Positions 1-64,000 of a stretch of DNA of 64,000 nucleotides are shown here, piece after piece; the first letter of the stretch is position 1, and every line of letters starts with the position of its first letter. A program made the translations under genes and the position numbers. The stretch spans positions 372,001 through 436,000 of the forward strand of contig NZ_JADWYI010000001.1 of NCBI RefSeq assembly GCF_016904885.1, read 5' to 3'. A model generated the notes under the pieces. The model was given only the letters and a program-made list of their open reading frames with translations, was not told the DNA's origin and ran no database searches. This stretch comes from Archangium primigenium. GTDB taxonomy: Bacteria > Myxococcota > Myxococcia > Myxococcales > Myxococcaceae.

Positions 1-2
1 AC

Positions 3-2177
3 GGCACGGTGACGCGCGTGCGCCTGGGGGGCCACTTCGCGCCGGAGCTGCGCGTGGACCTGGACTCGGACGCGCCGCCCACGCTGGAGAACCAGTTCCA
101 GGTCCTCGTGGGCGGCGAGGACGTCCGCGACGTGCGCTTCCTGTCGCGCGAGGTGCTCGAGGCCACGCTGCCCGCCCACCTGCCTCCGGGCCGCCATGAC
201 CTGACCGTCACCGACGCCCGGGGCCAGCGCACCACGCTCTCCGGCGGCTTCGAGGTGGTGGACCGGGACGTGCACCGGCTCGTCTTCGTCACCTCCATGC
301 GCTCGGCGCACACGGGCGAGTGGAGCGAGCCCATCCGCATCGAGCTGCGCGACGGCGAGGACCGGCCCTCGCCCACATCCCGGCCGCGCACGGTGCGCCT
401 CACGAGCGACTCGGCCACGGGCCGCTTCACGCCGCTCGGGGGCGGCGAGCCCCTGGCCGTGATGGAGCTGACGCTCGCGCCCGGCGAGAGCGGGGGCAAC
501 CTCATCTACCGGGACACCACGCCCGGCTACCACACGCTGGAGGGCAGCAGCCTGGGCCTGCCCCCCATCACCCAGACGGTGGCCGTGGGCCAGCTCGGGC
601 CCCCGGATCAGGTGCGCTTCACCCGGCTGCCCCTCGCGCCGCTCCAGGCGGGCACCCCCGTGGCGCTCGCCCTGGAGGTGCTCGACGCGACCGGCGGCCC
701 CGCGGCCCTGCCCCTCACCGGCGTGCGCGTGGAGCTGCGCACCGACGCGCCCTCGGGGGGCCTGGCGCGCACCCTGGACGAGCCCTTCCACCCGGCGCTC
801 ACCCTGCTGCTCGGCCGCACCGAGGGCCGACTGCCCCTCGTCTACCGGGACACGCGCGTCGCGACCCAGGTGCGCCTGAGCGCCCACGCCATCAACCGGG
901 ACACCCTCGCCACGCTCCGGCCGGATGACCAGCGCCTGTCCGTGGTGCCCGGGCCCACCCGGCGCTTCGAGGTGCTGCGCGAGCACATGGGGCCCGCGCG
1001 CGTGGGCGAGCCCGAGCCCTTCACCCTCCAGGCGGTGGACGCCTGGGACAACCCCACCGACTACACCGGCCCGGTGCTCCTGGGCACCCAGCCCACGGAC
1101 GCGGACTTCACCCCCGGCGCCCTCGCCCTGGTGGACGGCCGGGCCTCGTTCACCGCCCTCTTCCGCCAGGCCCGCCCCCAGTCGCTCGGGGTGTGGGATC
1201 CCCACCAGCCGGAAGTCCGGGGCACGTCGGCGCCGCTCGGGGTGAGCCCCGGCCCCCCGGTGCGCCTGCGGGTGACGGACGTGGAGGGGCCCGTGCGCGC
1301 CGGCGAGCCCTTCGCCCTCACGCTGGAGGCCCTGGACCGCTTTGGCCACCGCGCCCAGACGCCCTTGTCGGTGACGCTCGCCGCGCCGGGCGTGCCCAAG
1401 GGCGCGCTGAGCCCCACCACCAGCGGCACCTTCGTCGGGACGACGACGCTCCGGGTCACGCTCACCGCCGCCGTGCGCGAGACGCACCTGGTGCTGGAGG
1501 AGGAGAGTGGCGAGGGCCCCCCCGGACTGAGCGCCACCACGGGCGGCTTCACCGTGCGGCCCGGCCCCACCCGGCGGCTGCTCGTGGAGGACACCCCGGT
1601 CGCGCCCACCGCGGGCGGCGCCTTCCCCGTGCGCCTGTCCGCCGTGGACGCGTGGGGCAACCCCACCGAGGACGTGCACGACCTCACGCTCGGCACCGAG
1701 GGCCCCGAGGACCTGGGCCTCACCCCCACCCGCTTCGCGAGCTTCCAGGGCACGGCCCACGTCTCCGTCACCCTGACCCGGGCCCACGTGCCCACGCGCC
1801 TCACCGTGGAGGCGGGCGGCGTGAAGGGCCAGCAGGCCAAGGCCTTCACCGTCCAGGCCGGGCCCTTCGCCGGCTACGCGCTCACGGGCCCCGCGTGCAT
1901 CACCGAGACCGACCACTGGTCGCTCGGCGTGATGGCCCGGGATGCCTGGGGCAACCGCGTGCCCGGCTACACGGGCAAGGCGCGCCTGTCCGTCGCGCCC
2001 CGGGGCACGCCGAGCCCCGGCGAGACGGCGCCCTTCGTCTCGGGCCGCACCTGGCTGCAGCTGAGCCTCAACGAAATCCGCGCGCCCCGGACGGGCGTGA
2101 CGCTCACCGCGCGGGACACGGCCGACGCGGACAAGCAGGGCACGCTCGACCTGTCCCTCCAGACGAGCTGTCCGTGA
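3..2177 (+). CDS. Ig-like repeat surface protein, 5-prime end cut by window
   Basis: The frame is open to the left edge, and the residues before the first GTG (base 9) continue an IPT/TIG-like strand pattern, so the true start lies outside the window. After one IPT/TIG-like domain come tandem beta-sandwich repeats of about 100 residues. Each opens with PGPTRR-type or PGPPVR-type segments (near residues 313, 413, 517 and 616 counted from base 9) and carries a conserved DAWGNP-type motif, typical of bacterial Ig-like (Big/invasin) repeats. Such proteins are exported and act as stalks or adhesins; no catalytic domain is visible in this part. It stops 18 bases before a histidine kinase gene and could share its transcript. 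The function is inferred from repeat architecture only. Confidence 0.6.
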   Translation, partial: GTVTRVRLGGHFAPELRVDLDSDAPPTLENQFQVLVGGEDVRDVRFLSREVLEATLPAHLPPGRHDLTVTDARGQRTTLSGGFEVVDRDVHRLVFVTSMRSAHTGEWSEPIRIELRDGEDRPSPTSRPRTVRLTSDSATGRFTPLGGGEPLAVMELTLAPGESGGNLIYRDTTPGYHTLEGSSLGLPPITQTVAVGQLGPPDQVRFTRLPLAPLQAGTPVALALEVLDATGGPAALPLTGVRVELRTDAPSGGLARTLDEPFHPALTLLLGRTEGRLPLVYRDTRVATQVRLSAHAINRDTLATLRPDDQRLSVVPGPTRRFEVLREHMGPARVGEPEPFTLQAVDAWDNPTDYTGPVLLGTQPTDADFTPGALALVDGRASFTALFRQARPQSLGVWDPHQPEVRGTSAPLGVSPGPPVRLRVTDVEGPVRAGEPFALTLEALDRFGHRAQTPLSVTLAAPGVPKGALSPTTSGTFVGTTTLRVTLTAAVRETHLVLEEESGEGPPGLSATTGGFTVRPGPTRRLLVEDTPVAPTAGGAFPVRLSAVDAWGNPTEDVHDLTLGTEGPEDLGLTPTRFASFQGTAHVSVTLTRAHVPTRLTVEAGGVKGQQAKAFTVQAGPFAGYALTGPACITETDHWSLGVMARDAWGNRVPGYTGKARLSVAPRGTPSPGETAPFVSGRTWLQLSLNEIRAPRTGVTLTARDTADADKQGTLDLSLQTSCP

Positions 2178-2195
2178 ACCCCCGGAGCACGCCCC

Positions 2196-4082
2196 ATGCG
2201 GATCCGCACCCGACTGCTCCTCGTGCTCATCGCCACCGCCGCGCTGCCCACGGGCGCGGTGGGGTGGCTCACCTACCGGGGCGCGGAGAGCGCCCTGTCC
2301 GAGGCGGTGGCCAGCCAACACCAACGCACGGCGCTCGCCGAGGCGGAGCACGCCCGGGCGCACGTGCGCACCGTGGCGGCGGAGTTGGAAGGGGCGCTCG
2401 TGCACCAGGACCCCTGGGCCCTGGGCCCCGCGGACACCCAGGAGTTCCTCACCCGCGTCTTCCTGCGCCGCGAGCGGCTGGCGCTCGTGGGCCTGCTCGA
2501 CGCGGGCGGGGGGATGACGGCGAGCGTCTTCGTGGACGATGCCGAGGCCTTCGCGCGGCGCGAGCCCCAGTTCCGCCGCCACGACACCGTCTCCGCCGCC
2601 GAGGTGGCGGACTTCCGGCGCCGGGCCGTGGACGTGCTCGCGCGCCTGCCTCCGGGTGAGGCCCACGCCGTCTCCCCGCCCTACCTCACGGCCACCCGCC
2701 AGCGCCCCGCCGTGGTGGTGGTGGCGCGCTCGCCCCGGGACGCGGGCGGGGGACTGGCCGCGGAGCTGGGCCTGGAGGAGCTGTCCGCGCGGCTCGGGGC
2801 GGGCTCCCGGCGGGGCGCGGGCGCCGAGCGCGCCTTCCTGCTCGACGCGCGCGGGCGGCTGCTGCTGGACGGCGACGAGGCGCACGAGCGGGCGTCGGCG
2901 GACTTCTCGGCGCGCCTGCCCCCGGTGGTGGGCGCCCGGGCCCCCGGCCTGGGCACGTACGAGGACGGGGGCCAGGCGTGGCTCGCCGCCTACAGCCCGG
3001 TGCCGGAGCTGGGGTGGGTGGCCGTGGTGGCGCGGCCCCGGGACGAGGCCCTCGCGCCCCTGCTCGCGCTCGCCCGGGGCTCCTTCGGCGTGCTGGAGCT
3101 CGCGCTGCTCGGAGTGCTCGTCCTGGCGCCGCTGCTCGCGCGGGCCCTGGCCCGGCCCATCGCCCGGCTCGCGGACGGCGCGCGGGCGCTCGCCCGAGGA
3201 GAGCTTACCCACCGCCTGCCCCCCGAACGCGCGGATGAGCTCGGGGACCTGGCGCGCGCCTTCAACGACATGGGCCAGGAACTGCAGCGGGCCCACGAGG
3301 AGCTCGTGCGCTTCAACGGCCAGCTCCAGACCCAGGTGGACGAGCGCACCCGCGAGCTGCGCGAGGCCCAGGACCAGCTCTCGCGCAGCCAGCGCCTGGC
3401 CGCCATGGGGGACCTGGCGGCCGGCATGGCGCACGAGATGAACAACCCGCTGGCCGCCATCCTCGGCAACGTGCAGCTCGTGCTCCTGGACCTGCCGCCG
3501 GCCGAGGACCCGCACCGGATGCTCACCGCGGTGCAGCAGCAGGCCCAACGCATCGCCGGCATCGTGCGCGAGCTGCAACTGCTCTCCGAGCGCCAGCACC
3601 GGGGCCGCCAGGCGCTGGACCTGCACCGGGTGCTCCAACAAGCGCTGCACACACGTGACGCGGAGCTCGTCCGGGGCGGCGTGCGCGTGGACTGCCAGTT
3701 CCACCCGGGCGAGGCGCGGGTGCTCGGCGACACCCAGGCCCTGGGCGACGTCTTCGCCCGGCTGCTGTGCAACGCGCTCAACGCCCTCAAGGACCGGCCC
3801 GAGCGCACGCTGACGCTGGCCACGCGCGTGGTGGACACGCAGCTGGTGCGCGTGGAGCTCCGGGACACGGGCCGGGGCATCGCCCGCGAGCACCTGGACC
3901 GCATCTTCAACCCCTTCTTCACCACCAAACAGGAGTGGACGGGCCGGGGCTTGTCGCTCGCCGTGTGCCACCGCGTGGTGGAGGACCATGGCGGCACCCT
4001 CACCCTCCACAGCGACGAGGGCGTGGGCACCACCGTCACCCTCGTGCTCCCGGCGGCCCCGGCGGCCCGCCCCCTCGCGTGA
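2196..4082 (+). CDS. Membrane sensor histidine kinase with HAMP
   Basis: The 628-residue protein begins with a membrane helix (about residues 5-27). A periplasmic sensor of roughly 250 residues follows, then a second membrane helix near 290-315, a HAMP linker, a short coiled coil and a HisKA helix with phospho-accepting His413 in AHEMNNP. The ATPase domain shows an N-box (NALNAL), DTGRGIA and FFTTKQ. Its glycine lid reads GRGLSLAV where most kinases have GTGLGL, a mild deviation. Domain order matches NtrB/ZraS-like kinases. No response regulator is adjacent, so the partner is elsewhere, as is common for orphan kinases in myxobacteria. The ATG at 2196 places the first helix correctly at the N terminus. 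Ligand unknown. Confidence 0.85.
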   Translation: MRIRTRLLLVLIATAALPTGAVGWLTYRGAESALSEAVASQHQRTALAEAEHARAHVRTVAAELEGALVHQDPWALGPADTQEFLTRVFLRRERLALVGLLDAGGGMTASVFVDDAEAFARREPQFRRHDTVSAAEVADFRRRAVDVLARLPPGEAHAVSPPYLTATRQRPAVVVVARSPRDAGGGLAAELGLEELSARLGAGSRRGAGAERAFLLDARGRLLLDGDEAHERASADFSARLPPVVGARAPGLGTYEDGGQAWLAAYSPVPELGWVAVVARPRDEALAPLLALARGSFGVLELALLGVLVLAPLLARALARPIARLADGARALARGELTHRLPPERADELGDLARAFNDMGQELQRAHEELVRFNGQLQTQVDERTRELREAQDQLSRSQRLAAMGDLAAGMAHEMNNPLAAILGNVQLVLLDLPPAEDPHRMLTAVQQQAQRIAGIVRELQLLSERQHRGRQALDLHRVLQQALHTRDAELVRGGVRVDCQFHPGEARVLGDTQALGDVFARLLCNALNALKDRPERTLTLATRVVDTQLVRVELRDTGRGIAREHLDRIFNPFFTTKQEWTGRGLSLAVCHRVVEDHGGTLTLHSDEGVGTTVTLVLPAAPAARPLA

Positions 4083-4208
4083 GTCCTCTCGCAAACGGTC
4101 CACGCGCCGGGACGGGCGCCGCCCGAATTACGACTCGCGGGTGCCCGACGAGGCGTTTATAAGGTGGAACTTCGCGCCCACCGCGACCAACCAGATCAGG
4201 AGAACCCC

Positions 4209-4805
4209 ATGGCTTTCGAACTGCCGCCGCTGCCGTACGCCCACGACGCCCTGCAGCCGCACATCTCCAAGGAGACCTTGGAGTACCACCACGACAAGCA
4301 CCACAACACCTACGTGGTGAACCTCAACGGCCTCATCCCCGGCACCCAGTTCGAGGGCAAGAGCCTGGAGGAGATCATCAAGGCCTCCTCCGGTGGCATC
4401 TTCAACAACGCGGCCCAGGTGTGGAACCACACCTTCTACTGGCACTGCCTGTCGCCCAACGGCGGCGGTCAGCCCACGGGCGCGCTGGCGGACGCGATCA
4501 ACGCCACGTTCGGCTCCTTCGACAAGTTCAAGGCGGAGTTCACCAAGATCTCCGTGGGCACCTTCGGCTCCGGCTGGGGCTGGCTGGTGAAGAAGGCGGA
4601 CGGCTCGCTCGCGCTGGCCAGCACCACCGGCGCCGGCAACCCGCTGACCAGCGGCGAGACCCCGCTGCTCACCTGCGACGTGTGGGAGCACGCCTACTAC
4701 ATCGACTACCGCAACCTGCGTCCCAAGTACGTCGAGGCCTTCTGGAACCTGGTGAACTGGGAGTTCGTCTCCCAGCAGTTCGCCGGCAACACCTTCAAGG
4801 CCTGA
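4209..4805 (+). CDS. sodB: Superoxide dismutase [Fe]
   Basis: This cytoplasmic enzyme converts superoxide to oxygen and hydrogen peroxide. At 198 residues it has the usual length of Fe-SOD. Metal ligands are His27, His74, Asp157 and His161 (the last two in DVWEHAYY). The iron-type signature [14 protein letters not shown] includes Gln70, the outer-sphere residue that marks Fe rather than Mn enzymes. The start is ATG 4209, preceded by CAGGAGA at 4197-4203; a longer in-frame start at 4164 has no family support. TTATAA at 4157-4162 may be part of its promoter, without a clear -35 box. The gene ends in front of a strong hairpin shared with the convergent neighbour. Confidence 0.97.
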
Positions 4806-4811
4806 GACACC

Positions 4812-4836
4812 GGACGCCCCGCCGAGCGGGGCGTCC
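4812..4836. terminator. Bidirectional hairpin between sodB and convergent gene
   Basis: A perfect 11-base stem, GGACGCCCCGC and its complement, encloses a three-base CGA loop, seven bases after the sodB stop and 21 bases before the stop of the convergent gene. There is no T-tract, as usual in GC-rich genomes, so termination on both strands is inferred from position and stem strength. Confidence 0.7.
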
Positions 4837-4857
4837 GCGCCGCTTAGAGCGGCCGCG

Positions 4858-5640
4858 CTACGGCTCCACGGCCTGCCGCGGCTGCTCCTTCTTCGCCACG
4901 GGCAGGTAGCACTTGCCCTGGTACTCCGCCTGGGTGTCGAAGCAGGGCGGCTTCTTCTCCAGCGCGACCCAGCACCCACTGTTGATCTCCACCGCACCCT
5001 TGCGGGTCTCGCAGGGGGGAACGGCCTGATCGCCGAAGGGCCTGCCCGGCAGGGGGTAGGACACGAGTGGCACCCGCTCGTTCTCCAGCTTCACCGTGGA
5101 CGGGGCGCTCGCGAGGAACACCCCGATGGGCTCCCCGGACGGCGCGGCCATGTCGGTGGCGGCCGGCCAGTGGCGCCAGGTCTGCACCCCCAACGCCAGC
5201 AGGGAGAGGCCCGCGAGCGCCCAGCCCGTCCGGCCCCACGCCCGCTCCGTCATGCGCAGGGTCCCGCGCGGAGGCTCCGGCGGCGGGAGCGTCTGGCCCA
5301 TGAAGTGCGCCTGGGTCTGGACACTGTCCTCCACCTGCTGGCCGACCACGTGGAGCCACGTCAGCAGGTTCACCCAATCCATGGCGTGCGCGAGGTCGGG
5401 CTGGCACTCCAGCTCCAGGGACACCGAGTCCGGCCCGGGGCAGAAGTGGAGCCATCCGAGCATCGCGCGCAGGGGCTGCCACTGGACGCTGTTGTTGGGA
5501 AACAGCGTCAGGGCGGGCCTGCCGGTGACCACGTTCCATGATTCGTAGAGCCGCCCCAGTCGGGGGTCGACCTCCTCGCAGCGCCTGAGCAACCGGAACG
5601 GGCCCGGCCCGCGATCCGTCTCCGTCTTTTCCTTCGACAT
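4858..5640 (-). CDS. Hypothetical membrane protein with C-terminal Cys module
   Basis: The 260-residue protein has a cytoplasmic N-terminal region of about 140 residues (contains RRCEEVDPRLGRLYESW). One membrane helix follows (WALAGLSLLALGVQTW), then an outer segment ending in a Cys-containing module (INSGCWVALEKKPPC, YQGKCYLPV). From memory, very similar modules recur as the C-terminal tail of myxobacterial Ser/Thr kinases and as free-standing proteins; here no kinase domain is present. The start is set at ATG 5640 because GGGAGGTG lies just upstream; the longer open frame to 5796 lacks a ribosome site. It sits between sodB and the toxin locus. No catalytic function can be assigned. Confidence 0.7.
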   Translation of the reverse strand: MSKEKTETDRGPGPFRLLRRCEEVDPRLGRLYESWNVVTGRPALTLFPNNSVQWQPLRAMLGWLHFCPGPDSVSLELECQPDLAHAMDWVNLLTWLHVVGQQVEDSVQTQAHFMGQTLPPPEPPRGTLRMTERAWGRTGWALAGLSLLALGVQTWRHWPAATDMAAPSGEPIGVFLASAPSTVKLENERVPLVSYPLPGRPFGDQAVPPCETRKGAVEINSGCWVALEKKPPCFDTQAEYQGKCYLPVAKKEQPRQAVEP

Positions 5641-5777
5641 GTGCACCTCCCTCGCGGAGGACTCTTCCTGGACGTGACCTTTCGAGTCAAGTCCGAGAAA
5701 CGAGCCTGTTGGGTCAGACGTGGGCAACCTTGGGGGTTGTGGACGGGCGCGCGGGCCTCGCGCTGAGATGACGCTCG

Positions 5778-5954
5778 ATGACTCCTTCGAGCCCATGGTG
5801 GCAAGGCGCCCGCCGCTTCCTCGGAACCTGGGCGCTGCTGGTGCTGACCGTGTGGAGCGCCTGCGTGCCGACCCGGTCGCTCCGGCGAGCCGTCACCGCG
5901 CGCCCCACGGCCCAGGAGGCGCAACCCGCTGTGAGCGGAGCCGCCTTCCTTTGA
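5778..5954 (+). pseudogene. 5-prime remnant of a SitA-type toxin lipoprotein gene
   Basis: The first about 50 codons are almost the same as the start of the intact toxin gene at 8983. They share MTPSSPWWQGARRFLGTWAL, the signal peptide, WSACVPT and ARPTAQE-type sequence. After about 5930-5940 the similarity stops and the frame ends at TGA 5952-5954. The rest of the toxin gene is absent; in its place lies a foreign segment reaching to about 8325, after which a cognate-type immunity gene resumes. I read this as a toxin gene decapitated by an insertion/deletion event. The 58-residue product would be little more than a lipidated signal peptide. Confidence 0.8.
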
Positions 5955-6292
5955 GACTAGAGGCTCGCTTCCATTTTCCCCTTTCCCCTCTGAAAAGGAG
6001 GCATCCATCTGTCCGAGCGAGTCCATTCGCGTCCGTTCGGTTTGGCCCCCGTGGACCGCTCGCCGGGCGATGAGTCCTTGGCCCCCTGGCTGGCTTCTGG
6101 CACCAATGCCTGAGCCCATCCATAGAGATGTCCCCCACTGACTCCGCGTCTCCGGAGGAGTCGTATCCTGTAGGCTAAGTGCCTGCCTTCGCCACACAGT
6201 CTCCTTACTCTTGGACTTCAGGTGTATTTTGATGGATTTTCCCCTTCGAAGTCCCATGATCCCGACCAAACAGCCAATCGGAGCATCGTAAA
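5955..6292. other. Non-coding left arm of inserted segment
   Basis: These 338 bases separate the toxin-head remnant from the ATPase gene. GC falls visibly towards 6293. I find no convincing frame on either strand, no terminal inverted repeat and no tRNA. It probably holds the ATPase promoter, but I could not pick convincing -35 and -10 boxes. Confidence 0.4.
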
Positions 6293-7861
6293 ATGGTAGA
6301 CGAGGATAAGCTCAAAAAGCTGCGTGTAGTAATAAGTGAATCCTTGCGCGTGCAGCAGGGAGGGGCAGACCATATCGAGTACATCGACCCCTCAAACACC
6401 TTGACCGATATTGTCGCACGACAAAATCATGTTGTTTTCGGTCGGCGTGGATGCGGGAAAACCCTGCTGCTGCACCATTCAGCTCGGCTCCTCGCCACGA
6501 ATACGAGGCGCGTGTATCTCAACTGCGAAGACTTCAAGACACATTCATTTCCCAATGTATTGGTCGAAATATTGACAGCGGTATTTCGTGAACTTGAAAG
6601 AAATCTCGGCGGTTGGTTCGGTCGCAAAAGGGCCGTCAGGCAACTAGTTCAAGAAATCATAGCCGAACTCAACCGCCTCAAGGCCGAAGCCGATGAAATC
6701 AACCAAAGCATTAAAGAGACTGGCGAGACAAGTCAGGAAACGGCCTCATCTGCAACTGTTGGCACCAAACTCTTCGAGAAGACCCTAGACCTCACCATAT
6801 CAGACGCAGAAAAGGCCCAAATCAAAAGCGGTTTCGAGAAGTTGTACCAACGAAGCGACATGAAGCTTCAGAAGCTCAACCTCGCGATCCCTCCATTCAA
6901 GCAGAGGATCAGAGAGGTGTTCGAGAACAGCACCAAAATCAAGTCGGTCTTTATTGAGCTCGACGATTTCTACCACCTGCCTCGAGCAGCGCAGCCACAC
7001 ATAGCTGACTTTGTTCATCGACTGTGCAAGGACGTGCCTCTATTTTTCAAAATTGCTACACTCCGTCACTCTAGCGATCTTTACGCGGAGCGTTCTGGCC
7101 AGCCCATTGGAGTTCAGGAGCGCCACGATTTTCAGCCCATAAACGTGGACTTCACGCTCCAAGATTTTCATAGGACAGAGAAGCAACTCCGAAATATTTT
7201 TCACAAATTTGCGGAGAAAGCCGAAATCTCCCCGAAGGAATTCAACGACCAGCTCTTCAAGGGAGACGGCTTCCGGCGCCTCATTCTCGCTGGCGGAGGA
7301 GTACCTCGGGACTGTCTCTCACTTTTCCTTGAGGCCTTGGAGAACGTAAGCAATCAAGCCGATCCACGCATCGGGAAAGATGATGTGCGACAATTGTCCT
7401 TACAGAATCTCCAACATCGAATTCAAGAGATGAAACGGGATTCCGAGCACAGCGAGCAGGATGCGCTACTCCGAGCGACGTTTGTCATTCGTCAATTCTG
7501 TCTCGACAGGAAGAGCAATGTTTTTTGCATATCCGAGAAGACGTTACAGGAACGAGAAAATCTGAGGTATCTGTTCAATCGTCTCTTCGATTACCGTATC
7601 ATCCACAGTCTCGACACGGCCATCACACACAAAAAGCAACTAGGCTCATTCCAGGCGTTCATGATTGACCTAGGAAGCTATGCGCATATGCGCAAACTCG
7701 ACAGCAAATTCAGGGAGATCGACATCGCTGAAAAGGATGCAAAGGAAGAGATTCGAGGTGCGCCCGTTATCGAGGTTGCCGTTCTTGAAAGTTTTTGGAG
7801 GGATGCGCCCCCTGACGTTGAGCAGTCCCTCGCGCAAGAGCTAGTTGCCGCTGCGGAGTAA
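6293..7861 (+). CDS. ORC/CDC6-like AAA ATPase, acquired accessory gene
   Basis: This 522-residue soluble protein has a Walker A motif GRRGCGKT (residues 50-57), a Walker B-like strand VFIELDD (219-225), and a sensor-like KIATLRH segment near 253-259. The C-terminal helical region (about 390-470) could be a winged helix. A charged coiled-coil-like insertion (about 110-200) splits the ATPase core. This layout recalls STAND/ORC-type NTPases found alone or in defence islands; substrate and role are unknown. Base composition is unlike the neighbours: the line 6601-6660 has 30 G+C of 60, and codon use includes many A/T-ending codons. A weak GGAG lies about 10 bases before the ATG. It sits inside a segment that replaces a toxin gene body, next to an IS630 relic, which suggests horizontal transfer. 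Confidence 0.7.
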   Translation: MVDEDKLKKLRVVISESLRVQQGGADHIEYIDPSNTLTDIVARQNHVVFGRRGCGKTLLLHHSARLLATNTRRVYLNCEDFKTHSFPNVLVEILTAVFRELERNLGGWFGRKRAVRQLVQEIIAELNRLKAEADEINQSIKETGETSQETASSATVGTKLFEKTLDLTISDAEKAQIKSGFEKLYQRSDMKLQKLNLAIPPFKQRIREVFENSTKIKSVFIELDDFYHLPRAAQPHIADFVHRLCKDVPLFFKIATLRHSSDLYAERSGQPIGVQERHDFQPINVDFTLQDFHRTEKQLRNIFHKFAEKAEISPKEFNDQLFKGDGFRRLILAGGGVPRDCLSLFLEALENVSNQADPRIGKDDVRQLSLQNLQHRIQEMKRDSEHSEQDALLRATFVIRQFCLDRKSNVFCISEKTLQERENLRYLFNRLFDYRIIHSLDTAITHKKQLGSFQAFMIDLGSYAHMRKLDSKFREIDIAEKDAKEEIRGAPVIEVAVLESFWRDAPPDVEQSLAQELVAAAE

Positions 7862-7892
7862 TCTAGCGGTCGCTGAAGCAGCCGAACAAATG

Positions 7893-7913
7893 CATAGCAG
7901 GCAATCTGCTATG
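7893..7913 (+). terminator. Hairpin after ATPase gene
   Basis: CATAGCAG (7893-7900) pairs perfectly with CTGCTATG (7906-7913) around a GCAAT loop, 31 bases after the ATPase stop codon. There is no long T-run. A terminator role is inferred from position. Confidence 0.5.
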
Positions 7914-7989
7914 TCGGGTCATTTGGACCGCTTCGGCTGCCGTGCCCTTTCTCCACCGGACCCGAGCATCGTTGACCTGACAGCGGAAA

Positions 7990-8175
7990 TCACGTGGCTT
8001 GAGACTGAAAGCCACAGGCTTTGAATCATTGGGCCGCATCCGATGCAGAAATGAGCATCATGGCGTCCTAGACCGCCTGACGAAGTGCGGTGACGGTGCG
8101 CGCCTCTGCCGTCCGGAGCAATCCCTTGAGTTTGGACCATGCGAACTCGTGACCGTTCACCGGCAACAGACCGGT
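7990..8175 (-). pseudogene. IS630-family transposase C-terminal remnant
   Basis: Reading the minus strand from about 8170 down to TGA 7992-7990 gives a degenerate but recognisable IS630 transposase tail. The core AWSKLKGLLRTAEARTVTAL corresponds to the usual AWSKLK-x-LLR-x-AEART block. It is followed by QAV-stop-DAMMLISASDA-x-Q-stop-FKACGFQSQAT. Two in-frame stops and the missing DDE catalytic core make it a dead fragment. It lies inside the segment that interrupts the toxin locus and is likely debris of the event that brought in the ATPase gene. The family call is from memory of the conserved C-terminal motif. Confidence 0.7.
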
Positions 8176-8339
8176 GGCACGCCACATTTTGTGCTTAGAG
8201 AGCAGTCAGACACAACGCAATGGACCAGCATCTGCCGGGTCGGGCCGATACCGTTTTCCCGTGGATACGTATAACATCCAACTCAGCGCAAAACTGGACT
8301 TTTGACCACCTCACCGCGTCAACAGTTCAGGAACACGTC

Positions 8340-8972
8340 ATGGCATGGCTTGAAAACGTCATCCTCGAGCACAAGGACCTCCAGAACGAGCGCGTCCAGC
8401 TCACCTCCAAGGGGGCGCTCTACTTCCTCGGACCGAAGCTCACGCTCCGCGACTGCGAGGTGGTCTTGAAGGTCAGCGGGCGAAACCTGCTCCTCCGAGG
8501 CGCCCACTTCATCGACTGCACCATCGAGGTGAAACAGGAACTCAAGAACCACCAGGACTGGGTCTCGGCCACGCTCAAGGGCTGCCGGTTCAAGGGGCGG
8601 ATGTCCGGCTGTGACTTTGGCTACTCGCCCGAGTTCGTCAGCGACGCGGAGTTCGGCGTGGGCGTCATCGAGGACTGCGACTTCACCGAGGCCCGCCTGG
8701 ACGACTGCCGCTTCATGGGCTGCGACCCGAGCACCCTGCGCCTGCCCAAGTGGCCCTGCTTCACCCTCCTGAACCCCCTCCAGCGCAGCCAGGAACTCGC
8801 GCGCCTGCCCTGGCCGGGCAACATCTCGTCCATCGTCATGGCGGGCCACGCCCGGGACCCCTCGGCGACCGTCGCCGTCACCTACCACGCCCCCACCCTC
8901 GCGCGGGACAGCGGCACCACCGCCGAGACCCTCCGCGCCGTGCTCGACACCTGCCCCGACGTCCTCTTCTGA
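8340..8972 (+). CDS. Pentapeptide-like immunity protein, copy 1
   Basis: The 210-residue cytoplasmic-type protein has no signal peptide. Its central part (about 55-135) is a run of pentapeptide-like rungs such as FIDCT, CRFKG, CDFGY, IEDCDFTEARLDDCRF, which would form a right-handed beta-helix. It is one of three tandem paralogues around one SitA-type toxin, the arrangement expected of immunity (SitI-type) genes. The first 99 residues are identical to copy 3 (11309). It follows a toxin-head remnant and foreign DNA rather than an intact toxin, so it is now an orphan immunity gene lying just before the intact toxin gene (10 bases). The start ATG 8340 matches the paralogues; the upstream extension to 8220 lies in inserted DNA. 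Immunity function is inferred from context. Confidence 0.65.
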   Translation: MAWLENVILEHKDLQNERVQLTSKGALYFLGPKLTLRDCEVVLKVSGRNLLLRGAHFIDCTIEVKQELKNHQDWVSATLKGCRFKGRMSGCDFGYSPEFVSDAEFGVGVIEDCDFTEARLDDCRFMGCDPSTLRLPKWPCFTLLNPLQRSQELARLPWPGNISSIVMAGHARDPSATVAVTYHAPTLARDSGTTAETLRAVLDTCPDVLF

Positions 8973-8982
8973 GATCCCCCCG

Positions 8983-10551
8983 ATGACTCCTTCGAGCCCA
9001 TGGTGGCAGGGCGCCCGCCGCTTCCTCGGAACCTGGGCGCTGCTGCTGCTGACCGTGTGGAGCGCCTGCGTGCCGACCCAGCCCCTCCGGCGCGCCGTCC
9101 CCGAGCGCCCCACGGCCCAGGAGGTCGAGGAGGCCGAACCCGTCTGCGGCCTGGAGGAGCCCCTGCCAATAGGGCCCCAGGACTTCCGTGTCGCCTTGCG
9201 ACGGCTCGGTCTGGACCGTCCGCTCCCGGGGAGCCCGCGCGAGACGGCCCGGCGATGGTTGGAGACCCCCGCCGAGCACGCCGAGCCCGCCGGAGGGCTG
9301 GAGGGCGAATGGCTCGCGGAGGTCTCCGACGGACGGGTCCTGACCCTGCTGCCCCTGGACGAGACACCCCTGACCTCCGAGGCCCAGCTCGCCCTGCGCC
9401 GCGACTACGCCCACTGGTGTCAGCGCCAGGGCGGAGGCGACTGCCTGTCCCTGCTCGACGATGGACCGGACCTGCGCGCGGATGACCGGCGCACCCTCGC
9501 GCTGGCCCTGGCCCTGGGCGGCGTCTTGGAGGAGACACGCGGCGCGCTGGAACACGAGGTGACCCACCCTCGCGCCGTCGTGTCCCTGCTCGTGTGGACC
9601 GTGGGCCTGTACGCCATGCTCTGGCTGGTGCCCGAGCCCGTGACGAAGGGCCTGGCCGCCGCGCTCTCCGTGTTGATGGTGGCCTGGCTCGGCGTGGAGA
9701 CGCTGTGGCGGCTGGTGGAGGGCTGGGCGGTACTCACCCGCGACGCCCATGCCGCGACTCGCTTCTCGCAGCTGCGGGGCGCGGGCAGGGACTATGCCCG
9801 CGTCCTGGGCGAGAGCGCGGCCCGAGCCCTCCTGCTGGGCGCGGCGGCGCTCACGGGACGCACCCTTGGCGAGGTCGCCGCCCGCGTGAAGCTGCTGCCC
9901 GGAGCCGAGGCGGCGACGATGCGCTGGGGGCTCCAGACGCATCCCGGGACGGCGGGCGCGCTGGACGTCCTGGCCACGAGTGAAGCCCTCACCCGGGCCG
10001 TGGCGACGGTGGAGCTGGTCGCGGCGACGCCGGGTGGACCGCTCGCGGTGGTGCTACTCCGGCAGCGAGGCACCGGCCCCACCGCCCCCGGAAAAGGCCC
10101 GTCCGTCACCGTGGACCTGAGACACCGGGGCGGCAACCGGCAGGTCCTCCTGGGCAATGGCCAGCGCTGGCACCTGCCGCGGGACACCTCGCCCGAGGCC
10201 ATTCCGAAATCCGACCCGGTTGGCGACCAGCTCCAGGCGGCAGTCTCCCGCGCGGCGAAGGAATGGGGCACTTCACAGTTCACCGACAGGGAGCGCCGCG
10301 CCATCGCGGAGGCTCAGCGACGGGGCAAATATTGGCTGGCGCGTCTCCTGGAGCGCGAGGCCCGAGGTCGTTTCGTCGAGGCTCGGGTGTACGCCCAATT
10401 TCGTGGTCGGCTCAAGTGGAACCGCCAGGGAGTCGATGTGGAAGACGTGGCCACGGGATTCAAGTACGAAATCCTCTCGGGTACACCATCGAACCTGGCG
10501 CGGCACGGTCGACGGATGACAGGCGAATTCTTCCGAATGCTCACCTTCTGA
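8983..10551 (+). CDS. sitA: SitA-type polymorphic toxin lipoprotein
   Basis: The 522-residue protein begins with a signal peptide ending in LTVWSAC, so Cys29 is the probable lipid-bearing residue (the lipobox is loose). A conserved N-terminal body follows (contains VCGLEEPLPIG, RRDYAHWCQRQGGGDCLSLL, ALALGGVLEETR). A hydrophobic pair of helices lies around 195-245 (VVSLLVWTVGLYAMLWLVPEP). The variable C-terminal domain after about residue 360 ends GVDVEDVATGFKYEILSG...RRMTGEFFRMLTF. This matches the SitA plan known in Myxococcus: lipoproteins exchanged through TraA/B outer-membrane fusion, toxic to siblings that lack the immunity protein. From memory it looks closest to the SitA5 type. The C-terminal VD...YEIL spacing could fit a PD-(D/E)xK nuclease, unproven. 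An immunity-like gene follows after 28 bases. Confidence 0.7.
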   Translation: MTPSSPWWQGARRFLGTWALLLLTVWSACVPTQPLRRAVPERPTAQEVEEAEPVCGLEEPLPIGPQDFRVALRRLGLDRPLPGSPRETARRWLETPAEHAEPAGGLEGEWLAEVSDGRVLTLLPLDETPLTSEAQLALRRDYAHWCQRQGGGDCLSLLDDGPDLRADDRRTLALALALGGVLEETRGALEHEVTHPRAVVSLLVWTVGLYAMLWLVPEPVTKGLAAALSVLMVAWLGVETLWRLVEGWAVLTRDAHAATRFSQLRGAGRDYARVLGESAARALLLGAAALTGRTLGEVAARVKLLPGAEAATMRWGLQTHPGTAGALDVLATSEALTRAVATVELVAATPGGPLAVVLLRQRGTGPTAPGKGPSVTVDLRHRGGNRQVLLGNGQRWHLPRDTSPEAIPKSDPVGDQLQAAVSRAAKEWGTSQFTDRERRAIAEAQRRGKYWLARLLEREARGRFVEARVYAQFRGRLKWNRQGVDVEDVATGFKYEILSGTPSNLARHGRRMTGEFFRMLTF

Positions 10552-10579
10552 ATCAACGAGCACACAGCGAGCACACACC

Positions 10580-11212
10580 ATGGCCTGGCTGGAGAACGTC
10601 CTCATCGAGGACAAGAAGCTTCGCGGAGAGCGTCTGGAATTGACGGACAAGAACTCCCTCTACTTCCTGGGTCCGAACCTGGAGCTAAGGGAATGCACCC
10701 TCGTGCTGAAAGTCAGTGCGAGGCGCCTGCTCATCCTGGGCGCTCGCTTCATCGACTGCACCTTCGAGGTGAAGCAGGAGCTGACGAATCATCTGGCCTG
10801 GCGCAGTGCCATCCTCCAGGGTTGCCGGTTCAAGGGGCGGATGTCGGGCTGTGACTTCGGCCATTCCCCCGAGCGCGTCGGCGACGATGAGTTCGGTGTG
10901 GGCGCCATCGAGGACTGCGACTTCACCGAGGCGCGCCTGGACGGCTGCCGCTTCATGGGCTGTGACCCGAGCACCCTGCGCCTTCCCAAGTGGCCCTGCT
11001 TCACCGTCCTGGACCCCATCCCGCGCAGCCAGGAGCTCGCGCGCCTGCCCTGGCCGGGCAACATCTCGCCCATCGTCATGGAGGGAAATGCCCACTCGCC
11101 CTCGGCGACCGTCGCCGTCACCTACCACGCCCCCACCCTCGCGAAAGAGAGCGGCACCACCGTCGAGGCCCTCCGCGCCGTGCTCGACACCTGCCCCGGC
11201 GTCATCTTCTGA
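10580..11212 (+). CDS. Pentapeptide-like immunity protein, copy 2 (probable cognate)
   Basis: This 210-residue paralogue of the genes at 8340 and 11309 lies 28 bases after the intact toxin gene, which makes it the most likely cognate immunity protein. Its N-terminal half differs at many positions from the other two copies (for example LIEDKKLRGERLEL against ILEHKDLQNERVQL). Its C-terminal half is nearly the same as copy 3 (VLDPIPRSQELARLPWPGNIS, APTLAKESGTT). The specificity-determining part is therefore probably the N-terminal half and first beta-helix rungs. No signal peptide or membrane segment is visible, so it would act inside the recipient cell. Immunity role is inferred from position and paralogy. 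Confidence 0.7.
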   Translation: MAWLENVLIEDKKLRGERLELTDKNSLYFLGPNLELRECTLVLKVSARRLLILGARFIDCTFEVKQELTNHLAWRSAILQGCRFKGRMSGCDFGHSPERVGDDEFGVGAIEDCDFTEARLDGCRFMGCDPSTLRLPKWPCFTVLDPIPRSQELARLPWPGNISPIVMEGNAHSPSATVAVTYHAPTLAKESGTTVEALRAVLDTCPGVIF

Positions 11213-11293
11213 ATCCTGTCCGGTACCCCGAGCAATCTGGCGCGGCATGGCAGACGCATGACCGAGCAGTTCTTCCGGATGCTGACCTTCTGA
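11213..11293 (+). pseudogene. 3-prime remnant of a SitA-type toxin gene
   Basis: Immediately after the stop of immunity copy 2, a 26-codon stretch plus TGA encodes ILSGTPSNLARHGRR followed by MTEQFFRMLTF. The first 17 residues (through MT) match the intact toxin exactly and the tail differs only at the GE/EQ pair. It has no start codon and no upstream body. It is the surviving end of a second toxin gene whose immunity gene (11309) still follows 15 bases later, so the unit once was toxin-immunity-toxin-immunity. Confidence 0.85.
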
Positions 11294-11308
11294 GTCAAGG
11301 AGCACGTC

Positions 11309-11941
11309 ATGGCATGGCTTGAAAACGTCATCCTCGAGCACAAGGACCTCCAGAACGAGCGCGTCCAGCTCACCTCAAAGGGGGCGCTCTACTTCCTCGG
11401 GCCGAAGCTCACCCTCCGCGACTGCGAGGTGGTCTTGAAGGTCAGCGGGCGAAACCTGCTCCTCCGAGGCGCCCACTTCATCGACTGCACCATCGAGGTG
11501 AAACAGGAACTCAAGAACCATCAGGACTGGGTCTCGGCCACGCTCAAGGGCTGCCGGTTCAAGGGGCGGATGTCGGGCTGTGACTTCGGCTACTCGCCCG
11601 AGTTCGGCAGTTATGCGGAGTTCGGCGTGGGCGTCATCGAGGACTGCGACTTCACCGAGGCGCGCCTGGACGGCTGCCGCTTCATGGGCTGCGATCCGAG
11701 CACCCTGCGCTTTCCCACGTGGCCCTGCTTCACCGTGCTGGACCCCATCCCGCGCAGCCAGGAGCTCGCGCGCCTGCCCTGGCCGGGCAACATCTCGTCC
11801 ATCGTCATGGCGGGCCATGTCCGGGATCCCTCGGCGACCGTCGCCGTCACCTACCACGCCCCCACCCTCGCGAAGGAGAGCGGCACCACCGCCGAGGCCC
11901 TCCGCGCCGTGCTCGACACCTGCCCCGGCGTCCTCTTCTGA
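11309..11941 (+). CDS. Pentapeptide-like immunity protein, copy 3
   Basis: This 210-residue paralogue is identical to copy 1 over its first 99 residues and close to copy 2 over the last third, so it is mosaic. It follows the tail fossil of a lost toxin gene by 15 bases and has an AAGGAG ribosome site about 5 bases before ATG 11309. It retains the same beta-helix rungs (CRFKG, CDFGY, CDFTEARLDGCRF). As an orphan immunity gene it may protect against a toxin no longer made by this strain but present in relatives. No toxin gene follows; the next gene belongs to a different cluster. Confidence 0.65.
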   Translation: MAWLENVILEHKDLQNERVQLTSKGALYFLGPKLTLRDCEVVLKVSGRNLLLRGAHFIDCTIEVKQELKNHQDWVSATLKGCRFKGRMSGCDFGYSPEFGSYAEFGVGVIEDCDFTEARLDGCRFMGCDPSTLRFPTWPCFTVLDPIPRSQELARLPWPGNISSIVMAGHVRDPSATVAVTYHAPTLAKESGTTAEALRAVLDTCPGVLF

Positions 11942-12138
11942 TCCACCCATGGCTCCAGGGAGCGCTCGCCCGCGTACAAGCCCGGCGAGCGGGCGTGGCT
12001 CCACGGGAACTGCATCGGGCCCGTGCGCGATGTTGACTGCTGGGAGTCGTCGGAAAGGAACTCCCCCCGTGGCCCCCATCCCCCAGGGATCCAGCTAGCC
12101 TGTGCCCGCTGCCCCCCCCGACATCCCCGCCCCCTTCC

Positions 12139-12819
12139 GTGATCACCGTCCCCCACTCCCCATCGACCGATGAGCTCACGGCCTTGCGTGAGGCCTACCT
12201 GTCCGCCCAGCTCAAGGGCAATCGCCGCGAGGCCCTGCGCCTGGTGGTGGAGGAGGGCCTGCTGCGCGGCATCCCCTTCGCCACCCTGCAATCCGAGGTC
12301 ATCCGCAAGGCGCAGTGGGAGATCGGCCGCCTGTGGCAGGAGAACATCATCTCCGTGGCGCAGGAGCACATGGCCACGGCCATCTCCCAGCTCGCCCTGT
12401 CCCACCTCTACCGCTACCTGCCGCGAGACGCCCCCAACGGGCGCACGGTGGTGGTGTCGTGCGTGGAGGGCGAGCTGCACGAGCTGGGCGCGCGCATGGC
12501 GAGCGACTTCCTGGAGATGGCGGGCTTCGACGTGCGCTTCCTCGGCGCGAGTGTGCCCGTGGAGCATCTGGTGCGCGAGGTGAAGAGCGCGCCGCCGGAC
12601 TTGCTGGCGCTCTCGGTGACGATGACCTTCCACCTGCCGGCGCTGCGCGAGGCGGTGGCGGCGGTGCGCGCGGTGGCGCCCCGGCTGCCCCTGCTCGTGG
12701 GGGGACTGGCCCTGGAGTGGGCGCCCGGGGTGCAGGAGGAGCTGGGCGTGCCCTTCATCGGCACGGACGCGCGGGGTCTGGTGGCCACGGCGTGCCGGCT
12801 GCTGGAGGTGCCGGAATGA
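12139..12819 (+). CDS. Stand-alone cobalamin-binding protein with CarH-type light-sensor motifs
   Basis: The 226-residue protein has a helical-bundle half (about 10-95) and a Rossmann-like B12-binding half (about 100-226). The bundle carries Trp66 followed by nine residues and Glu76-His77, the Wx9EH signature of adenosylcobalamin photoreceptors such as CarH. The second half has E112-x-H114-xx-G117, the E/DxHxxG lower-ligand motif with His114, then ALSVTM and VGGLAL. CarH proteins also have a MerR DNA-binding domain; here it is missing. From memory, CarH has a His right after the Trp that binds cobalt after illumination; here it is Gln67. Starts GTG 12139. It overlaps the next gene by four bases and heads an operon with two histidine kinases, so it probably signals through protein contact rather than DNA. 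Confidence 0.8.
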   Translation: MITVPHSPSTDELTALREAYLSAQLKGNRREALRLVVEEGLLRGIPFATLQSEVIRKAQWEIGRLWQENIISVAQEHMATAISQLALSHLYRYLPRDAPNGRTVVVSCVEGELHELGARMASDFLEMAGFDVRFLGASVPVEHLVREVKSAPPDLLALSVTMTFHLPALREAVAAVRAVAPRLPLLVGGLALEWAPGVQEELGVPFIGTDARGLVATACRLLEVPE

Positions 12820-13520
12820 ACGCGCTGGCCCAGGAGGTGGCCGCGCGCACCGAGCGGCTGGCGGCGGCGTCGGTGGAGGGCCTGTACCAGGACCCCTTCT
12901 GGTTCGCCCGCTACGGCGAGGCCCGCGCGCGCCGCTTCGGCAGCGAGGACGCCGTCTTCCACGTGCGCTACCTCGTCCAGGCGCTGGAGACGCGCGACGC
13001 GGGCGTCATGGAGCGCTACGCGCGCTGGCTCCGGGGGCTGCTCGTGCCCCGGGGCATGTCCTCGCGGCACATCGCGACCCACTTCCAGGGCCTGCGCGCC
13101 GCGCTCGTGCACGAGGGCCTGACCTCGCCCCCCCAAGCGGTGGAGTACATGCGGGCCGCCGAGCAGGCGCTCCAGTGGACCGAGGGTCCCGCCCTGGCCC
13201 TGGAGCGGGCCCTGGAGGGCCTGGTGTCCCAGACCGTGCGTGAACTCACCGCACGAGGCGTCTCCCTGGCCGGTCTGGAAGAGGAAGTCCGGCTGCAATT
13301 TTCCTACCTCGCGGACTCCCTGGGCACGGGCCGGAGCGGACTGTTCGTCGACCACGTGAGGTGGTACGCCGGGTTCTGGCCGCGACGGGGACGGGGGGGC
13401 GACTACCGCACGGTGTTGCGGACCTTGGAGGCATCACTGGCCGGTGATGCGTCCCTGGCGGAACTGCCGCGGGTCACCGTGGCGATGGGGCTGACGGCCC
13501 TGGACGAGGAGCACCCGTGA
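12816..13520 (+). CDS. All-helical protein of unknown function in B12-sensor operon
   Basis: Not recognised. The 234-residue product looks entirely alpha-helical, with no signal peptide, membrane helix or catalytic motif. Notable segments are DPFWFARYGEARARRFG and FQGLRAALVHEGL. Its ATG overlaps the stop of the B12-binding gene (ATGA), and its end overlaps the GTG of the following kinase (GTGA), so the three are translationally coupled and likely act together. It could be an adaptor between the cobalamin protein and the kinase, or a ligand-binding helical sensor; both ideas are inference from gene order. Confidence 0.7.
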   Translation: MNALAQEVAARTERLAAASVEGLYQDPFWFARYGEARARRFGSEDAVFHVRYLVQALETRDAGVMERYARWLRGLLVPRGMSSRHIATHFQGLRAALVHEGLTSPPQAVEYMRAAEQALQWTEGPALALERALEGLVSQTVRELTARGVSLAGLEEEVRLQFSYLADSLGTGRSGLFVDHVRWYAGFWPRRGRGGDYRTVLRTLEASLAGDASLAELPRVTVAMGLTALDEEHP

Positions 13521-15547
13521 CGAACGCCGTTCCCACGCCCGTGTGGCATGCGCTGAGCCGCGAAGTGGCCCTGGCCTGTGCCCCCTCCGGGGAGATCCTC
13601 TGGGCGGACGAGCGCGCGGTGCGGATGTTGGAGGCCGTGCCCGGCGCGGCGCTGCGCCAGCTCGCGGCCCCGGGCCTGGAGGAGAAGGTGGAGCGGCTGC
13701 TCACGCTCGCGCGAGACGAGCGCGTGGAGGGCTGGGAGGTGGTGCTGTGCGTGGGGGGCCAGCCGCGCACCTTCGCCTTCCGGGGCATGCCCCACGAGGG
13801 CCACGTGGCGCTGGTGGGCAGCCTGGTCCCCGAGGACTACGCCGCCTCGCTGTCCCAGGTGAGCGAGACGCTCAGCGAGCTCGCGGCGCTGCACCGCGAG
13901 ACGGAGCGCCAGCAGCGCGAGCTCAAGCGGCGCGCGGACGAGCTGTTGCGCCTCAACCGCGAGCTGGAGGAGTCCAACCGCGGCGTGCGCAAGCTGCACG
14001 CGGAGCTGGACGAGAAGACGGAGAGCATGATCCGCACCGCGGAGATCAAGAGCCGGGTGGTGGCCAACGTGAGCCACGAGTTCCGCACCCCGCTGCACTC
14101 CATCCTGGGCCTGGCGCGGCTCTTGCTCAACCCCGCCAACGGGACGCTGTCCGGCGAGCAGCAGAAGCAGGTGCAGTTCATCCGCAGCTCGGCCGAGGCG
14201 CTCTTCGAGCTGGTGAGTGACCTGTTGGACCTGTCCAAGCTGGAGTCGGGCAAGACGACGCTGCGGCCCACGCGCTTTGGCGCCCGGGACTTCCTCGGCG
14301 CGCTGCGCGGGATGATGCGGCCCTTGCTGACGTCGGACTCGCCGGTGGAGCTGCGCTTCGCGGAGCCCCTGGACGAGCTGACGCTGGAGACGGACGAGGC
14401 CAAGGTGAGCCAGGTGCTGCGCAACCTCGTGTCCAACGCGCTCAAGTTCACCGAGAAGGGCCACGTCACGGTGTCCGTGAAGGCCGGCCCGGACGACCGC
14501 GTGCTCTTCCAGGTGCGCGACTCGGGCATCGGCATCGCGCCCGAGTACCACCAGCACATCTTCGAGGAGTTCGCCCAGGTGGACAGCCCCCTGCAGAAGA
14601 AGGTGCGCGGCACGGGCCTGGGCCTGTCCTTGTCGCGGCGCCTGGCCACGTTCCTCGGCGGGGACCTCACCGTGCAGAGCACCCCGGGCCACGGCTCCAC
14701 CTTCACCTTCAGCCTGCCGCGCGTGCACCCGGAGGTGGCCGAGTTCAACGTCATCACCGAGCGCAGCCAGCAGCTGGAGCCCGGACGCTCGCCGGTGCTC
14801 GTGCTGGAGGACGACCGGCAGACGCTCTTCCTCTACGAGAAGTACCTGTCGCGCTCGGGCTTCCAGGTGCTGCCCGTGCGCACGGTGGACGAGGCGCGCC
14901 GCACGCTGCAGCGCGTGCGCCCGGCCGCCGTGGTGCTCGACGTGATGCTCGAGGGCGAGACGAGCTGGAGCTTCCTGTCCGAGCTCAAGACGAACGAGGC
15001 CACGCGCGACATCCCCATCCTCGTGGTGACGCTCATGGACCGCGAGCAGAAGGCGCGCGCGCTCGGCGCGGACGAGTTCTGGCTCAAGCCCGTGGCCGAG
15101 GAGCAGCTGTTGCGCAAGCTGGCCAACATGGCCCGCGCCGCGCCCGTCAAGAAGCTGCTCATCATCGACGACGACGACGTGCACCGCTACCTCTTCCGGC
15201 AGATGCTCTCGGGCACGCCCTACGTGCTGAACGAGGCCGACAACGGCCCGGAGGGCATCCGCCTGGCGCGCGAGCAATCCCCGGACCTCATCTTCCTGGA
15301 CTTCGTGCTCCCGGACATGACGGCCTTCGACGTGCTGGACGAGCTCAAGGTGGATCCGCGCACGCGCGACATCCCCGTCATCCTGCACACCTCGCACCAG
15401 CTCAACGAGGAGGAGCGCCAGCGCCTGGCCAAGGAGACCTCCACCATCCTGGCCAAGCACACCGTGAGCCGCGAGGTCGCCATCGCGCGCATCCGGGACG
15501 CCCTGCACAAGAACCTGGGCAGCGGCGCGGAGGTCCACCGTGGCTGA
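13517..15547 (+). CDS. Hybrid histidine kinase with two receiver domains
   Basis: This 676-residue soluble protein has, in order: a PAS-like N-terminal region (about 5-110), a coiled coil (about 115-175), HisKA with His187 (SHEFRTPLHS), and HATPase (LVSNALKF, DSGIGIA, GTGLGLSLS). Two receivers follow, with Asp475 (VLDVML) and Asp595 (FLDFVLPD). The coiled coil directly before HisKA is where a signal from a partner protein could be transmitted. There is no membrane segment, which fits cytoplasmic sensing by the B12 protein encoded upstream. It starts GTG 13517 inside the stop of the previous gene, and its end overlaps the next kinase gene by eight bases. Confidence 0.9.
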   Translation: MTNAVPTPVWHALSREVALACAPSGEILWADERAVRMLEAVPGAALRQLAAPGLEEKVERLLTLARDERVEGWEVVLCVGGQPRTFAFRGMPHEGHVALVGSLVPEDYAASLSQVSETLSELAALHRETERQQRELKRRADELLRLNRELEESNRGVRKLHAELDEKTESMIRTAEIKSRVVANVSHEFRTPLHSILGLARLLLNPANGTLSGEQQKQVQFIRSSAEALFELVSDLLDLSKLESGKTTLRPTRFGARDFLGALRGMMRPLLTSDSPVELRFAEPLDELTLETDEAKVSQVLRNLVSNALKFTEKGHVTVSVKAGPDDRVLFQVRDSGIGIAPEYHQHIFEEFAQVDSPLQKKVRGTGLGLSLSRRLATFLGGDLTVQSTPGHGSTFTFSLPRVHPEVAEFNVITERSQQLEPGRSPVLVLEDDRQTLFLYEKYLSRSGFQVLPVRTVDEARRTLQRVRPAAVVLDVMLEGETSWSFLSELKTNEATRDIPILVVTLMDREQKARALGADEFWLKPVAEEQLLRKLANMARAAPVKKLLIIDDDDVHRYLFRQMLSGTPYVLNEADNGPEGIRLAREQSPDLIFLDFVLPDMTAFDVLDELKVDPRTRDIPVILHTSHQLNEEERQRLAKETSTILAKHTVSREVAIARIRDALHKNLGSGAEVHRG

Positions 15548-17069
15548 GCACGCGTTGGGAGAGACGATCCTCGTCGTCAACGATGATCCGGCGAGCCTCT
15601 ACCTGGCCTCGCGGCTCCTGCAGACCTCGGGCTACCGGGTCTTCGAGGCCGCCACGGGCCTGTCGGCGCTGGCGATCGCCGAGCGCGAGCGGCCGGACGT
15701 GGTGGTGCTGGACGTGAAGCTGCCGGACATCAGCGGCTACGAGGTGTGCAAGCGCCTGCGCGCCCACCCCGAGACGGCCTCGCTCGCGGTGATGCACACC
15801 TCGGCCACCTTCGTGACGCCGGACAAGAAGGTGCGCGGCCTGGATGGCGGCGCGGACGCCTACCTCACCGAGCCCTTCGAGGGCGAGGAGCTGCTGGCCA
15901 CGGTGCGCTCGCTCTTGCGCATGCGCCACGCCGAGCAGGCCCTGCGCCGGCGCGCCGAGCACCTCACCGAGGCGGACCGGCGCAAGGACCTGTTCCTCGC
16001 CATGCTCGCCCACGAGCTGCGCAACCCCCTCGCCGCCATCGGCACCGCCGCCGGCATCCTCGAGCGCCGCGGGCCGGTGGACCCGCGCGAGTCGCGGATG
16101 ATCGCCATCATCCAGCGGCAGACCAACCACCTGTCGCGGCTGGTGGATGACCTCCTGGACGTGAGCCGCATCACCCGGGGCAAGGTGGAGCTGCGCCGCG
16201 CGCGGGTGGACCTGCGCCACGTGCTCGAGCAGGTGCTCCTCTCCTTCCGGCCCGTGGCCGAGGCGCGGGGCCTCACGCTGACGGCCCGGGTCCCGGACGC
16301 GCCCGCGTGGGTGGACGCGGACACGACGCGCCTGGAGCAGGTCTTCACCAACCTGCTCGACAACGCGGCCAAGTACACGGACCGGGGCGGCACGCTCTGG
16401 CTGGACCTGAGCCCGGCCCCCAACGCCGAGCACCTGCCGGGGGCCCGCGTGAGCGTGCGCGACACGGGCATCGGCATCCGCCACGACGTGCTGCCCACCG
16501 TCTTCGAGCTGTTCGCCCAGGCGGACGAGTCCCTCGAGCGCTCGCGCGGGGGCCTGGGCATCGGGCTCACGCTGGTGCGCAACATGGTGGAGCTGCACGG
16601 CGGCCAGGTGGAGGCCCACAGCGAGGGGCCCGGCCGCGGCAGCGAGTTCGTGGTGTGGCTGCCCCTCCTGCCCGCCGCCCCCGATGAGGTGTCCTCCTCC
16701 GAGGGCCCCCGGCGCGGCCGGCACATCCTGCTCGTGGAGGAGAACGAGGCGGTGAGCCACGCGCTGCGCGAGCGGCTGGAGACGTGGGGTCACCAGGTGG
16801 AGGTGGCCGCGGACGCGCTGCGGGGGCTGGAGCTCGCGGTGCGGCGCGCGCCGGAGGTCGCCCTGGTGGCGCTCTCGCGGCCCGGGGAGGACGGCTACCG
16901 CATGGCCGAGACGCTCCGCGCGCGGCTGGGCAACACCATCCGGCTCGTGGCCCTCTCCGCCCAGGAGGCCCCCGGCGACCCGAGCCGGCTGCGCCAGGCG
17001 GGCTTCGATCTGCACCTGGTCCGCCCGGTGACACCCGACGAGCTGTGCCGCCTGCTGTCCGAGCTGTGA
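15540..17069 (+). CDS. Receiver-histidine kinase with C-terminal pseudo-receiver
   Basis: The 509-residue protein starts with a receiver (Asp58 in VVLDVKLPD). A HisKA with His158 (AHELRNPLAA) follows, then HATPase (NLLDNAAKY, DTGIGI, GLGIGLTLV) and a last receiver-like domain from about 395. That domain has EEN in place of the acidic pair, and VALVALS where a receiver has a phospho-accepting Asp, so it cannot be phosphorylated in the normal way. The N-terminal receiver probably takes phosphate from the upstream hybrid kinase, making this the next step in a relay. The GTG start at 15540 lies inside the previous gene; the reading starts MAEHALGE and gives a receiver of normal length. Last of four overlapping genes. 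Confidence 0.88.
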   Translation: MAEHALGETILVVNDDPASLYLASRLLQTSGYRVFEAATGLSALAIAERERPDVVVLDVKLPDISGYEVCKRLRAHPETASLAVMHTSATFVTPDKKVRGLDGGADAYLTEPFEGEELLATVRSLLRMRHAEQALRRRAEHLTEADRRKDLFLAMLAHELRNPLAAIGTAAGILERRGPVDPRESRMIAIIQRQTNHLSRLVDDLLDVSRITRGKVELRRARVDLRHVLEQVLLSFRPVAEARGLTLTARVPDAPAWVDADTTRLEQVFTNLLDNAAKYTDRGGTLWLDLSPAPNAEHLPGARVSVRDTGIGIRHDVLPTVFELFAQADESLERSRGGLGIGLTLVRNMVELHGGQVEAHSEGPGRGSEFVVWLPLLPAAPDEVSSSEGPRRGRHILLVEENEAVSHALRERLETWGHQVEVAADALRGLELAVRRAPEVALVALSRPGEDGYRMAETLRARLGNTIRLVALSAQEAPGDPSRLRQAGFDLHLVRPVTPDELCRLLSEL

Positions 17070-17180
17070 CGTCGCCCACCCGACACCCCCGCCCCGCGCC
17101 CCCCCTTCGCGCTCCGGACCGCCGTGGACACATAGAGCCCCCCGTCGGGGATGGGACGACTCACGCGCGGAGGTGGGTGC

Positions 17181-17420
17181 ATGCGGGAGATGCGGCGGTA
17201 TCTGCTGGCCCTGGCGGGCTTCGTCGCGGGCGCCACCGCCGCGCCCGCGCCTCCCGAGCCCCCACCGGCGCCCGCCTCCCGGGAGGCACCGTCCCAGACG
17301 TCCGGGCATCACCCGTGTGACTGGGTGGAGACGTGTCAGCTGCCCTGTGGCGGGGACGGCCGGGACTGCTGCCACGCCGAGTGGAGCTGTCCCCCCGACG
17401 CGCGCTCGCCCCGGTGTTGA
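17181..17420 (+). CDS. Small secreted Cys-rich protein
   Basis: The 79-residue precursor has a signal peptide (MRRYLLALAGFVAGATAAPA), a Pro/Ala linker and a C-terminal knot of seven Cys within about 37 residues (HPCDW, ETC, LPC, DCC, WSC, PRC). The start is set at ATG 17181 because GGAGGTG stands just upstream; an in-frame ATG at 17151 would add a charged tail before the signal peptide. It lies alone between the kinase operon and a chemoreceptor. Function unknown; a disulfide-stabilised extracellular or periplasmic peptide is the simplest reading. Confidence 0.6.
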   Translation: MREMRRYLLALAGFVAGATAAPAPPEPPPAPASREAPSQTSGHHPCDWVETCQLPCGGDGRDCCHAEWSCPPDARSPRC

Positions 17421-17443
17421 GGTTGACCTAGGCTCGGGGGGAC

Positions 17444-19093
17444 ATGGCGTTCCTCCCGGGATGGCGGCCCAGCCTGCTCATGAAGTTCCACGGCGCGCTG
17501 CTCTTGAGCGTGCTGCCGCTCTTGCTCTTGCAACAAGCCTACGTGCTGCCCGCCATGCGCGAGCAGCTGCGCGAGGATCGCCTGCGGGAGGTGCGCCAGC
17601 TCGTGGAGGTGGGCTACCACCTGCTCGAGGCCCACGAGGCCCGGGTGCGCCAGGGGGAGCTGACCCCGGACGAGGCGCGCCGCGCCGCCGCCGCCCTCCT
17701 GGAGCCCCTGCGCTACGCGGGCAACGAGTACTACTGGATCAACGACCTGAAGACGCGGCTGGTGATGCACCCCTTCCTGCCCCAGCGCCTGGGCCAGGAC
17801 ATGACGGGCTACGTGGACCGGGCGGGCAAGCCGGTGTTCCGGGACATCGTGGAGCTGGCGCGCGCCCAGGGCGAGGGCCCGGTGGAGTACCTCGCCACCC
17901 GCCCCTACTCGGCCGACCCCATCCCCAAGCTGTCCTACGTGAAGCTGTTCGCCCCGTGGGGCTGGGTGCTGGGCACGGGCGTCTACATGGAGGACCTGGA
18001 CGAGGAGGTGGCGGCGGTGGAGCGGCGCATGTGGGCGGCGCTCTTCGCCGGCGCGGGCATGGCGGCGCTCGGAGGGGCGTACCTGTCGCGGCGGATGCTC
18101 GCGCCCATGCGCGCGCTGGCGGACGCGGCGGGCGAGGTGGCCCGGGGCAACCTGGGCATCACCGTGCCCACGCCCGCGCTCGACGAGGTGGGGGACCTGA
18201 GCCGGGCCTTCAACGCCATGGTGGCCGACGTGCAGCGCATGCTCGGGGAGATGGCCGAGGTGTCCCGCGTCACCGAGTCGGACGCGGGCCACATCCACCG
18301 CGCCACGGACGGCCTCAGGCAAGCGGCCCAGGAGCAGTCCTGGGGCATGCAGAACGTGTCCGCCACCGTCATCCGCATGACGCAGCAGCTCGCCCAGGGC
18401 GCCCATCAGGCGGAGCTCACCGCGCGCACCGCCGAGGCCAACGAGCAGGCCGCGCGCGAGGGCGGCGCCGGCGTGCGCGTCACCGACGAGAAGATGAAGG
18501 AGATCGCCCACGTGGTGGATCGCTCGGCGCGCACGGTGGACCGGCTCACCGAGTGGAGCGAGGAGGTGGAGCGCGCCATGGAGCTCATCTCCGACGTGGC
18601 GGACCAGACGCGGGTGCTCGCGGTGAACACCTCCATCGAGGCCATGCGCGCGGGCGAGCACGGCAAGGGCTTCGCGGTGGTGGCGCTCGAGGTGCGCAAG
18701 CTCGCCGAGCAGGCCCGCGCGGCGGCCGAGCGCATCCGCACCCTCATGCGCCAGAGCCAGACGGAGACGGAGGCCGCGGCGGCGCAGATCCGCGAGGGCC
18801 GCGCCCGGGTGCACGAGGGCCTGCGGCTGTCGTCGAACACGGCCAAGGCGCTCGAGCGCATCGTCACCGGGGCCGAGGAGATCCAACGGCAGGTGAAGCA
18901 GACGGCGAGCGCCCACGCGGCGGAGGCGGCGGCGGGCGAGTCGCTCGCGCTGAGCATCCACACCCTGTCGGGCCAGGCGGCCGAGGCGGCCAAGGAGGTG
19001 GAGCACATCACCCAGGCGGCCGAGGGCCTCACCTCCCGGGCGCGCCAACTGCGCGAGCGGGCGACGCGCTTCCAGAAGGACGCGCCTCCTTAG
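17444..19093 (+). CDS. Methyl-accepting chemotaxis protein with single Cache sensor
   Basis: The 549-residue receptor has an N-terminal membrane helix (about 12-33). A periplasmic single-Cache (sCache_2-type) domain follows ([31 protein letters not shown]), then a second helix near 195-215, HAMP, and a long cytoplasmic signalling coiled coil. The hairpin region includes [20 protein letters not shown] and EVRKLAEQ, the conserved tip that contacts CheA/CheW. sCache_2 domains usually bind small organic acids; the ligand here is unknown. No che genes are adjacent. It ends only three bases from the stop of the convergent glycosyltransferase gene, without a clear terminator between them. Confidence 0.9.
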
Positions 19094-19096
19094 GGT

Positions 19097-20665
19097 TCAG
19101 GGTCCGCGCGCCCCGCGCAAGCGCTCCAGGCGGTCGCGCGGCAGCGCCTCGCGGGGGTGGGCGCGCACGAGCGCCTCGTAGAGGGCCCGGGCCTCGTCCT
19201 CCCGGCCCAGGCGCTCCAGCGCGAGCCCCAGGTTGTAGCCCGCCTCCAGGTAGTCCGGCCGCCGCGCCAGCGCCCGCCGCCAGGCGTCCACCGCCGCCCC
19301 GTCGTCTCCGAGCCGGGCGTGACGGCCCCCCACCGCGTAGTGCAGCTCCGCCTCGAAATCCACGGCGTCCACCGCCAGGCGCACGGGCCACACCGCCAGG
19401 AGGAACACGGCCAGCGCGCCTCCCCCGGCCGCCGCCCGCGCGGCGCCCCGCCAGCGCCCCAGCGCCGCCACGCCCAGGGCCGCGAGCACGCACAGCACGG
19501 GGGCCAGGGGCGCGCGGTAGCGGCCCGTCACGAAGAAGACGACCGAGGGCAGCGCCAGCACGAGCGCGGCCGCCGCCACGGTGAGCCCCGCCCGCCGGGA
19601 CCCCGGACCCGAGAGCAGGCCCACGAGCCCCACCGCCGCGAGCGGCCAGAGCAGGGCATAGGGCAGGGCCACGTCCCCCACCCGCGCGGTGAGCGCCTGG
19701 AGCACCGGGGACTGCGTGCGCACGACATACAGGTCCTCGTTGCGCGGCAGCTCCCGCGCGAGCACGAGCAGCCGGGCCTTCCATACGAGGTTGCGCGCGC
19801 AGGGGCCGGGGTGCGCACCACACCAGGCGAGGGCCTTGTGGGTGAAGTACGCGTCCTGGGCCCCGGGAGCGTGCAGCCCCTGGCGCGCGGGCTCCTCGAC
19901 AAGCGTCTCCCAGGCGGCGCCCGGCCGCAGCGCCATGGCCCCATCCACGTCCGCGTTGTTGCCCAGCCACAGGTTGATGCCACCGTTGGCGGAGATGAGC
20001 ACCCACTCGCCCGAGCGCGCGTGGTTGGCCCCCGTGGCGCACGCCACCACGGCCCCACAGGCCAGCGCGCCCAGGGCGCCGCGCGTCCACCGCCCGCGGC
20101 CCACGGCCACCACCACCACCGGCCCGAGCAACAGCAGGGGCGCCACGGCGAGCGCGCCCAGGCCCACGCACGCCCCGCCGAGCAGTGCCGCGCGCCAGGT
20201 GGGGGGCTCGCGCACGGCGAGCCAGAGCGCGAGCGTGGCCAGGAAGGTGCCAAGCGAGGTGGCGAGCAGCTCCCCGTCATAGAAGACGAGCGGCCCGTGC
20301 AGCGCCACCGCAACGCCCGCGAGCACGCCGACCCAGCCCTGCCCGGAGACGCGGCGCGCGAGGCCATACGCGAGCCCCGCGGTGAGCGCCCCGAGCAGGG
20401 CCTGGAGCAGGCGCGGCCAGAGCAGCGCGGGGCCCAGGAGCCGGTAGAGCCCCCCGAGCACCAGCGGGTAGAGCGGCGGCTGCCAGAAGGGACCGGGGTC
20501 GAAGCCCTCGCCCCGGGCGAGCCGGGTGCCGAGGTAGTCGTAGTAGTCCGCGTCGATGAGCGGCGCGTCGAAGGCGGGCCCGTGCGCGGTGAGCAGATAG
20601 GCGCCCCGCACCGCGAGCGCCCCGATGAAGACCCAGACCCCCGCGGACACCCTCGGCGGCCTCAT
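19097..20665 (-). CDS. Membrane glycosyltransferase (PMT/ArnT-like) with TPR tail
   Basis: The 522-residue protein has around ten hydrophobic helices and an early acidic motif (LIDADYYDYLG) typical of GT-C fold enzymes. These transfer sugars from polyprenyl-phosphate carriers to proteins or lipids on the outer face of the inner membrane. WQPPLYPLVLG lies in the first outer loop, as in PMT_2/GT39 proteins. The last about 80 residues form two TPR-like helical pairs (DAWRRALARRPDYLEAGYNLG). The start lies four bases beyond the stop of the beta-propeller gene upstream, so both are in one operon. Acceptor unknown. Confidence 0.8.
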   Translation of the reverse strand: MRPPRVSAGVWVFIGALAVRGAYLLTAHGPAFDAPLIDADYYDYLGTRLARGEGFDPGPFWQPPLYPLVLGGLYRLLGPALLWPRLLQALLGALTAGLAYGLARRVSGQGWVGVLAGVAVALHGPLVFYDGELLATSLGTFLATLALWLAVREPPTWRAALLGGACVGLGALAVAPLLLLGPVVVVAVGRGRWTRGALGALACGAVVACATGANHARSGEWVLISANGGINLWLGNNADVDGAMALRPGAAWETLVEEPARQGLHAPGAQDAYFTHKALAWCGAHPGPCARNLVWKARLLVLARELPRNEDLYVVRTQSPVLQALTARVGDVALPYALLWPLAAVGLVGLLSGPGSRRAGLTVAAAALVLALPSVVFFVTGRYRAPLAPVLCVLAALGVAALGRWRGAARAAAGGGALAVFLLAVWPVRLAVDAVDFEAELHYAVGGRHARLGDDGAAVDAWRRALARRPDYLEAGYNLGLALERLGREDEARALYEALVRAHPREALPRDRLERLRGARGP

Positions 20666-20669
20666 GGCG

Positions 20670-21794
20670 CTAGCGGCAGTCCGCCCGGCGCAGGGTGACG
20701 CCCGTCTCGGTCATCTGCTTGTAGATGACGCCGCCCTCGTCGAGCACGGCGAAGTCCCGGAAGGTCTCCTCGGGCATGGGGCTGAGCGGCAGGTCCACCT
20801 GGCCCAGCACCTTGCCCTCCAGCGGGTCCAGACAGAACAGGCGCACGCCCTCGGCGGTGGCGGGCGAGGCACGGCCCGTGGGCAGCTCCCCCGCCACGCC
20901 CAGGTAGATGACGCCCGAGCGATCCGAGTCCAGCAGGGTGAGGAACAGGATGGGGAAGCCCAGCGGGTACTGGCGGGTGAAGCGCCGCGAGTTCGACGCC
21001 CGGTCAATCGAGTTGACGAGCACCCGGCCCGCGCGCGCCTCGACGATATTGGCGACGATGAGCGAGCGGCCATCCCGCGTGGGTCGGCCGTTGAGCTCGG
21101 GCTGCTCGGGGTTGGCCTGGCCGGACAGGCTGCCGATGTTGACCAGCGTGCCGTGCTCGCGCTCGACGTACACCTGATCCCCATCCACGAAGGTGCCGGT
21201 GATGAGCCCCGTCTCGGGCAGGTGCTTGCCCTGCAGGGGCAGCTCGCCCTTGAGCGTGCCGGTGAGCGGGTCGAGGATGGCCACGGTCTTGTCGCGCAGC
21301 CGGTCGAGCACCAGCATCGAGCCGTCCTGGGCCACCGTCACGTCCTGGGGCACCTGCTGGGTGAGCGGCGTGCTCCCGAGCACCTTGCCGTCCTGCCCCA
21401 GGCGCAGGAGCCGGCCATTGAGCTGATCCATCACCAGGATGTCCCCCAGCGGCGTCACCGCGAGCGACATGGGGCCCTCGGGGTTGGCTTCCTGGGGCCG
21501 GTCCCGCCCGAGCTGGTCCGGACCACTGCCCCACCCCAGCTCGGCGATGACCTCGCGTCCGGGAGCGGCGGGCGCGGACGGCTTCGCTCCCGCGGGCGCG
21601 GCCGGCGGAGGGGCCTTCGGGGGCGTGCCCGGGGGCGCTTTGGCGACGGGGGCCCCAGGGGCGGCGTCCGGGCGGGCCTCGGTGCCGGTCGGGGGGACCG
21701 ACGCGTCCGGACGGGGCCGCAGCAGGGCCACGCCCACGAGCACCAGGACGACGACTGCCAGCAGCACCCACCCACCGCGCTTACGCGACGTCAT
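20670..21794 (-). CDS. Membrane-anchored beta-propeller (NHL-like) protein
   Basis: The 374-residue protein starts with a membrane anchor (WVLLAVVVLVLVGVALL). A Pro/Ala-rich spacer (about 30-80) follows, and then repeated propeller blades such as SLAVTPLGDILVMDQLNGRL, DVTVAQDGSMLVLDRL and ILDPLTGTLKGEL. NHL-like propellers are protein or glycan contact platforms; no enzyme motif is seen. It lies between a phosphoesterase-like gene and a glycosyltransferase on the same strand with short gaps (36 and 4 bases), suggesting a joint role in the envelope. Confidence 0.7.
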   Translation of the reverse strand: MTSRKRGGWVLLAVVVLVLVGVALLRPRPDASVPPTGTEARPDAAPGAPVAKAPPGTPPKAPPPAAPAGAKPSAPAAPGREVIAELGWGSGPDQLGRDRPQEANPEGPMSLAVTPLGDILVMDQLNGRLLRLGQDGKVLGSTPLTQQVPQDVTVAQDGSMLVLDRLRDKTVAILDPLTGTLKGELPLQGKHLPETGLITGTFVDGDQVYVEREHGTLVNIGSLSGQANPEQPELNGRPTRDGRSLIVANIVEARAGRVLVNSIDRASNSRRFTRQYPLGFPILFLTLLDSDRSGVIYLGVAGELPTGRASPATAEGVRLFCLDPLEGKVLGQVDLPLSPMPEETFRDFAVLDEGGVIYKQMTETGVTLRRADCR

Positions 21795-21830
21795 GATCTC
21801 GTGTCCTCGATGTGGCGCCAGGGCGTGGCG

Positions 21831-22943
21831 CTAGGGCCTGGCGGAGGGCGGCAACAGGGGCGCCACCCGCTGGGTGAGCTCGGGATCCTCCGGCACCTCC
21901 GGCCCGAGCGGAAGAAAGGACAGCAGTTGGGTGCGCGCGGGCGCCGTCTCGGGCGGCCGGGCCTGGGCCTCCAACTGGGGCCGCCGGGCCTCCAGCGCCG
22001 CCAGGGACTGCTGGAGGGCCGCGCGGTTCGTCTCGTCCCGGGCCGCCGTCAGCCGCGCCCGGCCCCGCTGGATGTTCTCCTCCAGCAGCGCGAGCCCCTG
22101 CCGCGCCCGCTCCCGCTCGGCCAGGTCCACGAACGCGCCCGGCCCGTCGATCGACAGCGCGAGCCGGCCCACCTGCCGGCCCCGCTCCCCCGAGGACACG
22201 AGCGTGCCCTGCCCCGGGTGCTGCGCCACGCCGGGCAGCCGGCCCTCGTGGGATTGCAGGACGAAGTCCACCTCGGCCCCGAGCCGCTCGGTGAGCGCGC
22301 GCGCCTCGGCGAGCGGCAGCGCGGCGAGCACCACCACCACGTCCACCTTCTGCTTCGCCCGGAGCGCGCGGGCCTCGGCCTGGACGGCGGGCAGCACGGG
22401 CTGGCCCACCACCCGGGCCTCGCCCGCCACCGGCCCCTCGGGGGACACGCCGATGAGGCCGAACGCCACGCCCTTGTCCCGCACCACCCGCGAGCGCGCG
22501 AACACGGGCGCGCCGGCCGCGTCGGTGAGGTTGGCCGAGAGCAGCACCAGCTTGCGCTTGCGCGCGCCCTGGGTGAGGAAGCCCGTGCCCAGCGCCAGGT
22601 CCCGCTCGCCCACGGCCATGGCCTGGGTGCCCATCTCCCCCATCTGCTCGAGCAGCAACGCGGCGCGCTCCCGGTCTCCCGGCGCGCGGCCGGCGTCCGG
22701 CGTCTTGAAGAGCGCGTTGCCCGCGTCGAGCACCACCACGGCGGCGGTGCCCGCGCGCTCGCGGTCGATCACCGTCTTGCGCCGCGCCAGTCCGCCCGCC
22801 GGGCCCTGTCGGCACCCGCAGTCGGAGATCTCCCCGGCGTTGTCCCCGGTGAAGAGCACCACCGCCTCGCGGGGCGCGGCCTCCACGCCCGCGGCGAGCA
22901 GCCCCGACACCCACAGAATCCGCAGCGCCGAGCGCACGCGCAT
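21831..22943 (-). CDS. Secreted metallophosphoesterase/5-prime-nucleotidase-like protein
   Basis: The 370-residue exported protein has a signal peptide ending near GVEAAP. The fold resembles UshA-type phosphoesterases: VLFTGDNAGEISDCGC near the N terminus, VVLDAGNALF, a GERDLALG motif in place of the classic GNHE/D, LLSANLTDAAG and VVVLAALPLAEA. The C-terminal about 90 residues are helical and Pro-rich. The metal-ligand motifs are only partly conserved, so activity is uncertain. The CGC motif after the first strand is characteristic of a subgroup often found with envelope or cytochrome proteins. The start ATG 22943 gives a proper signal peptide; the longer frame upstream overlaps the NlpC/P60 gene and is not real. 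Confidence 0.65.
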   Translation of the reverse strand: MRVRSALRILWVSGLLAAGVEAAPREAVVLFTGDNAGEISDCGCRQGPAGGLARRKTVIDRERAGTAAVVVLDAGNALFKTPDAGRAPGDRERAALLLEQMGEMGTQAMAVGERDLALGTGFLTQGARKRKLVLLSANLTDAAGAPVFARSRVVRDKGVAFGLIGVSPEGPVAGEARVVGQPVLPAVQAEARALRAKQKVDVVVVLAALPLAEARALTERLGAEVDFVLQSHEGRLPGVAQHPGQGTLVSSGERGRQVGRLALSIDGPGAFVDLAERERARQGLALLEENIQRGRARLTAARDETNRAALQQSLAALEARRPQLEAQARPPETAPARTQLLSFLPLGPEVPEDPELTQRVAPLLPPSARP

Positions 22944-22976
22944 GACGTCCTCTTGAACGGCCGTTGAAACGACAAC

Positions 22977-23002
22977 GCCCCGAGGCGCGGACGCCTCGGG
23001 GC
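22977..23002 (-). terminator. Hairpin downstream of NlpC/P60 lipoprotein gene
   Basis: GCCCCGAGGCG (22977-22987) and CGCCTCGGGGC (22992-23002) form a perfect 11-base stem with a four-base CGGA loop, 18 bases past the stop of the gene at 23021 and ahead of the start of the next gene on the same strand. It probably isolates the two transcripts. Confidence 0.7.
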
Positions 23003-23020
23003 GCGAAGGGCAAGCGGGGA

Positions 23021-23848
23021 CTAGTAGTGGCGGATGGCGTGGTAGGTGGTGCCCAGGGAGCGGGCGTTGTACACGCAGCCGGCCGCGCAGCCCTTGCACT
23101 CGTAGAGGTTCATGCTGCCCCAGCCGTCGCCCGAGCCGTACAGGGCGATGTGGCCCGCGCCGCCGTCGTTGTAGACGAGCGCGTCGGCCTTGAGCAGCGC
23201 GTCCCGCGAGATGGTGCTCCACTGGCTGCTGTCCACGTTGAAGCTGCCGGTGCTGTAGGGGTGCGAGTCCGTGGCCATGTTGCTGTTGGTGCTGGGCACC
23301 ACCCAGGCCTTGGCGACGAAACCGGAGCAGTCCCCGCCGTACGAGCCGGAGTGCGTGCAGCTCGGGCAGTTGCCGGAGCACGCGCCCACGGCGGCGCCCG
23401 ACTTGAAGGCGCCATGGCCCCACCAGTAGGAGAAGCCCATGGCCGTCTGCGAGCGCGCGATCGCCGCGTCCCGGCTGGCGGTGGAGCCCGTGCCCGCCAC
23501 CGTGAGGTAGGTGCCCGAGGCCCAGCCCGTCACGCCGCTGTAGGTGACCTTGTACCAACCGCTCGTGGGACAGCCGCCGCCCGCTTCCTTGGCGATGCCG
23601 CCGCCCGGAATGGTGATGAGCACGCCATAGCTCGTGCCCACGCCGCTGCGCACGTTCAGGTCCGTGGTGGTCTGCAGGCTCGCGCCCGAGGTGACACACG
23701 CGGTGATGGCGCTGGCGCTCTCGCCCTCGTCCACGCCCACCAGCGCCGTGCCGTCCACGGACGTCTGGCCGCCACCGCAGCCCACCGCCATCCACGCCAG
23801 CACCGCCACCCACTTCAGGGGATGACCGCTCTTCGTCGCACCGCGCAT
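23021..23848 (-). CDS. SH3b-NlpC/P60 cell-wall peptidase lipoprotein
   Basis: The 275-residue precursor has a lipoprotein signal (LAWMAVGCGGG). A bacterial SH3 domain follows (TDLNVRSGVGTSYGVLITIPGG, GWYKVTYSGVTGWASGTYL), then a C-terminal NlpC/P60-type domain. The nucleophile is the Cys in GGDCSGFVAKAW and the His is in GAGHIALYG. Such enzymes cut peptide bonds in peptidoglycan stems. Extra Cys pairs (GNCPSC, CKGCAAGC) suggest disulfides outside the cytoplasm. The start is ATG 23848, with GGAGG about six bases upstream; the frame continues to 23893 without support. Could serve cell-wall turnover or prey lysis. Confidence 0.8.
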   Translation of the reverse strand: MRGATKSGHPLKWVAVLAWMAVGCGGGQTSVDGTALVGVDEGESASAITACVTSGASLQTTTDLNVRSGVGTSYGVLITIPGGGIAKEAGGGCPTSGWYKVTYSGVTGWASGTYLTVAGTGSTASRDAAIARSQTAMGFSYWWGHGAFKSGAAVGACSGNCPSCTHSGSYGGDCSGFVAKAWVVPSTNSNMATDSHPYSTGSFNVDSSQWSTISRDALLKADALVYNDGGAGHIALYGSGDGWGSMNLYECKGCAAGCVYNARSLGTTYHAIRHY

Positions 23849-23981
23849 GACTGACCTCCACCTCAGGGGAAGGTCCAGGGGAGCTGTCTCCACACCCGGA
23901 CCCGGCGCGACGCGATATCACTTTCCCGGAAAGTTGGAAAGCCGCGCTTATCGCTCATTTCCCCCGAGGTGGGGCCGACGT

Positions 23982-25700
23982 CTACTGGCGGATGACCTGC
24001 ACGTCGTCCAGGTGGACGAAGCTGCTGCCGGTGGTGGCCTGGGTGTGCAGGCCGAACTCCAAGTAGCCCCCGGTCACGGAGAGGGTGGGCGTCTCGATCT
24101 GCGTCCAGCCGCTGTAGGTGCCCAGTTGGGTGGCGGCCGGGGTGCAGTCGGCGCACGTTTTGGCCTGCAGCCGCGAGAAGCCGAAGTCCCCGCCCTTTCG
24201 CACCTGGGCGCGCACCCGGTAGTTGCCATTGGGGATGCCGCTGAGCTGCTGGTACGTCCAGGTCTCGAAGGGGCCCGCCTTGAAGTGCGTCAGGTGGTAG
24301 GCGCTGTTGTTGTAGCCCCCGTTGTAGGTCTCCGTGAAGGCGGCGCTCTGCGTGCCATTGGGCGACCAGGTGGTCCAGCCCGTCAGGCCGTTCTCGAAGC
24401 CCGCGTTGGTGACGGTGGGGTTGCCGCCCGAGGGCGGCGTCGTGGTGCCTCCACCATTGAGGATGCTGGCGGCCTTGTCCGGCTGCAGCGCCACGAAGTA
24501 GTTGAAGGCGGTGTTCAGCTCGCTCTGCTTGGCGGTGTTGCTCGCGTACTGCTTGCGCTGGTCATACAGCTTGGCCACCAGCTCCAACTGGCTCTGCCCG
24601 TACGGCACGCCGAGCTTCTGCTGCAGCGTGGTCAGCGCGCCGTAGCCGAACTCGCGCGTCGGCTCGATCATCGTGCCCTCGCCGTAGTCGTTCCACGTGG
24701 CGAGCTGGATCCAGTTCACGCCGCTGTTCTTGGCCAGGTCCATGGTCTGGCCGAAGGTGCCCGTGCCGTTGTGGGCGATGCTCCACGTGGCGGGGTTGCC
24801 CCAGCCGCCCTCGTTGTAGAAGGTCTTGAAGCCCGGGTAGGCCACGCCGAACTTCACGCCCGGCCACACGTTGGCGTACCAGTGATTGAGCCCGCTGGTG
24901 AAGTCCGAGTAGATCCACGGGTATTCGCCCTGGGCGTTCGCCCCGGCCTCGCCCTTCTGGTACCAGAGCGTCAGGAAGGTCGGCTTGGTGGGCAGCACCG
25001 AGAAGACATTGGTCCAGTCCGACGGCGACTTGAGCGTTTGCGGCCCGAAGTCCATCAGCAGGGGCGCGTTGTTGATGCGGATGTAGTTGGCGCGGCCGAA
25101 GTAGTTGTCGCGCAGGAAGGCCATGTCATTGCGCGCCTGGGCGAGCCGGTCCGGCACCGAGCACCCATACGTGGGCGCCAGCGCGAGGTTGTGATCCTCG
25201 TAGACGATGGCGAACTCCAGGCCCACCGACTCGATCTTCTTGATGAAGGCGTCGGCGTTCTGCTTGTTCTTCGGGTAGTCCACGCAGTTGAGCGTGCCCG
25301 GCCAGTCGATGAGCACGCCGTCCACGCCGGCGTACTTCATGAGCAGCAGCTGGTACTCGATGACGTCCTTGTCCCCCGAGCCGTACGGCCCGATGAGCGG
25401 ATAGAAGTGCGCGGCGATCTGCCGCTTGCCCGAGCTGTCCACCACGTTGGGGTTGCGGTTGTCCATGGTCCAGTGCGCGCCCCACGCCCCGGTGCCCGAG
25501 GTGGTGTTGCTCTCGAACCAGGGCATCAGGTGCACGTAGACCTTCTTGGTGAAGCTCTTGCTCACCGCCACCGGGGACGCCACGGACGCCGTGGGCTCCG
25601 CCGGCTCGACGCGCTCGGCCTCGGGGACCGCCGAACCACAGCCCGCCAACACGAGCGCGGCGACAACCCCCGCCCCCTCGGTCACGAAACGACGCGTCAT
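23982..25700 (-). CDS. GH99-like glycoside hydrolase lipoprotein with carbohydrate-binding tail
   Basis: The 572-residue precursor has a clear lipobox (LVLAGCGS). Residues about 55-415 form a TIM-barrel of the GH99/GH71-like group: VYVHLMPWFES, GVLIDWPGTLN, AIVYEDHN and TWNDYGEGTMIEP, the last equivalent to the WNEWxEG motif of endo-alpha-mannosidase relatives. A Thr/Pro/Gly linker leads to a beta-sandwich module (about 440-572, NAGFENGLTGW, YLEFGLHTQATTG) that looks carbohydrate-binding. It likely cleaves mannan-type or related polysaccharides at the cell surface. The start is ATG 25700, with AGGAG upstream; the longer frame to 25775 lacks a signal peptide. Confidence 0.8.
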   Translation of the reverse strand: MTRRFVTEGAGVVAALVLAGCGSAVPEAERVEPAEPTASVASPVAVSKSFTKKVYVHLMPWFESNTTSGTGAWGAHWTMDNRNPNVVDSSGKRQIAAHFYPLIGPYGSGDKDVIEYQLLLMKYAGVDGVLIDWPGTLNCVDYPKNKQNADAFIKKIESVGLEFAIVYEDHNLALAPTYGCSVPDRLAQARNDMAFLRDNYFGRANYIRINNAPLLMDFGPQTLKSPSDWTNVFSVLPTKPTFLTLWYQKGEAGANAQGEYPWIYSDFTSGLNHWYANVWPGVKFGVAYPGFKTFYNEGGWGNPATWSIAHNGTGTFGQTMDLAKNSGVNWIQLATWNDYGEGTMIEPTREFGYGALTTLQQKLGVPYGQSQLELVAKLYDQRKQYASNTAKQSELNTAFNYFVALQPDKAASILNGGGTTTPPSGGNPTVTNAGFENGLTGWTTWSPNGTQSAAFTETYNGGYNNSAYHLTHFKAGPFETWTYQQLSGIPNGNYRVRAQVRKGGDFGFSRLQAKTCADCTPAATQLGTYSGWTQIETPTLSVTGGYLEFGLHTQATTGSSFVHLDDVQVIRQ

Positions 25701-25884
25701 GGCATTGCTCCTTGAATGCAGTGAGTCCTCGTGGACACGAGTCACCGGGCGCGTCCCTAACACGAATCCGACCAACCTGGAATACCTACTTAAACCGAAT
25801 TAACGGCCATCACGGACGACATTGAAGGAAAAGACACAGTCGGGCGGCATGGACGCGCGGAGCCCTCGGGGCTAGAGCGGACGC

Positions 25885-27264
25885 ATGCGACCGCTGGCGT
25901 GCTGCCTCGTCCTCGTCCTCGCCGCGCCGGGTCTGGCGGCGCCTCGCGCCTCGTCCGCCGTGGCCCGCTCGCGCACGTTGGAGCAGGAGCTGCTCGGCGC
26001 GGTGCGCGCGGTGGACTTCACCCCGGTGCTCGACTGGCGGCGGTCGGGCCAGCGCCTGGCGACCCCGCCCAACCTGGACGTGGCCGTCATCGAGCTGGAC
26101 GCCGAGGGACGCCCCGTGGCGGCGGCCAACGTGCTGCTCTCGCGCGACTACCCCCGGGGCCGGGTCGTGCCCCTCGAGCCCAAGCGCTGGGGCACGCGCG
26201 CGGTGCGCTTCACGCGCTGGGATCCGGAGCGGTGGAACGGCAAGAAGGGCTGGGCGGACGCGGGCCCCGAGGAGGACCTGGTGCCGGGCCGCGCGAGCGC
26301 CCCGCTGCGCTTCATGGCGCCCTATCCCGCCTCGCTGTTCAAGATCCTCGTCGCCTACGGGGTGCTGCGCATGGTGGACCAGGGCGAGCTGACGCTCGAC
26401 ACGCCCTACCACTTCACCTCGGGCCAGGAGGATCGGGGCGAGCGACCCGTGCGTGGCTGGATGGATCCGATGATCACCGAATCCAACAACGGCGCCACCG
26501 AGGCCCTGGTGAAGCTGCTGCACGAGCGCGGCGGCATGGCGCGGCTCAACGCGGAGCTCGCGGCGCTGGACCTGGGCACGCTCCAGGTGAATGGGACCTC
26601 GCCGGTGACGGGCCGCGGTTGGCAGCCCGGGAGCATCCACATGACGGCCCTGGACACGGCGCGCCTGTTCCTGCTCATCGACGGAGGGCCGGGGCTGCTG
26701 TGGAAGACGACCCGGGGCCGCGAGGTGACGGCGGCCACCCTGTCCGAGCCCTCGCGCGCGTTCCTCAAGGGACTGCTCGCCGAGCAGGGCTTCGCCGAGG
26801 GCCTGAGCTCCACGGTGATTTGCGGAGACCCGAACGCCCGGCCCGGGCTGCCCGTGGCCGTGCCGGCGCGCTTCCTGGACGCCGAGGGCCGGGCCACGGT
26901 GGGCACCAATGTCTTCGGGCGGGACACGCGACCGTGCAACGCGGCGGCCCAGGTGGAGTTCCTCCACAAGACGGGCCAGACGGAGAACTACGGCAGTGAC
27001 GCGGGCATCGTGCGCGCGCTGCCGGGCCAGACACCGCGGCACTACGTCATCGCGCTGCTGTCCACCCTGGGCTACCGCTACTACGACGCGGGCGTGGCCC
27101 CGTCAGCCAACTTCCAGGACGAGGAGAATGGCTTTCCGCGCGTGGTGACGGGCATCCACTTCACCCAGACCCTCGCGGAGCTGGGCCACCGGGTGGACGA
27201 GGTGATGAAGCAGCGCGGCGCCGCCTCCGCTGAATCCTTCCCTCATTTTGACAAGGCGCCGTAG
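25885..27264 (+). CDS. Exported serine hydrolase of the class A beta-lactamase fold
   Basis: The 459-residue precursor has a signal peptide (LACCLVLVLAAPGLAAP). The penicillin-recognising motifs are all visible: Ser150-x-x-Lys153 (SLFK), SNN in ITESNNGATE as the SDN-type motif, and Lys362-Thr-Gly (HKTGQTENYGSDAG). The N-terminal about 120 residues are an extra domain not found in normal beta-lactamases, and the class A Glu166 omega-loop motif is not evident. It could be a peptidoglycan or ester hydrolase rather than a resistance enzyme. It is divergent from the GH99-like gene, with 184 bases between them that hold both promoters. Confidence 0.75.
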   Translation: MRPLACCLVLVLAAPGLAAPRASSAVARSRTLEQELLGAVRAVDFTPVLDWRRSGQRLATPPNLDVAVIELDAEGRPVAAANVLLSRDYPRGRVVPLEPKRWGTRAVRFTRWDPERWNGKKGWADAGPEEDLVPGRASAPLRFMAPYPASLFKILVAYGVLRMVDQGELTLDTPYHFTSGQEDRGERPVRGWMDPMITESNNGATEALVKLLHERGGMARLNAELAALDLGTLQVNGTSPVTGRGWQPGSIHMTALDTARLFLLIDGGPGLLWKTTRGREVTAATLSEPSRAFLKGLLAEQGFAEGLSSTVICGDPNARPGLPVAVPARFLDAEGRATVGTNVFGRDTRPCNAAAQVEFLHKTGQTENYGSDAGIVRALPGQTPRHYVIALLSTLGYRYYDAGVAPSANFQDEENGFPRVVTGIHFTQTLAELGHRVDEVMKQRGAASAESFPHFDKAP

Positions 27265-27355
27265 CGTCAAGAGGCTACATCCCGAGTGCACCGAGAAAAC
27301 CCCGACGGGTCACGGGCACTGACGAAAATGAGGGGAGGGTTCAGCGTACACCCGC

Positions 27356-27736
27356 TTAACCTTCCGGCTCATCCACGTAGTCAAGCGCGATTTCAACCTG
27401 CTTCCGGTAGAGCGGTACGACTTCGACAGCCAGCACCGCATCCAGCACCGCTCGCGCGCCAGTGACATCACCGGTCTTCTTCCGGCGCGCGGAATCAACG
27501 AGCGCCCGGGACAACCGCCGGCTTCCTTCGAAAATCCGACGGCGAAGCTCCCGCACCAGCGTCTCCGCTCCCGGTGGGGAACGAAGTGCTCGATCCGCGT
27601 CTTCAGGACTGAGCGCCACATCTTGAGCCACTCGCCCCAAGAGTTCGCGCATATCAGCATTTAAATCCAACGCTTCGCCCCGCTCCAGTTTGGCATAAAC
27701 GCCAAGCACCTTGTCCCAGTCGTGAGACTCACTCAT
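27356..27736 (-). CDS. DUSAM domain protein, partner of Cys-rich lipoprotein
   Basis: The 126-residue soluble helical protein matches the myxobacteria-restricted DUSAM family: WDKVLGVYAKLERGEALDL, DADRALRSPPGAETLVREL, RRRIFEGSRRLSRAL, and VLAVEVVPLYRKQVE near the end. The family has no proven function. It starts six bases after the end of the Cys-rich lipoprotein gene, so the pair is one transcript. The small-lipoprotein-then-small-soluble-protein order is the same as in toxin-immunity modules of this window, which suggests but does not show an immunity role. Confidence 0.8.
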   Translation of the reverse strand: MSESHDWDKVLGVYAKLERGEALDLNADMRELLGRVAQDVALSPEDADRALRSPPGAETLVRELRRRIFEGSRRLSRALVDSARRKKTGDVTGARAVLDAVLAVEVVPLYRKQVEIALDYVDEPEG

Positions 27737-27742
27737 CTCGCG

Positions 27743-28222
27743 TTACCTTGTTTTTTGCCAACACAACGTGAAGGGCCATTGACGTTGCCCCTCGCACAGC
27801 CTGAAACAATCGTAGCAGGGCCCCACCCAGCGCGGCTTGTTCTGATCCCTACACAGAACATACGTATCCCGGCAGTGCGCTCTCCATCCTTCGTCGGGGT
27901 CGTCCTCCGCCTCGGCCTCTTTGTCCTTCACCCCTCGTTCCAGCGCGGTCTCGCTCCTCGCTCCGGCATTGACCGCCGCCTCGACGTCCGATGCGGTAGC
28001 ACCGCAGGCGCCCGAGGGATCGTACGGGTGCTTCTTGATACAGCAGGCCATGGTCGAATCACCGGGGCGGCAGGCCACCGTGACCGCTTGCGCCAAAAGC
28101 GCGGACCGACTGCCTTGCGCTTCCTCCGTGCGCAAGTTCGCCCTGCGTGGCGAACACCCTGACACGAACTCCAACCCCATCAGGCTCGCGACCACGACCG
28201 CAATGGAAGTCACGTGTTTCAT
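27743..28222 (-). CDS. Small Cys-rich lipoprotein, possible toxin
   Basis: The 159-residue precursor has a lipobox ending VSGC (Cys near residue 23), a short linker, and many Cys in the mature part. These include ACCIKKHPYDP, SGACGAT, RAHCRDTYVLC, GPCYDCFRLCEGQ and TLCW. The tail WVGPCYDCFRLCEGQRQWPF resembles a C-terminal module I remember from several myxobacterial lipoproteins next to DUSAM genes. The start ATG 28222 is chosen for the signal peptide and a GAGCA site; the upstream ATG at 28243 is possible. Function unknown; toxin is inference from gene order and lipoprotein status. Confidence 0.65.
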   Translation of the reverse strand: MKHVTSIAVVVASLMGLEFVSGCSPRRANLRTEEAQGSRSALLAQAVTVACRPGDSTMACCIKKHPYDPSGACGATASDVEAAVNAGARSETALERGVKDKEAEAEDDPDEGWRAHCRDTYVLCRDQNKPRWVGPCYDCFRLCEGQRQWPFTLCWQKTR

Positions 28223-28308
28223 GGGAGTGCTCTTCTCGAACATCGCGCGGTGTCGGTTGTCGTGGTCGACGCGTTCCGCCGAGCGCCACCGCGCCACACC
28301 GTCTAGAC

Positions 28309-29181
28309 TCAGTCCGCCGGGTCCTTCTCGTCCTCGTCGAACGGCAGCAACACGGGCTCCTCCACGTCGATCTCGAGCTCGAGCGACGGCGAGGCGGCCC
28401 GGGGCTCGGGGGCCACCTCGACCTCGGGCGCCAGGTGCTCGATGTCATCCAGGCTCGCCACGAACGCGCCCGCGTGGGGGTCCTCCACCGGGGCCGTCTC
28501 CAGGTTCTCGATGTCGTCCAGGCTCGCGAGGAACAGGTCCGCGGCGGGATCGCTGTAGAGCTCCTCCTCGGCGTCCGCGTCCTCCTCCGCGCCCTCCTGG
28601 AGTGCCTCGAGCTCCTCGGCCATCCAGTCGGCGGCGTCATCCTCGGCGAGGGGCTCGTCCTGGAGCGCCGCCTCCTCCAACTCGGTGGCGGCGGTGAGCG
28701 CGGCCTGCTGGGCGGCCAGGGCATTCTCGGCGGCGCGCAGCTCGGCCTCGGCGCGCTCGAGCTCGGCGCGCTGCGCCGCGGCCCGCTCCTCCCGGGAGAC
28801 GCGCTCGTAGATGTTGGCCCGGGCGAGCTGGGCGAGCGACACCCCGGGCTTGCCCGCCTGGCGGGGGTCCGGCTGCTCCATCTCGTCGCGCGCGCCGCCC
28901 TTGAGGTCGAGCAGCTCCTCGGGGAGCTTCTCGTAGCCATCGCGCAGCATGAGCTTGGAGCGCAGCGTCTCGACCTGCTTGGCCTTCTTGGCGCGCTCGG
29001 CCTCCAGGGCCTCCAGCTCGGCGCGGTAGTGGCTGTTGAGCGAGTCGAGCCCGTCCTCCTCGGTCTGGAGCTCCGGGTTGTCGGCGCCGATGTGCTTCTC
29101 CACCGGAGCCACGCGGCGCTGGGCCTGCACGAGGCTCGCGGTGGCGACGAAGGGGTTGAAACCAACCCTGCGGATGCTCAT
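28309..29181 (-). CDS. Hypothetical coiled-coil protein with acidic tail
   Basis: Not recognised as a named family. The 290-residue protein is soluble. Residues about 45-85 and 115-175 are Glu/Arg/Ala-rich coiled coils (EALEAERAKKAKQVETL, AELERAEAELRAAENALA). The last 110 residues are strongly acidic, with two copies of a SLDDIE motif (FLASLDDIENLE, FVASLDDIEHLA) that may be short binding elements. Start ATG 29181. It is divergent from the acyl-CoA dehydrogenase gene with 130 bases between. Confidence 0.6.
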   Translation of the reverse strand: MSIRRVGFNPFVATASLVQAQRRVAPVEKHIGADNPELQTEEDGLDSLNSHYRAELEALEAERAKKAKQVETLRSKLMLRDGYEKLPEELLDLKGGARDEMEQPDPRQAGKPGVSLAQLARANIYERVSREERAAAQRAELERAEAELRAAENALAAQQAALTAATELEEAALQDEPLAEDDAADWMAEELEALQEGAEEDADAEEELYSDPAADLFLASLDDIENLETAPVEDPHAGAFVASLDDIEHLAPEVEVAPEPRAASPSLELEIDVEEPVLLPFDEDEKDPAD

Positions 29182-29311
29182 GGACGGGCCTCGTGGGACA
29201 CGGAGGGGGACTGCGCGGGGGGCCATTCTCGCAGCAAGCGGGTCCGGGTTGCGAACCCCCCTCGAAAAAGCGAGCCTGGATGCCCTCCCACACCTTGCGT
29301 ACGAGGCCCGC

Positions 29312-31129
29312 ATGTCATCCGCGTCCAGCCACTACAAGCCGAACCTGCGAGACCTGAATTTCAACCTCTTCGAGTTCCTGGACATCGGCCGCACGACCCT
29401 GGGCAAGGCGCCCTTCGGGGACTTCGACGAGACGGCGGCGCGGCAGACGCTGGAGACCTTCGCGGCGGTGAGCACGAACGAGCTGGCGGCGAGCTTCGCC
29501 GAGTCGGACCTGAACCCGCCGCGGCTGGAGAACGGCGAGGTGAAGCTGCCGCCGGGGATGAAGCGCTCACTGGACGCGTACTACGACGCGGGGATGCACC
29601 AGCTGGAGCTGCCGGTGCCGCTCGGGGGCATGGGGGCGCCGCCCACGCTCGGCTGGGCCTCCTTCGAGCTCATCGTGGGGGCCAACCCCGCGCTGGCCTT
29701 CTTCACGCTGGGCAACGTGCTGGCGCGGGTCATCGACCGGCTGGGCACCGAGTCGCAGAAGAAGCGCTACCTGCCGGCGATGATGGACCGGCGGTGGGTG
29801 GGCACCATGGTGCTCACCGAGCCGGACGCGGGCAGTGACGTGGGCGCGGCGCGCACCAAGGCACGGCGGGTGGAGGGGGACATCTGGGAGCTGGAGGGCG
29901 TCAAGCGCTTCATCACGAGCGCGGAGACGGACCACGCGGAGAACATCGTGCACATGGTGCTGGCGCGGCCCGAGGGCGCGGGGCCGGGCACCAAGGGCCT
30001 GTCGCTGTTCATCGTGCCCAAGCTGTGGGTGGACGAGGGCGGCGTGCTGGGCGAGCACAACGGTGTCGTGTGCACGAAGATCGAGGACAAGATGGGCCTC
30101 AAGGGCTCCGTCACGAGCGAGCTGACGTTCGGGGACGGTCGGCCCTCGCGCGGGCTGCTCTTGGGCGAGGTGCACGACGGCATCCGGCAGATGTTCCACA
30201 TCATCGAGCAGGCGCGCATGGCGGTGGGCATGAAGTCCATGGCCACGCTGTCCACGGCGTACTTGAACGCGCTGGAGTTCACGAAGGATCGCAAGCAGGG
30301 CACGGACCTGATGGGGGCGCGGGACGCCAAGGCGCCGCGGGTGTCCATCCTGCGGCACCCGGACGTGCGGCGGATGCTGATGGCGCAGAAGGCGCACGCC
30401 GAGGGCATGCGGGCGCTGGCGCTCTACACGGCGTTCATGCAGGACCACGTGGAGATGAAGGGCGGCCACCGGGCGCTGGAGGCCGCCGAGTACGACGCGC
30501 TCAACGACCTGCTCCTGCCGATGGTGAAGGGCTACAGCTCGGAGAAGGCCTACGAGCTGCTGGCGCTGTCGCTGCAGTGCCTGGGGGGCTCGGGCTACCT
30601 CAAGGACTACCCGATGGAGCAGTACATCCGGGACCAGAAGATCGACACGCTCTACGAGGGCACGACGCACATCCAGGCGTTGGACCTGCTGATGCGCAAG
30701 GTGGCGCGTGACGGCGGCGCGACGCTGCAGGGCCTGTTGAGCAAGGTGCGCGCGACGGCGGAGGGGGACGAGGGCGGAGAGACGCTCAAGGCGGAGCGGG
30801 CGGCGCTGGGCCAGGGGCTCACGGCGATGGAGACGATGCTCGGCACGCTGATGGGCAAGCTGGGCGAGTCCGTGTACCACGTGGGCTTCCAGGGCAACCG
30901 GGTGCTGATGGCGCTGGCGGACCTGGTGGTGGGATGGCTCTTGGTGCGGCACGCGGGGGTGGCGCTCGAGCGCATGAAGGAGAACCCCGGCGACAAGACC
31001 TTCTACGAGGGCAAGGTCGCGAGCGCGCGCTGGTTCTGCCACGAGGTGCTACCGGGGCTGGAGCACGCCGCGCGCATGGTGGAGCGCGGTGACCTGGTGC
31101 TGATGGACCTGCCCGACGAGTCGTTCTGA
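29312..31129 (+). CDS. Acyl-CoA dehydrogenase
   Basis: The 605-residue flavoenzyme would oxidise the alpha-beta bond of an acyl-CoA in beta-oxidation and pass electrons to ETF. It has the long form with a C-terminal extension. Visible parts are GTMVLTEPDAGSDVG (FAD-binding middle domain), LGGSGYLKDYPMEQYIRDQKI, and LYEGTTHIQALDLL, where the Glu is the likely catalytic base. The remainder is helical, with an ACDH_C-like tail. The start is ATG 29312 (MSSASSHYKPNL). The stop is 12 bases from that of the convergent gene. A 49-base piece of this gene is repeated at 31701. Confidence 0.92.
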   Translation: MSSASSHYKPNLRDLNFNLFEFLDIGRTTLGKAPFGDFDETAARQTLETFAAVSTNELAASFAESDLNPPRLENGEVKLPPGMKRSLDAYYDAGMHQLELPVPLGGMGAPPTLGWASFELIVGANPALAFFTLGNVLARVIDRLGTESQKKRYLPAMMDRRWVGTMVLTEPDAGSDVGAARTKARRVEGDIWELEGVKRFITSAETDHAENIVHMVLARPEGAGPGTKGLSLFIVPKLWVDEGGVLGEHNGVVCTKIEDKMGLKGSVTSELTFGDGRPSRGLLLGEVHDGIRQMFHIIEQARMAVGMKSMATLSTAYLNALEFTKDRKQGTDLMGARDAKAPRVSILRHPDVRRMLMAQKAHAEGMRALALYTAFMQDHVEMKGGHRALEAAEYDALNDLLLPMVKGYSSEKAYELLALSLQCLGGSGYLKDYPMEQYIRDQKIDTLYEGTTHIQALDLLMRKVARDGGATLQGLLSKVRATAEGDEGGETLKAERAALGQGLTAMETMLGTLMGKLGESVYHVGFQGNRVLMALADLVVGWLLVRHAGVALERMKENPGDKTFYEGKVASARWFCHEVLPGLEHAARMVERGDLVLMDLPDESF

Positions 31130-31141
31130 GCCGTCCAGCGG

Positions 31142-31678
31142 TCACTCGCCGAAGGCGAAGTCCGCCCGGAGTTCCTCCCGGGCGGACGCCACCGCTCGGC
31201 CCTCCGCGTCGAGCCCTTGCGCGGTCACGACGAAGCGCAGCGAGCACACCGGCTTGGACAGACAGGCCGCTTCGCGCAGGACGCGGTGAAATACAGACGC
31301 GGGGACGAAGAAGACGGGCCGTCCCTCGGCGACCTGGGCGAGGGCCTCCACCTCGGGCTTCGCCTCGCCAAGGGCCAGCACCTGCCGGGGCTCGGCGGGC
31401 ACGTACAGCTCGCCCACGGGCGTGAGCGAGCCCCGCGCCCCCACCTGGAGCCGCAACCGCACCGTGCGCACCGGGGACTCCGGCGGGGGATCCAGGCGCA
31501 CCGCGCAGACGACGGCCTCGGTGTTCCACTGCGCGCCCCCAGGACCGCCACCCGGCTCTCGCAGGCTCCGGCTCTTCCACGCATCGAAGCAGTCGAGTTT
31601 CATCCCGAGAACCGGTGCGGGCTTCGCCCACGCGGAGCCCGCCAGCAGGAGCACACAGCTCGCCGTCCAGAAGTTCAT
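31142..31678 (-). CDS. Secreted hypothetical protein
   Basis: The 178-residue precursor has a signal peptide (FWTASCVLLLAGSAWAKP) and a beta-rich mature part with four Cys: KLDCFDAWKS, AVVCAVRLDPP, AACLSKPVCSLRF. No family is recognised. The start ATG 31678 gives the signal peptide directly; longer in-frame starts would bury it. Its upstream flank holds a fossil of the acyl-CoA dehydrogenase gene in the opposite orientation, so its promoter region has been rearranged. Confidence 0.55.
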   Translation of the reverse strand: MNFWTASCVLLLAGSAWAKPAPVLGMKLDCFDAWKSRSLREPGGGPGGAQWNTEAVVCAVRLDPPPESPVRTVRLRLQVGARGSLTPVGELYVPAEPRQVLALGEAKPEVEALAQVAEGRPVFFVPASVFHRVLREAACLSKPVCSLRFVVTAQGLDAEGRAVASAREELRADFAFGE

Positions 31679-31700
31679 GGGCGAATCATACGCGCGACCC

Positions 31701-31749
31701 AGTTCGGAGAAGGCGTACGCGCTGCTGGCGTTGTCGTTGCAGTGCCTGG
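31701..31749 (+). pseudogene. 49-base fossil of an acyl-CoA dehydrogenase gene
   Basis: Bases 31701-31749 match 30536-30584 of the neighbouring acyl-CoA dehydrogenase gene at 44 of 49 positions, in the same orientation and the same reading frame (SSEKAYALLALSLQCL against SSEKAYELLALSLQCL). Four of the five differences keep the amino acid. No similarity extends on either side. It is best read as what is left of a second or transferred copy of such a gene. Confidence 0.7.
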
Positions 31750-31787
31750 AGTCCAGGTGGAAGTGCCACGACAGCGGCTCGAGCCCA

Positions 31788-32243
31788 CTACAACAGGGGC
31801 GAGGGCAAGGGCCGCTTTTCGTGGGGCAGGCGAATCTCGTTTTCCAGCCGGAGCCCGTCCGTCCAGTTCCGTGAGTCTTCGTTGAGCACCAGGTTCCCGC
31901 CGAGCCTCTGCAGAACGATGTGCTCCCCGTTGAAGAGCAGGACCCCCTCTCGCCCCTGCTCCAACAGGAGCATCGTCGCGCGCAGCATGATGCGATTTCC
32001 CTCCTCGTACTCACTGCTATTGGGATCGAGTCGAAATCCCACGGACAGATCGGGTCTGAAGTGAAAGGCTGCCTCGATCATGAGCTTGAAGTCTTGATCG
32101 GGTTCGATCGCGCTGACCCATACCGCTGGCCCGAGGAGATGGGCATCATCGACCCACTCGAGCCCGAAGCTCTCGGCCATGAGTCGCAATGCCCGCACGG
32201 GCTTCAAGCCCGTTGATAGCTCGAGACTGTTGTCCAATCCCAT
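31788..32243 (-). CDS. SitI-type immunity protein (SitI3-like), now orphan
   Basis: The 151-residue soluble protein has the pattern of SitI immunity proteins I know from myxobacteria: LELSTGLKPVRALRLMA, FHFRPDLSVGFRLDPN, RATMLLLEQGREGVLLFNGEHIVLQRLGGNLVLNED. The start ATG 32243 has GGAGA just upstream. It lies directly after a truncated sitA gene on the same strand, so its toxin partner is dead while the immunity gene is intact. Retained immunity would protect against relatives that still make the toxin. The SitI3 label is from memory of sequence motifs and needs a profile search. Confidence 0.6.
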   Translation of the reverse strand: MGLDNSLELSTGLKPVRALRLMAESFGLEWVDDAHLLGPAVWVSAIEPDQDFKLMIEAAFHFRPDLSVGFRLDPNSSEYEEGNRIMLRATMLLLEQGREGVLLFNGEHIVLQRLGGNLVLNEDSRNWTDGLRLENEIRLPHEKRPLPSPLL

Positions 32244-32650
32244 GTTCTCCCCGCGTTGGTGAATCGGGTGCGCGGCATTTGGGCTATGAGACCAGGATAG
32301 AAACATCGCCACCCTACCACCTCCGGAGTGTGCCGCCCCTCCAGGTGCTCGCCCGGCGCGAACGGCGTGATGCGGCGACTCGGTGTGTCGTACGTGTACG
32401 AACCGCTCCGCGCCCCTACCTCGAACAGTCGCCGGGCGGCGTCCTGGGGCCAGGGAAGGGGCCGAGCATTTTGAGCCAGTTCCGACACGGCCTCCTCGAA
32501 CTCGCCGTGGCCCAGCGCCACCGGCTTGGCGCCGGAACGTGGGTGGAAGACGAGGGCGTCGGTCTGGCCCGTGTCCAGGCGCACGACCCGGGACGCCGTG
32601 CCACACCCCACGAGGAGGGCCAGCATCACTGCCGTGCAGTACAGCTTCAT
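32204..32650 (-). pseudogene. Truncated sitA-type lipoprotein gene
   Basis: The frame starts with a lipobox (LALLVGCGTAS). It runs through about 109 residues of SitA-type N-terminal body (RVVRLDTGQT, GEFEEAVSELAQNARPLPWPQDAARRLFEVGARSG given in parts: EFEEAVSELA, AARRLFEV, SGSYTYD, RRITPFAPGEHLEG). It then loses similarity at about base 32323 and ends within the next gene. Complete SitA proteins go on for about 400 more residues including the toxin domain. The deletion fused the head directly to the region before the immunity gene. Start ATG 32650 lies three bases after the stop of the Vps62-domain gene. Confidence 0.65.
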
Positions 32651-32653
32651 GGG

Positions 32654-34039
32654 CTACTGGATCTTCTTGTGCCAGGGACCCAGCGGGCCGGTGGTGGTGG
32701 CCGTCTCCCCCACCTCGCCCCAGGCGCCCGCGTAGTCCTTCCACGGCTGCTCCTCGAGTTCCTGCACGTTGTCGGTGATGACCCACGACACGCCCCCGTC
32801 CCGCGTCTCGTCAGTGCCCGCCGTGTGGAAGTTGCCCACCGCGGGGTAGAGCGCGTGGGTGCCCTTGGCCGCGTACACCACGAGCACCTGCACGTTGCCA
32901 TCGACATACGTCTGCAATGAGGAGACAGGGTACAGGGTCCGCTCGCCATGAGCGCTCAGCGACGCGCCGGTGATGAGTCCATTGGCGGTGTGCACGGTGA
33001 CGTCCTCCCAGTCGCCCTGGTGGGAGAAGCTGAGGATGTAGGAGGACTCGTTGTAGCCGTAGAAGAGCCAGTACTGCTGACGCCCGTCCTGCAGCCGGTG
33101 GCGGAACGAGGGCACCTGGCCGGTGGGCGAGAAGTTGCCCTGGGGGTGGCCCTCGGGCTGGAGGAAGACGTTCCAGTCACTGCCAGACTTCGAATCCCGG
33201 GGGCGACGGTTCGAGCCATCCGGGTTGATCGTGTAGCTGTTGATGAAGCTCACGGGGACGTCGAAGTACTCCCAGGACTTGTCGTTGCCGGAGACCCACG
33301 AGAAGGAGGATTTGTTGAAGCCCTGGTCCGTGCCCCAGCCCTTGTGGTGGCGGAAGCGGGAAGCGCGAATGAAGTCCATGGGCGCCATGGGGTAGTAGCC
33401 CTCCTGCGGATGCAGCTTCACGATGATGCGGAAGGCATTGGGCGGAGGCGGCAGGGCCACGCGCAGGGTGCCGCCGCGGTAGTACGAGTTCTTGTTCTCG
33501 TCGCCCTGGTGCATGCGACCGGTCATCACCCGCCGCGCGTCCGTGGTGTACCAGATGGAGCCGGACTCCTTGATGCCGCCGGAGGTGGCCAGATCGATGA
33601 CCTCGGTGGGCAGCCCGTTGAGCGTCACGCGGCCGGTGAGGTAGCGCGTGTTGCCGTTCTCGTCGCCGGTGTGCTGGCGGCCGATCAACACGGTGCCCTG
33701 GGGCGCGTCGAACCAGATGCCGGCGGACTCCTTGATCCAGTGGCTCCAGCCGAGGGTCTGCACCGCGATGGTGCCCGCGACGGGCTCGTTGAACTCGTTG
33801 ACGGCCTGGAGCGTGGCGTACTGGTAGACGGTCTGCCCGTTCTCATCGCCGCCATGCCAGCGGCCCGTCAGCACGGTGTTCGCCGGAGCGATGAACGTGC
33901 TGCTGCTCTCCTTGCTGGAGCCCGAGCTGTAGCGGAACTGGGGCACGAGGAAGAGGCTCTGCGCCACGGCGGCGCTGGAGGCCAGACACACGCCCGTGAG
34001 CAGCCAGGCGAGGAGGTTCTTGAGGAGGGAGGGTCTCAT
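32654..34039 (-). CDS. Secreted Vps62-domain protein with N-terminal repeats
   Basis: The 461-residue precursor has a signal peptide ending AAVAQS. Three repeats follow around 50-190, built on TGRWHGGDENGQT, IGRQHTGDENGNT and TGRMHQGDENKNS. The second half resembles Vps62-family proteins: QYWLFYGYNE, HQGDWEDVTVH, YAAKGTHALYP, where the His, Asp and Trp residues are conserved in the family. The biochemical role of bacterial Vps62 proteins is unclear. The gene is followed after three bases by a truncated sitA and then an immunity gene, so it was once the first gene of a toxin operon. It is divergent from the Tox-REase-5 toxin gene. Confidence 0.7.
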   Translation of the reverse strand: MRPSLLKNLLAWLLTGVCLASSAAVAQSLFLVPQFRYSSGSSKESSSTFIAPANTVLTGRWHGGDENGQTVYQYATLQAVNEFNEPVAGTIAVQTLGWSHWIKESAGIWFDAPQGTVLIGRQHTGDENGNTRYLTGRVTLNGLPTEVIDLATSGGIKESGSIWYTTDARRVMTGRMHQGDENKNSYYRGGTLRVALPPPPNAFRIIVKLHPQEGYYPMAPMDFIRASRFRHHKGWGTDQGFNKSSFSWVSGNDKSWEYFDVPVSFINSYTINPDGSNRRPRDSKSGSDWNVFLQPEGHPQGNFSPTGQVPSFRHRLQDGRQQYWLFYGYNESSYILSFSHQGDWEDVTVHTANGLITGASLSAHGERTLYPVSSLQTYVDGNVQVLVVYAAKGTHALYPAVGNFHTAGTDETRDGGVSWVITDNVQELEEQPWKDYAGAWGEVGETATTTGPLGPWHKKIQ

Positions 34040-34107
34040 GGGACTTTCCCTTTACCGTGTGTTTTCCTTGTTTTCCAGACAGAGCATTGAACAGGAGCAC
34101 CGGACGG
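34040..34107. promoter_or_regulatory. Divergent promoter region between two toxin units
   Basis: These 68 bases lie between two divergent starts and are visibly T-rich compared with their surroundings (CCCTTTACCGTGTGTTTTCC and nearby). AGGAG at 34093-34097 serves the rightward gene. Both toxin-associated transcripts must start here or just inside the neighbouring gene. I see no clear operator palindrome. Confidence 0.4.
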
Positions 34108-35787
34108 ATGCACGAAGAACCCAAGGGAGACACAGGCTCGCCCAGGAGGTGGTGGACCGCGACGCGTGCAATCGCCCTCCTGGTATCGCAGTTGGCCTGT
34201 GCCACGCTCCACCCCTCGGGCGAAGCGTCAGGAAGACCGGTCCACGTACAGCGCCCGTCTCTCACTGAGACGCACCTCGCGTCCAAGACGAGCCCTGAGG
34301 CACAAGAGGATCGCATGGAGGCGGGCGACGGTCGTGCCCCCGTGCGACACCACCGGCAAGCACACGACGAACGTCCGGTGAATGAAGCGGAGGATGAACG
34401 AGGGCTGGGATGGCCTGACGGCGTAGGCGATGGCCGCCCCTACGCCGTCCCTATCGTCCTCGACTATTTCCAGGGATTCCTCCTGCACGCGGGAGTCCCC
34501 GCCACCGCGCTGCCCACGGATGGCCATTCGCTCCGTCCCCACCATGCGTTGGAGCTGGTGCCCCCATTGCTGGCCACGCCCGTGACGCTCGGGAACTTCG
34601 GTCCCCGGCGCATGGCGGCCCACCTCCTGCTGGGGGTCGCCCAAGGACAAGCACCCGTATCGAGGGATGAGTTGCACACGCGCATGGGTCGCTTCGCGCG
34701 GCTGCTCGTCCTGCGTCCGGATGGCTATCTGGTCAAACCCCTCACGGGCATTGCGGTACAGAAGGCAGGACCGCCCAGGCTCGCCGAGGACGGGACGTTG
34801 CGCGCGGGCGCTTTCGAGGTCGGCCCTTTCTACGCGATCGTCGGAGGGCAGCTCTTCCCGGTGGATGGAGCCCTGGACGTACCAAGCGGCGCGCACCCCG
34901 TGGGGCGCTACGCGCCGGACGATCATGCCGGCCTGGCGCTCGCCGAAGGGGCGGGCCTCGCGGTCGTCGACATGGTGGAAGGTCTCTATCGACTGGTCTT
35001 CCACACGGACGAGACGCTCCGGGAACTGGCCCACCTGCCAGCGACCGTGCGCCAGCTCTACGCGAATGCACCGCGACACTGGGAGGAGTTCCGCCACAAG
35101 CCCTACGCGGAGAGGGTTCGTACGGTGTCGCGGCTCGCGACGGGGATCGCGCTGACCGTGGGCTCCGCGGGAGCGGGGAGTGCGAAGGCGGCCACTTGGG
35201 GCGGTGCACTGGGAAGCACCACGACGCCCCTGCTGTCCCTCTCCGGAGAGGGACTTCTGGCGCTCCGCCTCGTGGCGGTGCCCACGGGCAGGGTCGTGTC
35301 CTCGGCAGGCCACGCACTGGGAGCGACCTACGTCCTGCACATGGCCCACACGGGACTGCCCGGTCCGGGAGGCGGGTGGCCGCCAGCGGGTGGGCCTGGC
35401 CACTGGGTGGAGGACGCCTCCAGCATGTCCGAGCAGGCCCGGACCTATCAGGCCCAGGTCACGGGTGCCCCCAAGGGCTGGGCCTACAAGGTCTGTCGCG
35501 GCGACAAGTGCGTGGACTACGACGGTTATGACTCCCGCACGGGCACACTGCTCGAAGCCAAGGCACGCGAATACGAGAAGTGGTTCGACGCCGACCTCCA
35601 GCCCAGGTGGGGATACGAAGGACTGGAGGGCATGGTGCAACAAGCCCGACGGCAGAAAGGACTCACCGGCGGGGTGCCACTTCGCTGGCACGTGGCGGAA
35701 GCGCGCATGGTGCCCATCCTCCAGCGGGCGTTCAGGGAGGCGCGGATCCCGGGTATAGAGGTCGTTCATACGCCGCCCCTGCCCTGA
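34108..35787 (+). CDS. Polymorphic toxin lipoprotein with Tox-REase-5 nuclease domain
   Basis: The 559-residue precursor has a signal-like segment ending VSQLACA, a loose lipobox that suggests lipidation. A long middle region follows (GPFYAIVGGQLFPVDGALD, ADDHAGLALAEG-type, LATGIALTVGSAGAGSAK, LRLVAVPTGRVVSSAGHALG). The C-terminal toxin domain, about residue 440 onwards, reads SEQARTYQAQVTGAPKGWAY, VDYDGYD and LLEAKA. Asp in VDYDGYD with Glu483-Ala-Lys485 is the D...ExK active-site layout of the restriction-endonuclease fold, and the whole block matches Tox-REase-5. It would cut nucleic acid in a recipient cell. An Imm52-type gene follows after 12 bases. The start is ATG 34108, downstream of AGGAG. 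Confidence 0.8.
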   Translation: MHEEPKGDTGSPRRWWTATRAIALLVSQLACATLHPSGEASGRPVHVQRPSLTETHLASKTSPEAQEDRMEAGDGRAPVRHHRQAHDERPVNEAEDERGLGWPDGVGDGRPYAVPIVLDYFQGFLLHAGVPATALPTDGHSLRPHHALELVPPLLATPVTLGNFGPRRMAAHLLLGVAQGQAPVSRDELHTRMGRFARLLVLRPDGYLVKPLTGIAVQKAGPPRLAEDGTLRAGAFEVGPFYAIVGGQLFPVDGALDVPSGAHPVGRYAPDDHAGLALAEGAGLAVVDMVEGLYRLVFHTDETLRELAHLPATVRQLYANAPRHWEEFRHKPYAERVRTVSRLATGIALTVGSAGAGSAKAATWGGALGSTTTPLLSLSGEGLLALRLVAVPTGRVVSSAGHALGATYVLHMAHTGLPGPGGGWPPAGGPGHWVEDASSMSEQARTYQAQVTGAPKGWAYKVCRGDKCVDYDGYDSRTGTLLEAKAREYEKWFDADLQPRWGYEGLEGMVQQARRQKGLTGGVPLRWHVAEARMVPILQRAFREARIPGIEVVHTPPLP

Positions 35788-35799
35788 GGCCCATCACGC

Positions 35800-36534
35800 A
35801 TGAGCGACTCCCATCTGGCGGGTGCCTACTGGGGCTGCCGCGAGGAATCCGCCGAGGCCTGCGCATCGCGCGCGGCATCCTTCTTCCAACTCCTGGCGGA
35901 CTGTCACCCCAGCTATGCGCGCTGGTACGAACAAGCCCGCTCGCCCAAGCAGGCGCTCCAGCAGCGCTTCGAGCCCACGCGGGACGCCTTCCTGCGCTTC
36001 TTCGGCCAGGGCAAGTACCAGAACGACGGCGATGGCTTCCATTTCAGTGCCTGGACCGGCCACGAGCGTCAGTCGGGTGAGGGCGGAGTGGTCATGCTCC
36101 ACTGTGGCTCGACCGCGACGGGAGGACCGAACAGCGTCCGGCTGTCCTTCCCCAAGGACGCCCCTGGCGTCGAGCCGCTGCTCACCGCCGCCGTGGCCGA
36201 ACGCGTGCTGAAGGCCCTCGCGCGAGCCTGGGAGCCCGAGTGGGCCCTCGTAACGGGAGACGGACTTTGGGAGGAGTTCTCGCGCCATGACGAGGCGGAC
36301 ACCTTCCTCGGGTGGATGACCTACCTTCCCCGGCTCCGGGAGGGGCTGCCTTCCCTCCCGGAGCCCGTCCGCATCGAATCCGTGGGGGACACGGGCAGCC
36401 TCATCGTCCTGGCGCCAGAGCGTTTCACTCGCAACGACTCCGAGCGGGTGGCACTGGGCCACCAGGTGCAACGGCTTCTTGAGGAGCGGGGTTTTCTCGG
36501 GAAGATGACGGCGACCGACGCGGGGATCGCCTGA
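35800..36534 (+). CDS. Imm52-type immunity protein
   Basis: The 244-residue soluble protein lies 12 bases after the Tox-REase-5 toxin gene. Its beginning (LAGAYWGCREESAEACASRA) and later FHFSAWTGHE, WEPEWALVTGDGLWEEF and GWMTYLPRL fit Imm52, the immunity family usually paired with Tox-REase-5. It has no signal peptide, as expected for an inhibitor that acts in the cytoplasm of the protected cell. Context and family agree; binding to this toxin has not been shown. Confidence 0.78.
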   Translation: MSDSHLAGAYWGCREESAEACASRAASFFQLLADCHPSYARWYEQARSPKQALQQRFEPTRDAFLRFFGQGKYQNDGDGFHFSAWTGHERQSGEGGVVMLHCGSTATGGPNSVRLSFPKDAPGVEPLLTAAVAERVLKALARAWEPEWALVTGDGLWEEFSRHDEADTFLGWMTYLPRLREGLPSLPEPVRIESVGDTGSLIVLAPERFTRNDSERVALGHQVQRLLEERGFLGKMTATDAGIA

Positions 36535-36648
36535 GCGGAAGCACCCGCGCATCCGCTTCCCTCCCCGCCTGTCCGGATGGCGCGTGCAAAGCCTCCGGTT
36601 CTGGCGCAGAACACCGGGACGCGGGCGGCAGGCGCGAGAGGACGGACG

Positions 36649-37854
36649 ATGCACGAGGGACTGGTGGGAGCCACGGGCAAGGTGGCGTCATGGTTGGAGC
36701 TGTCGGCGGGCGCGCTCGCCACGAACGTGGCCACGCTGCGCGCGCTGTCCACCGAGACCGGGGGCCCTCGCTCCCTGGGCGCCGTGCTCAAGGGCAACGC
36801 CTATGGCCATGGCCTCGCCCAGGCGCTGCCCCTCGTCCATCCCCTCGTCGACGTCCTCTACTTCATCACCCCGGGAGACGCCCTCGCCGTCCGGGCCCAT
36901 GAACGCGCGCTCGGCCTGCCCGCCCGGCAGGTGCTCGTCATCGGGGCCGTGGACGCCGAGGAGGCCGTGGCCCTCGCCTATTCGGGCATCGAGGCGGTGC
37001 TCGGCGATGGCACCTGGCCGGGCCTCGTGGCCGAGCTGCGCCGGGCCCAGGTCCCCCACCCGCTCCGGGTGCACGTGCACGTGGACACGGGCCTCGGCCG
37101 CGAGGGCTTCACCCCGGGGCAGCTCGCCGCGGGCGAGCTCGACTTCCTGCGCGACGCGGCGGACGTGATTCGTGTCGTGGGCGTGCTGAGCCACTTCGCC
37201 AACACCGAGGACGTGACCGAGCAGCAGTACGCCGAGTCCCAGCTCGACGTGTTCGAGGCCGGGCTGACGGCCCTGCGCGCCCGCGTGCCCGTCCAGGAGC
37301 CCGTGCAACGGCACATGGCCGCGAGCGCGGCGACGCTCGTGCTGCCCCGGGCCCGCTATGACGCGCAGCGCGTGGGCATCTCGCTGTATGGGCTGTGGCC
37401 CTCGGTGGAGACGCGGCTGTCCGCGCGGCTGGTGCTCGGCCGCGTGCCGGAGTTGAAGCCCGTGCTCTCCTGGCGCTGCCCGAGTCAGGTCGTCAAGTGG
37501 CTGCCCGCGGGCAGCTACGTCGGCTACGGGTGCACCTACCGGTGCGCGGACGCCACGCGGGTGGCGGTGCTGCCGGTGGGCTACTTCGATGGCTACCCCC
37601 GACTCCTGTCGGGCAAGGCGCACGTGCTGGTGAACGGCCGGCGCTGCCCGGTGGTGGGCCGGGTGATGATGAACCACGTCATCGTGGACGTGACCCACGC
37701 CACGCGCGACGAGCGCCCCCTGGTGGCGACGCTGCTCGGCCAGGACGGCGACGAGCACCTGCACGCCGAGACGCTCGCCACCTGGGCCCAGACCATCAAC
37801 TACGAGCTGCTCACCCGGCTGGGCGCCCACCTCAAGCGCGTCGTCGCGCCCTGA
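36649..37854 (+). CDS. alr: Alanine racemase
   Basis: This PLP enzyme interconverts L- and D-alanine for peptidoglycan. At 401 residues it has the expected length. The cofactor Lys is Lys48 in AVLKGNAYGHG, and Tyr293 in VGYGCTY is the second catalytic base. LPVGYFDGYPR and GRVMMNHVIVDVT match the C-terminal domain, though the usual GRVCMD reads GRVMMN here. The substrate-specificity pocket differs somewhat from Bacillus Alr, so a broader amino-acid range is possible. The start is ATG 36649, preceded by GAGAGGA; an ATG at 36577 would add 24 residues not seen in the family. It lies downstream of the toxin unit but probably on its own transcript. Confidence 0.88.
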   Translation: MHEGLVGATGKVASWLELSAGALATNVATLRALSTETGGPRSLGAVLKGNAYGHGLAQALPLVHPLVDVLYFITPGDALAVRAHERALGLPARQVLVIGAVDAEEAVALAYSGIEAVLGDGTWPGLVAELRRAQVPHPLRVHVHVDTGLGREGFTPGQLAAGELDFLRDAADVIRVVGVLSHFANTEDVTEQQYAESQLDVFEAGLTALRARVPVQEPVQRHMAASAATLVLPRARYDAQRVGISLYGLWPSVETRLSARLVLGRVPELKPVLSWRCPSQVVKWLPAGSYVGYGCTYRCADATRVAVLPVGYFDGYPRLLSGKAHVLVNGRRCPVVGRVMMNHVIVDVTHATRDERPLVATLLGQDGDEHLHAETLATWAQTINYELLTRLGAHLKRVVAP

Positions 37855-37855
37855 C

Positions 37856-38959
37856 TCACGGGGCCAGCGCGGGCGTGCAGCCAAACACAGACATGTCCTC
37901 GGTCACCGTGGCGCAGGACCAGCCGGACTGACAGGGCTCGGGGGCCAGGGGGTCGCACTGGCGGAAGCAGGTGCTCGCCGTGGCGCTGCCCATGCCGCAC
38001 ACCTGGCCCGCCCCGCAGCTATCCTGGCGCGTGGAGTCACAGACCCGCGCGCACCAGAACGTGGCCCGCCCCCGGGACATGCGCAGGTTGCACCGCTCCC
38101 CCTCGGCGCAGGGGCTGTCCTGACACGCCCCCTGGGCGTCCTGGAGGCACTGGTAGTCCCCCTCGCGCACCCGCGCGCAGTGCTGGCCCTCGGCGCACCC
38201 CCGCCGCTGGCAGTCCGGGAAGCAGCCCGGCCCCTCCAGGCCCTCGGCGCAGGTGAAGCCCGCCTCGCACCGCACGCGCCCATCGAGCGTGCACGGCGGG
38301 GCACACACCTGATTCACGCACCGCAGGCCCTCGCGGCAGGAGCCCGCGGCGGACAAGGGCAAGGCATCACACGGCTCGCCCGGGCCGCGCACGCCCTCGG
38401 GGGCGCAGCGGCGCACGACGATGCCCGTGGCCCCGGTCGTCACCGCGCGGCAGACGTCCCCCGGAAAGCAGTGGCCGTCGGCCTCGCACTCCGACGCCAT
38501 GCACTCGAAGCGGCGCGTCTGCCGGTTGGCGACGCACCCCTGCCCCTGGGGACAATCGCCATCCGCGCGGCAGCTCCCGCAGGACAGCCCCTCGGCCCCC
38601 GGCGTGCAGCGCATGGCCGAAACGGGCAGCCCATCGGACGCGAGCTCGTGGGCGGCCAGCGGCAGCACCACCCCGGCGGAAGGCGGCGAGACACTCGGCA
38701 CGGGGGTCGGCGCGAACGAGGCCGGCACCGGGGCGGGCGCGGGGCTCGCGCGGATCTCCACCGCCGCGGGCTCGCGCCTGGCGGGCGCACCGCGACCCTG
38801 GGGGGCCGAGGCGAGCACCTGGGGCGTGGGGAGCGGAGGCGTCCACGCGTCGGCGGGGGGCAGCGCCGCGGACCACAGGAGCACCAACAGTCCCGGACCC
38901 GCGCACGCGAGCGCCACCCGACCCGAGCGCCCCGTCCGTCTGCCGTCGCGGTTCAGCAC
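37856..38959 (-). CDS. Secreted Cys-rich repeat protein
   Basis: The 367-residue precursor starts at GTG 38959, with an N-terminal membrane or signal segment (VALACAGPGLLVLLWSAAL). A Pro/Ala/Val-rich spacer follows, then from about residue 145 a long chain of Cys motifs: CGSCRADGDCPQGQGCV, CEADGHCFPGDVC, CAEGLEGPGCFPDC, CAEGQHCARV, CQDSPCAEGERCN. These match the EB/Dickkopf-like modules common in myxobacterial surface proteins. Disulfide formation outside the cytoplasm is expected. It overlaps the end of the tiny Cys-rich peptide gene upstream by seven bases and ends one base from the convergent alanine racemase stop. Confidence 0.65.
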   Translation of the reverse strand: MLNRDGRRTGRSGRVALACAGPGLLVLLWSAALPPADAWTPPLPTPQVLASAPQGRGAPARREPAAVEIRASPAPAPVPASFAPTPVPSVSPPSAGVVLPLAAHELASDGLPVSAMRCTPGAEGLSCGSCRADGDCPQGQGCVANRQTRRFECMASECEADGHCFPGDVCRAVTTGATGIVVRRCAPEGVRGPGEPCDALPLSAAGSCREGLRCVNQVCAPPCTLDGRVRCEAGFTCAEGLEGPGCFPDCQRRGCAEGQHCARVREGDYQCLQDAQGACQDSPCAEGERCNLRMSRGRATFWCARVCDSTRQDSCGAGQVCGMGSATASTCFRQCDPLAPEPCQSGWSCATVTEDMSVFGCTPALAP

Positions 38960-39129
38960 GCGGCCACACCGCAGCACAGCAGCTGGCCACCGTCCGTGCC
39001 GCAGCCGCAGGGGGCGCACTGCCAGCAGTCCTTGCGCATCGCATACGCCGCGCCGCCCCCGCACAGCACCGCCGCCGTGCCAAGGGCCAACATCCAGCGC
39101 CGCCAGACCGCCTTCTTGTTCGTCCGCAT
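38953..39129 (-). CDS. Tiny secreted Cys-rich peptide
   Basis: The 58-residue precursor has a charged start and a membrane/signal segment (WMLALGTAAVLCGGGAAYA). About 28 mature residues follow with seven Cys (DCWQCAPCGCG, LLCCG, AAC). The start ATG 39129 has GGAGGT four bases upstream, the strongest ribosome site nearby. Its TGA lies inside the first codons of the larger Cys-rich protein (seven-base overlap), so the two are coupled. It could be a disulfide-rich structural peptide or a metal-binding peptide; function unknown. Confidence 0.6.
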   Translation of the reverse strand: MRTNKKAVWRRWMLALGTAAVLCGGGAAYAMRKDCWQCAPCGCGTDGGQLLCCGVAAC

Positions 39130-39524
39130 GATGACCTCCGGGATGATGACTGCAGGAATCCCCCCCACCCACCACACAGCACCGGACAGATCGCTCGTGC
39201 GCGGGCCCCCCTGGACACACCCGTCCCACGCAACGCCTGGGGTTGGGCGCTTTCGCCCCGACCTCAGGTGTCATCCAACCTAACCAAGAGGCCCATCCCA
39301 CGGGAGGCCTGGAGTGGGCGACCGTGTACCCACCAACTCACCCCACGGGACAGGGGGGCTGACCGGCAGTACGCCCTCGCGTGACGTGGAGGGTCGACTC
39401 CGCGCGTCAACGCCTCGCGTGTCGGGAGCGCGGGGAGACGAACCTGAACGCTGTTACAATCCGCGGCGCGGCGCGGCTCCCCCGGCGCCGCCTCCCCCCT
39501 CTCAAGACAATCAGGAGAAGAACC
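39130..39524. other. Divergent intergenic region with possible promoter
   Basis: These 395 bases separate the Cys-rich peptide gene from the lipase gene. TACAAT at 39455-39460 could be a -10 box for the lipase, but no matching -35 is seen. No frame, RNA gene or repeat is convincing. Confidence 0.3.
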
Positions 39525-40535
39525 ATGCAGCTGCGTCATTCCCTCTCATTGATGGGCGCGCTGGTGTTGGGCTCGCTGGTGAGTGGTTGCGGTCCCGAGC
39601 AGGACGCCGCCGCCGAGGCCGCCCCGGTCAGCCTCCGGCAGGCGGAGCTGTCCACGACGGGCGTCACCTCGCACTTCGCCACGTGGCTCAAGAGCAACGG
39701 GTACGAGCCCGCGTACAACCTGGTGCGCGCGGACCTGGACGGCGGCAGCTACGGCGGCAAGGCGAGTTCCTCGGACACGGTGGTCAACCAGCCCGTCATC
39801 TTCATCCACGGCAACTCGGACAAGGCCATTGGCACGGGCGGCCTGGGGCAGTCCGGCTGGAACGCCTCCATCGAGTACTTCCAGAGCAAGGGCTACAAGA
39901 CGAGCGAGCTGTACGCCACGACGTGGGGGCCCGCGAGCGCGTCCATGTCCGCCTACCAGTACCACTCGAAGACGAACGTGATGAAGGTGCGCAAGTTCAT
40001 CGAGGCGGTGAAGGCGTATACGGGCGCCGCCAAGGTGGACGTCATCGCGCACTCCATGGGCGTGACGCTGGCGCGCAAGGCCATCCTCGGCGGCTACGCC
40101 ACGGACGCGCTCGAGGGCGGCCGGTACTACATCGGCGAGCCCCTGACGTCCTCGGTGGACACCTTCGTGGGCATCGCGGGCGCCAACCTCGGGCTCACCT
40201 CGTGCTACCAGACGGGCACCACCACGTACACCTGCGGCAACACCAACGGCCTCTACCCCGGCTACATGACGGCGTTCGGCGTGAGCGGCCGCTCCAACTA
40301 CCTGGATGACCTGCTCGCCCAGAAGGGCTTCGAGGGCGCCTTCCGCTACAGCATCTACTCCACCGCGGACGAGATCGTCGGCTACGGGGGCGTGGTGTAC
40401 GGCAGCTACACCTCGCAGATTCCCGGGCAGACGGGCGAGAAGCGCTACTCGTCCGCGCCCTACGGTCACTTCAACTCGAAGGACCTCACCGGCGCGGTGC
40501 AGTGGAGCATGGTGAACAAGCACGCCGTGCCCTGA
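39525..40535 (+). CDS. Lipase class 2-type lipoprotein
   Basis: The 336-residue precursor has a lipobox (LGSLVSGCG). It is an alpha/beta hydrolase of the EstA/lipase 2 kind: VIFIHGNSDKA forms the oxyanion region, and DVIAHSMGVTLARKA holds the nucleophile Ser. Candidate Asp is in STADEIVGYGG and His in APYGHFNSKDLTG. It would hydrolyse lipid esters at the cell surface. The start is ATG 39525 after CAGGAG; earlier in-frame starts lack a signal peptide. A terminator hairpin follows. Confidence 0.85.
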   Translation: MQLRHSLSLMGALVLGSLVSGCGPEQDAAAEAAPVSLRQAELSTTGVTSHFATWLKSNGYEPAYNLVRADLDGGSYGGKASSSDTVVNQPVIFIHGNSDKAIGTGGLGQSGWNASIEYFQSKGYKTSELYATTWGPASASMSAYQYHSKTNVMKVRKFIEAVKAYTGAAKVDVIAHSMGVTLARKAILGGYATDALEGGRYYIGEPLTSSVDTFVGIAGANLGLTSCYQTGTTTYTCGNTNGLYPGYMTAFGVSGRSNYLDDLLAQKGFEGAFRYSIYSTADEIVGYGGVVYGSYTSQIPGQTGEKRYSSAPYGHFNSKDLTGAVQWSMVNKHAVP

Positions 40536-40554
40536 GTCCCCGCGGGGGCCGGGG

Positions 40555-40580
40555 CCCCGGAGCGCACACGGGCTCCGGGG
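40555..40580. terminator. Bidirectional hairpin between lipase and hydrolase genes
   Basis: CCCCGGAGC (40555-40563) pairs with GCTCCGGGG (40572-40580) around an eight-base loop. It lies 19 bases after the lipase stop and 10 bases from the stop of the convergent hydrolase gene. Confidence 0.65.
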
Positions 40581-40590
40581 TGCCGGGCGG

Positions 40591-41625
40591 CTACGGCGTG
40601 GCGGGCGGCGGCGCGAGCCCCTCCAGGAAGCCGAGCACCCGGGGGTTGTAGGCCTCCGGGCAGTCCATCTGCACGGTGTGCCCGCAGCCGGCGAGCCCCA
40701 CCAGCGTGGAGCCGGCGATGCGCTCGTGGCCGTAGCGCATGACGTCCCGTGCCCAGCCGCCGTGGAGGAAGGCATTGGGGATGAGGCGGTCGGCCTCGCC
40801 GTAGATGATGAGCGTGGGCACGGCCACTTGGGCGAGGCTGTCGCGCACGAAGTCGTTGTGGGCCAGCCCGTTCACGGTGCGCACGTTGGCGTAGGCGTAG
40901 GCGTCGAACTCGGGGCTCCTGGCCACGCGCACGCGCTCCTCGATGAGCCAGTCGAGCTCCGGCCGCCAGTGCTCGAAGTTGCCCTGCCGCACGCTGCCCC
41001 AGATGGCGTACTCGGTCGCGCTCTTGATGAAGGAGGTGCTGAAGGCGCGCTTGAACCAAGCCTTCTCGCGGGGGCTGAAGTGCTCGAAGCCCGCGGGCGA
41101 GGTGAGCACGAGCGCCTGGACGTCCTGGGGGTAGCGCAGGGCGTAGGACAGCGCCGTCTGGCCGCCCATGGAGTGGCCCACGAGGATGGGCCGGGGGGCG
41201 CCGAGCTTCCGGGAGAACTCGTGCACCACGTCCGCCATGGCCTCCATGGTGTAGGGGAAGGAGGCGGGCTTGTCGGACTTGCCAAAGCCCGGCAGGTCCA
41301 GGGCGAGCACGCGGTAGCCCTGGGCGGCGAAGGCATCCAGCTGGTAGCGCCAGAACTTCAGGTACGAGCCCAGCCCGTGGATGAACACGATCGTGCGGGT
41401 GCCCTGGGGGTTGAGCTCGACGTAGGCCACCTCGGGCACCTGCTGGAGGGCGAGCGCGGCGGCGGTGTCCGGCAGGGCTAGGCGCGCGGTGGGCCAGGGC
41501 TTGCCGTCGGTGGAGGAGTAGTCGAAGTCCTGGAAGGACAGGGCCGGACGCGCGGCGTACGAGGTGACGCAGCCGGAGGAGAGGCCCGCCAGGGCGAGCA
41601 GGGCCCATGCGATGGGAGTCTTCAT
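40591..41625 (-). CDS. Alpha/beta hydrolase lipoprotein
   Basis: The 344-residue precursor has a lipobox (LALAGLSSGCV). The hydrolase fold shows TIVFIHGLGSYLKFW, VLALDLPGFGKSDKP, and ILVGHSMGGQTAL with the nucleophile Ser. An acid lies in IIYGEADRLIP and His in LAGCGHTVQMD. The cap region is larger than in simple esterases. It is the last gene of a leftward cluster with a TetR regulator, KAS III-like protein, acyl-CoA ligase, lipoprotein and beta-barrel. It starts two bases from the beta-barrel gene stop, so it is in the same operon and probably acts on a lipid-like substrate in the envelope. Confidence 0.85.
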   Translation of the reverse strand: MKTPIAWALLALAGLSSGCVTSYAARPALSFQDFDYSSTDGKPWPTARLALPDTAAALALQQVPEVAYVELNPQGTRTIVFIHGLGSYLKFWRYQLDAFAAQGYRVLALDLPGFGKSDKPASFPYTMEAMADVVHEFSRKLGAPRPILVGHSMGGQTALSYALRYPQDVQALVLTSPAGFEHFSPREKAWFKRAFSTSFIKSATEYAIWGSVRQGNFEHWRPELDWLIEERVRVARSPEFDAYAYANVRTVNGLAHNDFVRDSLAQVAVPTLIIYGEADRLIPNAFLHGGWARDVMRYGHERIAGSTLVGLAGCGHTVQMDCPEAYNPRVLGFLEGLAPPPATP

Positions 41626-41627
41626 GG

Positions 41628-43289
41628 TCAGAACGCGTACCAGGTGAAGGTGGTGAAGCCGGCCCAGGGGTTGGTGGTGACGAAGGTGTTGCCGCTGTAG
41701 AAGTTGCCCCGGAACAGGTAGCCCGCGTGCAGGCCCACGCTCATGAGGTAGCGGAGGGTGTAGCGCAGCTCCGCGTTGATCTCCGTGCCCAGCACCCGGC
41801 CGCGCGCCGTGCCCGCGGTGAGCTCGGTGGGCGTGACGGAGCTCTGGGCATACCCCGCGCCCACCTTCAGGTGCAGCTTGTTGGGGATGAGGTCATACGC
41901 GCCCGTGGCCAGCAGGGCCTGGAGGCCGTAGCCCTGGTTGGACAGGTCCGTCACCGCGCCCGTGTAGTTGTTCACGGTGCTGGTGAAGGGGAAGAGCAAG
42001 AGCATCTTGTGGTTGAACCACACCGCGCCGGGCAGGCCGTACTGGTTGAGCGTGAAGGCGCTCGTGTAGCGGCCGTCGTTGAGGTCCGAGTCGCCCGTGG
42101 AGAACATGCCCTCGAGCGTCAGCAAGTCGTTCGACGTGCGCCCGTAGTTGTAGAGCACCTCCAGGTTGGCGGACAGGCCGCCGATGTCCACCGCGCGGTT
42201 GAGCGTGGTGTCTTCCTTGGTGCTGGTGAAGCGGCCGCCGTTGTACATGACGAAGCCGGAGGCGCCGAGCCGGCCGGTGCGGAAGTCGATGTTGTGGTGG
42301 AAGTTGGCGCCGAGCCAGCCCACCCAACCCGTGGGCCGGTCGATGTTGAAGCGCGCGGTGCCCACGAAGTACGGCAGGCCCGTGGACGAGGGGCCGCTCT
42401 TCACCAGGCCCTCGAAGGCGTAGGCGTCGCCCTTGGTGTCGTCGCGCAGGTACCACGCGGACACGCCCACGTTCGTGCCGGGCGCCAGGGACCAGGCGTA
42501 GTCGGCCATGCCGAGGATGGCGTACTTGAGCCGCGGGTCGCTCAAGAGCGCCTTGTCCGACTGCGCGCTGCCCAGCGGCAAGAGGCTCAGGCGGCCGTGG
42601 TGGCGCCCGCGGATGCCGAAGGCCGACAGGCCCGTGGCGTCGCTGCCCAGGAAGGCCAGCTTGTAGCCGGTGCGGATGATGTCGTTGAGGCTCGTGCGCG
42701 TGGGATCGAAGTACGCGTCGTAGACGGGCTGGGTGCCCACGATGAGCGCGAGTTCGCTCGGCTTGCGCGTGGGGTAGAGCGCGACGTTGACGTTCTTCGT
42801 CTGGATGTTGACCTGGTCGGCGTTGAAGCCGCCACCCTCGTTCTGCTGCAGGGCGTTGGCCGAGCGGCCCCAGAGATAGTCCACCTCCAGCTGGGCGCGG
42901 AAGCTCGCCAGGCCGTCCATGAAGTGGGGGCTGTACTCGAGGACGGGAATCCAGCGCTGCTCCACCCAGAAGGCCGAGCGCCCGGGCGTCACCGTCACCG
43001 CACTGCCCGCGCCCACGCCGAAGGGCCCGAGCGACACGCCCTTGAGCCCGGCGGGGTCGGCGATGAGGTTGGTGGCCGAGGCCCGGGTGAAGAAGTAGTT
43101 GATGAGGGTGAACTCGCGCGGCTCGGCGTCCTCGGCGCGGTCGCGCGTGTCATACCAGCCGGCGTAGGCCCCCGGCAGGGGCGGGCTCGCCTGGGCCCAG
43201 GCGGGCGAGGCGAGCCCCATGAGGCCCAGGGCCAGCGCCAGCGCACTCCCTCCCGGTCGTCTGTCTGTCTCGGAAAACCGCCACGTCAT
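41628..43289 (-). CDS. Outer-membrane beta-barrel protein
   Basis: The 553-residue precursor has a signal peptide (LALALGLMGLASPAWAQ). Many alternating amphipathic strands follow and it ends in TTFTWYAF, the C-terminal Phe recognised by BAM. Strand-like segments with aromatic belts recur, for example WVGWLGANFHHN, FVMYNGGRF, NLEVLYNYG and LHAGYLFRGNFYS. It is probably a channel for hydrophobic or aromatic substrates, given its lipid-metabolism neighbours; the exact family is not recognised. It lies between a lipoprotein and a hydrolase gene on the same strand. Confidence 0.7.
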   Translation of the reverse strand: MTWRFSETDRRPGGSALALALGLMGLASPAWAQASPPLPGAYAGWYDTRDRAEDAEPREFTLINYFFTRASATNLIADPAGLKGVSLGPFGVGAGSAVTVTPGRSAFWVEQRWIPVLEYSPHFMDGLASFRAQLEVDYLWGRSANALQQNEGGGFNADQVNIQTKNVNVALYPTRKPSELALIVGTQPVYDAYFDPTRTSLNDIIRTGYKLAFLGSDATGLSAFGIRGRHHGRLSLLPLGSAQSDKALLSDPRLKYAILGMADYAWSLAPGTNVGVSAWYLRDDTKGDAYAFEGLVKSGPSSTGLPYFVGTARFNIDRPTGWVGWLGANFHHNIDFRTGRLGASGFVMYNGGRFTSTKEDTTLNRAVDIGGLSANLEVLYNYGRTSNDLLTLEGMFSTGDSDLNDGRYTSAFTLNQYGLPGAVWFNHKMLLLFPFTSTVNNYTGAVTDLSNQGYGLQALLATGAYDLIPNKLHLKVGAGYAQSSVTPTELTAGTARGRVLGTEINAELRYTLRYLMSVGLHAGYLFRGNFYSGNTFVTTNPWAGFTTFTWYAF

Positions 43290-43343
43290 GTCCGTCTCGT
43301 CTCCGGGGAAGGGGGGGCCGCACGCCGGCGCGGCACGGGTGGA

Positions 43344-43973
43344 TTACTGGAGGGTATAGGTCTGCACGGCGTTGCCGGTGAACGGCTTGCCCTGCAGCGT
43401 GACGCCCGACGCGCCCGGCGCGCCGCTGGCGCAGCGGTGGCCCGTGGCCTGGGTGGTGAAGAACAGCTCCAGCTTGAGCGTCTTGCCATCCTGGCTCAGC
43501 ACGCCGCGGCCTTCCTGCACCACGCCCCCCGGGAAGGTGTACGTCACGTCGAAGCACGTGCCGTCGTCCTTCACGTTCTCGAGCAGCACCGTGGTGGAGG
43601 TGAACTCGAGCTGGCCCGAGACGGCGTCGTGGTCGCACGTGCCGCGGTCGAGCACCTTGGGCGCATCGCGCAGCGTGCCCAGGGCGCTGGTGACCTTGTA
43701 GAGCTGCTCACCCTCCACCTTCATGGTGACGGACTTGTAGCACTGGGTGGCCTGGCCGTAGTTCACATCCTCGTCATAGCCGTTGGGGTGGCTGGGCACG
43801 TCCGCGCCCGTCATCACCAGCGTCTTGCCCACCAGGGCCGCGTTGAGCTTGGCCGCGGTGTTGTACTTGGGCCCGGTGTCCACGGGCGGGTTGGTCGACG
43901 GCGGATCCTCGATGCCACAGCCCATCAGCCCCAGCGTGCACAGCATCAGCGTGGACCACAGTTGCTTCTTCAT
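43344..43973 (-). CDS. Hypothetical lipoprotein in lipid-metabolism cluster
   Basis: The 209-residue precursor has a clean lipobox (LCTLGLMGCG) and a beta-rich mature part: KYNTAAKLNAALVGKTLVMTG given in parts as TAAKLNAALVGKTL and VMTGADVPSH, CYKSVTMKVEGEQLY, and VQEGRGVLSQDGKTLKLEL. No family is recognised. Three to four Cys could form disulfides. The start ATG 43973 has AAGGAGA upstream. It is 47 bases from the acyl-CoA ligase stop and 54 bases before the beta-barrel start, so it may work with the barrel in carrying substrate across the envelope. Confidence 0.65.
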   Translation of the reverse strand: MKKQLWSTLMLCTLGLMGCGIEDPPSTNPPVDTGPKYNTAAKLNAALVGKTLVMTGADVPSHPNGYDEDVNYGQATQCYKSVTMKVEGEQLYKVTSALGTLRDAPKVLDRGTCDHDAVSGQLEFTSTTVLLENVKDDGTCFDVTYTFPGGVVQEGRGVLSQDGKTLKLELFFTTQATGHRCASGAPGASGVTLQGKPFTGNAVQTYTLQ

Positions 43974-44020
43974 GGGACGACTCTCCTTGGGGGTAGATTC
44001 GAGAAGTTCGGCGTCGGGCG

Positions 44021-45565
44021 TCACGCGTCCAGGAGCGCCCGCTCGCGCAGCTCGCGCTTGAGCACCTTGCCCGCGGCCGACACGGGCAGCGCGTCGACGA
44101 AGTCCAGGCGCTTGGGGACCTTGTAGGGCGCCAGCCGGCCGCGCAGGTGCGCGAGCAGCGCCTCGGCGGTGGTGGAGGCCCCGGGCTTGAGCACAACGTA
44201 GGCCCGCCCGACCTCGCCCCAGAGCGCGTCGGGCACGCCCACCACGGCGCTGGCCTGGACCGAGGGGTGCTCCTGCAGGGCGGACTCCAGTTCCAGGGGG
44301 TACACGTTCTCGCCGCCGGAGATGAACATGTCCTTCTTCCGGCCGACGATGAAATAGAAGCCGTCCGCGTCCCGGCGCGCCAGATCCCCGGAGTGAAACC
44401 AGCCCTGGGCGTCGATGGCCTCCGCCGTGGCCCCGGGGTCCTCGTGATAGCCCGAGCACATGCTGGGGCCCTTGAGCAGCAGCTCGCCCGTGGCGCCCTC
44501 GGGCACGTCCCGGCCCTCCTCGTCCACGAGCCGCGCGTCCACGAAGTAGTTGGGCCGCCCGATGGAGCCCGCCTTGGCCAGGGCGGACTCGGGGCCCATG
44601 CTGAAGATGCCGGGGCCGAGCTCCGTCATGCCGAAGCCCTGCTTGAAGGGCACCGGGTGCACGGCCCCCCACGCGCGCACGAGCGCCTCCGGCAGCGGCG
44701 CGCCCCCGCTCGTCATGAAGCGCAGGCTCGTGAGGTCCGCCGCGCGGAACAGGGGCGCGTCGTGCAGCTGCTGGTACTGCGTGGGCACGGCGAAGAAGAG
44801 CGTCACGCGCTCGCGGGGCACCAGGCGCAAGAGCTCGTCCGCGTCCCAGCGGCGCAAGAGCACCACCGTGCCGCCCACGGTGAGCAGGGGCAGCGTGTAG
44901 ACGAGCAGCCCGCCGGTGTGGAACATGGGCGTGTGCGTCACGGTGACGTCGTCCGGCCGCAGCTCGTGCACGAGCGTGTTGAGCGTGTTCCACGCCACCA
45001 TGCGGTAGCTGATGCGCGCGCCCTTGGCCCGGCCCGTGGTGCCCCCGGTGAACAACAGGCAGAGGATGTCCTCGGCCTCCACGTCCGGGTTGAGCACGGG
45101 CGCCGCGGCGCGGTGCGCGAGCGCCTCGGCGTACGCGTGGCTTCCGGGCGCGCCCTCCCCGTCCAGGTGCACGAGCGTGGGCGGCGCGCCCCCCGCCTGC
45201 CCGAGCGCGGCGGCGAGCCCCTCGCCGAACTCGCCGCTGTGGAACAGCACGCGGGGCGAGGTGTCGCGCAGGAGCTCCGCCAGCTCGCGCGCGCGCAGGC
45301 GCCAGTTGAAGGGCACGAAGAGCGCCCCCAGCTTGCCGCAGGCGAAGAGGACGTCCAGACACTCCACGCCGTTGTGGGCCACGAGCCCCACCCGGTCGCC
45401 CCGGCGCACGCCCAGCGCCTCGCGCAGCCAGCCCGCGAGCGCCTCGGCCCGCGCGTTCATGTCCCGGTAGGTGAAGCGGCCGCCCGTGCCCCGGGCGGTG
45501 TCCACCACCGCGGTCCGCTCGGGCCAGTACAGGGCGCCGCGGCCCATCCAATCCCCGATGAACAT
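44021..45565 (-). CDS. AMP-dependent acyl-CoA ligase
   Basis: The 514-residue enzyme of the ANL family activates a carboxylic acid with ATP to an acyl-adenylate and then to the CoA ester. Motifs are LLFTGGTTGRAKGA (P-loop), FGMTELGPG, GWFHSGDLARRD, GRKKDMFISGGENVYP and the C-terminal Lys in SAAGKVLKRELR. Start ATG 45565. It lies 20 bases after the KAS III-like gene in the TetR cluster. Substrate unknown; fatty or aryl acids are the usual choices for this group. Confidence 0.9.
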   Translation of the reverse strand: MFIGDWMGRGALYWPERTAVVDTARGTGGRFTYRDMNARAEALAGWLREALGVRRGDRVGLVAHNGVECLDVLFACGKLGALFVPFNWRLRARELAELLRDTSPRVLFHSGEFGEGLAAALGQAGGAPPTLVHLDGEGAPGSHAYAEALAHRAAAPVLNPDVEAEDILCLLFTGGTTGRAKGARISYRMVAWNTLNTLVHELRPDDVTVTHTPMFHTGGLLVYTLPLLTVGGTVVLLRRWDADELLRLVPRERVTLFFAVPTQYQQLHDAPLFRAADLTSLRFMTSGGAPLPEALVRAWGAVHPVPFKQGFGMTELGPGIFSMGPESALAKAGSIGRPNYFVDARLVDEEGRDVPEGATGELLLKGPSMCSGYHEDPGATAEAIDAQGWFHSGDLARRDADGFYFIVGRKKDMFISGGENVYPLELESALQEHPSVQASAVVGVPDALWGEVGRAYVVLKPGASTTAEALLAHLRGRLAPYKVPKRLDFVDALPVSAAGKVLKRELRERALLDA

Positions 45566-45585
45566 GGTGTCCGCGTCCCCTCGGT

Positions 45586-46581
45586 TCAGACCGTCCAGCG
45601 AATGAGCGCCGCGGCCATGGCGAGCCCGCCTCCACTGGCACACAGCGCGATGAGGTCTCCCTTCCGGATCTTCCCCTGCTCCACCGCGTCGTCGAGCGTC
45701 ATGGGGATGCACGCCGCGCCCGTGTAGCCCCACTTGTCCATCGTCCAGTGGGTCTTGGACAGGGGCTGCCCGAGCACCTCCATGGTGGCCTCGATGGTGC
45801 GCAGGTTGAGCTGGGTGAAGATGAACTGGTCCACGTCCCCGAGCCCCAGGCGGGCGCGCGCGAGCACCTGCGCGAGCAGCGGGGGCCAGCGGTCCGTGTT
45901 GAAGGTGGCGGGGAACTTGCGCGCGAACTGCACCACGGGCCGGCCGCCGGTGAGCGCCAGCGTCTCCGGGGTGGCGGGCCGCCAGGTGCCGCCGGTGTAG
46001 ATGCCCAGCGCGTCGTGGTACTCGCCCGCGGCGAGCAGCCGGGCGCCGAGCACCCCGGGCGTGTCCCCCGCGCCGAGCACCACCGCGCCCGCCCCATCCG
46101 CGAAGAGCGTGCAGGTGCGCTTGTCCTTCCAGTCCACGTAGCGGCTCATCCCGTAGGCGCCCACCACGAGGATGCGCTGGTAGCTGTCGTCCGCGGCGAT
46201 CGTCTTGCTGGCCACGTCCAGCGCCGTCACCCACCCCGCGCACGCGCTGTTGAGGTCATACGTGCCCGCGTGGCTCGCGCCCAGCCGCGCCTGCACCACC
46301 GAGGCCGTGGCCGGGCTCAGGTAGTCCGGCGTGTCCGTGGCCACGATGATGAGGTCCAACGCCTCCGGCTTCACGCCCGCGCGCCCGAGCGCCTGGCGCG
46401 CCGCGTTCACGCACAGGTCGGACGTCACCTCGTGCTCGGCCATGAGGTGGCGCCGCTGGATGCCCACGTGCTGCTGGAGCCACGCGTCCACGGGCTCGCC
46501 GAGCAGTGCCTCCACGTCGGCGTTGGTGAGGACCTTCTCGGGGACGTAGCGGCCGGTGGCCAGGACCCTCGCGTAGCGCAT
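45586..46581 (-). CDS. KAS III-like protein with altered catalytic triad
   Basis: The 331-residue thiolase-fold protein has FabH-type layout and the nucleophile Cys in DLNSACAGW. The His motif PHQAN-x-R reads FTQLNLR, and the Asn motif GNTSAASIP reads GYTGAACIP. The usual catalytic His and Asn are therefore Thr and Tyr. It can load an acyl group on Cys but normal decarboxylative condensation looks impaired; acyl transfer or a non-decarboxylative reaction is possible. It starts one base after the TetR gene stop and lies upstream of an acyl-CoA ligase. Confidence 0.82.
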   Translation of the reverse strand: MRYARVLATGRYVPEKVLTNADVEALLGEPVDAWLQQHVGIQRRHLMAEHEVTSDLCVNAARQALGRAGVKPEALDLIIVATDTPDYLSPATASVVQARLGASHAGTYDLNSACAGWVTALDVASKTIAADDSYQRILVVGAYGMSRYVDWKDKRTCTLFADGAGAVVLGAGDTPGVLGARLLAAGEYHDALGIYTGGTWRPATPETLALTGGRPVVQFARKFPATFNTDRWPPLLAQVLARARLGLGDVDQFIFTQLNLRTIEATMEVLGQPLSKTHWTMDKWGYTGAACIPMTLDDAVEQGKIRKGDLIALCASGGGLAMAAALIRWTV

Positions 46582-46582
46582 C

Positions 46583-47272
46583 TCAGCCCTTGCTCCGGGG
46601 CGCGCGGGCCCCCGCGCGGCGCTTGGCGGCGCCCCGGACGGCAGGGGCCGGACGGGCCGGCCGCGCCTCCAGGCCATGGCGGATGAAGGCCATGGCGGTG
46701 TCCACCACCTGCTCCAGGCCGGCGTCGCCCTCCCACAGCACCCAGCGCATGCCCAGGAAGTCCCCCAGGCCCATGAGGCAGTAGGCGATCGTCTCCGGGT
46801 CCAGGCGGTGCACCTCGCCCGCGTCCATGGCCTTCTTGAGGCCCGTCACGTAGCCGCGCGCGAAGCGGTCGTAGTAGCGGCGGTAGCACGCCTCGTCGAC
46901 GAACTCCGCCTGCCGGACGATGCGGTAGAGGTGGCGCTGCTGGCTGGCGAAGCGGAAGAAGGCCCGCAGGCCCTCGCGCTCCACCGCCATGCGGTCCTCG
47001 CACTCGGCCACCGCCTCCGCGATGAGCCGGCGCAGGCGCGCGCCCAGGTCATCCACCACTTCCACGAAGATGGATTGCTTGTCGGGGAAATAGACATAGA
47101 AAGTCCCCAACGCCACCTGCGCCTCTCGGGTAATGTCCGCGATGGAGGCGTGCTCGTAGCCCTTCTCCCCGAAGAGCGTCTCCGCCGCGCGCAGGAGTTT
47201 GCCGCGCGTGCGCTGGCCCCGCGGGGTCAAGGGCACGACGCGGGGCGCGGGCGGAGTTGAAGACCGATTCAT
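46583..47272 (-). CDS. TetR-family transcriptional regulator
   Basis: The 229-residue repressor-type protein has an N-terminal helix-turn-helix domain: RGKLLRAAETLFGEKGYEHASIADI and VALGTFYVYFPDKQSIF given as motifs within about 20-75. Its helical ligand domain follows, with a basic Ala/Arg tail after about 205. It is the first gene of the leftward KAS III-ligase cluster and divergent from an SDR gene, so it probably controls both from the 114-base region between them. Acyl-CoA-type ligands are common for regulators in this setting. Confidence 0.88.
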   Translation of the reverse strand: MNRSSTPPAPRVVPLTPRGQRTRGKLLRAAETLFGEKGYEHASIADITREAQVALGTFYVYFPDKQSIFVEVVDDLGARLRRLIAEAVAECEDRMAVEREGLRAFFRFASQQRHLYRIVRQAEFVDEACYRRYYDRFARGYVTGLKKAMDAGEVHRLDPETIAYCLMGLGDFLGMRWVLWEGDAGLEQVVDTAMAFIRHGLEARPARPAPAVRGAAKRRAGARAPRSKG

Positions 47273-47283
47273 CTTTCAACCTT

Positions 47284-47312
47284 GCGTAACACCTCCCTCG
47301 CAGTATTGTCAA
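47284..47312 (-). promoter_or_regulatory. Possible sigma-70-type promoter for TetR operon
   Basis: On the minus strand TTGACA (47312-47307) is followed after 17 bases by TTACGC (47289-47284), 11 bases before the TetR start. The -35 box is perfect and the -10 box weak. A TetR operator would be expected to overlap it, but I see no strong palindrome. Confidence 0.4.
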
Positions 47313-47386
47313 AAACCATCCTTTCCAGACGCCCGTGCGCGCGTGCAGGCAGCGCATCGCGTCAGCCCCTCAGGAGCGCCCTCACC

Positions 47387-48133
47387 ATGCAACTCAAGGA
47401 TTTGAAGATCATCGTCACCGGCGGGGCCCAGGGCATGGGCGCGCACTTCGCCACGCGGCTGCACGAGGCGGGCGCCCAGGTGGCCGTGGGTGACGTGAAC
47501 GAGACGCTGCTCGCCGCGCTGCCCGCGGGCATCCACCGCCGCCGGCTGGACGTGGCGAACGAGGAGGACTGTGGCGCGTTCGTGGCGTGGGCCCACGAGG
47601 CCATGGGCGGCCTCAATGGCCTCATCAACAACGCGGGCATCCTGCGCGATGGCCTGTTGGTGAAGAAGGACCGCACCACGGGCGAGGTGAAGAAGCTGTC
47701 CACCGCGGACTGGAACGCCGTCATCGGGGTGAACCTCACCGGCGCCACGCTCATGGTGCGCGAGGTGGTGGCGAAGATGGCGCAGGCGGGCGAGCGGCCA
47801 GGCGTCATCGTCAACATGAGCTCCATCGCCCGGCACGGCAATCGCGGGCAGAGCAACTACGTGTCCGCCAAGGCCTCGCTCGCGGCCAACACGCTCACCT
47901 GGTCGCGCGAGTTCGCCGCCTTCGGCATCCGCGTGGGCGCCGTGGCCCCGGGCATGATCGAGACGCCCATGACCCAGGGCATGAACCAGAAGGCCCGCGA
48001 CCTGCTCGTGGCCAACATCCCCGTGGGCCGCATCGGTGTCCCCGAGGACATCTGGATCGCGGTGCGCTTCGTCCTCGAGTGCGACTACTTCAACGGCCGC
48101 ACCATCGACGTGGATGGCGGCCTGAGCATGTAG
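47387..48133 (+). CDS. Short-chain dehydrogenase/reductase
   Basis: The 248-residue NAD(P)-dependent oxidoreductase has TGGAQGMGAH (cofactor loop), NNAGI, and the catalytic Ser-Tyr-Lys in NMSSIARHG and NYVSAKASLA. An acidic Asp at the end of the second strand (GDVN) suggests NAD preference. The start ATG 47387 has CAGGAG upstream. It is divergent from the TetR-KAS III-ligase operon and probably acts in the same lipid pathway as a ketoacyl or hydroxyacyl dehydrogenase. It is a classical SDR and not the longer, extended type of OleD. Confidence 0.88.
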   Translation: MQLKDLKIIVTGGAQGMGAHFATRLHEAGAQVAVGDVNETLLAALPAGIHRRRLDVANEEDCGAFVAWAHEAMGGLNGLINNAGILRDGLLVKKDRTTGEVKKLSTADWNAVIGVNLTGATLMVREVVAKMAQAGERPGVIVNMSSIARHGNRGQSNYVSAKASLAANTLTWSREFAAFGIRVGAVAPGMIETPMTQGMNQKARDLLVANIPVGRIGVPEDIWIAVRFVLECDYFNGRTIDVDGGLSM

Positions 48134-48575
48134 CCTCGCCCCAGGGGCCGAGCGCCGCGCGCGTCAGATCCTTTTGCGCTCCTCGTTCGTTACAAGGAAA
48201 GCAGGGAGATTCGACCTCGGGGGGAGGCGGCTCGGCCCCTCTCCTCCGAAGACAGGCCCGTCGGCCAGCAGGCGAGCAGGCGTGTGGCGGCCGCGCCACG
48301 CCCAGGACAAAGGGGTGCAAGTTGGGACGTCTCCGCTCAAACGCAAGCCGCACGGGTGTTCAGGGGGGTTGCGGCATCGCAGTCAAGTGAGTAAATCATT
48401 TCCAGTCGGGAATAGATGGGACGCACAGAAGGTCAGACTAGACAGGAAAGACGCAGTGCTCCCAGAAGCACACGTCACCCGAAGTCTGGTCACCACCGGT
48501 CCCATGGGGCGAGGCAAGACCCGACGAACGAGGGAACCTGGAGTCCCGCTCGGATGTCCAATCAGAGGGGCTGAC
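48134..48575. other. Intergenic region without a convincing gene
   Basis: These 442 bases lie between the SDR gene and the protease-companion gene. GTGGCG (48294-48299) and CGCCAC (48304-48309) form a small hairpin with a GCCG loop. Several short frames exist on both strands, but none has a ribosome site with a protein-like composition. I see no RNA gene. Confidence 0.35.
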
Positions 48576-48977
48576 TCAGGTATACATCTCAAGACCCGCG
48601 GTCCGGCCGGCGTCGAACAGGTTCGAGCGCTGAAGCTGCTCGAGGACGCGGGGCGTACAGACGAGGGTCATCATGGGAACGGAGCCGGGATCGCTGATCC
48701 ACCGGACCGAGCCCATCAACTGGTGCGCGTGCAGATAGCTCAGCACCGAGTCATGGAAGCGCTTGCCTTGTTCCAGGGCGGAGCGCTGCACGACGGAGCG
48801 GTCCCGCTGGAGGGAGGGCTGCCAGGGTGCCTCCGCGTCCTCGCGGTTCATGACCATGACCTCGATCCAATCCGGGTTCATCTCCAGCCGGGACCCCGGC
48901 AACGGGGACACGGCGGAGATGCGCGGAAAGCGGCCGGAACTCCGGCGCGGCTGCGTGGCTGTCGTCTTCCTGGTCAT
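48576..48977 (-). CDS. Stand-alone propeptide-like protein after subtilase
   Basis: The 133-residue soluble protein has a disordered basic start (about 1-30) and then a predicted beta-alpha-beta-beta-alpha-beta order: WIEVMVMN, SALEQGKRFHDSVLSYLHAHQ, SVRWISDPG, MMTLVCTP, RVLEQLQRSN, GLEMY. That is the order of I9-type subtilisin propeptides, which inhibit and help to fold the protease. It starts 58 bases after the end of the subtilase gene on the same strand. Family membership is inferred from secondary-structure pattern and context only. Start ATG 48977, with GGAGGAAG upstream. Confidence 0.55.
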   Translation of the reverse strand: MTRKTTATQPRRSSGRFPRISAVSPLPGSRLEMNPDWIEVMVMNREDAEAPWQPSLQRDRSVVQRSALEQGKRFHDSVLSYLHAHQLMGSVRWISDPGSVPMMTLVCTPRVLEQLQRSNLFDAGRTAGLEMYT

Positions 48978-49035
48978 CCGACTTCCTCCCCCAGGCCCGG
49001 CGCTCATCCGCCGCCGGCCCTGGTAGCCGCTGTGC

Positions 49036-50460
49036 CTACCTATAAACTGCCAGACCCCGACCCGCTCGTCCTTCAGCGGTTCGCGGCAGCTTGAGCACAT
49101 TGTCGAGAATCAAATCCCTGACTTCAAGGGCCGTCAAGTCAGGCGACCGGCAGCGATATAGCGCGGCCAGACCGGCGACGTAAGGGGCGGCCATGCTCGT
49201 TCCGCTCATTCGTTCATAGAACGCCTGATTGTTACAGCGTCGTTCTGTGCTCGAGTAGACGTTCACGCCGTAGCCCATCACATCGGGGACGGGGCGCTGA
49301 TTCACCACCCCGCTCGCGGAGAAACTGGCCACGCGACGCGCGAAGTCGACCGCCCCCACGGACAGAGCCTCTGGGAAGGCCGCTGGGTAGCCAGCCGTGC
49401 CAGCGCCTCCATTGCCGGCCGCCACCACGGGTAGGACATTGGAGTCCACCAGGCGGCGCACCAGGGTCTGCAGGGCGCGGATGTTGAGACGGTACTCCAT
49501 GTCGCTGACACCCGGGGGCGCCTGGACGGGGAAGCCGAGCGACAGGTTCACCACGGCCGGGCGGGTGGCGTTCTCCGGGCGGGAGAACTGGTGCAGGAGC
49601 CACTCCATGCCGGCGGCCACACGGCCGAGGCTGGTGCGGATGGTCTCCGACTCGATGACCGAGGCGACGTACAGGTCCACCTCGGGGGCGACGCCATGGA
49701 AGGTGCCCGCGGCGATGCCCGCCACGTGCGTGCCGTGGCCGTCCGGATCGAAGCCGCGCACGTCCCGCGCGGGGTTCTGCGGCGAGTTGGGAAAGAGCGA
49801 CACGTAGCGGAACTGGATGACGCGGTCCTGGTGCTCCGGGTGGTCCGCGTCCACGCCGGTGTCCAGGATGCCCAGCATGACCCCCGCGCCCTTGATGCCC
49901 TGGGCATGCGCGGAGGACACCCCGCTCTCCTCGGGCCACTCGCGGTTGACGAGCGAGGACAGACCCCGGTTGCGCGGGCCCACCTGGCCGGCGGCCACCG
50001 GGCCCGGGAAGGTGAGGTGCACCGTGTCCGGGATGAACTCGAAGTCCTTGTCCAGCTCCGCCCGGGCGATGCGCTCGGCCTGCTCGGAGACGAAGTGGGC
50101 CATGGTGGCGCCGATGAGCGGCATGTGCCGGTAGGTGCCCACCTCCGCGGCGGTGGGCGGCTCCATCACCGGCCCCTCACTGGCGGCGACCTGGACCTCC
50201 TCGGCCTTGGCGCCGCGCTTGCCCGCGGCCTTGCGCTTGCCGCGCGGCGGCGTGAGCGGGGCGCTCACCTGGGGCAGGCGCCCGGGCAGCGTGGCCGAGT
50301 GCAGGCCGAGGCTGCGCAGCATGTCCGGCGCCCGGCCACTGATGAGGAATTGCAGGGCGGTGCTGCGCTGCAGCACGCGCTCTCCCTGCTCCGTGCCCCG
50401 GACACCCGGCCGGGCGTGGGTCTCGATCGACTCCTTCGGGACCAGGAGATAGGACTTCAT
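49036..50460 (-). CDS. Subtilisin-like serine protease without signal peptide
   Basis: The 474-residue S8 protease has catalytic Asp200 (GILDTGVD), His242 (GHGTHVAGIAAG), oxyanion Asn350 (AAGNGGAG) and Ser422 (GTSMAAPYVAG). About 180 residues precede the catalytic domain, with a Lys/Arg-rich linker near 72-85. No signal peptide is visible, so it is probably intracellular or uses another export route. The start ATG 50460 has AAGGAG upstream. A small gene encoding a propeptide-like protein follows, which could be its trans-acting inhibitor or chaperone. Confidence 0.88.
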   Translation of the reverse strand: MKSYLLVPKESIETHARPGVRGTEQGERVLQRSTALQFLISGRAPDMLRSLGLHSATLPGRLPQVSAPLTPPRGKRKAAGKRGAKAEEVQVAASEGPVMEPPTAAEVGTYRHMPLIGATMAHFVSEQAERIARAELDKDFEFIPDTVHLTFPGPVAAGQVGPRNRGLSSLVNREWPEESGVSSAHAQGIKGAGVMLGILDTGVDADHPEHQDRVIQFRYVSLFPNSPQNPARDVRGFDPDGHGTHVAGIAAGTFHGVAPEVDLYVASVIESETIRTSLGRVAAGMEWLLHQFSRPENATRPAVVNLSLGFPVQAPPGVSDMEYRLNIRALQTLVRRLVDSNVLPVVAAGNGGAGTAGYPAAFPEALSVGAVDFARRVASFSASGVVNQRPVPDVMGYGVNVYSSTERRCNNQAFYERMSGTSMAAPYVAGLAALYRCRSPDLTALEVRDLILDNVLKLPRTAEGRAGRGLAVYR

Positions 50461-50825
50461 GGCGGTTCTGCTCCTTGACGGAAAACCCACTGCCGAGGCC
50501 GGAAAGGGACAGCGTCATCGTTCACACCGGGGAACCCATGGTGTGACTAGAGCGTCTCCCCCTGACACGCCCCCCCACCTTCCCCGATGTGGACGCCGGA
50601 TGGGCCCCGAGCGTTCCACCGGCCCGCCGCCCCAACGTCCGAAACTGGAAAACATTCTCCACCCGAAGCGTAATACGACGCGAAACGGGCCCAGAACGCC
50701 GGTCCGCCGGGGAGGTCCGCCCGGGAAGCCACTCCCCCATATCGTTGTTCGCCCCCTTGTTTTGCTCGCCACCTCGGCGCCAAGGCGGATGATGGCGCCC
50801 CGCCGTCCGCCCGCCGGAGACCCCA
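50461..50825. other. Divergent intergenic region
   Basis: These 365 bases lie between the divergent subtilase and lgt genes and must hold both promoters. I find no clear consensus boxes, repeats or RNA gene. Confidence 0.3.
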
Positions 50826-51629
50826 TTGATTCCCTACCTGCACGTTCCTCCCCTCAAGCTCGGCCCCTTCACCATCGAGCCGTTCGGCATCTTCGTGGCG
50901 CTCGGCATCTTCCTGGCGGCGCGGCTGCTCGCCACCCAGGCCGAGCGGCGGCACCTGGACTCTAACGCCCTGCAGGATTACGCGCCGTGGGGCGTGGGCA
51001 CGGGCATCGTGGCGGGCCACCTGCTGCACCTCTTCGCCTACCACCCGGAGGAGTTGTCCAAGAGCCCCTTCCAGATCCTGAAGGTGTGGGACGGGCTGTC
51101 CTCCTTCGGGGGCCTGCTGGGCGGCATCCTCGCCGCGGTGGTCTTCTTCCGGGTGAAGAAGCTGCGCTTCCGCGACTACGCGGATGCCTTCGCCCTGGCC
51201 GTGGCGCCGGGCTGGGCGGTGGCCCGGCTCGGATGCTTCGCGGTGCATGACCACCCCGGGGTGCGCACCGATTTCTTCCTCGCCGTGGACTTTCCCGGCG
51301 GGGCGCGGCACGACCTGGGCCTGTATGACGCGCTGTTCCTCTTCGCCCTGACGGCCCTCTTGTGGGGCTTGCGCAACGTCGAGGGCATGCGCGGCAAGCT
51401 GCTGCCCCTGCTGTCGCTGTTCTACGCCTGCGGCCGGTTCTTCTTCGACTCGCTGCGCGCCACGGACCTGTCCTACGTGGACGCGCGCTACCTCGGCCTC
51501 ACCCCGGCCCAGTACGGCTGCATCGGGCTGGTGCTGTTCGGCCTCTACGGGCTGGCCACCTGGAAGTCCCATGTCCCGGGACCCCGGGCCACGGGCCCGT
51601 CCGGCAACATCCAGCCCCAGGCGCGCTAG
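50826..51629 (+). CDS. lgt: Prolipoprotein diacylglyceryl transferase
   Basis: This inner-membrane enzyme moves diacylglycerol from phosphatidylglycerol to the lipobox Cys, the first step of lipoprotein maturation. The 267-residue protein has about seven hydrophobic helices. Family motifs are seen in slightly altered form: DGLSSFGGLLGG for HGGLSFYGG, and VARLGCFAVHDHPG for the R-x-GCF-x-x-GEHPG region. Start ATG 50826. It is needed for the many lipoproteins here, including the SitA toxins, though such genes are housekeeping and other copies may exist in the genome. The altered motifs leave room for a divergent paralogue. Confidence 0.85.
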   Translation: MIPYLHVPPLKLGPFTIEPFGIFVALGIFLAARLLATQAERRHLDSNALQDYAPWGVGTGIVAGHLLHLFAYHPEELSKSPFQILKVWDGLSSFGGLLGGILAAVVFFRVKKLRFRDYADAFALAVAPGWAVARLGCFAVHDHPGVRTDFFLAVDFPGGARHDLGLYDALFLFALTALLWGLRNVEGMRGKLLPLLSLFYACGRFFFDSLRATDLSYVDARYLGLTPAQYGCIGLVLFGLYGLATWKSHVPGPRATGPSGNIQPQAR

Positions 51630-51632
51630 GCC

Positions 51633-51914
51633 CTACCAGTAGTTGACCGACTTGAGGTCGAAGGGCTCGGGGAAGCCGTGGGCGCGCAGGAGTTGCGTCG
51701 CCACGGCGCTGCGGCCCCCGGCCGCGCAGTACACCACCACGCGCGTGCCCGGCGGCCCCACCTCGGCGAGCCGCTGGGGCAGCTCCTGCACCGGGATGTT
51801 GCGCGCGGGGGCCGGGTGCCCCTGCTGGAACTCCTCGGGCGTGCGCACGTCCAGCAACACCCACCCCTCGCCCACCAGCTGGTGGGCCTTCTCGGACAGC
51901 TCTTTCGGCGTCAT
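51633..51914 (-). CDS. Single-domain rhodanese
   Basis: The 93-residue cytoplasmic sulfurtransferase domain has WVLLDVRTPEEFQQGH, ARNIPVQEL and the active-site Cys in VVVYCAAGGRSA, with a CAAGGRS loop of six residues as in sulfur-transferring rhodaneses. The start is ATG 51914; longer frames are not supported. It ends three bases from the convergent lgt stop. The sulfur donor and acceptor are unknown. Confidence 0.85.
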   Translation of the reverse strand: MTPKELSEKAHQLVGEGWVLLDVRTPEEFQQGHPAPARNIPVQELPQRLAEVGPPGTRVVVYCAAGGRSAVATQLLRAHGFPEPFDLKSVNYW

Positions 51915-51977
51915 GGGCCCGGACTCTAGCCGGAAACTGGAGACCCGGCGGCGCGGCGCTACAGTCCTGTGTCGCGC

Positions 51978-52496
51978 ATGCCACCGCTGGACAAGAACGC
52001 CCTGCTCACCCAACTCGTCGATCGGCTCCACCAGAGCGACCGGCTCGCCCACCGGGCCGAGGCCGACGCGCGCGAGGCGGCCCGCTCGCTCGCCACCGAG
52101 TCCGAGAAGAAGGAAGACGGCCGCGCCGCCATCGAGTACGGCAGCCTCGCCACGGGCCAGGCCCAGCGCGCCCGCCGCGTGCACGAGGAGCTGCAGGCCT
52201 TGGCCGACCTGCAGCGCACGGGCCTGCCGCGCCAGGACCCCCGGGGGCCCGTGGCCATGGGCGCCATCATCGACATGTCCACCGAGGACGAGGAGGGCTT
52301 CGCCGAGCGCACCTTCTTCCTCCTGCCCGTGGGGGCCGGCACGGAGCTCACGGGGCCGGGGGGCGATGGCTTCCTGTCCGTCATCACCCCCTCCTCGCCC
52401 GTGGGCCGCGCGCTCATGGGACGTCGCACGGGTGACACCATCGAGGTGAAGCTCGCCGGGGACGTGCGGGAGTGGACGGTGCTGGAGATCGCCTGA
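51978..52496 (+). CDS. GreA/GreB-family protein
   Basis: The 172-residue protein has an N-terminal helical coiled coil (LLTQLVDRLHQSDRLAHRAEADA in parts: LVDRLHQS, RAEADAREAARS) and a C-terminal FKBP-like domain. That domain shows MGAIIDMSTEDE, TFFLLPVGAGTE, VITPSSPVGRALMGRRTGDTIEV, the pattern of transcript-cleavage factor GreA/B relatives. Those proteins bind RNA polymerase in its secondary channel. The acidic tip residues of true GreA are not obvious in the coiled-coil turn, so it may act as a regulator rather than a cleavage factor. The start is ATG 51978; an in-frame GTG at 51969 is possible. Confidence 0.75.
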   Translation: MPPLDKNALLTQLVDRLHQSDRLAHRAEADAREAARSLATESEKKEDGRAAIEYGSLATGQAQRARRVHEELQALADLQRTGLPRQDPRGPVAMGAIIDMSTEDEEGFAERTFFLLPVGAGTELTGPGGDGFLSVITPSSPVGRALMGRRTGDTIEVKLAGDVREWTVLEIA

Positions 52497-52648
52497 CCCC
52501 CCGGGCTTGAAGCCCTCCTCCGGTCCTGGTCAGGCTGGCCGGGACGGGCTGGCGCTCGACTCGCCGCCCCCCGCTCGTGTCTTACGATGGACGATCCTCT
52601 GGCGGACGGTGGATTTGACCCACACAAGCTGATTTGGAAGGGAGCCTC

Positions 52649-55207
52649 ATGCGCTCGTCCACCGAGCCGGTCCCGGCCACCGGGCCCGCGCGCACGCCCT
52701 CGCTGCCCATCACCTGGCCCGCCGCCCTCTTCGGGCTCATGTTCGGCGTGGCGATGACGTACGCGCCCTACGAGTTCCACGCCGCCCAGTTCCGGCCGCT
52801 CTACCCGTACGTGCGCTTCATGGGCATGGCGTACCTGGTCAGCAGCATCGTGCTGATGGCCACCATGCTCTACCCGCCCGCGCCCCGGTGGCTGGACGTG
52901 CTCGGGCGCCTGGGCTTCGGGGCCGTGACGGCGCTGTACTGGTGGGTGCTCAACGTGCGCACCGCCGCGCTCACCGGCGCCATCCTCTATCCGCTGCTGC
53001 TCACGGGCCTCGCCCTGGAGGCGAGCCCCCGCTGGCGCAAGCGCGAGGTGCTGCGCGGCGTGGTGGCGCTGCTGGCGCTCGCCTTCGGCGTCATCATGCT
53101 GGTGGCCCACCAGCGCTTTCCCTCCGTCTTCTACGCGGCGCTCACGCCCCTGCTCGTGCCCATGGGGCTCGTGTTCCTGGGCTGTGGGGTGGGCCTGCTC
53201 GCGCCCCCCATCCGCCGGCGCCACCCGGGCTGGTCGCGCGTCTTCTTCTCGCTCCTGGCGGTGGACTTCTCGCTGCTCGCCTGGGGGCTGGGCCGCATCG
53301 GCTCGGGGCCCGCGGCGCTCATCTACGTCATCCTCACGCTCGCCTGCATCGCCGCCGCCACGGGCTTCCGCCCCCGGGCGCCGCGCACCGTGGGCTTCAA
53401 GCTCCTGCGGGGCCTGGCCTTCGCGGGCGTCATCCCGCTCTTGGCGCTCGGCGGCTTCGCGGCGTGGCTCGCCCAGGGCGCCATCGAGCGGCAGGTGCGC
53501 GACGACACCATCCGCGCCGCCGTGGGCGAGGCGGACTTCCTCGTGCGCTACCTCGACGACTCGCGCGAGTCCCTGCAGCTCCTGCTCGAGTCGCCCGGCT
53601 TCCGCTCCGCCTTCGCCTCGCGCGACCGCCAGGAGCTGGAGCTCTACCTGCGCAACCTCCCCGCCCAGGCGCGCGCCTTCGACGCCGCCATCGCCCTGGA
53701 CAAGGACGGCCAGGGCATGGCGGCCAGCTACGGCAAGGAGGAGCTGGGCTCGTTCGCCCACCGCGACTTCTACGCCGGCGTGCTGAGCACCAACGCGCCC
53801 TACGTCTCGCGCCCCTACATCAGCCAGCTCGGCCTGCCCCACGTGGCCGTGGCCCTGCCCTTCAAGCGCGAGGGCAAGATGGAGGGCCTGCTCGTGGGCC
53901 TCCTGTCGCTCGAGCGGCTGAGCGCCGCGGTGACGCCCGCGGCCCAGCGCTTCCGCGTGCAGGTGCTGGACCGGCGGGGGCTCCTGCTCCTGCGCGACAC
54001 ACTCGCGGGCGCGCCCCTGCTCAGCGTGGCCCAGCTGCCCGACGCCTTGCGCCTGCACCTGGCCAGCAGCGACGAGGGCGTGGTGGAGACGTTCGGTCCG
54101 GACAACCAGCGGCTCCTGCTCGCCGCGGACGCGCCCGTGCCCGGCACCGAGTGGAGCGTGGTGGTGGCCCAGGACATGGGCGTGGCCTACCGCGCCATCA
54201 CCCGCACGAGCGCCGCCTTCGTCATCATGCTGGGCCTGGGCGTGCTGCTCATGCTGGGCCTGTCCCAGTTCGTGGCGCGCGACATCATCCGCCGCCTGGA
54301 CACGCTGCGCGGGGCCACCGCCGCCATCGGCCGGGGCGAGCTGAGCCAGCGCGTGCCGGTGGGCGAGGACGACGAGCTGGCGGAGCTGTGCCGCGGCTTC
54401 AACGAGATGGCCCAGCGCACGGAGCTGGCCCAGGGCGAGCTGCGCGAGGCCATCCGCCTGCGCGAGGAGTTCCTCTCCGTGGCGAGCCACGAGTTGCGCA
54501 CGCCCCTCACGCCCCTCAAGGGCTTCGCCGCGCTCACGCTCAGCCGCGTGGAGAAGGGCGGCGACTTCCCCGAGCGCGAGCGCACCCTCAAGGCCCTGCG
54601 CTCCATGGCCCGGCAGACCGACCGGCTCACGCGCCTGGTGGACGACCTGCTGGACACCTCGCGCATCCAGGCGGGCCGCTTCGAGCTGGAGTGCGCCCGG
54701 GTGGACCTGGTGCCGCTGGTGCGCGAGGTCATCGAGCGCTTCGAGTTGCGCGGCACCGAGGGCCTGCGCTTCCTCTTCGAGGAGCCCGAAGCGCCCGTGG
54801 AGGGCGTGTGGGACGGGCCCCGGCTGGAGCAGGTGGTGACCAACCTCCTGTCCAACGCCGTGCGCTACTCGCCCCACGGCGGCACCGTGCGCGCCGCCTT
54901 CCACTTCGCGCCCGAGTGGGTGGAGCTGCGCGTGCGCGACGAGGGCATCGGCATTCCCCCCGAGAGCCTCGCCCTGCTCTTCCAGCCCTTCGCGCGCGCC
55001 TCCAACGCCACCGCGCGCCACTACGGCGGCCTGGGCCTCGGCCTGTTCATCTGCCGGGAGATCGTCCAGCGCCACGGCGGCACCATCTGGGCCGAGAGCC
55101 CCGGCGCCCAACAGGGCAGCTGCTTCCATGTCCGCCTGCCCCGTCAGGTCCCCGCCCTCCTTCCCCACGCGCCCCCGACCCCGACCCCGGCCGCCGCCGC
55201 CAGCTGA
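52649..55207 (+). CDS. Multi-pass membrane sensor histidine kinase
   Basis: The 852-residue protein starts with about seven membrane helices (residues 20-230) of MASE type. A further helix follows and then an extracytoplasmic Cache-like domain (ESLQLLLESPGFRSAF, HRDFYAGVLSTNAPYVS, EWSVVVAQDM). A last helix near 525-545, HAMP, HisKA with His614 (ASHELRTPLTP) and HATPase (NLLSNAVRY, DEGIGIP, GLGLGLFI) complete it. The combination of two sensory modules suggests it reads an internal membrane signal and an external ligand. The start ATG 52649 has GGAAGGGAG upstream. No response regulator follows directly. Confidence 0.88.
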   Translation: MRSSTEPVPATGPARTPSLPITWPAALFGLMFGVAMTYAPYEFHAAQFRPLYPYVRFMGMAYLVSSIVLMATMLYPPAPRWLDVLGRLGFGAVTALYWWVLNVRTAALTGAILYPLLLTGLALEASPRWRKREVLRGVVALLALAFGVIMLVAHQRFPSVFYAALTPLLVPMGLVFLGCGVGLLAPPIRRRHPGWSRVFFSLLAVDFSLLAWGLGRIGSGPAALIYVILTLACIAAATGFRPRAPRTVGFKLLRGLAFAGVIPLLALGGFAAWLAQGAIERQVRDDTIRAAVGEADFLVRYLDDSRESLQLLLESPGFRSAFASRDRQELELYLRNLPAQARAFDAAIALDKDGQGMAASYGKEELGSFAHRDFYAGVLSTNAPYVSRPYISQLGLPHVAVALPFKREGKMEGLLVGLLSLERLSAAVTPAAQRFRVQVLDRRGLLLLRDTLAGAPLLSVAQLPDALRLHLASSDEGVVETFGPDNQRLLLAADAPVPGTEWSVVVAQDMGVAYRAITRTSAAFVIMLGLGVLLMLGLSQFVARDIIRRLDTLRGATAAIGRGELSQRVPVGEDDELAELCRGFNEMAQRTELAQGELREAIRLREEFLSVASHELRTPLTPLKGFAALTLSRVEKGGDFPERERTLKALRSMARQTDRLTRLVDDLLDTSRIQAGRFELECARVDLVPLVREVIERFELRGTEGLRFLFEEPEAPVEGVWDGPRLEQVVTNLLSNAVRYSPHGGTVRAAFHFAPEWVELRVRDEGIGIPPESLALLFQPFARASNATARHYGGLGLGLFICREIVQRHGGTIWAESPGAQQGSCFHVRLPRQVPALLPHAPPTPTPAAAAS

Positions 55208-55346
55208 CAGCCCCCCCCTCTCCCCTCGTGGAAACCCGGATCGACGAGAGTGGGGTGCAGAAACCCGTCGGGCGAGGTAACGTCGTCGTCCAACGGGGCG
55301 GTCCACGGAAGGCCCCCACTTCCGGGACGCGACGTCCTTCTCTTCC

Positions 55347-58181
<2,835 letters not shown>

Positions 58182-58221
58182 CGGATGGGCAAGCGCCTCG
58201 CCTCGCGGCAGGCTGTGCTCC

Positions 58222-59646
58222 ATGAACCGCACCCACGTGCTGCTCGCCGCCGCCGCCCTGCTCGCGCTCGGCGCCGCGGTGGCGGGCCTGCCCGCGCCCC
58301 ACGCGCCCCACGACCCCTTCTTCCCGAAGGCGCCGCCCGCGCCCCAGGCGGCCCCGGCGCCCGGCCCCGCCTCGCCTCGCTTCCAGCGGCAGGAGGGCGC
58401 GCTCGGCTTCGAGGGCCAGCTGTCCTCGGCGGTGCTCGCGACGGGCACCGGGCGCGAGGCCTACGCCCTGCTCACGGTGCGCGCCGAGCGCCCCGCCCAG
58501 GAGCGGCGCGTGCCGGTGAGCCTGGCGCTCGTCATCGACCGCTCCGGCTCCATGCGCGGCCAGAAGCTCTCGGATGCCCGACGCGCCGCGCGCATGCTGG
58601 TGGGACGGCTGGGGCCCCAGGATCGGCTGGCCATCGTGCACTACGGCACCGACGTGGTGACCTTTCCGAGCGAGCCCGTCACCGAGGAGGCCCGCGCGCG
58701 GATGCTCGCCTTCGTGGCGGGCATCGAGGACGAGGGCCAGACGAACCTCAGCGGCGGCCTGGAGGAAGGGGCGCGCGCCCTCAGGCCCCACCTGGCGGAC
58801 TTCCGCGCCAACCGCCTCATCCTCCTGAGTGACGGCGTGCCCACCGTGGGCACCACCCACCCGGGAGCGCTGGCGGAGCTGGCGGTGGCCTACCGGCGCG
58901 AGGGCATGGCGGTGAGCGGCCTGGGCGTGGGCGAGGACTTCAACGAGCGGCTGATGCGCGCCCTGGCCGAGCAGGGCGGCGGCTTCTACGGCTACCTCCA
59001 GGACTCCGAGCGCCTGACGGAGATCCTCCAGCGCGAGGTGGACCAGGCCGCCACCACGCTGGCCAGCGGCGTGGAGCTGCGGCTCACCCTGCCCGAGGGC
59101 GTCACGGACGCCCAGCCCCTGGGCGTGGCCTCGCGGCTGGAGGAGGGCGCGCGGGTGATTCCCCTCTACGACCTGGCCGGGGGCCAACAGGCCCAGGTCC
59201 TCGTGAAGCTGACGCTCGCGCTGGACGCCACCTCCAAGGACCGGCCCATGCTGCACGCGCGCCTGCGCTACCAGGACGTGGAGCACGAGCGGCCCGTGGC
59301 GCTCGCGCTGGACCTGGAGGCCCGGGCCGAGCCCGGCGCCCCGGACGGACGCGACAGCATGGACCCGGAGGTGGCGCTCGCGGTGACCCGGGCGCTCGGC
59401 GCGCAGCAGCTCCAGGCGGCCGCCGAGGCGATGAAGCAGGGGGACCGCGGAAGGGCCCTGGGCCTGCTGGACGGGGCGCGCAACCTCTTTGGCGCCTCGG
59501 CCTCGGCGCTCTCGGGCGAGGTGGCGGAGGTGGAACGCACCCAGGCCGCCTATCTCAACGCCCACGATGAAACTTCCGTGAAGCGTGAAGCGTTGAAGCT
59601 CCACAACACGTCACTGCGCTCCTTCGGCCAGTCCAACTCCTATTAG
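58222..59646 (+). CDS. Exported VWA-domain protein
   Basis: The 474-residue protein has an N-terminal signal/anchor (LLAAAALLALGAAVAGLPA), a Pro/Ala spacer and a von Willebrand A domain from about residue 80. The metal-binding MIDAS motif is DRSGSMRG, with TNLSGGLEEG and LLSDGVPTVG as further ligand loops. A beta-rich region (about 275-370) and a C-terminal helical part follow. It resembles VIT/VWA proteins that act as protein-interaction platforms. It is 12 bases from the next gene, encoding a coiled-coil membrane protein, so the two probably act together. Confidence 0.8.
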   Translation: MNRTHVLLAAAALLALGAAVAGLPAPHAPHDPFFPKAPPAPQAAPAPGPASPRFQRQEGALGFEGQLSSAVLATGTGREAYALLTVRAERPAQERRVPVSLALVIDRSGSMRGQKLSDARRAARMLVGRLGPQDRLAIVHYGTDVVTFPSEPVTEEARARMLAFVAGIEDEGQTNLSGGLEEGARALRPHLADFRANRLILLSDGVPTVGTTHPGALAELAVAYRREGMAVSGLGVGEDFNERLMRALAEQGGGFYGYLQDSERLTEILQREVDQAATTLASGVELRLTLPEGVTDAQPLGVASRLEEGARVIPLYDLAGGQQAQVLVKLTLALDATSKDRPMLHARLRYQDVEHERPVALALDLEARAEPGAPDGRDSMDPEVALAVTRALGAQQLQAAAEAMKQGDRGRALGLLDGARNLFGASASALSGEVAEVERTQAAYLNAHDETSVKREALKLHNTSLRSFGQSNSY

Positions 59647-59658
59647 GAAAGCCCCGCC

Positions 59659-60738
59659 ATGCCCCTGTCCGTCCAGCTCCAAGCGCGCGAGGACTTCGAG
59701 GTGCGCACGCTGCGCGCCCTGGCGGGCGCCGCCTGCATGGCCCCGCTGGTGGCGCTCGGCGAGTGGTTGCATCTGCGCGTGGACGTGGCCTTCTTCGCCC
59801 TGCTGGGCGCGGCCCTGGGCAGCCTGCGCGTGGGGTGGAAGCCCTGGGCGATGATGCTCATGGGCCTGCCCCTGCTCTTGAGCCTGCCCACGCAGCTGCA
59901 CCTGCCCGCCCCCCTCGCCTGGGTGAGCATGGGCGTCATCGCCGCGGGCCTGACGGGCCTGGTCCACCCCCTGTGGACGTCCCGCTGGGGCGCGTATGTC
60001 GCCGGGGTGCTCGGGGCCGGCGCGCTCATGCCGCTGGGCCTGTACGTGCAGCGGGTGCTCGACGCGCGGCTCTTCGACAAGGACCTGGGGCCCCTGCACG
60101 CCGCGCCGGGCCTCGCGGTGGTGGCGCTCTTCTGGAGCGTGGGGCGCCTGGCCGGACACCTGGAGGTGCACGCCCACGCCGTGGAGTCCCAGGGCGCCCG
60201 GCTGCGCGCGCGCCTCGCGGGCGAGCCCCGCGAGCTGGTGGAGCGCACGGTGACGCTCCACCGCGAGTGTCTCCAGGAGACGGCCCGGCTCGGCCGGGCC
60301 CCGGGCCGCGCGCGGCTGGAGGGGGTACTGGATGGCCTGGCCCTCGAGGTGTTCAAGCACGCCGAGGCCCACACCCAGCTGGAGTCGCAGCTCCAGGGCG
60401 CCCGCACCCAGGACGTGGACGCCCAGGTGCTGGCGCTGCGCGCCAAGGCGGCGGCGGCGGCGGACCCCGTGGCCCGGCGCCAGTTGGAGCTGGCCGCGGG
60501 CGCGCTCGGCGAGGAGCTCAACCGGCTGGACGGCCTGGGCCGCAAGCGGGACCGGATGCTCGCGCAGCTCCACGCCCAGGTGGCGATGATGGAGCGGGCC
60601 CGGGTCTCCCTGGTGTCCGTGCGCGGCGGCGACCTGGCCACCCAGGGCGAACAGGCCGAGCAGCTCGCGCTCCGGCTCGCCGAACTGGGCCAGGAGACCA
60701 CCGGCCAGGAATCGTCCGTGCTCCAACGGTTGCAGTGA
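59659..60738 (+). CDS. Membrane protein with cytoplasmic coiled coil
   Basis: Not recognised. The 359-residue protein has about five hydrophobic helices in residues 17-175 (ALAGAACMAPLVALGEWL, FFALLGAALGSLRVG, WVSMGVIAAGLTGLV, VAGVLGAGALMPLGLYV, GLAVVALFWSVGRLAG). A long helical Ala/Arg/Glu-rich region (about 180-350) follows that should form a coiled coil. It is co-transcribed with the VWA gene just upstream. It might be a scaffold or mechanosensitive-like partner, but there is no family evidence. Confidence 0.7.
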   Translation: MPLSVQLQAREDFEVRTLRALAGAACMAPLVALGEWLHLRVDVAFFALLGAALGSLRVGWKPWAMMLMGLPLLLSLPTQLHLPAPLAWVSMGVIAAGLTGLVHPLWTSRWGAYVAGVLGAGALMPLGLYVQRVLDARLFDKDLGPLHAAPGLAVVALFWSVGRLAGHLEVHAHAVESQGARLRARLAGEPRELVERTVTLHRECLQETARLGRAPGRARLEGVLDGLALEVFKHAEAHTQLESQLQGARTQDVDAQVLALRAKAAAAADPVARRQLELAAGALGEELNRLDGLGRKRDRMLAQLHAQVAMMERARVSLVSVRGGDLATQGEQAEQLALRLAELGQETTGQESSVLQRLQ

Positions 60739-60869
60739 GGCTGACACCTCACAGTCACGCAACAGCGCCCTCTCACCGGGCGATAATTCGCGCACGGAGC
60801 ACCGACCCGGACCTTCCGCCCGGATCGGCGGTCTCCGCATCCCCTCGACCGCTCCATTGCTGGAGCAGG

Positions 60870-62585
60870 ATGCCCTTCGTGCGAATGTCTTCCCCCGCTT
60901 CGACTCCCACCCGCGCCGGCCGTTGGGCCGCCCTGCTCACCCTCGCCCTGACGGCGTGCGGTGCCCCGTCCCCGGAGGACGGCGCGGCGGAGGACGTCGT
61001 GAGCACCCAGCAGTCGGAGCTGGCCACCACCCGGGTGCGGCTCATGGCGGCCAACATCTCCAGCGGCAACAACCAGAGCTACGACCCGGGCCACGGCACC
61101 CGCATCTTCCAGGGCACCAAGCCGGACGTGGTGATGATCCAGGAGTTCAACTACGGCTCCAACTCCGCCGCGGACATCCGCACCTTCGTCAACACGGCCT
61201 TCGGCTCCAACTTCTATTACTACCGCGAGACGGGCGCGCAGATCCCCAACGGCGTCATCAGCCGCTACCCCATCCTCGAGGCCGGTGAGTGGACGGACTC
61301 GCAGGTGAGCAACCGGGACTTCGCCTGGGCGCGCATCGACATCCCCGGGCCCAAGGACCTCTGGGTGGTGAGCGTGCACCTGCTCACCTCGGGCAGCGGC
61401 GTGCGCAACACCGAGGCCAACCAGCTCGTCAACTACATCAAGGGCAAGGTGCCCGCGGGCGACTACCTGTCCATCGGCGGTGACTTCAACTCGGACAGCC
61501 GCAGCGAGGCGCTCTTCTCCACGTTCTCCTCGCTCGTGTCCACGGCGAGCCCCTACCCGGCGGACAAGAACGGCAACACCAACACCAACGCGAGCCGGGG
61601 CAAGCCGTACGACCACGTGCTGGTGAGCAGCAACCTGCGCGCCTACCAGACGGCGACCGTGATTGGTGGCAGCTCCTTCGCGGGCGGCCTGGTGGTGGAC
61701 ACGCGCGTGTACTCGCCCCTGTCGGAGATCTCCCCCGCGCAGAGCGGCGACAGCGGCTCCACCAACATGCAGCACATGGCCATCATCAAGGACTTCCTCG
61801 TGCCCTCGGACACGGTGAGCGCGGCCGTCACGGTGACGTCGCCCAACGGCGGTGAGAGCTGGACGGTGGGCAGCGCCCAGGCCATCACCTGGACGGCCTC
61901 GGGCGTGACGAACGTGAAGCTGGAGTACACCCTCAACGGCTCCACCTGGACCACCCTCACCTCCAGCACCGCCGCCAGCACCGGCCGCTACGCCTGGACC
62001 GTGCCCTCCACCGCCACCACCACCGCCCGCGTGCGCGTGAGCGATGCCGCCAACTCGGCCACCACCGACACGAGCGATGGCGCCTTCGCCCTCACCACCT
62101 CCAGCGGCGGCGGCACGGGCAGCGCGCGGCTCATCCTCAACGAGGTGCTCGCCAACGAGGCGGGCTCGGACGTGAACGGCGAGTTCATCGAGATCGTCAA
62201 CACGGGCGGCAGCGCGGCGGACCTCTCCGGCTACACGCTCTCGGACGCCACGAGCGTGCGCCACACCTTCGCCAGCGGCACCTCGCTCGCCGCGGGCAAG
62301 GCGATCGTCGTCTTCGGCGGCGCCTCGGGCATTGGCTCCACGCCCAACGCCGTGGCCGCCACCACCGGCCAGCTCAACCTGAGCAACAGCGGGGACACCG
62401 TGACGCTCAAGAGCGCGGCGGGCGCCACGGTCGACACCGTCACCTACTCCTCGTCGCTGGCGGGCACCGACGGCGTGTCCTTCAACCGCGGCCCGGACAT
62501 CACCGGCACGGGCTACGTGCTGCACACGAGCCTGTCGAGCGCCGCGTCCTCCGCGGGCACGAAGGCCGACGGCTCGGCGTTCTAG
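60870..62585 (+). CDS. Nuclease/phosphatase-fold lipoprotein with lamin-tail domain
   Basis: The 571-residue precursor has a lipobox (LALTACGAP). The first domain is of the endonuclease/exonuclease/phosphatase type: RLMAANISSGNN, VVMIQEFNYGS with the metal-binding Glu, SVHLLTSGSG, GGDFNSDSRS and YDHVLVS. A Ser/Thr/Gly-rich Ig-like module (VTSPNGGESWTVGSAQAITW) follows, then a C-terminal lamin-tail domain (ILNEVLANEAGSDVNGEFIEI in parts: LNEVLANE, GEFIEIVN, DLSGYTLSD). It would cut phosphodiester bonds in DNA, RNA or lipids outside the cell, possibly from prey or matrix. Start ATG 60870; ATG 60885 is an alternative. Confidence 0.85.
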   Translation: MPFVRMSSPASTPTRAGRWAALLTLALTACGAPSPEDGAAEDVVSTQQSELATTRVRLMAANISSGNNQSYDPGHGTRIFQGTKPDVVMIQEFNYGSNSAADIRTFVNTAFGSNFYYYRETGAQIPNGVISRYPILEAGEWTDSQVSNRDFAWARIDIPGPKDLWVVSVHLLTSGSGVRNTEANQLVNYIKGKVPAGDYLSIGGDFNSDSRSEALFSTFSSLVSTASPYPADKNGNTNTNASRGKPYDHVLVSSNLRAYQTATVIGGSSFAGGLVVDTRVYSPLSEISPAQSGDSGSTNMQHMAIIKDFLVPSDTVSAAVTVTSPNGGESWTVGSAQAITWTASGVTNVKLEYTLNGSTWTTLTSSTAASTGRYAWTVPSTATTTARVRVSDAANSATTDTSDGAFALTTSSGGGTGSARLILNEVLANEAGSDVNGEFIEIVNTGGSAADLSGYTLSDATSVRHTFASGTSLAAGKAIVVFGGASGIGSTPNAVAATTGQLNLSNSGDTVTLKSAAGATVDTVTYSSSLAGTDGVSFNRGPDITGTGYVLHTSLSSAASSAGTKADGSAF

Positions 62586-62599
62586 GCCTCCGCGAAGTC

Positions 62600-62630
62600 C
62601 CCCTCCCCGACGCCTCGGCGCGGGGAGGGG
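62600..62630 (+). terminator. Hairpin after nuclease lipoprotein gene
   Basis: CCCCTCCCC (62600-62608) pairs with GGGGAGGGG (62622-62630) around a 13-base loop, 14 bases after the stop of the upstream gene. No T-tract follows. Confidence 0.6.
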
Positions 62631-62732
62631 TGTCCGCGAACGGTCATCTCCCGGCACCTCCGGGCGGGTGTCCTCCCAGGAGCAAGAGAGCAATCGTGCG
62701 AGGTCTGGATTGCCCGCTCTCAGGGAGACCCC

Positions 62733-63638
62733 ATGCGCGCCCGCTCCGTTCCGCCCCCCTCGCCCACCACCACCACGCCCGCCCCCCCGGAAGACGCCCA
62801 GGTCCCGGTGGCCCGGCTGTGCACGCCCCGCGAGCACGTCGCCCGCCCGCACCGCGCCACGCGGCGCCATGCCCCGCGGGAGGGGGCCCTGTCCCCGCTG
62901 CTGTGGGCGGGGTGCACGAGCGCCTTCAGGGGCGCCTCGCGCCATGCCCGCCGGGCGGCCCGGGACGTCGTGGGCGGACTCGGGGCCCTGGCACGCGGCC
63001 ATGTGCGCATGGGGACGCGGCGGCTGGGCCAGGCGGTGGCGGCGCCCGTGCGCATCGTGCTGGACGCGGCCTTGAGCGTGGGGCTGCGGCTGGTGAGCGG
63101 TGTGCAGACGCGCCTGGGCCATGAGCCCCCCGGATGCAGGTTGGGCGCGCGGCAGATCACCGAGCTGCGCAAGGTGTTCGGCGACAGCCTCGACTACGAC
63201 CGGGTGATGCTCAAGATGGGGAAGCTCGGGCTGCTGGCCCTGCCCGGCCGTGCCTTCGTGTTCGGCTCGGTGCTCTACGTGCCCTGGGACTCGCCCACGC
63301 CCATCTCCAGCGCCGCGCAGCGGCCCCTGCGGCAACTGGTGCGCGAGCTGTGCCGGGTGTGGCAGTACCAGCACGGCGGCACGGACTACGGCTGCGAAAC
63401 GCTCTGGAGCCAGCGCTTCGCCGAGACGATGAACTGGCGCGCGGCCTTGAACCAGGGCCGGGGCTGGGCCGAGCTGGACCCCGAGCAGCAGCAGCAGTTC
63501 CTCCAGAGCGCCTACGGCCAGTCCCGCTACTTCCTGGCCCCGGACGAGCGCTTCGTCGACGACATCACCGGCGTGGACTACACGCCCCAACTGGAGAGCG
63601 CGCTCGAGCTCATCCGCGCGGGCCGCGGCGCGCCGTGA
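62733..63638 (+). CDS. Hypothetical protein with a degenerate HExxH-like site
   Basis: The 301-residue protein has a disordered, basic N-terminal third. The C-terminal half (from about 130) reads LGARQITELRKVFGDSLDYDRV, FVFGSVLYVPWDS, and VRELCRVWQYQHGGTDY, split here into short motifs. From memory the family has HELxHVWQYQ at this point, a zinc-protease-like HExxH. Here it is RELCR, so both zinc His are missing and it should not be an active metallopeptidase. Such domains accompany phage-like or VgrG-type proteins. The last 29 bases overlap the convergent gene. Confidence 0.6.
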   Translation: MRARSVPPPSPTTTTPAPPEDAQVPVARLCTPREHVARPHRATRRHAPREGALSPLLWAGCTSAFRGASRHARRAARDVVGGLGALARGHVRMGTRRLGQAVAAPVRIVLDAALSVGLRLVSGVQTRLGHEPPGCRLGARQITELRKVFGDSLDYDRVMLKMGKLGLLALPGRAFVFGSVLYVPWDSPTPISSAAQRPLRQLVRELCRVWQYQHGGTDYGCETLWSQRFAETMNWRAALNQGRGWAELDPEQQQQFLQSAYGQSRYFLAPDERFVDDITGVDYTPQLESALELIRAGRGAP

Positions 63639-63942
63639 GCTGCTCCCGGCTCCCGAGCGGGCGTCCGAAGGACCTGTCGGGGACCTTGGACACCTCGGGC
63701 ACCTCGTAGACCCCGGCGTCGATGCGCTGGGTGATGTCCTCGCGCAGGCGCAGGGCCTCCGAGAGCGCCACGTCGATCTGCTCGCGCACCTGCACCGAGT
63801 GCTCGTCCAGGGCCAGGGTCCGGTACTCGGACGTCTCCCGGGGCCGCGCGATCCGCCCCACCGCCTCCGAGCGCCGCCGCGTCTTGCCCCCGGACGCCCC
63901 GCGCGTCCCCTTGTCGGCCGTCTTCCCCTTGCGCTTCGTCAT
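63610..63942 (-). CDS. Small basic hypothetical protein
   Basis: Not recognised. The 110-residue protein starts with a Lys/Arg/Gly-rich segment (MTKRKGKTADKGTRG). A helical middle follows (VQVREQIDVALSEALRLREDI) and a basic tail. The start ATG 63942 has GGGAGA upstream; the frame continues to 63996 without a ribosome site. Its 3-prime end overlaps the convergent gene at 62733 by 29 bases. It could bind nucleic acid judging by charge, which is weak evidence. Confidence 0.5.
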   Translation of the reverse strand: MTKRKGKTADKGTRGASGGKTRRRSEAVGRIARPRETSEYRTLALDEHSVQVREQIDVALSEALRLREDITQRIDAGVYEVPEVSKVPDRSFGRPLGSREQLTARRGPRG

Positions 63943-64000
63943 TCCCGTCTCCCGGCACGAGGTCCCACCCCAGAAGGTGGGTCGCCCCGCCCCCACCCGG

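Follow-up and report, generated by a model that had tools for sequence, protein, structure and literature searches.

A putative two-subunit B12- and bilin-based light sensor encoded with two hybrid histidine kinases in Archangium primigenium

Results

Four overlapping genes at the locus

We analysed a stretch of 64,000 nucleotides from the genome of the soil myxobacterium Archangium primigenium (hereafter the window; contig NZ_JADWYI010000001.1, positions 372,001 to 436,000), in which four genes on the + strand occupy positions 12139 to 17069. The original prediction had placed a cobalamin protein here, coupled through gene overlaps of 4, 4 and 8 bases to a helical protein and two histidine kinases, and both the overlaps and the coordinates were borne out by the open reading frames, which are listed below together with the sites discussed in the text.

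12139..12819, + strand: P0001, 226 aa, GTG start; free-standing B12-binding protein (four-helix bundle and Rossmann domain), photocobilin-type B12 subunit
12334..12369, + strand: P0001 adenosyl-pocket motif W66-Q67...E76-H77, invariant in 20 sequences, with Gln at the CarH His132 position
12472..12489, + strand: P0001 E112-x-H114-xx-G117; H114 is expected to be the lower axial ligand of Co (His108 in SasPcob, numbered as in PMC10979010)
12816..13520, + strand: P0002, 234 aa, ATG start; tandem bilin-type globin (kin of photoglobin and BBAG-2), second photocobilin subunit
12816..13175, + strand: P0002 residues 1-120, the N-terminal globin with the predicted biliverdin site
12948-12950 (D45), 13026-13028 (W71) and 13050-13061 (RGMS, 79-82), + strand: residues of the predicted biliverdin site of P0002
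13182..13517, + strand: P0002 residues 123-234, the C-terminal globin-like repeat, carrying an acidic residue at 157 and W183; bilin binding uncertain
13517..15547, + strand: P0003, 676 aa, GTG start; hybrid kinase 1 with PAS-like N-terminus, HisKA, HATPase and two receivers
within 13517..15547, + strand: P0003 HisKA H187 and receiver D475 and D595 (Pfam and homologue alignment)
15540..17069, + strand: P0004, 509 aa, GTG start; hybrid kinase 2 with receiver, HisKA, HATPase and receiver
within 15540..17069, + strand: P0004 receiver D58, HisKA H158 and last receiver A444 (Pfam and homologue alignment)

No consensus promoters or terminators were found at the locus; at about 71% GC, a consensus search is a poor guide. 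Downstream of the operon lies a gene for a chemoreceptor with a single Cache domain (P0005, 17444-19093), which is kept after the operon in the Myxococcus, Pyxidicoccus, Archangium and Hyalangium loci. The Corallococcus and Nannocystis loci that were fetched showed none, and P0005 was considered as a member of the system and left out.

Upstream of the operon, the region 8300-11941 contains an open reading frame of 522 aa with a lipobox-like N-terminus (8983-10551), followed by tandem 210-aa frames that are weakly pentapeptide-like (10580-11212 and 11309-11941). A repeat is found in three copies around these frames (at 8324, 10564 and 11293), and positions 11212-11305 duplicate the end of the 522-aa frame. 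We take this region to resemble a polymorphic lipoprotein toxin of the SitA-like kind, with spare toxin ends and immunity genes.

The B12 protein resembles photocobilins

Pfam analysis of P0001 showed B12 domains only (B12-binding_2, PF02607, 7e-10; B12-binding, PF02310, 3.7e-20), which confirmed the absence of a DNA-binding domain noted earlier from the sequence. The motifs that had led to a CarH-type label, Wx9EH (W66, E76-H77) and ExHxxG (H114), were indeed present, and W66, Q67, E76, H77, E112 and H114 were all invariant in an alignment of 20 sequences. The label itself needed changing, in that the closest solved relatives of P0001 were photocobilins and not CarH. In a sequence search of the PDB, the best matches were SasPcob (8j2x, 6.2e-29; 8j2w, 8.3e-29) and AbPcob (8j2y, 2.5e-25), and the match to CarH (5c8a, 1.6e-9) was 20 orders weaker.

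SasPcob reads LWQ at the pocket motif, with Gln following Trp as Q67 does in P0001, and its light state is water- or hydroxide-ligated and monomeric, not bis-His (PMC10979010). The H132A mutant of Thermus CarH (TtCarH) also gives a water-ligated product, yet is mostly tetrameric (PMC10442372). These precedents support the suggestion, made when the locus was first described, that Q67 could alter the light-state chemistry. The MerR-B12 protein of the same genome retains Trp-His. A single MerR-B12 gene of the CarH type is present there (L063, 7753-8661; C1 near 9.046 Mb), close to carotenoid-type genes, and having one CarH/CarA homologue agrees with the reported absence of CarA from Cystobacter and Melittangium (PMC9304148).

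NCBIfam corrinoid-protein models match P0001 weakly and far below their cut-offs, which would be in line with a methyltransferase system in which P0001 is the corrinoid methyl carrier. We rejected this candidate as exceedingly improbable, given that none of the neighbouring genes encodes a methyltransferase, the adenosyl-pocket motif shows no variation and photocobilins match P0001 far better.

A second alternative is that light is incidental, and that the pair of P0001 and P0002 acts as a tetrapyrrole, oxygen or redox sensor, reporting the supply of adenosylcobalamin or biliverdin, or the redox state of cobalt, to the kinases. This would be consistent with the dependence of the CarH photoresponse on oxygen and cobalt redox state (PMC10442372), with the differing enzyme activities of apo and holo photocobilins (PMC10979010), and with the lack of a light-specific output gene at the locus itself. 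The photoreceptor signature (W-x9-EH and ExH) is, however, invariant, a signature shared with proteins of demonstrated photoactivity (PMC11796333, PMC10979010), and we consider a role of this kind improbable.

P0002 is a tandem bilin-type globin

P0002 had no Pfam match and no PDB match by sequence alone, and a Foldseek search with its model returned nothing below E 0.1. The protein was resolved by a family profile and by comparison of its AlphaFold2 fold (pLDDT 94.2, pTM 0.90) using VIA-align. Residues 1-120 matched the globin domain of SasPcob best (Z 16.6, 1.7 A over 113 residues, 19% identity), and the next matches were allophycocyanins and the biliverdin-binding smURFP. The predicted helical protein is a bilin-type globin with D45 and W71 in place.

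D45 corresponds to Asp270 of SasPcob by an ungapped extension just outside the segment reported by hhalign, W71 corresponds to Trp296 with a gap-free stretch between the two residues, and RGMS (79-82) aligns with RGVS; the SasPcob numbering is that of the paper, equal to the 8j2w chain index plus 6 as derived from His108 and Trp296. In SasPcob, Asp270 touches three pyrrole rings of biliverdin, and Trp296 touches ring D and the corrin (PMC10979010). D45 was found in 35 of 35 homologues of P0002 and W71 in 32 of 35, and position 82 was Cys in 27 and Ser in 8 of the 35, the copy in the window reading RGMS. RGMC is the motif of BBAG-2 globins, which were purified with biliverdin, and is reported in only some Myxococcales globins (PMC10151467).

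The two halves of P0002 are homologous to each other (98.2% probability, E 3.4e-14), indicating a tandem arrangement, and it is the C-terminal half that matched SasPcob by profile search (1.8e-4). This second half carries Glu or Asp at 157 and W183 at places corresponding to the site in the first half. A tandem globin carrying two bilins (at D45/W71 and E157/W183) would make a three-chromophore, two-subunit photoreceptor feeding two hybrid kinases, in which the halves or the kinases could report different wavelength bands, but we regard this elaboration as doubtful.

In A. primigenium, as in almost every relative, the B12 protein and the globin come from two overlapping genes and not as one chain. 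In Nannocystis pusilla (L119), a 2-base deletion relative to L125, possibly an assembly error, places both in one open reading frame of 453 residues. This frame, in which the linker and the last part of the Rossmann domain are frameshifted, was folded without alteration to serve as a proxy. Over both domains, the model aligned with SasPcob at Z 23.2 and a loose 4.4 A for 303 residues, a comparison made with a frameshifted linker, unpaired rows and no ligands; its B12 part aligned with CarH at about 4.0 A over 177 residues. The globin in this frameshifted proxy appears to be placed roughly as in SasPcob, which is supportive and not proof.

Two hybrid histidine kinases

The two soluble histidine kinases that had been predicted were recovered by Pfam and can be refined to hybrid kinases, as P0003 and P0004 each contain HisKA, HATPase and two receivers, with the kinase core motifs intact in 22 of 22 homologues. 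The N-terminus of P0003 is PAS-like: PAS_4 matched 4 of 19 homologues, with 2.7e-4 as the best value, and did not match the copy in the window. In P0004, A444 (16869-16871) occupies the phospho-Asp position of the last receiver, where 21 of 22 homologues have D, and adjacent motif residues are changed too. This domain may be a pseudo-receiver in this species only, in which case phosphate would have to leave via another receiver.

Conservation and loss of the gene set

P0002 was found in 60 of the 145 genomes of the order. The B12, globin, kinase 1 and kinase 2 genes were co-directional in 21 of the 25 loci fetched around it, and the kinase genes overlapped by 8 bases in all but one of these 21 (20/21). 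Among the Myxococcaceae loci that we examined, most keep the set intact. The operon is also present in named Myxococcus (M. xanthus AM003, L111), Corallococcus, Pyxidicoccus, Archangium and Hyalangium loci, and the same four genes are found as two divergent pairs in seven loci, six from Nannocystis and one from Kofleriaceae. Because the four genes recur jointly in many species and in two gene orders, the set does not reflect chance. That all four were kept through rearrangement argues for a joint function, within the limit that linkage cannot show contact, and this linkage in two gene orders supports the original proposal that a protein of the B12 photosensor type is coupled to a phosphorelay and not to DNA.

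One further contig, titled Comamonas sp. KCTC 72670 (L101), contains the full myxobacterial operon at Myxococcus-like identity, and for this reason the record looks misnamed or contaminated.

Losses were also seen. Four genomes of one genus (G101, G110, G112 and G113) have kept the globin without an orthologue of P0001, their best matches being about 30% identical; in the three of these loci that were fetched (L054, L055 and L058) the kinase genes are gone, W71 has become Ser and RGMC reads RGLS. Another locus (L115) has a truncated B12 gene, deleted kinases and an intact globin. The B12 and kinase genes thus appear to be lost jointly, and the corrin-facing Trp to go once the B12 partner is gone, in what are few events, with three of the sequences sharing ancestry.

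We asked whether the B12-globin pair and the kinases might have separate functions in one operon, the kinases responding, by way of PAS-like and receiver domains of their own, to a different signal. Kinase 1 does carry a PAS-like input of its own, one locus (L098) has kept the B12 protein, the globin and kinase 2 after losing most of kinase 1, and Thermomicrobiales MAGs have the pair without these kinases. Set against the linkage in two gene orders and the joint loss of B12 and kinase genes, these cases leave such a separation quite improbable in our view.

In three genomes of the same genus as the window (G073-G075), the globin is absent and a stand-alone B12 protein (LWQQG..EEH or AQEH; about 52% identity to P0001) is encoded divergently from an unrelated histidine kinase (L133, 7809-8498; L134; L135, 6563-7351). 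This locus could possibly represent a B12-only sensor-kinase pair.

Supply of the bilin chromophore

Heme oxygenase was present in 60 of 60 globin-positive genomes and in 9 of 85 others, a co-occurrence confounded by descent and by phytochromes. The A. primigenium genome itself has two phytochrome genes, one of them beside heme oxygenase. Next to the globin gene lies a heme oxygenase gene in L120, a Kofleriaceae MAG, and a bilin reductase gene in L118 and L126, two Thermomicrobiales MAGs. The bilin reductase family PF05996 had no match in the A. primigenium genome, so biliverdin is the expected bilin.

In two Thermomicrobiaceae MAGs (L126, 521-2306; L127, 5325-6475), a gene for a small monooxygenase of the ABM family follows the B12-globin pair, overlapping it by 4 bases, and in L126 the bilin reductase gene comes next. 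This gene group may be a compact bilin-making photosensor cluster.

These observations bear on the alternative that the locus encodes a CarH-type, B12-only light sensor, with P0002 serving as a structural adaptor to the kinases and carrying no bilin. The photocobilin AbPcob binds biliverdin poorly, having largely lost it, and the copy of P0002 in the window has Ser and not Cys at the RGMC position; moreover, a related B12 protein lies near a kinase in the absence of a P0002-type globin in G073-G075. However, Asp270, which is the residue lost in AbPcob (PMC10979010), is retained as D45 in every homologue, heme oxygenase or bilin reductase genes adjoin the globin in relatives, and BBAG-2 globins with RGMC bind biliverdin (PMC10151467). 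We therefore consider a bilin-free adaptor unlikely.

Discussion

The explanation that we judge likely is a photocobilin divided between two subunits, an adenosylcobalamin protein (P0001) and a biliverdin protein (P0002), whose photolysis would be read by the hybrid kinases. We infer chromophore binding, photochemistry, complex formation, kinase contact and output from the comparisons above. The apparent existence of B12-kinase pairing without a globin, as in G073-G075, speaks against such a split photocobilin.

According to this model, P0001 would bind adenosylcobalamin in a His-on form, with H114 as the lower ligand and W66, E76 and H77 forming the adenosyl pocket. The N-terminal globin of P0002 would bind biliverdin, with D45 on the pyrrole nitrogens and W71 against the corrin, and P0002 would dock on P0001. 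Green light absorbed via the cobalamin, or red light absorbed via the bilin and passed on, would break the Co-C bond. Since Q67 replaces His132 of CarH, the light product is predicted to be water- or hydroxide-ligated, and the complex would change its assembly state. This change would be read by protein contact with hybrid kinase 1, through its PAS-like input, with hybrid kinase 2, or with both, and would alter the flow of phosphate through the receiver domains.

SasPcob-type proteins couple both chromophores (PMC10979010). By analogy, the P0001-P0002 pair should respond to red light as well, and light of several colours probably steers the two kinases. There is precedent for control of an enzyme by a diffusible sensor, because a separate diguanylate cyclase was regulated in trans by photocobilin domains (PMC10979010).

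What BBAG globins do has been described as not yet known (PMC10151467), and the enzyme output demonstrated for photocobilins is a diguanylate cyclase (PMC10979010). The operon offers a testable answer to both, in the form of a B12-bilin complex as the input of a phosphorelay. It occurs in culturable bacteria, including Myxococcus xanthus, where deletion and a light test are feasible, and a B12-bilin sensor made of two separable subunits would be of use in optogenetics as a red/green part.

Among known systems, photoglobin, attributed to Schneider et al. 2022, is reported to be a bilin-type globin without heme that is linked to B12 domains in signalling proteins. The photocobilins SasPcob and AbDPcob (Zhang et al. 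2024, PMC10979010) share with the present pair a B12 domain with W/EH and ExH motifs, a bilin globin with the equivalents of Asp270 and Trp296 and, in SasPcob, the Gln after Trp, and they too provide a standalone sensor able to act on a partner. They differ in being one chain and not two genes, in lacking a tandem globin, and in their output through a diguanylate cyclase instead of two hybrid histidine kinases. From its sequence, the pair would work like a photocobilin as a split variant, and is not a strict member of the group because the B12 domain and the globin sit in two overlapping genes.

P0002 most likely belongs to the BBAG-2 or B12-associated globins of Myxococcales (Rockwell et al. 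2023, PMC10151467), with which it shares its position beside a B12-binding protein, a heme oxygenase in the genome and the RGM[CS] motif. It is not a strict BBAG-2 globin because its own genome has no PF05996 match, so that, unlike in the BBAG-2 pre-2 clusters, the (pre-2) bilin reductase is absent. The copy in the window has Ser in place of the motif Cys. CarH, the MerR-B12 photoreceptor repressor, has the same AdoCbl-type B12 domain and adenosyl-pocket residues as P0001; unlike CarH, P0001 has no MerR-type DNA-binding domain, carries Q67 for His132 (the residue of the bis-His light state) and has a partner globin, and the sequence match between the two is far weaker.

Pairs of B12 proteins and globins together with heme oxygenase had already been noted in Myxococcales (PMC10151467), and photocobilins were known (PMC10979010). 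The main text of Rockwell et al. 2023 (PMC10151467) describes neither the kinases nor the tandem architecture, and no link of the B12-globin pair to these kinases was found in the literature searched, so that earlier notice elsewhere is possible. Within that literature, the tandem globin and its link to two kinases appear new.
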